IMG/VR virus record: IMGVR_UViG_3300026484_000476
Location: 1 to 28,358 of that record
Length of the DNA stretch: 28,358 nt
Source: a virus
Strand: one strand, 5' to 3'
Under the pieces are notes generated by a model that was not told the DNA's origin, did no database searches, and was given only the letters and a program-made list of their open reading frames with translations. The translations under genes were made by a program, and so were the position numbers. Below are positions 1-28,358 of this stretch, one piece after another; the stretch's first letter is position 1, and each line of letters opens with the position of its first letter.

Positions 1-618
1 AATCTTATTGTTAATTTCTAACTCTAATTCACCTAACTTATGTTCTTTCATATCTATTAATACATTTTTAGGAAAAAGTACATTTTTTATATTAGGATCA
101 AAACACATAGCTAATTTATATTTATTATTAATATATTTACCTAATATATAAATTTTTCCATAAGTTTTTGATAAATTTAATAATTGTTCTTGATTTTTAT
201 ATTGAAATATTATAGTTCTTTTAGATTTTAAAGCCTCATTAAAAGCATCATTATTTACATAATCTTTAATAGATGAAAGGTTTTTATTAAATCTATATAA
301 CTTCAATATATCTCTAGGTACTAAAGGTCTTACCTTAGTTAATAAAGAATTCCATCTACTTTTAGTAACGTTTTCATAATTTAACATCGAAGGCTTAATC
401 TTATTCTCTAATCTTAGATAAAAATTATATGGAGTTCTAAGAAGTATAAATTCTTCATATTTAATTTTATTATTTTCTAAAGCTTGTAGAGATTCATTAT
501 AGTGGTTTACATCGTAAAAAGGATCGATGGTAAATATTTCATCGATATTCTCAATACCTATAGTATTGGAAATTGATAATGATTCTGATATATTTGTAGA
601 GTTATTTTCTTCTTTCAT
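1..618 (-). CDS. Unknown protein, partial (3' end beyond window)
   Basis: An uninterrupted reading frame of 206 codons runs from an ATG at 618 to the left edge of the window, so the C-terminus is missing. I do not recognise the family. The visible part is hydrophilic, has no membrane segment, and contains a stretch rich in aromatic residues and arginine/lysine around residues 65-110. It follows the homing endonuclease on the same strand with a 7-nt gap. In T4 the vertex gene 24 follows gene 23, but nothing here resembles gp24. No Shine-Dalgarno sequence precedes the ATG, and an in-frame stop lies two codons upstream. A perfect TATAAATA late box (630-623) sits so close that the transcript may be leaderless. 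Confidence 0.7.
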   Translation of the reverse strand, partial: MKEENNSTNISESLSISNTIGIENIDEIFTIDPFYDVNHYNESLQALENNKIKYEEFILLRTPYNFYLRLENKIKPSMLNYENVTKSRWNSLLTKVRPLVPRDILKLYRFNKNLSSIKDYVNNDAFNEALKSKRTIIFQYKNQEQLLNLSKTYGKIYILGKYINNKYKLAMCFDPNIKNVLFPKNVLIDMKEHKLGELELEINNKI

Positions 619-622
619 ATAT

Positions 623-630
623 TATTTATA
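623..630 (-). promoter_or_regulatory. T4-type late promoter box (TATAAATA)
   Basis: Perfect TATAAATA on the minus strand, overlapping the stop codon of the endonuclease gene. A start about 6 nt downstream would fall on the ATG at 618. In such AT-rich DNA a chance match is possible. Confidence 0.45.
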
Positions 631-2107
631 TACACTTATACTCATATTTAGATTGTCCGACTCCACAAATCATTCTAAAACCATTTTTGAATAAATTTTC
701 AGGACCTGATAAACTAGGATCATAGTCATTTAAAAAATTTGGAAGATTTTTTTTCATAACTTTATATCTTGAATAAAATATGCCGCATTTTAAATATCCG
801 TAATCTTGAGTTTCTGATATTTTTTGAAATCCTAGCATTTCATATAAATTCCCTTTAGAATATCTTAAATCAGCATAAGATATGATTTTTTTAGGACTAT
901 ATTTTCTAATAAAATATTTAAATAGTTTAGAAGCTCCACCCACTACATTTATCTCTCTTTTAGTAGAATATCTTATCAATTCTAAAGAATCTTCATTAAA
1001 CCTAGAACGACCGAAAGTCATAACCGATACTATCTCATCATCATTATAATATAATCCTATTTTTATAGAACTATTAGAATAACCTTGCAAATGATTATTA
1101 TCTATAAAATCTTTAGCTGTTTTAGTATCTATTTCTTTTATTACGCATTTTCTAGCAAATATTCTTTTATTAGATTTAAATTTATTTTTAATAATAGAAA
1201 TCCAAATATCTTTTTTTTCTATCCATTCGTGTTCTCTAATAGTAAAAAGTTGAACTTCTGGGTAATTTTCATTTATATATTTTGTTTTGTATTTTTGTTT
1301 TTTCATTAGGTCTGAAGGACTTTTAATACCCGGAGATGGATATGAATGCCAATAATCTCCATCGAACTCTATTCCGAAATTATAATCAGGAAAAAATATA
1401 TCTATTTCTTTATTAGGTATTAGTTTTCTAAAATTATGGATAGGATTAAAATCTTTAAATATATCTAAAATTTCTTGTTCGTATTTTGATTTTGGTTTTT
1501 GAATATTTAATTTTTTACAAAATCTTCTAGCTATGTCTTCAGAAAGGTTATATTTTTCTTTTAAATATGAATATCCTTTACTTAGCTCTTCTTTAGCCTT
1601 ATCATCATTATCAAAATAATCTAAAACCTCAAATTTGAGACTTCTTTCATCATATATTTTAAACTCTTTCAATAATTGAAGGTATTTAGTAGGAGAAACG
1701 TTTAAAAAAGAACAAGCATCAGATCTAGTCATATTAATAGATTCTTTCAATTTTTCAATATCAATATATTTGATTCTAGGATTTCCCTGTTTATATATTT
1801 TCGAATCTTTTCTATCTAAATTATAATATTTTAAATGTTTATAATATGAGTGAGCTGTTAAACCTAAGGATTTATAATCTTCTCCTGAGGGAAGTGAGCG
1901 AGATTTAATAATATCTTCTCTATTTATTTTAGGTTTAAATTCTTTAAAAATTCTTTTTCTCTTAAGGTTTAAACTTTTAGCAATAGTTCTTATAGTATCT
2001 GAGCTTATATTTAATATTTTAGAAATTTCAGAAAATTGTTTAGTATTATATAGGATTGTAAATTCTTCTGAAGATATATTAAGAGATTCTAGGGTAATTT
2101 TTTTCAT
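626..2107 (-). CDS. Vsr-like homing endonuclease with N-terminal HTH repeats
   Basis: A free-standing DNA endonuclease, 493 aa. The N-terminal ~200 residues carry several short helix-turn-helix-like units (for example 18-50 and 175-200), as in the NUMOD-type DNA-binding parts of homing enzymes. The central part (about 215-320) has the Vsr/EDxHD nuclease pattern: an acidic E-I-D-I-F-F strand, then GIEFDGDYWHS, then an R-E-H-E-W motif. The C-terminal part (about 320-470) has the C-x-I-K-x-I, NHLQGYS and VVGGASKLFKYF motifs that often accompany this nuclease in phages. It lies directly downstream of the major capsid gene, a classic insertion site next to a conserved gene. The start codon is buried in a hairpin (2102-2128) and lacks a clear ribosome-binding site. 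Family assignment is from recalled motifs; the target site is unknown. Confidence 0.85.
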   Translation of the reverse strand: MKKITLESLNISSEEFTILYNTKQFSEISKILNISSDTIRTIAKSLNLKRKRIFKEFKPKINREDIIKSRSLPSGEDYKSLGLTAHSYYKHLKYYNLDRKDSKIYKQGNPRIKYIDIEKLKESINMTRSDACSFLNVSPTKYLQLLKEFKIYDERSLKFEVLDYFDNDDKAKEELSKGYSYLKEKYNLSEDIARRFCKKLNIQKPKSKYEQEILDIFKDFNPIHNFRKLIPNKEIDIFFPDYNFGIEFDGDYWHSYPSPGIKSPSDLMKKQKYKTKYINENYPEVQLFTIREHEWIEKKDIWISIIKNKFKSNKRIFARKCVIKEIDTKTAKDFIDNNHLQGYSNSSIKIGLYYNDDEIVSVMTFGRSRFNEDSLELIRYSTKREINVVGGASKLFKYFIRKYSPKKIISYADLRYSKGNLYEMLGFQKISETQDYGYLKCGIFYSRYKVMKKNLPNFLNDYDPSLSGPENLFKNGFRMICGVGQSKYEYKCI

Positions 2108-2128
2108 AATTTATTATATATTATGAAA
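2102..2128 (-). promoter_or_regulatory. Hairpin over the endonuclease start codon, with TATAAT in its loop
   Basis: On the minus strand TTTCATAAT (2128-2120) pairs perfectly with ATTATGAAA (2110-2102), which contains the start codon ATG (2107-2105). A TATAAT (2118-2113) lies in the 9-nt loop region. Read-through RNA from the capsid genes would hide the start, while RNA started at the internal -10 would lack the 5' arm. Confidence 0.5.
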
Positions 2129-2149
2129 TTTAAAGAAAACTTAAAAGAA

Positions 2150-2236
2150 CCTAAGAGGAGGAGGAAGACTCTTAGGCTCATTTAAGTCCTCCGAGGAGGA
2201 CTAAAGACTACGAAGTCAGTTCTTATTTAAGAACTG
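2150..2236 (-). terminator. Cluster of hairpins after the major capsid gene
   Basis: Perfect inverted repeats follow each other downstream of gene 23: CAGTTCTTA/TAAGAACTG (2217-2236, over the stop codon), a small GACT/AGTC hairpin (2206-2217), AGTCCTCC/GGAGGACT (2185-2202) and CCTAAGAG/CTCTTAGG (2150-2176). No long U tract follows any of them, so they may terminate weakly, protect the 3' end of the abundant capsid mRNA, or both. Confidence 0.6.
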
Positions 2237-3605
2237 AACTTGCGAAATCTACACCGATAGTTGAAGCATATGGAGAAGCTTCACCCATACTTACAGCGTC
2301 ATCTACCCAAGGGTTAGTAGCAAGACCATAACGAGTCATTGCGATAAGAGCAGGTTGACCAGTTGGAACATTTGTTACTTTTTGGATTTGAATTGGAGTG
2401 TATGGAGCATAAACACCAAGCGCATCTTGATTAGAACCTTTATAGATAAGAGTTGCATAATCATCTTTAGCATAGTTATCAACTACTACTGAGAATTTAT
2501 TATCAAATCTACCTACAACAGCAGCGTTAGCAGCTTGTGGATTAACAGTTGAATCAACATCTGATGCATAATAACCACCAATTTGCTCTAACATTGTAAG
2601 AACTTTTGGAGAAACAAGTAACTTGTTAGCTGCACCACGTTTATTTAATCTACCGATTTCACGACTCATATCACTAAGTTTAGTAGCAAGAAGTCTATAA
2701 TCTTCGATTTCCCATCTTGATCTACCAGCACCACTTACATCAACAACAAAGTCAGAGTGAACTGTAGCATTAGCATTAACAAAATCAACAACTTCACGGT
2801 CAGTTTCAGCTTTGATTTCATAGTTCATAAGACTCATAAGTTCTTGATCTGCAAGTACACCATGCATAGCTTTAAGATCTTGATACATCTCAATTGTATA
2901 TTCTGCACGTAATTTACGAGTTCTAGCTTCAACTTGCTTACGCTCAACAGCGATACCAAGTGTATTCATTTCTTTACCAGTAGTTCCTCTTACTTCACCT
3001 TCAGCAGTTGTATAAGAACCAGTGTAGTTAGGAAGAATTGCTTGCCAAGAAGCTTGATTTGAATATACAGCAGTTGTTTTAGTAGGTGTAGATTCAGCAT
3101 CAACATCTTCACCAGAGATGAATTTAACAGAACCAGCATCTAATTCTACAAGAACACGTCCAGCAACTTTGTTAGCGTGACCAAAACCATGAGTAGCAGG
3201 CTCAACATAAACAACAGTACCAGTAGCACCAGATGTAGCACCTGTAAGAGTATCTCCAACAGCTTTAACAGCAGAAAGATCTAAAACTTGAGCTTGGATG
3301 TTAGGGTCAATTTCATTAGCTGTAGAACCGTCGTAACGATTAGTTAAACTATAGATAAAACCAGTTGGACCAGCCATTGGTTGAACACCAAGAAGTTCGT
3401 TAGCAATTAGCGTAGGATATAATCTACGTAACATAGGCATTAAGAAAGGAGTAAATTGAGCAATATCCGCAGAGATAGTACCCTCAGCAATCATTTGCTT
3501 AGTTTCCTTTTCAGTATTTTCCATAATAGCAGCAAGTGTGCTTTTTTCAAATTCTCCAAGTGGAGCGTACTTAGTACTTTCTAAAAGTGCTTTATAATCA
3601 GCCAT
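2223..3605 (-). CDS. 23: Major capsid protein, T4 gp23-like
   Basis: 460-aa homologue of T4 gp23, which forms the hexamers of the head shell. The region after residue 50 matches the family well: R-R-x-x-P-x-L-I-A, then GVQPM-x-x-PTG (73-82), followed by the shell domain. An N-terminal propeptide is likely: residues 39-41 are I-A-E, matching the (I/L)-x-E rule of the T4 gp21 protease, with a new N-terminus at G42. T4 gp23 is likewise cut after about 65 residues. A Gly/Thr/Val-rich stretch at about 115-170 looks like an insertion domain. The start has a good Shine-Dalgarno (AAGGAAA) and a TATAAATA late box about 30 nt upstream. It is the last gene of the conserved 20-67-21-22-23 head block. Confidence 0.95.
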   Translation of the reverse strand: MADYKALLESTKYAPLGEFEKSTLAAIMENTEKETKQMIAEGTISADIAQFTPFLMPMLRRLYPTLIANELLGVQPMAGPTGFIYSLTNRYDGSTANEIDPNIQAQVLDLSAVKAVGDTLTGATSGATGTVVYVEPATHGFGHANKVAGRVLVELDAGSVKFISGEDVDAESTPTKTTAVYSNQASWQAILPNYTGSYTTAEGEVRGTTGKEMNTLGIAVERKQVEARTRKLRAEYTIEMYQDLKAMHGVLADQELMSLMNYEIKAETDREVVDFVNANATVHSDFVVDVSGAGRSRWEIEDYRLLATKLSDMSREIGRLNKRGAANKLLVSPKVLTMLEQIGGYYASDVDSTVNPQAANAAVVGRFDNKFSVVVDNYAKDDYATLIYKGSNQDALGVYAPYTPIQIQKVTNVPTGQPALIAMTRYGLATNPWVDDAVSMGEASPYASTIGVDFASSVLK

Positions 3606-3631
3606 TTTATTTCCTTTTTATATTTTAATTA

Positions 3632-3639
3632 TATTTATA
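3632..3639 (-). promoter_or_regulatory. Late promoter of the major capsid gene
   Basis: Perfect TATAAATA on the minus strand, 27 nt before the capsid ATG, with an A-rich leader and an AAGGAAA ribosome-binding site in between. This would drive gene 23 independently of gene 22. Confidence 0.75.
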
Positions 3640-3653
3640 TATTTATTATTATT

Positions 3654-3675
3654 ATTAACTAAACTAATAGTTAAT
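3654..3675 (-). terminator. Stem-loop in the gene 22-23 interval
   Basis: ATTAACTA pairs with TAGTTAAT (8 bp, 6-nt loop). On the minus strand it is followed by an AT-rich run that includes the gene 23 late promoter. It may end or stabilise the gene 22 transcript. Confidence 0.45.
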
Positions 3676-3679
3676 GGGA

Positions 3680-3733
3680 CTTGAAAAGCCGACACTATGT
3701 CGTTTCAGCTCTATTTCAATTCTACTTTTCAAG
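3680..3733 (-). ncRNA. Structured RNA element, copy 1 (3' of gene 22)
   Basis: An outer 9-bp stem (3680-3688 with 3725-3733, CTTGAAAAG/CTTTTCAAG) encloses an inner hairpin (CGACA/TGTCG, 3690-3702) and a 22-nt single-stranded segment. On the minus strand that segment reads, in order, AGA, TGAAA, AGAG and TGAAA. A second element with the same layout and the same unpaired motifs but different stem sequences lies at 4494-4547, so the pairings look selected. It starts 6 nt after the gene 22 stop codon. I cannot match it to a named RNA family. Confidence 0.6.
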
Positions 3734-3739
3734 CTTATA

Positions 3740-4471
3740 TTAAACGTATTTGCTAAAGTCGATAGCAGCAGCTACATCTACTTCTTCAGATTTATATGCA
3801 GCACCTGGCAATTTAGTAGCTTCTTCAGATTCATTAAAACCTTCAGCTCTATTAGAGATTAAATTTTCTTTAATAGTTTCAAGAGCATTTACATACTTCT
3901 CATCTCTAGAGAATTCAATCATCTCAGCTAAAGTTTCAAATCTTTCTTTTTCAGAAATAGTTAAACCTTCAGAAATTTCAGCAATAATACCTGTTTTAAG
4001 ATATTGTGTAGCTTCTTTTTTAGCTTCAATAAGTTCGTGTTCTTTTTCAGTTAATTTATCTTCAAGTCTAGCTAATCTATTTTCTAAAGAATTTTCATCT
4101 TCCATGATTTCTTTTTCAGTTTTAGCTTCTTGAATTTCTAACATCTCAACACCAGCAACTTTAAGCATACTATCGAACATCTCTAAAAGCTTTTCAGTTT
4201 TAGATTCTTCAATAATTCTTTCGTGTTTAACTTCGTTTTCAGCTACGAATTCCTCTACTACTGAAGTAAGATAACCGTCTAAAGTTTCTTCAAGATCTTC
4301 AACTTTTTCCTGATATTCTTCTTCGAGTTCAGCGCGTGCTTCCTCGATTTTTTCTTGAACATGAGATTCCATAAGTTCAACAGACTTAGCCATAACGGCT
4401 TTATCAAAAGCTTCAGTTAATTCTGCTTTTGTTTTATCATCAATATTTAATGATTCAAATAATTCGTTCAT
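3740..4471 (-). CDS. 22: Prohead core scaffolding protein, T4 gp22-like
   Basis: 243-aa, highly charged, helical protein in the gene 22 position between the protease and the major capsid gene. Residues about 30-75 and 125-160 are long Glu/Lys heptad-like coiled coils. Between them is a segment with V-V-E-E-F-V-A-E-N-E and an S-K-T-E-K-L-L-E-M-F motif, and towards the end is G-L-T-x-x-E-K-E-R-F-E-x-L-A-E, which resembles the conserved C-terminal part of T4 gp22. gp22 builds the scaffold inside the prohead and is destroyed by gp21 protease; several L/I-x-E sites are present. The last ~40 residues are less charged. Its mRNA starts from a late promoter at 4566-4559 and has an ~80-nt leader holding a structured element. 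Confidence 0.85.
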   Translation of the reverse strand: MNELFESLNIDDKTKAELTEAFDKAVMAKSVELMESHVQEKIEEARAELEEEYQEKVEDLEETLDGYLTSVVEEFVAENEVKHERIIEESKTEKLLEMFDSMLKVAGVEMLEIQEAKTEKEIMEDENSLENRLARLEDKLTEKEHELIEAKKEATQYLKTGIIAEISEGLTISEKERFETLAEMIEFSRDEKYVNALETIKENLISNRAEGFNESEEATKLPGAAYKSEEVDVAAAIDFSKYV

Positions 4472-4493
4472 TGAATTGTCCTTTTATTTTTAG

Positions 4494-4547
4494 AATTAAG
4501 ATTCTCATCTACATGAGATTTCACTCTTTTTCATCTCTATCTTAATT
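4494..4547 (-). ncRNA. Structured RNA element, copy 2 (5' leader of gene 22)
   Basis: Same architecture as 3680-3733: an outer 9-bp stem (AATTAAGAT 4494-4502 with ATCTTAATT 4539-4547), an inner hairpin (TCTCAT/ATGAGA, 4503-4518) and a 20-nt unpaired segment. On the minus strand the segment again carries AGA, TGAAA, AGAG and TGAAA in order. It lies in the 5' leader of gene 22, between its late promoter and its start codon. Stems differ between the copies while the unpaired motifs are kept, as expected for a functional RNA. Confidence 0.6.
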
Positions 4548-4558
4548 TTTCTTTATTT

Positions 4559-4566
4559 TATTTATA
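4559..4566 (-). promoter_or_regulatory. Late promoter of gene 22
   Basis: Perfect TATAAATA on the minus strand, 88 nt before the gene 22 ATG. The resulting leader would contain the structured element at 4494-4547. Confidence 0.65.
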
Positions 4567-4581
4567 ATTTAAAAATTATTT

Positions 4582-4615
4582 AATTTTCTTATATACTCCT
4601 CTCTATAAGAAAATT
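4582..4615 (-). terminator. Long stem-loop after the 86-aa gene
   Basis: AATTTTCTTATA pairs with TATAAGAAAATT (12 bp, 10-nt loop), starting 1 nt after the stop codon of the gene at 4617-4877. An AT-rich stretch with a run of U follows on the minus strand, so it is a plausible terminator upstream of the gene 22 promoter. Confidence 0.55.
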
Positions 4616-4616
4616 T

Positions 4617-4877
4617 TTATATATAGTTTAATTCAGATAATAGAGGTTTAGACATTTCTAATTTTTTAGCCTCTACTAGAGCAGAGGATTCTATCATTTC
4701 TCTATATCTATCCTGATCTTCTACTAAATTATGTTCTAAATCGAAAATCTCACCTTTTTCGTTAATATAACATTCGACAATTTCAGTAAAAGGATTAGAA
4801 TAAAATATTCTATATCCGTCTACTTGCGTCTCTTGAATTGTTTTAGAAAAAATCTCTTCAAAGTTGAATATACTCAT
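4617..4877 (-). CDS. Unknown 86-aa late protein between genes 21 and 22
   Basis: A short soluble protein of unrecognised family, rich in Glu, with the N-terminus MSIFNFEEIF and no membrane segment. Its ATG overlaps the stop codon region of gene 21 (shared base at 4877), so the two are translationally coupled and co-transcribed. T4 has no gene at this position; its small core genes 67 and 68 lie between 20 and 21. By location it could be a minor prohead core or head protein. It contains L/I-x-E tripeptides, but these are too common in a Glu-rich protein to prove cleavage. Confidence 0.75.
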   Translation of the reverse strand: MSIFNFEEIFSKTIQETQVDGYRIFYSNPFTEIVECYINEKGEIFDLEHNLVEDQDRYREMIESSALVEAKKLEMSKPLLSELNYI

Positions 4878-6004
4878 TAGTAGTCCTTTCCAAATTCATA
4901 TTCAGAAAAATTATCTAATTCGTTCCAAGCTTTAGCTAATAATTCTTGAGCTTTTTTAAGACTTTTTAGTGAGATAGGATCTTGATAGTCTTTTTTTAAT
5001 TCTGCAATATATTTAGTTACTTCTTCTAGTTTATCTTCTACATTCTTCTTATACTCAACTTCAGGATATTTAATATCTTTTTTCGTTTTAATATCTTCTT
5101 GTAGGCTATATCCTAGATATTTTTTCTCTATTGATGATCTCTCATCAGGATTAGACATATGATATCCATATTTATCAGCAATTTCTGCAGATATCAATCT
5201 ATATTTAGAACCATACTTTTTAGCTAATTCTTTATAAAATCTTTCTTCTCTCTCTTTCTTTTTTCGAACGTATTCTTTATAATCTTCGCCAAAAATTTTC
5301 TTAAAAGTTTCTATTTTAGCATCTTCTTCTACGCGTTTTAAGGTTAGATCTTTTTCACTAGCTATTTTTTCTAAAGCTTCTTTAAGTTCTTTTGCTTTTT
5401 TCTGACAAGGAGATTCTATTTTAGACTCGGCTAATGTACATCCTTCAGGAGTACATATCCATCCTCCGTGACCGTCAGACTCTATATTTACACTTTCTAG
5501 GATGAGCGATTCATTAAAACCGTCTAAATTAGCGTTCCAATCTGAAGGATTTTGAACTATATCATAAGTAACTAAAGTGAATTCTTCAACTATATCGCCA
5601 TTCAATTTACCTACACCTCTAGAAGATACACCTATTTTTTGACCTGCGTCGATACGTTCTCTAATATCTTTAGTTTCCGGCTTATTGAATATTACAGACT
5701 CACCGTAAACTTTTCCTTCGCGAATTTCTAGCTTACGAATTCTAGCAACAGCTTTTTCGGGGTCTACTTCAGTTCTTGGAGGATGTTCTTTTTCCATAAG
5801 AGTATTTTGAGTGTTATTCTCTATTTCTTTTTGATATCTAGCTACATTTTCTTCCCATATTCTCATAGGATATATGCGACCGTTTCTATTTTTTAATTCT
5901 GGTGTACTAAATATGCCTTTGATAATATATGTTTTTTCACCAGTAGCTTCATTTAACTCTACTACTGTTTCTATATCTAGGCTTTCTTCTAGTATTAGCT
6001 TCAT
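4877..6004 (-). CDS. 21: Prohead core protease, T4 gp21-like, with long C-terminal extension
   Basis: Serine protease that matures the prohead by cutting after (I/L)-x-E. Residues 1-165 form the protease domain: N-G-R-I-Y-P near 41-46, the catalytic His in M-E-K-E-H-P-P (H74), and the Ser in G-V-S-S-R-G-V-G (S127/S128), followed by DIVQNPSDWNA (148-158). T4 gp21 is about 210 aa; this one is 375 aa. The extra ~200 residues are charged and largely helical, beginning with a short Cys-containing linker (C184, C189, C200). Potential self-cleavage sites separate the parts (L-I-L-E at 167-170, L-A-E at 191-193). The extension may be a fused core component. Confidence 0.9.
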   Translation of the reverse strand: MKLILEESLDIETVVELNEATGEKTYIIKGIFSTPELKNRNGRIYPMRIWEENVARYQKEIENNTQNTLMEKEHPPRTEVDPEKAVARIRKLEIREGKVYGESVIFNKPETKDIRERIDAGQKIGVSSRGVGKLNGDIVEEFTLVTYDIVQNPSDWNANLDGFNESLILESVNIESDGHGGWICTPEGCTLAESKIESPCQKKAKELKEALEKIASEKDLTLKRVEEDAKIETFKKIFGEDYKEYVRKKKEREERFYKELAKKYGSKYRLISAEIADKYGYHMSNPDERSSIEKKYLGYSLQEDIKTKKDIKYPEVEYKKNVEDKLEEVTKYIAELKKDYQDPISLKSLKKAQELLAKAWNELDNFSEYEFGKDY

Positions 6005-6022
6005 ATTTTTCCTTTAGATATA

Positions 6023-6050
6023 AAGATGAGATTAAATATTAATCCTCATC
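6023..6050 (-). terminator. Stem-loop at the end of gene 67
   Basis: On the minus strand AGATGA-G-GATTAA pairs with TTAATC-TCATCT (12 bp with one bulged G), overlapping the stop codon of the gene 67-like frame and followed by TTT. It could attenuate transcription or stabilise the mRNA before gene 21. Confidence 0.4.
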
Positions 6051-6263
6051 TCCGTCTTTATCTTCGTCTTTATCTTTATTTTTATCTTCGTCTTTATCTT
6101 CGTCTTTTCCGAAAGCTTCTTTGATTTCAGATAATTTAGACTTGAATTCTTGGATTTTTGGATGATCGTTTAACTTAGTTTTAAGACTATCTAAAGCTAA
6201 TTCTTCAAACTTAACGTATTTTCTTTCCTCTGCAGACTTGATTAAATCTATAGTATTTGACAT
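6039..6263 (-). CDS. 67: Prohead core protein, T4 gp67-like
   Basis: A 74-aa protein between the portal and the protease, exactly where T4 has gene 67. T4 gp67 is about 80 aa with a strongly acidic tail. Here residues 1-52 are mixed helical sequence and residues 53-74 are almost entirely Asp/Glu/Lys (D-K-D-E-D repeats). gp67 helps shape the scaffold core and is later digested to an internal peptide. The assignment rests on position, size and composition, since little sequence can be aligned. A perfect late promoter box (6299-6292) and a GGAAC/AAGGAAC-like ribosome-binding site precede it. Confidence 0.7.
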   Translation of the reverse strand: MSNTIDLIKSAEERKYVKFEELALDSLKTKLNDHPKIQEFKSKLSEIKEAFGKDEDKDEDKNKDKDEDKDGDED

Positions 6264-6291
6264 TGGATGTTCCTTTAATATTTTGTTAATT

Positions 6292-6299
6292 TATTTATA
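6292..6299 (-). promoter_or_regulatory. Late promoter of gene 67
   Basis: Perfect TATAAATA on the minus strand in the 38-nt gap between the portal stop and the gene 67 start. Confidence 0.65.
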
Positions 6300-6301
6300 A
6301 T

Positions 6302-7825
6302 TTAAAATTCGCTATCACTATAAAAATTATTATATAGTGGATTCGACTTTTCTTTTCTAATTTTTTCTAGCTCTTCATCTATATTTTCAGAAGACCATCC
6401 TAAAGTAGTTTTAAGAGCAGTTTCTAAAGAAACTACCTTGCCTATTTCTTCTTTAAGATCTTGAAAATTACCGATTCCTTTTAAAAATAGGTCTCTATTC
6501 ATATTTTCTAAAAATATAGATTTGCTAGAGAATTCTATTTTTATATCTTGTTCTATTTTATCCCATTCTTGTTCGGACATATCTCCTGAATAGATTAATT
6601 CTCTTTTTAACATTCTTTTAAATAGAGAGGCAACAGGTTTTCTCAATTTATCTACAAATAAATAAAAAGACATATCTTCATTGCTTACACTATCTGTTTC
6701 GTAACTAAAATCTGCAGAATCGTCTAAGTACGGATTTCTATTAGAAGGAATTTTTAAAGAAGTGAATAATTTTTTAGAAGTATATGAAATATCCTCCATA
6801 TCCATCAATCCACCTTTTTCATCCATAGTTTCTACTGTAGTTCCTCTTCCTCCATTTCTATTAGATAACCAATAATCTTCTACAAGAGGTTGAGTAGAAT
6901 TTAAATTCTTGATAAGTCCCTTTTCTACATCATAAGTTTTCTTATATTTGAATTCATTACGAATTTGATTCATAAGTTCTTTTGCTTTTTTAGGAGGTAA
7001 TTCGGCAACATCAATATTAAATAATCTACGTGAAACAGATCTTGAGTATCTTAAAGGAACTAGTAAATTTTCTAGTGTTGATAATTGATTTACGTACTTT
7101 AAAGCTTTTTCTAAGTATCCTAGATTTATTTTAGCGCTAGTTTCTTCATCTAAAATAACATTTTTATATAGCTTAAAATCTATATGAATTAATTCGTCAT
7201 TAGTATATTCTTCATCAAAATTTTTTTCATTATAATCATATAAACCTAAATTATTTTGCTCATCTTTTACGAATTTCCATGTTTTAGATTTTTTATCATA
7301 ATATAAATTAAATGGTTCTAATATATTAACTTTTTTAATTCCTTCTTTTAATTGACTTTTATCGTATATTAAAGCTACGTTCAATTGTCCGTCGACGTAT
7401 AATTGTCTACAAATAATATCTATATTTTCATTAACATTTACAACCGAACATAATTTATTAAATTTTTCAGTTACTTTATCTTTGAATTTTTTACTTCTAT
7501 TTTCTATATTGATTTTAAGAATATCGTCTTCTAAAGAAAAAACCATTTCATTAACTAAGAGATCGATAGCATAATCCACGTCAGAATTTTCAGCTAAATT
7601 TCTATATTTTCTAATTATTTGATTTTGATAGTGGGTTGGTGAAGTTTTATCACCAAAACCTCCAAAAGATTCGATTTCATTATTCGTATTACTAAAAGCT
7701 ACCACACCTAAATATTCATCTGACAATTCTGCAGATACATTCATAGGATTAGTGTTGCTTGAAGGAGATTTAATAATTTCTTCATCTTTTATAAAAGGTT
7801 TTTTTAGAGCCTCCAATAAATTCAT
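6302..7825 (-). CDS. 20: Portal vertex protein, T4 gp20-like
   Basis: 507 aa, close to T4 gp20 (524 aa). It forms the dodecameric portal through which DNA is packaged and to which the neck attaches. Family features: Y-R-x-L-A-x-x-x-D-V-D-Y-A-I-D-x-L-V-N-E (about residues 74-93), the Y-V-D-G-Q-L central strand near 145, and the segment with L-L-V-P-L-R-Y-S-R-S-x-x-R-R-x-F around 255-275. After these come N-R-N-G-G-R-G-T-x-V-x-T-M (about 322-334) and the conserved phage-portal end with K-P-V-A-S-L-F. It is the first gene of the minus-strand head block and is transcribed from the bidirectional late promoter element at 7849-7860. Confidence 0.93.
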   Translation of the reverse strand: MNLLEALKKPFIKDEEIIKSPSSNTNPMNVSAELSDEYLGVVAFSNTNNEIESFGGFGDKTSPTHYQNQIIRKYRNLAENSDVDYAIDLLVNEMVFSLEDDILKINIENRSKKFKDKVTEKFNKLCSVVNVNENIDIICRQLYVDGQLNVALIYDKSQLKEGIKKVNILEPFNLYYDKKSKTWKFVKDEQNNLGLYDYNEKNFDEEYTNDELIHIDFKLYKNVILDEETSAKINLGYLEKALKYVNQLSTLENLLVPLRYSRSVSRRLFNIDVAELPPKKAKELMNQIRNEFKYKKTYDVEKGLIKNLNSTQPLVEDYWLSNRNGGRGTTVETMDEKGGLMDMEDISYTSKKLFTSLKIPSNRNPYLDDSADFSYETDSVSNEDMSFYLFVDKLRKPVASLFKRMLKRELIYSGDMSEQEWDKIEQDIKIEFSSKSIFLENMNRDLFLKGIGNFQDLKEEIGKVVSLETALKTTLGWSSENIDEELEKIRKEKSNPLYNNFYSDSEF

Positions 7826-7848
7826 AATAACTCCATTTTATTTTAAAT

Positions 7849-7856
7849 TATTTATA
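7849..7856 (-). promoter_or_regulatory. Late promoter toward the head genes
   Basis: Perfect TATAAATA on the minus strand, 24 nt before the portal ATG. It overlaps the plus-strand late box at 7853-7860, forming the palindromic core TATTTATAAATA. Confidence 0.75.
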
Positions 7857-7860
7857 AATA
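7853..7860 (+). promoter_or_regulatory. Late promoter toward neck and lysis genes
   Basis: Perfect TATAAATA on the plus strand, 26 nt before the neck gene ATG, sharing bases with the opposite-strand box. Confidence 0.75.
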
Positions 7861-7886
7861 TTTTAATAAAAGAATAAGGTTTATAA

Positions 7887-8774
7887 ATGAGTATAGATAA
7901 TCAACAAGGAATAACGCCTACAGATATCGTAAATACTAAACAAAGAAATAGAAGAATAGATAGTGAAGAAAAACTAATCAGATTCATTAGGACTCGTTTA
8001 GGTGAACCTATGATTACTGTAGATGTATCTGACGAACAGATAGCTTTAATAATTGATGAGACTATAAGGAAATTTTCTGATTATGCTTATGGAGGAGAAC
8101 AAACGGCTTCGTTTATAGTAGAAGGTGAGAAAGGCGTACAAGACTATTTGATGGATTATAAAGTGCAATCTATTCAATCTATCTCTTTCGGAAATAGTCT
8201 AGGCTCAGTCAATCAGACAGGTTCAGGAGGAATTAACTTAGGACCAGGATGGGGTACTATAGGTATAGGGTATGTTCCGCATATTACTATGCAGGGTGAG
8301 GTATCTAGCCTAGAGACTTCAGGTAGAACTACTACACTCGGAGGAGGAATCGCAGGAGGTGCTAGTTCAGGCGGAGTGTTAGATGCTTCAACAAACGCCT
8401 ATGTAACTTTATCACAAAGAGATACTCTTCAATCTCTATTCGGAGTAGGTGTAAATTTTGAATTCAATAGCAATTCTAAAATTTTGAGAATATTTGAAGA
8501 AGTAACAGGACCTTTCTTAGTTGAGGCTTCAATAGAGTATATACCTAATCCGGAATATGATGAAATATATAATCATCCGTGGATTAAAAGCTACGCTCTT
8601 AATCAAGTAAAGTTTTTATGGGGTTCAGTAACTGGTAAGTACTCACAGCCACTTGTAGGTGGAGCTGAAATAAATTACGCCGATATGAAGTCAGAAGCAA
8701 AAGAAGAATTAGATACTTTAGAAGAGGATTTACTTAATAAGTATTCTGAAGCTCTAGGTATGTTTAGTGGATAA
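7887..8774 (+). CDS. 13: Neck/head completion protein, T4 gp13-like
   Basis: 295 aa, close to T4 gp13 (309 aa), which joins the filled head to the tail through the portal. The N-terminal segment (about residues 25-65) has the family pattern of a short helix with L-I-x-F-I-R-x-R-L-G-x-P, then V-D-V-S-D-E-Q-I-x-x-x-I-D-E-T-I-x-K-F. This matches gp13-type neck proteins of T4-like phages. Residues about 108-165 form a Gly/Ser/Thr-rich insertion. The C-terminal part ends with N-H-P-W-I-K-S-Y-A-L-N-Q-V-K-x-L-W-G, another hallmark. Placement beside the portal gene, facing away from it, supports the call. A gp14-like identity is the main alternative. Confidence 0.75.
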   Translation: MSIDNQQGITPTDIVNTKQRNRRIDSEEKLIRFIRTRLGEPMITVDVSDEQIALIIDETIRKFSDYAYGGEQTASFIVEGEKGVQDYLMDYKVQSIQSISFGNSLGSVNQTGSGGINLGPGWGTIGIGYVPHITMQGEVSSLETSGRTTTLGGGIAGGASSGGVLDASTNAYVTLSQRDTLQSLFGVGVNFEFNSNSKILRIFEEVTGPFLVEASIEYIPNPEYDEIYNHPWIKSYALNQVKFLWGSVTGKYSQPLVGGAEINYADMKSEAKEELDTLEEDLLNKYSEALGMFSG

Positions 8775-8795
8775 AAAATATTAAAGGAACAAATA

Positions 8796-9212
8796 ATGAA
8801 AAGTAAACATTTTATATTACAGGAATTCGTACCTAAAGAATTATACGAAAAATATAAAGATAAGTGTTGGGAGTTTTTAGATCCCGATCTAATAAAAGTT
8901 GTAGATATTATTAAAGAAGAATTTCCTGAAGGAACTTGTACTATTAATAATTGGAAATGGGGTGGTGATAGAAACTGGAGTGGAATTAGAACTCCAAATA
9001 GTCCTTATTATTCTTATAGCAGCATGCATTCTTGGGGTAAAGCTGTAGATATGGTCTTTAGTAAATATTCGGCAGATGAAGTAAGACGATTTATAATAGA
9101 TAATCCTAAAAACTACAAAGAGTTTGAGTGTATTAAAGGTATAGAAACTGATATTTCCTGGGTACATATAGATACTAGAAATAGAGAAACCAGAATAACT
9201 TTCAAACCGTAA
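8796..9212 (+). CDS. Endolysin, M15-type peptidase
   Basis: 138-aa zinc peptidase that cuts peptide bridges of peptidoglycan at lysis. The M15 signature is clear: S-M-H-S-W-G-K-A-V-D-M (the S-x-H-x-x-G-x-A-x-D zinc motif, residues about 77-87) and the C-terminal third ligand W-V-H-I-D (about 122-126). There is no signal peptide or cell-wall-binding domain, so it is a single-domain enzyme that needs a holin for release. A good ribosome-binding site (AAAGGAAC) precedes it. It heads the lysis cassette with the spanins and the holin candidate directly downstream. The exact bond cut (L-Ala-D-Glu versus D-Ala-D-Ala or other) cannot be read from sequence. Confidence 0.88.
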   Translation: MKSKHFILQEFVPKELYEKYKDKCWEFLDPDLIKVVDIIKEEFPEGTCTINNWKWGGDRNWSGIRTPNSPYYSYSSMHSWGKAVDMVFSKYSADEVRRFIIDNPKNYKEFECIKGIETDISWVHIDTRNRETRITFKP

Positions 9213-9221
9213 GGATATAAA

Positions 9222-9695
9222 ATGGGAATATTTTCAATATTTAATTTATTGTCTCTCTTTAAAAATTTTAATTTTTCTAAATTTTTTAATCTAAGAAATG
9301 TTTTGATTATGATATTAGTTTTTATATTATCCTATGGATATATTAGAATAGATAATCTTAAAGAAAACGTAGAAAGATTAGAGCATAAAATAGAAATTAT
9401 TACTATAGATAGAGATAATTGTAAAAAAACTAATGAAGAAAACATAAATGAAATAGATAAAATAAAATCTACGTATGAACTTAACGAAAAAAAATACGTT
9501 AAAAGAATAGAAAATAGAGATAAAATTATAATAACTCTAAGAAAAGACCTTCAAAATCTAAAAAAGAAGTTAAATCAGGAACCGTCTGAAGTTATCATAG
9601 TTAAAGATTGCAAAATACCTATTATAAAAGGAAAGGATATTAAAGATGAAGAATTTAAGGAACTATATAATTCTATCTCTACTATTGGTAAGTAG
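9222..9695 (+). CDS. i-spanin (Rz-like inner membrane spanin)
   Basis: 157 aa with one N-terminal transmembrane helix (about residues 26-42), followed by a long Lys/Glu-rich coiled coil (about 45-125) that would span the periplasm, and a short globular end. This is the classic Rz architecture. The o-spanin gene starts inside its 3' end in another frame (overlap 9646-9695), an arrangement typical of Rz/Rz1 pairs. It lies 9 nt after the endolysin. Spanin complexes fuse the inner and outer membranes in the last step of lysis of Gram-negative hosts. Confidence 0.82.
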   Translation: MGIFSIFNLLSLFKNFNFSKFFNLRNVLIMILVFILSYGYIRIDNLKENVERLEHKIEIITIDRDNCKKTNEENINEIDKIKSTYELNEKKYVKRIENRDKIIITLRKDLQNLKKKLNQEPSEVIIVKDCKIPIIKGKDIKDEEFKELYNSISTIGK

Positions 9696-9933
9696 CTTAT
9701 TTCAGGGATGTTGCTTTCCTGAAAAAGTTTGTAAGCCGACAACAAAAATCAAATATGTAGAGGTACCTTGTCCTAAACCTACAGGAAGACCAAAATTTGT
9801 TAAATATAATATATATTTTACAGATATAAATAAAGAGAATTACATATTGATTCCGAAAAATGATGCTATCATTATGAAGAATAATTGGTTATTATATAAA
9901 AATTGGTGTGAAGAGAATATAAATGGAAAATAA
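9646..9933 (+). CDS. o-spanin (Rz1-like outer membrane lipoprotein)
   Basis: 95 aa with a signal peptide (residues 1-21, hydrophobic core I-I-L-S-L-L-L-V-S-S) and a lipobox ending in Q-G-C (C22). After cleavage it would be a lipoprotein. The mature part begins with a Cys/Pro/Lys-rich stretch (P-T-T-K-I-K-Y-V-E-V-P-C-P-K-P), as in many Rz1 proteins. Its ATG lies within the 3' end of the i-spanin gene, preceded by AAAGATG/AAGGA-like sequence. At 95 aa it is longer than lambda Rz1. It would bind the i-spanin across the periplasm. C22 versus C23 as the acylated residue is not certain, but the lipobox spacing favours C22. Confidence 0.82.
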   Translation: MKNLRNYIILSLLLVSSLFQGCCFPEKVCKPTTKIKYVEVPCPKPTGRPKFVKYNIYFTDINKENYILIPKNDAIIMKNNWLLYKNWCEENINGK

Positions 9934-10156
9934 CGAACAAAAACCTGTAGATATATTAGATAAGCATAGGGTACTTACTAGGATTTTATCTTTAATTATA
10001 GCAGGAGTTTTTATATATTCTTTTGTGCTACCTTTAGATGTGGCTTACGCCGAAATAGCAACATACGCTATAGTAGTAGTATTGTTAATAATCACATTTG
10101 GTATAAATTCATTAGATAAAATTGCTGAAATTTTAAAAGCATTTAAGGGTAAATAG
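9923..10156 (+). CDS. Holin-like protein with two transmembrane segments
   Basis: 77 aa with two hydrophobic helices (about residues 17-35 and 43-61), a short charged N-terminus (M-E-N-N-E-Q-K-P) and a Lys-rich C-terminal tail. Size, topology and location immediately after the spanin pair fit a class II-type holin, which forms membrane lesions and releases the endolysin. The start overlaps the end of the o-spanin gene by 11 nt. The only other membrane protein in the cassette is the next gene, so the holin could be that one, or the two could act as a holin/antiholin pair. The call is made on architecture and context, not on a family motif. Confidence 0.65.
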   Translation: MENNEQKPVDILDKHRVLTRILSLIIAGVFIYSFVLPLDVAYAEIATYAIVVVLLIITFGINSLDKIAEILKAFKGK

Positions 10157-10536
10157 TGGAAATAATTTTAGGTTCTGTATTCACGTTTTTAAAAGCTCAT
10201 TATGGTGACGTTTCTATTTCTATATTAACTCTAACGATTATCACTTTTTATTATAAGAGAGTTAAACCTTTTTTAGACTCTCTTCCTGACTTGGAAACTA
10301 TAGAAGATAATAGAGCTCATATGGATGTAAAGTCTAAAGAAATTATAGAAAATATATCGTCCATAAAAAAATTAGTAGAAGATTTAAGAAAAGATATAGA
10401 ATCTATAGAGAATAATGCGTCGCAAGGAGAAAGAGAATTTCATAATAAAATGGACGGACTGATGAAAGATCTGAATCAAATTTCTTCTAAAATTGAAACT
10501 ATGATGTTTTTAAGTATCAAAGGAGAAATAAAATGA
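10156..10536 (+). CDS. Membrane-anchored coiled-coil protein in the lysis cassette
   Basis: 126 aa; the start is GTG at 10156, overlapping the holin-like stop codon by one base and preceded by AAGGG. One N-terminal hydrophobic segment (about residues 1-32, interrupted by K-A-H-Y-G-D) is followed by a predicted coiled coil (about 50-120) with Glu/Lys/Ile heptads. The layout resembles accessory lysis proteins, antiholins or a second spanin-like protein, but no family motif is visible. It is translationally coupled to its neighbours on both sides (a 4-nt overlap with the next gene). Confidence 0.7.
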   Translation: MEIILGSVFTFLKAHYGDVSISILTLTIITFYYKRVKPFLDSLPDLETIEDNRAHMDVKSKEIIENISSIKKLVEDLRKDIESIENNASQGEREFHNKMDGLMKDLNQISSKIETMMFLSIKGEIK

Positions 10537-11273
10537 GGCAATCTAACCAATACTTTCATCCTCGAAAATTTATCCATAACAATATAAATTTTCGAATTAA
10601 AACTAGCGAAGCCATGAATTTATTTAAAATGAATCAAACGTTCGTTTTAAAACAAATGACATATAACTTTAAATTTGAGTTTTCTTTAGTGTCTAAAGAT
10701 ATTATGTTATTAAAATATGACGTATGGTATGATTGGTTGAATGAAGTAGAACAATTATTATTAAGTAGCAATAAATCCAGAGAAGATAATAAAAAAGATA
10801 TATTAAAACTTTCTCTAGAAAGAAAAAAATATTACGAAAAAACACTCAAAGAAAATTTTGCAGGAGATGATTTAAAATTTGTAAATTTTTGGATAGAAAT
10901 TCACGAAAGAGTATACTTTTTATTAGAAGATAAAATTAAAAATATCAGTTCTCTCCTTAAAAAGGAAGACTTTTTCTTTGAAATCTCTAGAATAACGTCT
11001 AACGTTATGAAAAGAACGCTATATGAGCTTCAAGAATTAGAAACTATATTTTTCGATAAAGGTGAAATCAATATTTGTATAGATAATATATTTATTGAAA
11101 TTTTAAAAAGAGATTTAGATTTTTTTAAAAATAAAATCAACAAGTATCAAAATATTAAAAATTTTAAGTGTGTAGTTATAAAAAATTACTCTGACGTAGA
11201 TGATTTAGAAATAGTTTGTGAAAAAGCTTTTAATTATTTAAAAGAAAAAAATATATCTTATTATACTATATAA
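10533..11273 (+). CDS. Unknown 246-aa protein
   Basis: A soluble, Lys/Phe-rich protein with no recognisable domain, signal peptide or membrane helix. Much of it looks helical (residues 85-200). Its ATG overlaps the preceding stop codon (ATGA at 10533) after an AAAGGAGA ribosome-binding site, so it belongs to the late lysis transcript. It may be a late structural or lysis-related protein. Confidence 0.75.
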   Translation: MRQSNQYFHPRKFIHNNINFRIKTSEAMNLFKMNQTFVLKQMTYNFKFEFSLVSKDIMLLKYDVWYDWLNEVEQLLLSSNKSREDNKKDILKLSLERKKYYEKTLKENFAGDDLKFVNFWIEIHERVYFLLEDKIKNISSLLKKEDFFFEISRITSNVMKRTLYELQELETIFFDKGEINICIDNIFIEILKRDLDFFKNKINKYQNIKNFKCVVIKNYSDVDDLEIVCEKAFNYLKEKNISYYTI

Positions 11274-11282
11274 AGGTACACC

Positions 11283-11606
11283 ATGCAAAAATTTAAATTA
11301 GTTTTAGAAAAAATTAAAAGAGAAAAACAATTAGATAAAATATTAAAATCTATATTAAAAGAAAATAATAAGAACTTAACTGAAGGTAGTTGTTTTGATG
11401 CTTTAAAATTAGCCATATCTGAATTTATAGAAATTGAAGAATTTAAACCTCTTATTGATCCTCGTAAAAAAGGTATAACTATTAATGGAGAATTTAGAGG
11501 TGGAGAAAACGGCTCAAAACATGTAATATTAAACTGTTCATTTCCTCTAAATAAAGTAATAAAAGACCTAAACAAAAATATAAAAACCATCAACGACTCT
11601 CTTTAA
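11283..11606 (+). CDS. Unknown 107-aa protein
   Basis: A basic N-terminal helix (residues 1-30, Lys-rich) is followed by a domain with an E-G-S-C-F-D-A-L-K-L-A motif and a β-rich segment (K-G-I-T-I-N-G-E-F-R-G-G). No family recognised. It is 9 nt downstream of the previous gene, with AAAGGT as ribosome-binding site. It is the last gene before the first TTTAAGTC-type promoter, so it probably ends the late transcription unit. An opposite-strand frame over the same interval lacks a ribosome-binding site and was not called. Confidence 0.65.
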   Translation: MQKFKLVLEKIKREKQLDKILKSILKENNKNLTEGSCFDALKLAISEFIEIEEFKPLIDPRKKGITINGEFRGGENGSKHVILNCSFPLNKVIKDLNKNIKTINDSL

Positions 11607-11612
11607 TCTAAC

Positions 11613-11635
11613 TGTAAGTCTCCTTATAATATAAT
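11613..11635 (+). promoter_or_regulatory. Promoter, TTTAAGTC/N9/TATAAT family
   Basis: TGTAAGTC (11613-11620), 9 nt, TATAAT (11630-11635). One of at least seven copies with identical spacing, each close upstream of a gene. Transcription should start near 11642, just at the ribosome-binding site of the next gene. Confidence 0.7.
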
Positions 11636-11650
11636 ACGAATATAAGGAGA
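11619..11650 (+). promoter_or_regulatory. Hairpin hiding the ribosome-binding site in read-through RNA
   Basis: TCTCCTTATA (11619-11628) is perfectly complementary to TATAAGGAGA (11641-11650), which contains the Shine-Dalgarno AAGGAG of the gene at 11658. RNA started at the local promoter lacks the 5' arm, so only read-through RNA can form the hairpin. Confidence 0.55.
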
Positions 11651-11657
11651 TTTATAG

Positions 11658-11966
11658 ATGAGACTATATATAGACGATATTAGAGATCCTAAACAAAAAT
11701 TCGACCATATTTCTAAAACTAGCAGAGACGCTATACGATGGATGCAGAAATACGGATGTCCTAACTATATTTCTTTTGATCATGACCTTGGTGGTGATGA
11801 TACTTCTATGTCTGTAGTTAAATGGATGATTGAAACGGATTTAGATTCTAAAGGCAAATTTATTCCTACAGATTTTGAATATAACGTTCATTCTGCTAAT
11901 CCTGTAGGTAGAGCTAATATAGAAGGATATTTAAAATCTTATTTAAAATCTAAAAAATTAATATGA
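11658..11966 (+). CDS. Cyclic-phosphate-processing receiver-like domain protein (cREC)
   Basis: A 102-aa single-domain protein. The N-terminal strand ends in I-D-D-I-R-D-P (residues 5-11) and a second strand carries I-S-F-D-H-D-L-G-G-D-D (38-48), followed by a helix with W-M-I. This D-D-x-R plus S-x-D-H-D-L-G layout is that of the cREC family, a receiver-fold domain found in phages and proposed to act on cyclic phosphate ends of RNA or nucleotides. The proposed function comes from comparative genomics, so its role here is open (RNA repair or counter-defence). It is preceded by its own promoter and a Shine-Dalgarno that can be masked by a hairpin. Confidence 0.75.
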   Translation: MRLYIDDIRDPKQKFDHISKTSRDAIRWMQKYGCPNYISFDHDLGGDDTSMSVVKWMIETDLDSKGKFIPTDFEYNVHSANPVGRANIEGYLKSYLKSKKLI

Positions 11967-11967
11967 T

Positions 11968-11990
11968 TTTAAGTCGAATTATTATATAAT
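11968..11990 (+). promoter_or_regulatory. Promoter, TTTAAGTC/N9/TATAAT family
   Basis: TTTAAGTC (11968-11975), 9 nt, TATAAT (11985-11990), starting 2 nt after the previous stop codon and 29 nt before the next ATG. Confidence 0.75.
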
Positions 11991-12018
11991 AAATCATTAA
12001 AAAGAAAAGGATCGAAAG

Positions 12019-12459
12019 ATGGAAAACCAAAAAACAGTAAAAAACGTAAAAGAACTTAAAGATGGTGGAGTTAAAAAATTCGGAAAAGTTGAAAAGGATA
12101 CTTTACCTAAATCTGAAATAATCATTGAAGGTGAGTTTGAAATAGTTCAAACCACTAAATATAAATCTAAGAAAGTAACTACTTTTGAAACTGCAGATGC
12201 TAAAAGCTTTACTAGACATTTAGAAAACGAAGCCGTTAAAAAATCTTTAAGAGAAACTTTTCCTAATGCTTCTAAAGAATTTATTTTCAATTCTAAAGGA
12301 TTTGAAGGTGATTTAGTAGATTTTATAGCTGAAAAAGAAGGTTTAGAAAGAAATGAAGTTTTTGAAAAAGCCGGAAGTAAGGAATCTATAGAAAAAATTC
12401 CAGGATATATGAAAGCTAGAGCAAGTAGAACTCCAGCAAAAGACGTATTCTATCAATAA
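12019..12459 (+). CDS. Unknown 146-aa protein
   Basis: A soluble, Lys/Glu-rich protein with an extended N-terminus (residues 1-30), a β-like segment (S-E-I-I-I-E-G-E-F-E-I-V) and a helical C-terminal half. No family recognised. It has its own promoter, an AAAGGAT ribosome-binding site, and a strong stem-loop directly behind it, so it is a monocistronic unit. Early or middle expression is inferred from the promoter type. Confidence 0.75.
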   Translation: MENQKTVKNVKELKDGGVKKFGKVEKDTLPKSEIIIEGEFEIVQTTKYKSKKVTTFETADAKSFTRHLENEAVKKSLRETFPNASKEFIFNSKGFEGDLVDFIAEKEGLERNEVFEKAGSKESIEKIPGYMKARASRTPAKDVFYQ

Positions 12460-12464
12460 AATAT

Positions 12465-12490
12465 ATCTGAACTCAATTTTGAGTTCAGAT
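12465..12490 (+). terminator. Strong stem-loop after the 146-aa gene
   Basis: A perfect 12-bp inverted repeat (ATCTGAACTCAA/TTGAGTTCAGAT) with a 2-nt (effectively 4-6-nt) loop lies 5 nt after the stop codon. It lacks the usual U tract, so it may be a processing or stability element rather than an efficient terminator. Confidence 0.55.
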
Positions 12491-12531
12491 CTTCATTAAA
12501 AAACAATCAAAAAAACAAGTAAGAAAATAAT

Positions 12532-12550
12532 AAGTATATTTTTATATAAT
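12532..12550 (+). promoter_or_regulatory. Probable promoter of the FAD-queC-queE unit
   Basis: TATAAT at 12545-12550 with a divergent box (AAGT at 12532-12535, one base nearer than in the consensus). It is the only good -10 sequence in the gap before the FAD enzyme gene. Confidence 0.5.
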
Positions 12551-12586
12551 AATTAATATGGCGGATGTCCATTTTGAGGAGAGAAA

Positions 12587-14155
12587 ATGAAAAAACGTGA
12601 AAATTTATTAGAAAAATCAGCCCATATGACTGCATCCAATTCAGGAGATTTAGTAATTGTTGGAGCAGGAGTATCCACTATTTTTGGAGTTTTGTATCTT
12701 TTGGAAAATGGGTATTCCGGAAGTAGAATAAGAATAGTAGAACAAGGTCCATCCATTTTTGATGAGAGTAGATCTAAAAATATTTTAAAAGGATTTGGAG
12801 GAGCAGGAGCTTATTCGGATTTTAAATGTATTTTTAGCGAACATAATGATACGTCTGTAGTAGAATTTTTCGGTTTAGATAGAGTTAGAGAAGATCACAA
12901 ATTTATTCAAAAGATGATTGAAAAATTCCATCCTAATCCTGTAGAAATAGGAAAATCTCAACCTTCTCAAAAATTAGAAGATATGATGTCGTCTTCTGAA
13001 GGTTGGGACGATTTAAGCGTAGCTCAATCAAATTCTTGGCATATAGGAACAGAAAACGCTCATAAGTTATTAAAGAATATTGAAGATTATTTTAAAGAGA
13101 ATGGAGTAGAGATGTATTTCAATACTACTCTTGTAGGAATATTAAACAAGTACAATAAGTACGTAACTATGGATACGAGCGAATGGGAAACTTATAATTC
13201 TCTTTCAGTTCAAAATAGAATAGAAGAATTAAAAGAGAGAAGACTTAATTTAAGAAGAGAAATCAGATCTATTAAAAAATCCGGTAAAGATTTTTTCAAA
13301 ATTGAAGATTTAGAAAGAGAAATTGAAGGAATTAAAATTGCTATTAATAGATTTTATCCTACAGTTTATGAAAGATATTATTCAAAATTAGTTTTAGCTT
13401 TAGGCAAAAATGGTAAAAAATTCTTAGATGATTTTGCTGAAAAGAAAAAAATTAAAGTTAAGAAAAATGTAGCTCAAATAGGTGTTAGGTTTGAAACCGA
13501 ATATGATGAAGATATTCAAAATTTTGCAAAAGAACAATACGATTTTAAGTTTGTAAAAGATTATAAAGAAGATAAAATGAGAATTAGAACTTTTTGTGTA
13601 AACCATTATAGCGCTTATGTAGCTATTGAAGAAGTAGAAGATTTTGATTCTAGAATCCAATTTAATGGACACGCTTACGGATTAGAACACGAAGAAAAAT
13701 CTAATAATCTTAGCAATTGGGGGATTATAGCAGAATGTCAAGTAAGAGACGCAGATGAATACATCAAAAATATTTTAGAAAAATCTAATTATCAAGGATT
13801 TGTAGTTAAAGGTGATAATGTTAGGTTTAAATCTTCTATTGAAGGAGAAATCGGAAAAGAAGTTAAAGAAATTTCTAAAGATGAGTTTATAAAATTGTAC
13901 GGAACTTTAGGAAGAAATATTTTAAATTTTGTAGAAAGAGTTAATGAAAATCTAAAATATAATGAAAATTATATGATGTTCTTGCCTGAAATTAAAATAT
14001 CTAGTGGAAAAATTCCTAGCAAAGATGGATTTAAATTAGATGATTTTGATGATATATTTTGTATAGGAGATTTAAGTCACCTTCAAACTAGAGGAATAGT
14101 ACCAGCAGCAACTCATTTTATAGAATTTGCTAAAAAATTAAATAGAAAAGGATAA
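12587..14155 (+). CDS. FAD-dependent dehydrogenase, COG2509-like
   Basis: 522 aa. Residues 22-55 form a Rossmann FAD-binding fold: V-I-V-G-A-G-V-S-T with an acidic residue (E52) ending the second strand. This is followed by G-G-A-G-A-Y-S-D-F-K (71-80), the hallmark of the uncharacterised COG2509 dehydrogenases. The C-terminal FAD-contact segment has I-G-D-L-S-H-L-Q-T-R-G-I-V-P-A-A (about 495-510). The middle (about 195-255) contains a charged coiled-coil insertion. The gene lies 2 nt upstream of queC, which is itself coupled to queE, so it is probably co-expressed with preQ0 synthesis and might act on a deazaguanine intermediate. That role is inference; no substrate is known for the family. 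The ribosome-binding site is GAGGAG. Confidence 0.82.
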   Translation: MKKRENLLEKSAHMTASNSGDLVIVGAGVSTIFGVLYLLENGYSGSRIRIVEQGPSIFDESRSKNILKGFGGAGAYSDFKCIFSEHNDTSVVEFFGLDRVREDHKFIQKMIEKFHPNPVEIGKSQPSQKLEDMMSSSEGWDDLSVAQSNSWHIGTENAHKLLKNIEDYFKENGVEMYFNTTLVGILNKYNKYVTMDTSEWETYNSLSVQNRIEELKERRLNLRREIRSIKKSGKDFFKIEDLEREIEGIKIAINRFYPTVYERYYSKLVLALGKNGKKFLDDFAEKKKIKVKKNVAQIGVRFETEYDEDIQNFAKEQYDFKFVKDYKEDKMRIRTFCVNHYSAYVAIEEVEDFDSRIQFNGHAYGLEHEEKSNNLSNWGIIAECQVRDADEYIKNILEKSNYQGFVVKGDNVRFKSSIEGEIGKEVKEISKDEFIKLYGTLGRNILNFVERVNENLKYNENYMMFLPEIKISSGKIPSKDGFKLDDFDDIFCIGDLSHLQTRGIVPAATHFIEFAKKLNRKG

Positions 14156-14157
14156 TA

Positions 14158-14940
14158 ATGTTAGATGATTTTTTAAATTCTCTTCCAAACTTAGAAGAGG
14201 ATAAAACTGTTACTATAGCTCTTAGCGGAGGATTAGATAGCACTACTTTAGTTTATGCTTTAGTAGCCAAATATGGTAAAGATAAAGTTAAAACTTTGAG
14301 TTTTGATTTTGGACAAAGACACAATATTGAATTAGAAATGGCTAAGAAAACTTCTCAAATTTTAGAAATAGAAAATAGGGTTTATAAATTAGATTATTTA
14401 AAAGAAATTTCTAAAGATGTTAGTGCTTTAATAGAAGGAAGTGAATTAAAGCCTAAAACGGCTGAGGAAAATGCAGGTGATCCTCAAATTAATACTTATG
14501 TTCCTTTTCGAAATATGCAATTTGCTGCTATAACGGCAGCTTTTGCCGAAGCTAAAAATTCTCAATATATTTTTCAAGGCCTTAATGCTACTGATCTATA
14601 TGGATATTGGGATACTTCAGAGGAATTCGTAAAAAGAATTAACTCTGTTTTAGAATTAAATAGACAAAATAATATTCAATTTGTTGCTCCTTTTGTAGAA
14701 TTTTATAAAGAAGACGAATTAAAATTAGCTAAAGAACTTTCAGAAAAATTCGAATTAGATATTTTAAAAAAGACTTGGAGTTGTTATAACGGATTGCCTG
14801 AAAGTGGAGAATTTAAAGAATGTGGAGTTTGCAATACTTGCTCTGAAAAACTTTTAGGATATATTCAAGCAGGATATTCTGATAAAGATATTTTAGATAA
14901 ATTCAACATTACTCAAGAAAGATTAGAGGAATTAAAATAA
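14158..14940 (+). CDS. queC: 7-cyano-7-deazaguanine (preQ0) synthase QueC
   Basis: 260-aa ATP-dependent enzyme that turns 7-carboxy-7-deazaguanine plus ammonia into preQ0. Visible: PP-loop S-G-G-L-D-S-T (23-29), S-F-D-F-G-Q-R-H (48-55), and a C-terminal zinc site of four cysteines (C209, C222, C225, C228). The family motif V-P-G-R-N appears here as V-P-F-R-N (115-119). There is no glutamine-amidotransferase domain, unlike the Gat-QueC fusions of some phages that lead to the 7-amido base. It starts 2 nt after the FAD gene and its stop codon overlaps the queE start. Confidence 0.93.
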   Translation: MLDDFLNSLPNLEEDKTVTIALSGGLDSTTLVYALVAKYGKDKVKTLSFDFGQRHNIELEMAKKTSQILEIENRVYKLDYLKEISKDVSALIEGSELKPKTAEENAGDPQINTYVPFRNMQFAAITAAFAEAKNSQYIFQGLNATDLYGYWDTSEEFVKRINSVLELNRQNNIQFVAPFVEFYKEDELKLAKELSEKFELDILKKTWSCYNGLPESGEFKECGVCNTCSEKLLGYIQAGYSDKDILDKFNITQERLEELK

Positions 14941-15707
14941 TGGTACCGATAGTAGAAACTTTTTATAGCATTCAAGGTGAAGGAAAAAGAATAGTTCCTT
15001 CAGTATTTGTGAGATCAGGATTATGTAATTTCAAATGTGAAGGATTCGGATGTTCTTTAAAATCACCTGATGGAGAAGTTATTAAAGGGTGTGATAGCAT
15101 TAGAGCGGTATCTCCTAAATTTAAAGATTCTTGGGAATATTATGTTAATTATGGAGATTTGGTTGATAGGATTGATGAAACCATGCCTACTTTTAGCAAA
15201 GAGAATTTTTTAAAGCCTGATATTGTTTGGACGGGAGGTGAGCCTCTAATTCATTGGAGAGAAAATGTAATGCAAAGAACTCTCTCTCATTATATATCTA
15301 GAGGACATAAAGTTACTATAGAAACTAACGCCGCTTTGGATATAGAATTTTCTAGAAAATATCAAGAAGAAATTATGTTTTCTATGTCCGTAAAACTATC
15401 TAATTCAGGAGAACCTGAACATAAAAGAGTAAACATTGAAAACATCACTACTATTTTAGAACATTGTCCTGAAAGTTATCTCAAATTTGTAGTTTCTAAG
15501 AAAACTTGGAAAAATGATTGGGAAGAAATTAAATCTATTTTAAAAAGCATTCCTATATTTGCTACTGTTTACTTGATGCCTATGGGAGAAACTAAAAAAG
15601 AAGTTGACGAGAACTGCAATTTCGTAATGGAAAAATGCGTAGAGTTAGGTTTTAATTATTCTGATAGGTTGCATATTAGATCTTGGAATGATAAGCCTGG
15701 AGTATAA
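14940..15707 (+). CDS. queE: 7-carboxy-7-deazaguanine synthase QueE (radical SAM)
   Basis: 255-aa radical SAM enzyme that rearranges 6-carboxytetrahydropterin to 7-carboxy-7-deazaguanine. The N-terminus has E-T-F-Y-S-I-Q-G-E-G (6-15), typical of QueE. The cluster cysteines are unusual: C29 and C33 (C-x3-C), then C38 and C51 (in K-G-C-D-S) as candidates for the third ligand, instead of a plain C-x3-C-x2-C. I believe insertions here occur in some bacterial QueE types. W-T-G-G-E-P-L (about 97-103) binds SAM, and T-I-E-T-N-A follows near 125. It overlaps the last base of the queC stop codon. Confidence 0.92.
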   Translation: MVPIVETFYSIQGEGKRIVPSVFVRSGLCNFKCEGFGCSLKSPDGEVIKGCDSIRAVSPKFKDSWEYYVNYGDLVDRIDETMPTFSKENFLKPDIVWTGGEPLIHWRENVMQRTLSHYISRGHKVTIETNAALDIEFSRKYQEEIMFSMSVKLSNSGEPEHKRVNIENITTILEHCPESYLKFVVSKKTWKNDWEEIKSILKSIPIFATVYLMPMGETKKEVDENCNFVMEKCVELGFNYSDRLHIRSWNDKPGV

Positions 15708-15721
15708 ATTAAGGAGATAAA

Positions 15722-15955
15722 ATGGAAATCCCATCACTAACAAAAGATGAACAAGAAATAGAAGAAATGTTAAAGAGAAAAGAAGAAATTGAGAAAGAAC
15801 AAAAAATGATAGAAGAATGGTTAAAAGAAAATGAAGTGGAAGTTTTAAAAGATTATAAACCATCCGGAAAATCAGGTCAAAAGAGAGCAAAAAATAAAAA
15901 TTTCGTGAGTGATAAAGAATTTTCTACAGGAAAAAGAACAGGTTCAGGAGCATAA
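15722..15955 (+). CDS. Small charged coiled-coil protein
   Basis: 77 aa: residues 5-45 form a Glu/Lys coiled coil, and residues 46-77 are a basic, Gly/Ser-rich tail. No family recognised. It follows queE by 14 nt with an AAGGAG ribosome-binding site and precedes the P-loop protein by 1 nt, so it belongs to the same transcript. It might be an accessory or nucleic-acid-binding peptide. Confidence 0.7.
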   Translation: MEIPSLTKDEQEIEEMLKRKEEIEKEQKMIEEWLKENEVEVLKDYKPSGKSGQKRAKNKNFVSDKEFSTGKRTGSGA

Positions 15956-15956
15956 G

Positions 15957-16451
15957 TTGAAGGTCCTTAACTTATATGGAGGACCTGGAGTAGGAAAATC
16001 TACTATAGCTGCAGGTCTTTTCTATGAAATGAAGAAATTAGGATATAAAGTAGAATTGATAACGGAATTCGCTAAAGATTTAGTGTATTCTGAAGACAAC
16101 ACTAGATTATCAGATCAGCTTTTAGTATTTGCTGAACAACATCATAAAATTTTTAGGTTAAAAAATAAAGTAGATTATGTTATAACCGATAGTCCTTTAA
16201 ATCTTTCTATCGTCTACAATACCTCAATAGATAAAGAAATTTATAAAGAGATAGTTAATGCTGTTTTTAACAATTATGAGAATATTAATTTTTTTATAGA
16301 GAGAAATGATGACTTTTTTCAAGAGTACGGAAGAATTCATAATTTAGAACAGTCTAAATCGTTAGATGAAGAGATTCGTCAAATATTAGGTGATTATTAC
16401 TCTATCGATTCGAAAGAAGAACCTATTAAAAAAATATTAAGATTAATTTGA
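15957..16451 (+). CDS. P-loop kinase-like ATPase (AAA_28/NadR-type)
   Basis: 164 aa from a TTG start at 15957, chosen because it has GGAG 7-10 nt upstream and begins right at the conserved first strand. A GTG at 15909 would add 16 residues encoded inside the previous gene. The N-terminus is L-N-L-Y-G-G-P-G-V-G-K-S-T (Walker A, about residues 4-16). It is followed by E-F-A-K-D-L and a D-S-P-L-N strand (Walker B-like), as in small phage ATPases related to NadR-type ribosylnicotinamide kinases and other nucleoside or nucleotide kinases. It is the last gene of the FAD-queC-queE transcript, so a kinase for a modified nucleotide is conceivable. That is inference. Confidence 0.75.
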   Translation: MKVLNLYGGPGVGKSTIAAGLFYEMKKLGYKVELITEFAKDLVYSEDNTRLSDQLLVFAEQHHKIFRLKNKVDYVITDSPLNLSIVYNTSIDKEIYKEIVNAVFNNYENINFFIERNDDFFQEYGRIHNLEQSKSLDEEIRQILGDYYSIDSKEEPIKKILRLI

Positions 16452-16452
16452 T

Positions 16453-16475
16453 TTTAAGTCTCATTATACTATAAT
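16453..16475 (+). promoter_or_regulatory. Promoter, TTTAAGTC/N9/TATAAT family
   Basis: TTTAAGTC (16453-16460), 9 nt, TATAAT (16470-16475), starting 2 nt after the previous stop codon. The leader contains AGAGAGAAGGATAG, which recurs at 17725 and 27721. A 10-bp arm (16459-16468) is complementary with one mismatch to 16482-16491. Confidence 0.78.
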
Positions 16476-16504
16476 ATATCATATAAAGAGAGAAGGATAG
16501 AGAA

Positions 16505-16774
16505 ATGAAATTAAGAGAAAATGAATTAAAAATTAATACAAATGGTGTAGATCCCGATGTTTATTTTATGAATTATAGAGATAGTTCTTTAGATTTAGCT
16601 AGAAAAAATCCCGATTTATTCGAAGTTAAAGTCTCTCATAATAGAAAATATAGTGAGGTTTCTTTTACATCAAACAACATAACTCATTATATTAGATTGT
16701 ATAAAGGTTATAGAAATATGCCTTTATTTGTTACTGAAGAAATGAGCAATATTTCTAATATGAAAGGTATTTAA
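16505..16774 (+). CDS. Unknown 89-aa protein
   Basis: A small soluble protein, first gene of a three-gene unit (16505-17690) behind its own promoter. It shows alternating β-like and charged segments, with no recognisable domain. The ribosome-binding site is AAGGAT, 8 nt before the ATG. The stop codon overlaps the next start (TAATG). Probably an early or middle host-interaction protein, judged only from promoter and size. Confidence 0.7.
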   Translation: MKLRENELKINTNGVDPDVYFMNYRDSSLDLARKNPDLFEVKVSHNRKYSEVSFTSNNITHYIRLYKGYRNMPLFVTEEMSNISNMKGI

Positions 16775-16989
16775 TGAAAAATGCAGAATACTTATATGGT
16801 AGAAAAAGCCTAAAAGGTTTAGCAAATATGCCTTATAAAGAAGCTTTAGAAGTTAAAATAAATTTAGCAGAATCTTTAATCAATTCTCTATTAAAAGTTC
16901 ATTATATGGAAAGAGATAGTGAAAGAATAAATGATTGTAAAAAAGCTATCAAATTTAATGAAGAATTGATAAAGGAGATGGAAGGATGA
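16774..16989 (+). CDS. Unknown 71-aa helical protein
   Basis: A short, charged, mostly helical protein (residues 20-70) with no signal or membrane segment and no recognised family. It is coupled to both neighbours by overlapping start/stop codons (TAATG before, ATGA after). Confidence 0.68.
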   Translation: MKNAEYLYGRKSLKGLANMPYKEALEVKINLAESLINSLLKVHYMERDSERINDCKKAIKFNEELIKEMEG

Positions 16990-17690
16990 AGATCAAACAG
17001 TTAGGAAATGGAGGAGGATTTGATTTTAATCAGACGAACTCTTCGTTTTTAATATCTAATGACGATGAAACGGACTATACACTATTTGATTGTGGATATA
17101 ATGTAATGGCTCGACTTTTAGATGAAAGTGATCCTATAGATATTGAAAAAATTAATAACGTGATTATTAGTCATATGGATGAAGATCATATCGGCAATTT
17201 AAAAATGCTTATATATTGGAGATATTTTAATTTTGGAAAATCTACTAATATCGTATGTGGATTTAGAGTAGAGGAAGATTTAAGAAGATATTTAAATAAA
17301 ATGGATCATGAACTAATAGGAGGATTACCTTCTAATACTATTATGTATCATTTTAATAATAGAGCTACATATTATAATATAAAATTTATAGAAGGATATC
17401 ACGGAGTTATTCCTTCTTATGGGGTTCTTTTTTATAATAAGTGTCCTTATGATGGAATTTTTATATCAGGTGATACTAAAGCAAATTTTAATATAGAAAA
17501 GAAACTGAAAGATTTTATATCTCTAGAAAACATAAAATATATTTTCCATGATTATAGTCATTGGGATAACGTAACAAGAAATGTTCACGCTTGTAAAACA
17601 GATTTTAATTTAGAATATTCTGAAGAATTTAGAAATAAAGTTATTAAATATCATACAGGAGATTCGTTTAATTCTGATTGGTTAATGTAG
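16986..17690 (+). CDS. Metallo-β-lactamase-fold hydrolase
   Basis: 234 aa. After two β-strands comes D-C-G (35-37), then I-I-S-H-M-D-E-D-H-I-G (60-70), the H-x-[ED]-x-D-H metal site of the family. Further ligands are probably H139, D163 in S-G-D-T (161-164), H188 and H201 or H223. The substrate is unknown. Members of this fold include nucleases, phosphodiesterases and the phage cyclic-nucleotide hydrolase Apyc1, so an anti-defence phosphodiesterase is one possibility, which is inference. It is the last gene of a coupled three-gene unit. Confidence 0.78.
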   Translation: MKIKQLGNGGGFDFNQTNSSFLISNDDETDYTLFDCGYNVMARLLDESDPIDIEKINNVIISHMDEDHIGNLKMLIYWRYFNFGKSTNIVCGFRVEEDLRRYLNKMDHELIGGLPSNTIMYHFNNRATYYNIKFIEGYHGVIPSYGVLFYNKCPYDGIFISGDTKANFNIEKKLKDFISLENIKYIFHDYSHWDNVTRNVHACKTDFNLEYSEEFRNKVIKYHTGDSFNSDWLM

Positions 17691-17691
17691 T

Positions 17692-17714
17692 TTTAAGTCA
17701 AATTATAATATAAT
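17692..17714 (+). promoter_or_regulatory. Promoter, TTTAAGTC/N9/TATAAT family
   Basis: TTTAAGTC (17692-17699), 9 nt, TATAAT (17709-17714), starting 1 nt after the previous stop codon; followed by the recurring AGAGAGAAGGATAG leader. Confidence 0.8.
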
Positions 17715-17742
17715 ATGACATATAAAGAGAGAAGGATAGAAG

Positions 17743-17988
17743 ATGAGAAAAATTGTTTTAATTTTGAGTTTAGTAGGTGCTTTATTTCAAGGTTGCGGAT
17801 TTTCTAGCGATAATGAGATTAGAAAAGTTACACAAGGTGGAGCATATCCGTACATTAAAGTTTGGTGTGATAAAAAATCAAATATTGAGTATTTAATTTA
17901 TGACGATGGAAATTCAGGTGGTATAACGGTTCGATTAAATTCAAAAGGATTTCCAAAATCTTGTGAGGTGAATTATGAGCAAAATTAA
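17743..17988 (+). CDS. Small phage lipoprotein
   Basis: 81 aa with a lipoprotein signal peptide: M-R-K, a hydrophobic core (residues 4-15) and a lipobox ending L-F-Q-G-C (C18). The same L-F-Q-G-C ending occurs in the o-spanin. The mature ~60 residues contain K-V-W-C-D and S-C-E-V cysteines that could form a disulfide. It is expressed from a TTTAAGTC-type promoter rather than with the lysis genes, which suits an early envelope function such as superinfection exclusion. That role is inference. Confidence 0.75.
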   Translation: MRKIVLILSLVGALFQGCGFSSDNEIRKVTQGGAYPYIKVWCDKKSNIEYLIYDDGNSGGITVRLNSKGFPKSCEVNYEQN

Positions 17989-18046
17989 ACAATTTTTTAT
18001 TGATTTAGAAGAAAAACTTGGCGATTTAGCTGAAAAAATATTTTAG
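17975..18046 (+). CDS. Very small amphipathic peptide (23 aa)
   Basis: An ATG at 17975 preceded by GAGGTG opens a 23-codon frame ending at 18046. It overlaps the lipoprotein stop codon and ends 8 nt before the metallophosphoesterase start. The peptide is amphipathic (K-I-K-Q-F-F-I-D-L then E-K-L-G-D-L-A-E-K-I-F). Overlap, ribosome-binding site and tight spacing support translation, but it could simply couple its neighbours. Confidence 0.5.
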   Translation: MSKIKQFFIDLEEKLGDLAEKIF

Positions 18047-18054
18047 GAAATATT

Positions 18055-18906
18055 ATGAAAATAGGATTTGTGAGTGATACTCATTTAGATTTTTATATAA
18101 ACAATAAGGCCAATAAAACTAAAAACTACATCAGAGACGTTTTAAAACCTGAAGGTGGAGATGTTGTTATCATAGCTGGAGATATCTCTCACTATAATCA
18201 TCAGACTAAAGAACTTTTAAAAAATTTAACATCTTATTATAATCATGCATTATTTACTATAGGCAATCATGATTTATACTTAGTTTCAAAAAGTCAACAA
18301 TCTAAATACGGTTTAAATTCTTTTAAAAGAGTAAGCGAATTAGAAGAATGGGCCGATAATGAGAGAAATATACATTTCCTAAATGGAAATTCTGTAAATA
18401 TAGATGGACTAGTTTTTGGAGGATTACCTAATTGGTATAATCTACCTACAGCTAGTCATATTGCGGAATGGAATTATGCTATGAATGATTCTAATCTTAT
18501 TTTTGAAAGTGGTAGAAGTCATAATTATATTAATTATGGATATTATAGCGAAAAAATCTCTACTTTTGATACTCAAGCTTTTAGAAAAATTCAAGAAGAA
18601 AAATTCGAAAATTTGAGAAATATTGATGTGTTAACTACTCATATTTGTCCTTGTATAATAGATGAAAAGCATTCTCATCAAGGTCATCATGTAAAAAAAT
18701 CTATGAATATTTTCTATATGACTGATGATATTGAGAGAATAAAAAGAACAGGAGCGAAATATGTAATTTACGGACATAATCATACTACAACAAAATGGAA
18801 GAAAGGCGGAATTCAATTCTTAACTAATTCTATAGGTTATCCCTCTGAATGGGAACGTAACGGTATAGATCACATAATTATTAACAAGGAAAATAATGAA
18901 AAATAA
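18055..18906 (+). CDS. Calcineurin-like metallophosphoesterase
   Basis: 283 aa with the complete two-metal phosphoesterase set: D8 and H10 (S-D-T-H), D43 (A-G-D-I), N71/H72 (G-N-H-D), H196 (T-T-H), and H241/H243 (Y-G-H-N-H). Such enzymes hydrolyse phosphomono- or diesters; substrate and target are not evident. There is no signal peptide, so it is cytoplasmic. It is co-transcribed with the lipoprotein and overlaps the ClpP-like gene by 11 nt. It is distinct from T4 SbcC/SbcD-like gp46/47, as there is no ATPase partner. Confidence 0.85.
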   Translation: MKIGFVSDTHLDFYINNKANKTKNYIRDVLKPEGGDVVIIAGDISHYNHQTKELLKNLTSYYNHALFTIGNHDLYLVSKSQQSKYGLNSFKRVSELEEWADNERNIHFLNGNSVNIDGLVFGGLPNWYNLPTASHIAEWNYAMNDSNLIFESGRSHNYINYGYYSEKISTFDTQAFRKIQEEKFENLRNIDVLTTHICPCIIDEKHSHQGHHVKKSMNIFYMTDDIERIKRTGAKYVIYGHNHTTTKWKKGGIQFLTNSIGYPSEWERNGIDHIIINKENNEK

Positions 18907-19687
18907 ATTATCAAACGAGCAACAAGAAATTCAAGTTCCGTTAATACAATCTGATAATATTATCGAATCAGATCACCACAGTCTCTTTATTAAAGATATG
19001 CCTGAAGAATTTATTCCTGTAGTGTCTGAAAATGGTGAGATTATTGAAGGCATTTATCAACACGTACCATCCTATAGATTATATTCTATCTTTTTAGATG
19101 AATTTATGGATAATACTAAACACGGACTTCATAAAATCATTAATGCTTTGCAAGGAGGTAGTGAAAACGATTATGCGGAATTACATATTTCTTCACCAGG
19201 CGGATATGTAAATGAAGGTATGGCTTTATTTAACGTTTTAAAAGCTATGTATAACGGTAGAGTTACTACCTACGTTAATTATGGACATTCAATGGGAGCT
19301 TTAGCATTTCTTTATGGAGATGAAAGAATAGTGTATGAAAATTCTTCTCTTATGATTCATAATTGGTCTGGAGGACTTTACGGAAAATCACCAGATATGG
19401 AAGCTTATTTAGAACATTCTAATTCAAACTTATGGAAATTCTTTTCTAAAATTATTGAACCTTATCTCACTAAAAAAGAAATGAAAAGAGTTAAAAGAGG
19501 TGAAGAACTTTGGTTTGAAGCTTACGATATGTTAAAAAGAGGTATGGCAACTTCTATTATTATGGAGGGTGAGGTCTTAACGAGAGATGAGTATTTAGAG
19601 AAATATAATAAGAAAGGTAATATTAAAAAGAAATGGATTAAAAAACAGAAAAAATTACAAAAAGAAGATATTCAACTAGAACCTTAA
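18896..19687 (+). CDS. ClpP-like serine protease
   Basis: 263 aa. Residues about 65-230 match the ClpP fold: L-H-I-S-S-P-G-G-Y-V-N-E-G (97-109), the nucleophile in Y-G-H-S-M-G-A-L-A (S132), then S-S-L-M-I-H-N-W-S-G-G (H155) with a G-K-x-x-D-M-E-A-Y helix after it. An N-terminal extension of ~60 residues and a basic C-terminal tail (K-K-K-W-I-K-K-Q-K-K) are not usual for ClpP. The phage already has gp21, so this is unlikely to be its prohead protease. It could degrade host proteins or alter host Clp complexes (inference). It overlaps the phosphoesterase gene by 11 nt. Confidence 0.82.
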   Translation: MKNKLSNEQQEIQVPLIQSDNIIESDHHSLFIKDMPEEFIPVVSENGEIIEGIYQHVPSYRLYSIFLDEFMDNTKHGLHKIINALQGGSENDYAELHISSPGGYVNEGMALFNVLKAMYNGRVTTYVNYGHSMGALAFLYGDERIVYENSSLMIHNWSGGLYGKSPDMEAYLEHSNSNLWKFFSKIIEPYLTKKEMKRVKRGEELWFEAYDMLKRGMATSIIMEGEVLTRDEYLEKYNKKGNIKKKWIKKQKKLQKEDIQLEP

Positions 19688-19692
19688 AAGGT

Positions 19693-20106
19693 CTAGCTGA
19701 TAAATTTTTTAATAGAATCTACTAAAGTTTTAGATTCTTTAGATTCTTCAGTTTCTTTAGATTCTTCAGTTTCTTTAGATTCTTCAGTTTCTTCAGATTC
19801 TTCAGATTCTTTAGATTCTTTAGATTCTTCAGATTCTTTTTTCTTTTTAGGTTCTTTTTTCTTTTTAGGTTCTTTTTTCTTTTCTTCAGATTTATCAGAT
19901 TTAGGCTTAAGGGATTTTAATTTCTCTTCTAATTCTTTGATTTTATCTTCAAAATAAGATTTTAGATCCTCGTTCGGTTTTAAAGACTTAACTAATTTAA
20001 CTATTTCAAATTTAATTTTTTTGATTTCATTTTCGATTTGTTCTATAAGATCTTCTTTAAAACCTTCAGTCATATTTTTAGGTATTTTAAATTGTTTGAT
20101 TTCCAT
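19693..20106 (-). CDS. Low-complexity Glu/Ser/Lys repeat protein, late
   Basis: 137 aa. Residues 1-70 are a charged helical domain, and residues 71-125 are tandem K-K-K-E-P and E-S-K-E-S-E-E-type repeats. A short hydrophobic end follows (L-V-D-S-I-K-K-F-I-S). No known family. It is encoded opposite to its neighbours and has its own TATAAATA late box (20145-20138) and an AAAGGA ribosome-binding site, so it is a late protein, perhaps carried in the virion. The DNA repeats are 9-nt based and may vary in number between relatives. It ends convergently 5 nt from the ClpP-like gene. Confidence 0.72.
   Translation of the reverse strand: MEIKQFKIPKNMTEGFKEDLIEQIENEIKKIKFEIVKLVKSLKPNEDLKSYFEDKIKELEEKLKSLKPKSDKSEEKKKEPKKKKEPKKKKESEESKESKESEESEETEESKETEESKETEESKESKTLVDSIKKFIS
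19731..19837 (-). repeat. 9-nt tandem repeats in the Glu/Ser/Lys gene
   Basis: Nonamers of the type AGATTCTTT/AGATTCTTC/AGTTTCTTT follow one another, always keeping the reading frame. They are followed (to about 19880) by longer AGGTTCTTTTTTCTTTTT units. Slippage could change copy number. Confidence 0.75.
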
Positions 20107-20137
20107 TTAGGATTCCTTTTTTATTTGCATTTTATAA

Positions 20138-20145
20138 TATTTATA
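20138..20145 (-). promoter_or_regulatory. Late promoter of the Glu/Ser/Lys repeat gene
   Basis: Perfect TATAAATA on the minus strand, 32 nt before the ATG at 20106. A TATAAT at 20133-20138 on the other strand may serve the plus-strand gene at 20157. Confidence 0.65.
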
Positions 20146-20156
20146 TAGGAGTGATA

Positions 20157-20456
20157 ATGCACCAATTAGTTAAAGATACAGAGATGTTGTCTAAAGAAAT
20201 GTTATGTGATAAACATAATATTCAAGAGATGATAAACATGTTAAAAAATGCAGAATCTAAAGGAGAATATAGATCTATCGCCGCCTGCATTAAAAAATTC
20301 GTAAAGTATGTAGATGAGGAGAAAGATCAATTAACTGATAAAGTTTGGAGAGAAAAAGAGAGAAATGATCCTAAACTTTTTGAAGTAGAGCCTACAGAAA
20401 TAGATCATAAAGAACATCTATTAAGCATTAATAGTTATTTTGGAGTGTTAGATTAA
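20157..20456 (+). CDS. Unknown 99-aa protein
   Basis: The start is taken as ATG at 20157, because AGGAG lies at 20147-20151; a GTG at 20151 would overlap that site. The protein is acidic, helical and soluble, with two cysteines (C-D-K-H near residue 18 and A-A-C-I near 42). No family recognised. It stands alone between a late minus-strand gene and the next TTTAAGTC-type promoter. Confidence 0.68.
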   Translation: MHQLVKDTEMLSKEMLCDKHNIQEMINMLKNAESKGEYRSIAACIKKFVKYVDEEKDQLTDKVWREKERNDPKLFEVEPTEIDHKEHLLSINSYFGVLD

Positions 20457-20513
20457 TATACTCAAACGTAATAGAAAAAAGTTATTAACGAAATGAAATC
20501 TGTTTTATAATCT

Positions 20514-20536
20514 TTTAAGTCAAATTATAATATAAT
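20514..20536 (+). promoter_or_regulatory. Promoter, TTTAAGTC/N9/TATAAT family
   Basis: TTTAAGTC (20514-20521), 9 nt, TATAAT (20531-20536). The leader to the next ATG is about 85 nt, the longest in this family, and I see no open frame in it. Confidence 0.8.
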
Positions 20537-20626
20537 ATATCACATAAAGAGAGAAAAAAGAATTATAGAAAAATATAGCTATTTTGGTAAAAAGTTACCT
20601 CAACCTATACATATAAAGGAGAAACT

Positions 20627-20806
20627 ATGGTTTTAGAAGAAATGATAGAATACATTAATAAAAGTTTATCGAGAGATAGATTAAGATTATCAAAAATTGG
20701 TGAAGATGCTATCAAAGATAGATGGAAGAAGAAAGAAGATCAAGGTGGATATTCTAATTATTGGAAAGAGGTCTCTCTAGAAGACGCTTTAAAAAGGAGA
20801 AAATGA
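20627..20806 (+). CDS. Unknown 59-aa protein
   Basis: A frame of 59 codons from ATG at 20627, preceded by AAAGGAG 6 nt upstream, ending in a TGA that overlaps the next ATG. It is highly charged (many Lys/Arg/Glu), with W-K-K-K-E-D and Y-W-K-E-V segments. No family recognised. Promoter, ribosome-binding site and coupling to the next gene support it. Confidence 0.7.
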   Translation: MVLEEMIEYINKSLSRDRLRLSKIGEDAIKDRWKKKEDQGGYSNYWKEVSLEDALKRRK

Positions 20807-21168
20807 TGATCACTCTATCTATAATTTTAGCTATTATTTTATCATATCTTACGATAGGATATATTATTAGATTAATAGCTAGAAAAAAATTAATTAAAGA
20901 ATCATTCCAACTTCTTTCCGATAGAGAGTATAATGATTCTTTAGATGAAATATACAGAAAAATTATGAAAAGAGTTGAAAAAGTAGAACTAGAATATAAT
21001 TTTTCACCTGTTGTGATGTATGTTTTATTCTGGCCTATTACGATGATAGTACTTGCGTTAAAAAGTATTTTTAATTTTTTAGATAATATTCCTTCTAAAA
21101 TAGAAGAAAAAATGGCATTTAATGAAATAAAAAAATATAAAAAATCTAACCCTCAAAAATTTATTTAA
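20803..21168 (+). CDS. Small membrane protein with two hydrophobic segments
   Basis: 121 aa from ATG at 20803, preceded by AAGGAG and overlapping the previous stop codon (ATGA). An N-terminal membrane helix spans residues 2-21. A charged helical segment follows, then a second hydrophobic stretch (about 68-88, M-Y-V-L-F-W-P-I-T-M-I-V-L-A-L), and a basic C-terminus (K-K-Y-K-K). No family recognised. It is an inner-membrane protein expressed from an early/middle-type promoter, a pattern seen for exclusion or host-takeover proteins. Confidence 0.7.
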   Translation: MMITLSIILAIILSYLTIGYIIRLIARKKLIKESFQLLSDREYNDSLDEIYRKIMKRVEKVELEYNFSPVVMYVLFWPITMIVLALKSIFNFLDNIPSKIEEKMAFNEIKKYKKSNPQKFI

Positions 21169-21175
21169 ATTTAAA

Positions 21176-21196
21176 TTTAGTTTTTTAATATATAAT
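21176..21196 (+). promoter_or_regulatory. Possible promoter of folE (divergent member)
   Basis: TTTAGT (21176-21181), 9 nt, TATAAT (21191-21196), 18 nt before the folE ATG. It lacks the full TTTAAGTC box, so the match is weaker. Confidence 0.45.
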
Positions 21197-21214
21197 AATA
21201 CATAAAGGATAAAA

Positions 21215-21970
21215 ATGAATATTAAACAATTTGTAAAAGAAAGATATATTAAACAAGGCTTTAAAAATTTTAATAAATTTTGGAAAGAATATGAAGAAAT
21301 TCAAAATTTTGCTCCAAATGGTAACGTTTTTGAAGATGATAAGGGTATTTCGGATGAGGCTCATTTTATTATGAGAATGTGCACTCAATATTATTTGACT
21401 AAAGCTTTCGAAGCTATGAAGATCGATTTATCTGATGATAATGTATCCGAAAATCTAGACGAGGGTAATATTGGAACGCCAGGAAGAATCGCAAAAGTTT
21501 GGACAGGATTTGATACTCATGATGATATGGAACTCGGAGGAGGAAGATGGAATAGAAAACCAAGATTAGCAAGTTTTCCAAATACAGGGAATTCTAATAT
21601 TCCTATTACTAAAAGAGTAGATATTGTTTCTAACTGTTCTCATCATTTTATACCTTTTCATACTTTAGCTAGACCTGATTCTTACGCTATTATTAGTTAC
21701 ATCCCTGATAAGAAAGTTTTAGGAATTTCTAAGCTTCAGAGAGTTGCTAATTGGGTTTCTCAAAGATTTTGGCTTCAAGAAGATTTAACCAAAACTCTAT
21801 ATGAAGAAATAGCTGAAGTAGCAGAAACTGATAGCGTTTATGTAAAGTTATATAACGTAGTTCACGGTTGTGAGAGTCTTAGAGGTGCTAAAAGCAATGA
21901 TGGAGCTTTTACAAGTGAATATTACGGTGGCGCTTTTGAAGATCCTGAATTGAGGAGACAAATTGTATGA
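21215..21970 (+). CDS. folE: GTP cyclohydrolase I FolE
   Basis: 251 aa. It converts GTP to dihydroneopterin triphosphate, the first step of the preQ0 (and folate) pathway. The catalytic domain occupies about residues 85-235. Zinc ligands are C141 and H144 in S-N-C-S-H-H-F-I-P-F and C219 in H-G-C-E-S-L-R-G. The central G-I-S-K-L-Q-R-V-A-N-W (170-180) and Q-E-D-L-T (188-192) fit the family consensus. Residues 1-80 are an extended N-terminus. It overlaps the next gene by 4 nt and is followed by queD about 610 nt later, while queC-queE lie 6-7 kb upstream. Confidence 0.93.
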   Translation: MNIKQFVKERYIKQGFKNFNKFWKEYEEIQNFAPNGNVFEDDKGISDEAHFIMRMCTQYYLTKAFEAMKIDLSDDNVSENLDEGNIGTPGRIAKVWTGFDTHDDMELGGGRWNRKPRLASFPNTGNSNIPITKRVDIVSNCSHHFIPFHTLARPDSYAIISYIPDKKVLGISKLQRVANWVSQRFWLQEDLTKTLYEEIAEVAETDSVYVKLYNVVHGCESLRGAKSNDGAFTSEYYGGAFEDPELRRQIV

Positions 21971-22497
21971 AAATAGATGAAAGTTTCGATATTCAAGAAG
22001 TTAAAGAACCTAGAATTTCACCTAAAGAAACAAGAAACACCATCATACAATCTTTCTTAGAAGCTGGATTTACTAATCAAGAGATTGCAAAAATCATAAC
22101 TAAGCAATTAAAAGGATTAGGATATTCTTATAAATTTCAATATAAAAATAAAGAATTCTTATTATATGAAATTATAAAAGATTCTATCAAAGAGTATCAT
22201 TTTTTTGATCTTAATGAACCACTAAAGTCCGCAGAAGATGTTGGTGATTTAGACAATTCTATTTTGATTTTTTCTAAGATTTTTAATTTGATGTATACCG
22301 ATCTTAAAAAAGGTAACTGGAAGCTAGGAGTTCGTATTAAATCTAATCCAAAGAGAAATAAACTCTATAAAAAAATATTTAATAAAGTTAATAAAAAACA
22401 TAATTTAGGTTTATTAATTAAAGATAAGACTAGTGATTCTTTTGTAGTGGATATTCCTAGACCTAAAAGTTTTAGAGAGTCTATGAGATTAGATTGA
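21967..22497 (+). CDS. Unknown 176-aa protein between folE and queD
   Basis: A basic soluble protein. Residues 20-50 contain a possible helix-turn-helix (R-N-T-I-I-Q-S-F-L-E-A-G-F-T-N-Q-E-I-A-K-I-I), and residues 105-150 are rich in Lys/Asn. No family recognised. The ATGA overlap with folE shows translational coupling and suggests co-expression with the preQ0 genes, although a role in that pathway is not shown. Confidence 0.72.
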   Translation: MKIDESFDIQEVKEPRISPKETRNTIIQSFLEAGFTNQEIAKIITKQLKGLGYSYKFQYKNKEFLLYEIIKDSIKEYHFFDLNEPLKSAEDVGDLDNSILIFSKIFNLMYTDLKKGNWKLGVRIKSNPKRNKLYKKIFNKVNKKHNLGLLIKDKTSDSFVVDIPRPKSFRESMRLD

Positions 22498-22586
22498 ATA
22501 TAGATGGAAATAATCTATCTGAAATTGCGTGTAATATAGTAGACGATTTTACACCATTTAAACTAAATAAAGGAAAAAATAAATGA
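22494..22586 (+). CDS. Possible 30-aa peptide bridging to queD
   Basis: A TTG at 22494 overlaps the previous stop codon and opens a 30-codon frame whose TGA overlaps the queD ATG. The translation looks protein-like (L-S-E-I-A-C-N-I-V-D-D-F). The ribosome-binding site is weak, so it may be chance. Confidence 0.28.
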   Translation: MNIDGNNLSEIACNIVDDFTPFKLNKGKNK

Positions 22587-23185
22587 AATACATTATTGAT
22601 AAATCGTTTTCGTTCTGTTACGGACATAGAGTTCATAATCAGCGTTTAGATACAAAATTTACAGAAAGCGGAGATGCTTGCTTAGCCTGTCGTCATTTGC
22701 ACGGTCACGAAGGCTTAGTAAAGGTCTTTTTAGAAGAAGATACAGATAGCACAAATGTACAGGATACAGGAATGGTAACGGATTTCAAACATCTTGGATG
22801 GTTTAAGAATTTTCTAGATGATGTGTTAGATCATAAATTTATTATGGATATTAAAGATCCTTTATTTGAAAATGAATTCGGATTTTGTATTAAAAATAAG
22901 ACTCTTATTCATACTCATAAAATGAAAGAAGGTTTTTTTATACCGGATTTAGATTTTATTAAAGAACGACTTGATATTGATGCTACTTTAACACCAGAAC
23001 AAAGATCTTCGATATTTGAAAAGTACGAAGGTGCAGTTTTTGTAGATTTTGTACCTACTTCTGAAAACTTATCAGGATGGTTGCTTTCAATAGTTCAAGA
23101 AAAAATGAAAGACTTACCAGGAATTAGAGTAAAAGCTGTTGAATACTGGGAGACACCAAAATCGCATTGTAGAGTGGAGGCATAA
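22583..23185 (+). CDS. queD: 6-carboxy-5,6,7,8-tetrahydropterin synthase QueD
   Basis: 200-aa enzyme for the second step of preQ0 synthesis. Zinc ligands are H15 (in C-Y-G-H-R), H40 and H42 (in H-L-H-G-H). C33/C36 just before them include the catalytic Cys candidate. G-M-V-T-D-F (63-68) and L-D-H-K (82-85) follow, then P-T-S-E-N-L-S-G-W and a final V-E-Y-W-E-T. It is longer than bacterial QueD (~120 aa) because of an insertion at about 90-150. A good ribosome-binding site (AAAGGAAAA) precedes it. Confidence 0.92.
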   Translation: MKYIIDKSFSFCYGHRVHNQRLDTKFTESGDACLACRHLHGHEGLVKVFLEEDTDSTNVQDTGMVTDFKHLGWFKNFLDDVLDHKFIMDIKDPLFENEFGFCIKNKTLIHTHKMKEGFFIPDLDFIKERLDIDATLTPEQRSSIFEKYEGAVFVDFVPTSENLSGWLLSIVQEKMKDLPGIRVKAVEYWETPKSHCRVEA

Positions 23186-23186
23186 A

Positions 23187-23585
23187 ATGTCTCTCTACAA
23201 CGCCGATAATGAGTATAATATTTCTAATAATATTGAAACTAAAAACGGTTGGCAAAACCGCAAAACAACAATGCCTGTAGAAACTATATCTGTTAGGATG
23301 AGCGTTTCTGATTTTGAACTCACTCATGGATTCGACCACGAGAGATTGAAGATTGAGTTCGCTAATCAGATTTCAAAAGAAATTGTTAATTTGATAAATT
23401 TTAGAATGCGTAGAGAAAGCTTTACAAAGACGACAATATATGAGACCGATCTACACATAGTTAAAGAACCGAAATCTAAAAACTATATGGTGGATAAAGA
23501 ACACTTCGTATGGGAAGGTAAAACGTGGAATCAAGATGAAATCGTTAAAGCCTTAAAAATAGCGTATCCTCAATATTCTATTTAA
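23187..23585 (+). CDS. Unknown 132-aa protein
   Basis: The start at ATG 23187 is chosen for its GGAGG 8 nt upstream and its position 1 nt after queD; a longer version would begin inside queD at a TTG. The protein has a central T-I-S-V-R-M-S-V-S-D-F-E-L strand pattern and R-M-R-R basic residues. No family recognised. Co-transcribed with queD. Confidence 0.7.
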   Translation: MSLYNADNEYNISNNIETKNGWQNRKTTMPVETISVRMSVSDFELTHGFDHERLKIEFANQISKEIVNLINFRMRRESFTKTTIYETDLHIVKEPKSKNYMVDKEHFVWEGKTWNQDEIVKALKIAYPQYSI

Positions 23586-23591
23586 TTTGGA

Positions 23592-23614
23592 TTTAAGTTA
23601 AATTATTATATAAT
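23592..23614 (+). promoter_or_regulatory. Promoter, TTTAAGTT/N9/TATAAT
   Basis: TTTAAGTT (23592-23599), 9 nt, TATAAT (23609-23614), starting 6 nt after the previous stop codon. Confidence 0.72.
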
Positions 23615-23635
23615 ATGAAGTAATAGGAGAGAAGC

Positions 23636-24139
23636 ATGAAAGTAGTTTATATTAACGGTTTTAATGGGCATAACAGCAATAAACCGAAAAAACTATCAGA
23701 AATTTTAAATATAAACATAGAACACATAAAATTATATATAGATGAAGATGGCAATATTAATTATGAAGATATTAAAGAAAAATCAAAAAATGCAGATTTG
23801 ATTATAGCTTCTAGTACAGGAGCATACGTAGCTCAAAAAATATGCTATGAATATAATATTCCTCTAGTCTCATTGAATGGCATTTTAACATATGACGAGC
23901 TAGAAAAAGTCTTTAAAAAACTCAACCATAAAATAAAATTTGAAGATTATGGAAGAGTCAGTATAGAGAGATTAATATTAGTTAATAAAGATGATGATTT
24001 AGTAGATCCAAATCATTCTTTAGGTCTCGGAGGAATCAGAGTACTTTTTGAAAGAGGTGGACATAGGTTTGAAAATCTTGAAGAAACTAAAAATTTTATT
24101 TTAGATTTTATCAATCATATACAACTTATGAGTTCTTAA
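23636..24139 (+). CDS. YqiA/UPF0227-like α/β-hydrolase
   Basis: 167 aa. The order of motifs fits small serine esterases of the YqiA type: Y-I-N-G-F-N-G (5-11), the nucleophile elbow I-I-A-S-S-T-G-A-Y (56-64, S60), an acidic residue in N-K-D-D-D-L-V-D (117-124), and the catalytic His in G-G-H-R-F (141-145). The substrate is unknown. It is a monocistronic unit with its own promoter; its 3' end overlaps by 14 nt with the convergent gene on the other strand. Confidence 0.75.
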   Translation: MKVVYINGFNGHNSNKPKKLSEILNINIEHIKLYIDEDGNINYEDIKEKSKNADLIIASSTGAYVAQKICYEYNIPLVSLNGILTYDELEKVFKKLNHKIKFEDYGRVSIERLILVNKDDDLVDPNHSLGLGGIRVLFERGGHRFENLEETKNFILDFINHIQLMSS

Positions 24140-24662
24140 ATTTTTTACCTGTACCTAACATCATTTTGATAATTTTAGTTCCGTTAATATCTCTCTCATA
24201 ATGAGTGTCATCTATAGGTTTAATTTCCTTTTGTAAAATTTCTCTTGCCTCATCTGTAGTCTTAACATATTTTTTAACTAAAGAAGGCATTTTTCTCTCC
24301 ATAAACTTCATAAGACTATGAGAAACTTCTATAAGAGATCTATCCAAATCATCTTTTAATAATTTTTCCAACTCTCTCTTACCTTCTTTAGAACCATCAG
24401 TAAAAACACCAACAGTCTTTCTAAGATCGTGTCTATCTTTATATAACAAACCTGCTAAAATTTTATTATTTTTTTTAACTACCTTCCATAATTTAATTTT
24501 ATCAATCATATCGTTTTTGCTTTGAAATCCACTACCTTTTATACCACCAATACTTTTATAAGATTCCTGCAATAAATCCCATATTTCGTCTACATATTGT
24601 GACTTTTCCTCTTTCGTAAAAAGATTGATAATAGATTCATAAAATATCTCTTTAAATTTCAT
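24126..24662 (-). CDS. Unknown late protein, possible internal head protein
   Basis: 178 aa, basic and soluble. The N-terminus M-K-F-K-E-I-F-Y-E-S resembles the short capsid-targeting propeptides of T4 internal proteins (M-K-T-Y-Q-E-F-I-A-E). Residues about 50-95 (L-W-K-V-V-K-K-N-N-K-I-L-A-G-L-L-Y-K-D) resemble a β-rich enzymatic or adaptor fold, but I cannot name it. A perfect late promoter box (24697-24690) precedes it, in contrast to the surrounding plus-strand genes. Packaging into the head is inference from these two features. Confidence 0.72.
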   Translation of the reverse strand: MKFKEIFYESIINLFTKEEKSQYVDEIWDLLQESYKSIGGIKGSGFQSKNDMIDKIKLWKVVKKNNKILAGLLYKDRHDLRKTVGVFTDGSKEGKRELEKLLKDDLDRSLIEVSHSLMKFMERKMPSLVKKYVKTTDEAREILQKEIKPIDDTHYERDINGTKIIKMMLGTGKKFKNS

Positions 24663-24689
24663 AAAAAATGCCTTAAGTTTTTTCTAATT

Positions 24690-24697
24690 TATTTATA
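24690..24697 (-). promoter_or_regulatory. Late promoter of the 178-aa gene
   Basis: Perfect TATAAATA on the minus strand, 28 nt before the ATG at 24662. A plus-strand TATAAT (24699-24704) may serve the divergent PRTase gene. Confidence 0.65.
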
Positions 24698-24724
24698 TTA
24701 TAATTTAGAAAATAAGGAAAAATA

Positions 24725-25174
24725 ATGAGAGAAGATAAAACATACATTTATTACGAACACAACGATTATCTAGAGGATATTGAAAAATTTAAAAAATATT
24801 TAGCTATTCATTCAGGAGACAAAAACATCCATTTAATAGCTCCTATGTTTGGTGCTTTACCTTTAGCCACTAAATTGAAAAATGAATTAAAATGTAAAGT
24901 TAGCATAGTCAAAATGTCTAGATATGGAGATAATGATAAAAAAGCTTCCTGGATATATTTAGATGATGTTAGAGAAAATGATATTTTATATATTGTAGAT
25001 GATTTATATGACCAAGGAGTAACTATTAAACAAGTAAAAGATTTAGTGCAAAAATCTTTTCCCAATAATGATATAAATGCTATTGCTATTTTTGGAAGAA
25101 AGAGTTCACCAGATTATGTAAAATATTTTAGAGAACATCCTGGAAAGTGGATAAAATTTGAAGATTGGGAATAA
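24725..25174 (+). CDS. Phosphoribosyltransferase (purine PRTase-like)
   Basis: 149 aa. The PRPP-binding loop is Y-I-V-D-D-L-Y-D-Q-G-V-T (89-100). An early P-M-F-G-A-L-P-L-A strand-helix (40-48) and a closing G-K-W-I-K-F-E-D-W-E end resemble xanthine/hypoxanthine-guanine PRTases. These enzymes join a free base to PRPP to give a nucleotide. In a genome with a complete preQ0 pathway it is a candidate for turning a 7-deazaguanine base into a nucleotide, but ordinary purine salvage is equally possible. The gene is alone between two convergent/divergent late genes. Confidence 0.8.
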   Translation: MREDKTYIYYEHNDYLEDIEKFKKYLAIHSGDKNIHLIAPMFGALPLATKLKNELKCKVSIVKMSRYGDNDKKASWIYLDDVRENDILYIVDDLYDQGVTIKQVKDLVQKSFPNNDINAIAIFGRKSSPDYVKYFREHPGKWIKFEDWE

Positions 25175-25177
25175 TCC

Positions 25178-26122
25178 CTAATCTTCTTTTTCTAATTCTT
25201 CGAATTCTTTTAAAAATTCTTTTAATTTTTTATACTCCCAAGAATCATCACCTCTATAATCTTTAATTCCACCGTCTTTAATGATGTTTTCTATATAGTA
25301 GCCTAAAGCTTCTGCTTTTTGAAGAGATTTTCTCAAATCGTTTACGATACTTTCTAAATCTAGTGCTTCTCTTTTCGGTTTTCCTTCAGTAGCTCTACTT
25401 ATAGTTTCTTCAACATATTTATTAATCATATCTATATCTTTTTGAGATTCTTCTTTAGTTATTTTAATAATTTTAGAAGTTTTTTTCTGAAGAAATTTAG
25501 CAAGGGCTTTTCTTCTCTCAGGAGAAGGTTTATTTGCTTCTTTTCTCTCTAATTCTCTTTTTTCTTTATTTAATACTCTTTGAGGATCTACGGTTATTAA
25601 ATAAATATCTACATCTTGAGAAAAATCTATAATATCTTTAATTTCGGAAGCTTTAAGATATGTTCTAGTTCTAGTATAAATTGTTTTTTTTCTATGATCT
25701 CTCTTCTTTCTTATATACTCTCTCTCCTGTTTAGTCACTACACCTTCGTTAGAAATTAGCATAAATTTAGCAGTGCCGTCACCATACTCATCAAAAGATG
25801 CTAGATAAGCCCATTCTCCGTTAATCTTAATAGCTACTGCAGCGTAAGATTTTTTAGCTTCTTTAGCTTCTAGCTCTTTATCAGAGTAGCCTCTATTTGA
25901 TCTATCTTTTGGAGGAACGTATCCTCTTATCTTCTTAGCAATTGCTGTAAGATCTGCAGGTTTAGCGTTTTTCTTATATAATTCTATTTTAGAATTTTCT
26001 CCACCTTGACCGTTAAAGTCTATATATCCCTTACGCCCTACTATCACATCTATAAATTCCTTAGGTAATCCTTTTAAATTACCTAAACCTTCGTCTAATC
26101 GTAAATATTCTGAGAATTTCAT
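25178..26122 (-). CDS. Large late protein with capsid-targeting-like N-terminus
   Basis: 314 aa, Lys/Glu/Arg-rich. The start M-K-F-S-E-Y-L-R-L-D-E-G fits a T4-type capsid-targeting propeptide with a gp21 cut after L-D-E (9-11). Residues about 90-125 have β-strands (Y-A-A-V-A-I-K-I-N-G-E-W-A-Y-L-A-S-F-D-E-Y), and residues about 135-155 form a very basic patch; the rest is coiled or helical. No family is recognised, though an injected enzyme like T4 Alt is a fair analogy. It shares a bidirectional late promoter with phoH. Confidence 0.72.
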   Translation of the reverse strand: MKFSEYLRLDEGLGNLKGLPKEFIDVIVGRKGYIDFNGQGGENSKIELYKKNAKPADLTAIAKKIRGYVPPKDRSNRGYSDKELEAKEAKKSYAAVAIKINGEWAYLASFDEYGDGTAKFMLISNEGVVTKQEREYIRKKRDHRKKTIYTRTRTYLKASEIKDIIDFSQDVDIYLITVDPQRVLNKEKRELERKEANKPSPERRKALAKFLQKKTSKIIKITKEESQKDIDMINKYVEETISRATEGKPKREALDLESIVNDLRKSLQKAEALGYYIENIIKDGGIKDYRGDDSWEYKKLKEFLKEFEELEKED

Positions 26123-26149
26123 CGCTCTGCCTTTATTATTTTATTACTT

Positions 26150-26157
26150 TATTTATA
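26150..26157 (-). promoter_or_regulatory. Late promoter toward the 314-aa gene
   Basis: Perfect TATAAATA on the minus strand, 28 nt before the ATG at 26122; half of a palindromic bidirectional element. Confidence 0.7.
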
Positions 26158-26161
26158 AATA
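26154..26161 (+). promoter_or_regulatory. Late promoter toward phoH
   Basis: Perfect TATAAATA on the plus strand, 26 nt before the phoH start, overlapping the opposite box in the same TATTTATAAATA core as at 7849-7860. Confidence 0.65.
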
Positions 26162-26186
26162 TTTTAACTTAAAAGAGGAGGATCTC

Positions 26187-27551
26187 TTGAAAAAATACAA
26201 CGAGATACTAGTTTTAGATACCAATATAATACTTAACGATGTAGAAAATCTATCAACACTTTCAGACAACGGAAATAATCTAATAGTGTTACCTGAAACG
26301 GTTTTAGATGAATTAGATTCTAAAAAATCAGGATTTGATGAGATAAACTTTCAAGCTAGAGAATTCGGAAGATTATTTGAGCAAGCTGAATTAATAGAAG
26401 TACAACGAGAAAAACAAAAAATCATCACTTCTTCTAAAATTGTTAGAAATGGTGTTACTTTTTTTATAGATGTTATTTCAAAAACGAAATATTCTTCAGA
26501 CACAGATACTACAATTCCTAATAATATAAGAAATGATAGAAAGATTATAGAAATTGCTAGAGATCTATCTATAGAATATAAGAAAAAAACATTCTTTATC
26601 TCATTAGATGTTATGGCTAGACATAGAGCTCTTTCTTTAGGAATACAAGTAAGAAGCATGAAAATAATAGAAGATGAGGATGTTTCTCTTTTTACTAAAA
26701 TTACAGTAGAAACTCATAAAGACTATTATGAGGCTTTCGAGATAGAGTCTATGGATATTCCTCATACAGTGCAAACTCTTCAAGTTACAGATTCTAACGG
26801 AAAACCTCAATTTTACTATAAAACAGGAACTATATTTAAATTAGTAGATGAGAGAGATTTATCTCGCCAAGAAATCACACCTGTAAATATGGGACAGAAA
26901 TTTTTATCTTCTCAGATGTTGGACGATTATTATGATATAGTTATTACTAACGCACCTGCCGGTTCTGGGAAGACTTTAATAGCATTATCTGCGGCTATGA
27001 GATTATTAGATAAAAATAAAAATAAGTATGATAAGATAGTATATATTAGAAAAACAGTTATTTCTGATTCTGAAGAATTAGGATTTCTGAAGGGAGACCT
27101 AGATGAAAAGACTGCAGGATATTTAGCTCCTCTTTATAGTAATATAGATTATATTATAGATAAAAAATATAATAAAGGAAAAAATAAGCTAAGTTCTGAA
27201 GAATTTGAAATTAAAAGACAGGAAATTATAGATAGATATCAAATACAATTTAAATATGAGGGTCATTTAAGAGGAGATAATATCCGAAATGCAGTAGTTA
27301 TCTTAGATGAGTTTCAGAATAATTCTATTATTTCAGCTAAAACTATATTAACAAGAATGTCAGAAAACTGTAAAGCTTTTATTTTAGGTAGCACTAGACA
27401 AATAGATAATAAATTCCTAAATAAATATAATAACGCTTTAACATTTTTATTAAATAAAATAGGTAAAGATAATAAATTAGTTAAATTAACAGGTTCAAAC
27501 TTAACAAAAACTGTTAGGAGTTCAATAGCAGATTGGGCTGATGAATTTTAG
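26187..27551 (+). CDS. phoH: PIN domain-PhoH ATPase
   Basis: 454 aa. The N-terminal PIN nuclease domain (about 1-160) shows V-L-D-T-N-I (9-14) and the following acidic residues (D-E-L-D, 41-44). The PhoH ATPase follows: Walker A A-P-A-G-S-G-K-T (256-263), Y-I-R-K-T (about 286-290), E-L-G-F-L-K-G-D-L (about 297-305), Walker B V-V-I-L-D-E-F-Q-N (about 374-382), and L-G-S-T-R-Q-I-D (sensor region). PIN-PhoH proteins are RNA-acting helicase/nucleases and are common in phages. The start is TTG, chosen because GAGGAGG lies 6 nt upstream and no earlier in-frame ATG is near. It is followed by a clear terminator. Confidence 0.92.
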   Translation: MKKYNEILVLDTNIILNDVENLSTLSDNGNNLIVLPETVLDELDSKKSGFDEINFQAREFGRLFEQAELIEVQREKQKIITSSKIVRNGVTFFIDVISKTKYSSDTDTTIPNNIRNDRKIIEIARDLSIEYKKKTFFISLDVMARHRALSLGIQVRSMKIIEDEDVSLFTKITVETHKDYYEAFEIESMDIPHTVQTLQVTDSNGKPQFYYKTGTIFKLVDERDLSRQEITPVNMGQKFLSSQMLDDYYDIVITNAPAGSGKTLIALSAAMRLLDKNKNKYDKIVYIRKTVISDSEELGFLKGDLDEKTAGYLAPLYSNIDYIIDKKYNKGKNKLSSEEFEIKRQEIIDRYQIQFKYEGHLRGDNIRNAVVILDEFQNNSIISAKTILTRMSENCKAFILGSTRQIDNKFLNKYNNALTFLLNKIGKDNKLVKLTGSNLTKTVRSSIADWADEF

Positions 27552-27598
27552 AGATTGAAAAGAAAGAGGAAGGTGTATAATAATTAAAAAAAGAAACA

Positions 27599-27626
27599 TC
27601 TACAAAATAGTGTAGAAATTTTTTTT
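27599..27626 (+). terminator. Rho-independent terminator after phoH
   Basis: TCTACA/TGTAGA stem (27599-27604, 27611-27616) with a 6-nt loop, followed by AA and eight T. It is the clearest intrinsic terminator in the window. Confidence 0.75.
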
Positions 27627-27686
27627 AAAGTTTTTCAATTTTTTATTTTGAATAAGAGTGTAAAAAAAATCACTATTTTATCTAAC

Positions 27687-27709
27687 TTTAAGTCTCTCTA
27701 TATTATAAT
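27687..27709 (+). promoter_or_regulatory. Promoter, TTTAAGTC/N9/TATAAT family
   Basis: TTTAAGTC (27687-27694), 9 nt, TATAAT (27704-27709), followed by the recurring AGAGAGAAGGATAG leader. The segment 27693-27703 can pair with 27715-27727 (TCTCTCT/AGAGAGA plus ATAT/ATAT). Confidence 0.8.
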
Positions 27710-27738
27710 ATGTTATATAAAGAGAGAAGGATAGAGAG

Positions 27739-28358
27739 ATGAAATTCAAAGATACTAAATACGGTGATTTGACAGGACAAACCTATGAAGGAGATATTGA
27801 CGTAAGTGATTTAGGTTTAACTTCTCTAGAGGGAGCTCCTAAGGTAGTTGAAGGTAGATTTGATTGTACTTATAACAATTTAACTTCTCTAAAAGGAGCT
27901 CCCGAGAGAGTTGAGGGAGAATTTTATTGTCATTCTAGCAATCTAACTTCTCTAGAGGGAGCTCCTAAGGTAGTTGAAGGTAATTTTTATTGTCATGAAA
28001 ATAATCTAACTTCTTTAGAAGGCGCTCCGGAGATAGTTAATAGAGATTTTGATTGCTCTTATAACAATTTAACTTCTCTAGAAGGAGCTCCCGAGAGAGT
28101 TAGAGGAGATTTTTATTGTTATTCTAACAACCTAACTTCTCTAGAAGGAGCTCCTGAGGTAGTTGAAGGAAGCTTTAATTGCTCAAACAATCGATTAACC
28201 TCTCTAGAAGGAGCTCCTGAGGTAGTTAATAGTAGTTTTGATTGTCATGAAAACGATCTAACTTCTCTAGAGGGATTACCCTATTCTAAAAGAATAATAG
28301 CTGATTTTAATAAATCGGAAGTTGATGATTATTTAAAATCTAAATTTCCCTATCATTT
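27739..28358 (+). CDS. Leucine-rich-repeat protein, partial (3' end beyond window)
   Basis: A frame of 206 codons runs from ATG at 27739 to the window edge. After a short N-cap (residues 1-26), seven near-identical 21-residue repeats follow (L-T-S-L-E-G-A-P, two variable residues, V-E-G, then F-x-C and N-N). This leucine-rich repeat type recurs in bacterial and viral proteins. An eighth unit degenerates into a C-cap (G-L-P-Y-S-K-R). There is no signal peptide, so it probably acts inside the cell as a binding protein. It is transcribed from its own TTTAAGTC-type promoter with an AAGGAT ribosome-binding site. The partner is unknown. Confidence 0.85.
   Translation, partial: MKFKDTKYGDLTGQTYEGDIDVSDLGLTSLEGAPKVVEGRFDCTYNNLTSLKGAPERVEGEFYCHSSNLTSLEGAPKVVEGNFYCHENNLTSLEGAPEIVNRDFDCSYNNLTSLEGAPERVRGDFYCYSNNLTSLEGAPEVVEGSFNCSNNRLTSLEGAPEVVNSSFDCHENDLTSLEGLPYSKRIIADFNKSEVDDYLKSKFPYH
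27817..28257 (+). repeat. Seven 63-nt tandem repeats coding for leucine-rich repeats
   Basis: Units start at 27817, 27880, 27943 and so on every 63 nt with no length change. The segment coding L-T-S-L-E-G-A-P is almost invariant in DNA, while the positions coding the exposed residues vary. This suggests recent duplication or gene conversion between units. Confidence 0.85.

Follow-up and report, generated by a model that had tools for sequence, protein, structure and literature searches.

The head genes of the T4-like myovirus analysed here raise the question of whether two similar hairpin-bearing stretches, one on either side of the scaffold gene, are selected RNA, and what such RNA would do for the messages that carry it. 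The window, meaning the whole stretch of DNA that was analysed, comprises 28,358 bases and corresponds to a virus record of IMG/VR. Its minus strand encodes the portal protein (gp20), protease (gp21), scaffold protein (gp22) and capsid protein (gp23), followed by a homing endonuclease gene. Gene 22 (3740..4471, minus strand) was assigned as a T4-like head scaffolding protein gene based on the Pfam family T4_CASP (E 1.8e-27) and PHROG 237 (head scaffolding protein), the major capsid protein gene 23 (2223..3605, minus strand) based on the Pfam family Gp23 (E 3.8e-88), and the homing endonuclease gene directly downstream of gene 23 (window 626-2107) based on PHROG 3339. A T4-type late promoter box, TATAAATA, precedes gene 22 at 4559..4566 on the minus strand.

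In gp23 comparisons, the closest named phages were those of Vibrio and Campylobacter, with approximately 41-47% identity. The host of this T4-like phage group is probably a member of the Campylobacterales, an assignment drawn from relatives only, namely a contig in a Campylobacterales MAG and the Campylobacter phages. Elsewhere in the window (14158-15707, 21215-21970 and 22583-23185) are genes resembling QueC, QueE, FolE and QueD by sequence, which suggests a putative 7-deazaguanine (preQ0) pathway leading to modified phage DNA.

Architecture of the RNA Element

The preliminary description of this DNA had reported two elements of one layout on the minus strand, and both were recovered as described. 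Copy A (4494..4547, minus strand) lies in the gene 22 leader, 11 nt after the late box, and scores 59.5 bits (E 3e-12) with the covariance model R2, of whose training set it is a member. It consists of a closing stem P1 (5′ arm 4539-4547, 3′ arm 4494-4502), an unpaired core (4519-4538) and a hairpin P3 (4503-4518). The stem is 9 bp long (AATTAAGAT/ATCTTAATT), the core has 20 nt (AGAGATGAAAAAGAGTGAAA), and the 6-bp hairpin, TCTCAT-GTAG-ATGAGA, is flush with the 3′ arm. Copy B (3679..3734, minus strand) lies in the spacer between genes 22 and 23 and scores 60.5 bits with R2, also as a training-set member. Its parts are the P1 5′ arm (3724-3734), the core (3703-3723), the P3 hairpin (3690-3702) and the P1 3′ arm (3679-3689). 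The stem, first read as 9 bp (3680-3733), extends to 11 pairs when a U-G pair and an end pair are counted; the core has 21 nt (AGAATTGAAATAGAGCTGAAA) and the 5-bp hairpin is CGACA-TAG-TGTCG. Folding and the comparison of leaders also identified a plain hairpin, TTAACTA-TTAGTT-TAGTTAA, located 3′ of copy B (3655..3674, minus strand); several relatives have hairpins at the same place that are unrelated to it in sequence.

Comparison of copies, including those from the related phages described below, gives the general plan of the element. P1 closes the structure and leaves the ribosome-binding site outside, and P3 adjoins its 3′ arm without a gap. P1 comprises 6-14 bp and occurs in many sequences, with UAAGU as a frequent end, while P3 comprises 2-7 bp and has loops that vary among copies; together they usually amount to 10-19 bp. 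The purine-rich strand linking P1 to P3 is almost invariant, reading AGA, then 2-3 nt or a hairpin (P2), then TGAAA-(n)AGA-n-TGAAA. Its variants concern an optional base after the first UGAAA, the choice of AGA or AG, and the one to few bases that precede the final UGAAA. Nearly all of the conserved bases are unpaired, and they form two similar AGA-nn-TGAAA units. In the gene 22 leaders of L012, L013, L014, L015, L016 and L190, P2 takes the place of the bases that follow AG(A/U); a true structured RNA can be expected to tolerate such an optional hairpin at one fixed site of its conserved core.

Conservation and Covariation in Related Phages

The core pattern has two matches in the window, whereas in 100 shuffles it averaged 0.01 and never reached two. 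The stem layout alone is unremarkable in such an AT-rich window, with 21 layouts versus 15-19 across six Markov-generated controls. Copy A is not distinguished from its shuffles by folding (z -1.3); copy B folds better than shuffles (z -2.8), although part of the core is paired in its predicted minimum. Given these layout counts and the weak fold of copy A, two copies in one window are insufficient to prove selection, and the case for a selected RNA is made by the covariation of their homologues.

Among viral contigs, searches with gp23 identified 15 close relatives, and a contig of a Campylobacterales MAG provided one more. Both leaders were readable in 12 non-redundant phages (the window, L004, L006, L007, L008, L010, L012, L013, L014, L015, L016 and L190), and the element precedes both gene 22 and gene 23 in every one of them (24/24 leaders). 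When 18 short-form copies were aligned to R2, an alignment that is fitted to the structure and so biased toward it, 98.7% of the cells at the 13 P1 and P3 pairs were paired, compared with 56% for shuffled copies and 33-43% after sliding of the partner; the stems are also evident on direct reading of every copy without alignment. Each of the 13 pairs has two-sided changes, which occupy 99 cells versus 29 in the control, and the covariation score was reached by none of 500 shuffles. In the six extended copies, the arms of P2 are 100% paired with their own partners and 39% paired when swapped between phages.

These results decide against chance hairpins in AT-rich intergenic DNA, a reading that could draw on the commonness of the stem layout in the window and on the shuffle-like folding of copy A. 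Despite the near-control layout counts, chance structure is ruled out by covariation far above both controls, the presence of the element in each readable leader of both genes and the pairing of the P2 arms, and we assign it practically no probability. It is close to certain that both elements are copies of one selected, cis-acting structured RNA leader. The earlier claim of a selected, covarying RNA is thereby borne out, with covariation in all 13 pairs and with the element kept in the gene 22 and 23 leaders of all 12 phages.

Position Relative to Late Promoters and Start Codons

The distance from the late box TATAAATA to the start of P1 is 5-13 nt in 17 of the 21 boxed gene-22 and gene-23 copies. 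Before gene 22 it is 6-13 nt (n = 11, sd 2.1), and the twelfth leader, that of L013, has a one-mismatch box immediately upstream. Before gene 23 it is 5-9 nt in six of ten boxed leaders and 16-38 nt in four; two leaders have no upstream box. The T4 late start site is situated approximately one helical turn downstream of the box (PMC2988020), so P1 is expected to begin at about +1 to +9 of the mRNA in most copies. Judged by box position, a stable stem is thus placed at or near +1 in 17/21 boxed copies; window copy B, with its present box, does not fit this placement. The element is separated from the start codon by 19-35 nt before gene 22 and by 23-73 nt before gene 23. Typical late leaders in these phages are 14-30 nt long, and the element-bearing leaders are longer and exceptional.

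Other long late leaders, including that of the tail sheath, are structured but different from the element and were set apart from it. The tail sheath leader of the 183-kb relative (L309, reverse strand 1622) spans 116 nt and has a closing stem right after TATAAATA, without the AGA/TGAAA core. It may be that these phages use closing stems at the 5′ terminus more widely.

Most of the relatives have a late promoter after the gene 22 stop codon and copy B behind it; in L004 and L005 the box is found 7 nt upstream of the gene 23 element. The window phage and its close relative L003 have no box upstream of copy B and a perfect one between copy B and gene 23, found by sequence in the window at 3632..3639 on the minus strand. 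With the upstream box gone in these two phages, copy B should be carried there mainly on transcripts from the gene 22 promoter, and transcripts that start from the downstream box should lack it. Since most boxed copies start P1 5-13 nt after a late box, copy B is best read, from the arrangement of these sequences, as a gene-23 leader element. The view that the two elements flank gene 22 is correct as to their positions but unsupported as a framing, as genes 22 and 23 each carry a copy in their own leader. The related suggestion that they set scaffold dosage relative to capsid is unsupported, both genes bearing the same module.

The location of the element directly after late promoters in most copies would suit a nascent-RNA element that acts on RNA polymerase after promoter escape, similar to put of phage HK022, and aids late elongation; put needs RNA structure alone (PMC9378689). 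However, no terminator-like site that such an element would have to overcome was found in the gene 22-23 region, most late promoters are without the element, and window copy B lies upstream of the box nearest gene 23, which leaves this role improbable. An RNA-processing site or self-cleaving ribozyme that trims the 22-23 transcript is similarly improbable. Copy B does lie between two co-oriented genes, and short conserved unpaired strands beside stacked helices typify ribozyme cores, but no Rfam ribozyme match was obtained in the relatives, even at a relaxed threshold. The combined length of P1 and P3 is also short for an RNase III site, and trimming a few bases off the 5′ end of the gene 22 mRNA would bring little gain. 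Both roles are less likely for want of a terminator-like site and of a known ribozyme, and nothing points to the cleavage that the preliminary description had considered.

Distribution beyond Genes 22 and 23

Strong copies in the 183-kb and 235-kb contigs occur only at genes 22 and 23; weak model matches in the 183-kb genome, which lack the full core or the box, are probably due to chance and were discounted. One strong copy (43.9 bits, E 1e-8) was found in the T4-like contig G009 (40.7 kb, the source of L228), where it follows a late box by 4 nt and precedes the gene of a 346-aa protein read by eye as tail-fibre-like. A weaker copy in G009 (22.6 bits) follows a late box by 19 nt and precedes an outer-membrane beta-barrel gene. 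In L228 (IMGVR_UViG_3300033146_003000), positions 3139-3875 encode this outer-membrane beta-barrel protein (PF13505), behind the late promoter and the weaker copy. The 235-kb relative (L327) has a homologue of the gene, with 37% identity, that does not carry the element.

The gene 22 and 23 leaders of Campylobacter phages CP220, F379 and NCTC12673 and Vibrio phage phiKT1024 are without the element, and searches of the whole records of these phages with R2 returned nothing credible. The stricter five-sequence model R1 likewise found none in the more distant gp23 relatives L166-L189. A search of 299 Campylobacterales genomes with R2 produced 26 matches at E up to 0.05, where approximately 15 are expected by chance. 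The best of these is the phage contig in a MAG (L190), and 16 of the next 19 matches inspected are inside long open frames; the matches other than L190 were treated as chance, leaving no credible copy outside that contig in the 299 genomes. IMG/VR was scanned for a box followed by AGAnnTGAAA...TGAAA, a pattern that extended copies with P2 fall outside. This returned 80 contig stretches, with convincing pairing only in the present phage group or the L228 contig. The match in L460 was rejected because its P1 is made solely of A-T pairs. A separate pattern match, L104, has a long stem and no late box and was left out of the count.

Two other structured leaders were observed among the relatives. 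In CP220 and F379 (L158, L161) the gene 22 leader has a long hairpin, AAGCAA(G)TATC...GATATTTGCTT, the inner part of which is apparently inverted between the two phages; this is a different element. In G003, an 81.7-kb relative (L330, L331, L332), a different structured leader directly follows TATAAATA at reverse-strand positions 12193, 328, 7530 and 17514. Its P1 (TATAAGAG/CTCTTATA) is accompanied by a long P2 hairpin, whose loop may pair with the 3′ linker in a covarying pseudoknot of 8-10 bp, for example TTCGACGGTC/GACCGTCGAA and TACTAGGTTC/GAACCTAGTA. Some of its copies apparently lie before homing-endonuclease-like genes, and there is no meaningful Rfam match in L329/L330.

The restriction of strong copies to genes 22 and 23 in the 183 and 235 kb contigs would be expected of a protein operator, at which a phage or host RNA-binding protein on the core would jointly tune, up or down, how the scaffold and capsid mRNAs are translated or degraded. 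Such a protein is possibly a dimer, given the repeated AGA-nn-TGAAA unit, and may be compared with gp32, whose action on the leader pseudoknot of its own gene in T4 provides a precedent (PMC3014915). However, anywhere from 19 to 73 nt separate the element from the start codon, several leaders have further hairpins in this interval, and the ribosome-binding site is not enclosed by P1. The tail-fibre-like gene and probably the outer-membrane-protein gene also carry the element, which is thus not strictly part of a head-protein loop. An operator is somewhat unlikely on balance, and it keeps this standing because the conserved bases are repeated and unpaired.

Proposed Function of the Leader

Stabilisation of the mRNA or a boost to its expression is the leading reading and stands an even chance of being the main job of the element, with the protein operator as its chief rival; the preliminary description had raised both mRNA protection and protein binding. 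In this proposal, a few late mRNAs carry the module at their 5′ end or close to it, namely those for the scaffold, the major capsid protein and, in one relative, the tail-fibre-like protein. There the conserved strand would fold against the stacked P1/P3 helix or be held by a protein, and the element would hide the 5′ end from pyrophosphohydrolase and RNase J-type 5′-to-3′ decay. The ribosome-binding site would stay open downstream, and the outcome would be an abundant, long-lived and well-translated capsid mRNA.

The variable distance between element and start codon, together with the lack of a terminator-like site, fits a function at the 5′ end better than a ribosome-site switch. A 5′ UTR stem-loop of Helicobacter pylori (PMC4843948) may serve as a precedent in the likely host group, and for a lytic phage 5′ protection would be most profitable on its late capsid mRNAs. 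Against a protective leader stand copy B of the window phage and L003, which transcripts from the downstream box would lack, and four gene-23 copies in other phages, located 16-38 nt past their box.

Plain 5′ stabilisers need no conserved unpaired sequence, and the conserved core therefore implies a specific fold or partner; it must add something, either a tertiary fold resistant to unwinding or a protein. One specific form of protection is unlikely, namely that the conserved strand winds around the stacked P1/P3 helix and forms a mechanical barrier to RNase J at the start of the mRNA. If true, the element would be a bacteriophage counterpart of the viral exonuclease-resistant RNAs, placed on the messages of greatest use to the phage. 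The element represents a compact, strongly covarying RNA family without an Rfam entry, found on heavily used late genes, and offers a ready test of how lytic phages preserve capsid mRNA in hosts such as the Campylobacterales, which this phage group probably infects and among which Helicobacter presumably relies on RNase J and lacks RNase E.

Comparison with Known RNAs

No match to Rfam 15 was found in the window at the gathering score, nor up to E 1 in the element-bearing relatives L014 and L006, and no description of the motif was found in the open-access literature, in keeping with the preliminary description, which knew of no named RNA of this pattern. Structured phage mRNA leaders are already known as a kind, and it is this architecture that is new. 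The core AGA-nn-UGAAA-(n)AGA-n-UGAAA contains no CUGANGA, as a hammerhead ribozyme would, and gave no Rfam match. As for a riboswitch expression platform, no terminator-like site was found and the ribosome-binding site lies outside P1 at a variable distance. Judged by eye, there is no conserved partner of the P3 loop downstream that would form an H-type pseudoknot of the T4 gene 32 type.

HK022 put consists of two adjacent stem-loops, whereas in the present element a single hairpin is nested against the stem that closes it, and a long single strand is conserved. Put counters pausing and termination by its RNA structure alone, and as a phage RNA structure shortly downstream of promoters it resembles the element in position (PMC9378689); however, it acts on early transcripts and the present element on late ones, and there is no sequence link between them.

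The T4 gene 32 operator is likewise an RNA structure in an mRNA leader of a T4-type phage; its pseudoknot, to which gp32 binds, lies 67 nt ahead of the start codon of gene 32 (PMC3014915). Unlike that operator, the leaders described here have no pseudoknot or UUAA(A) repeats seen at the ribosome-binding site, and one element serves two or more different genes.

The H. pylori stem-loop is similar in being a 5′ UTR stem in the Campylobacterota with a proposed role in blocking RppH/RNase J access. H. pylori has no RNase E, and its mRNA decay is thought to run through RNase J (PMC4843948). When the stem-loop is broken, the mRNA is 2-6 fold lower and its half-life shorter, for which access of RppH and RNase J was proposed as the cause (PMC4843948). 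That feature is a simple stem-loop, whereas the leader of these phages combines a conserved unpaired core with a second stacked hairpin and an optional third one, and is a selected element carried on phage late mRNAs.
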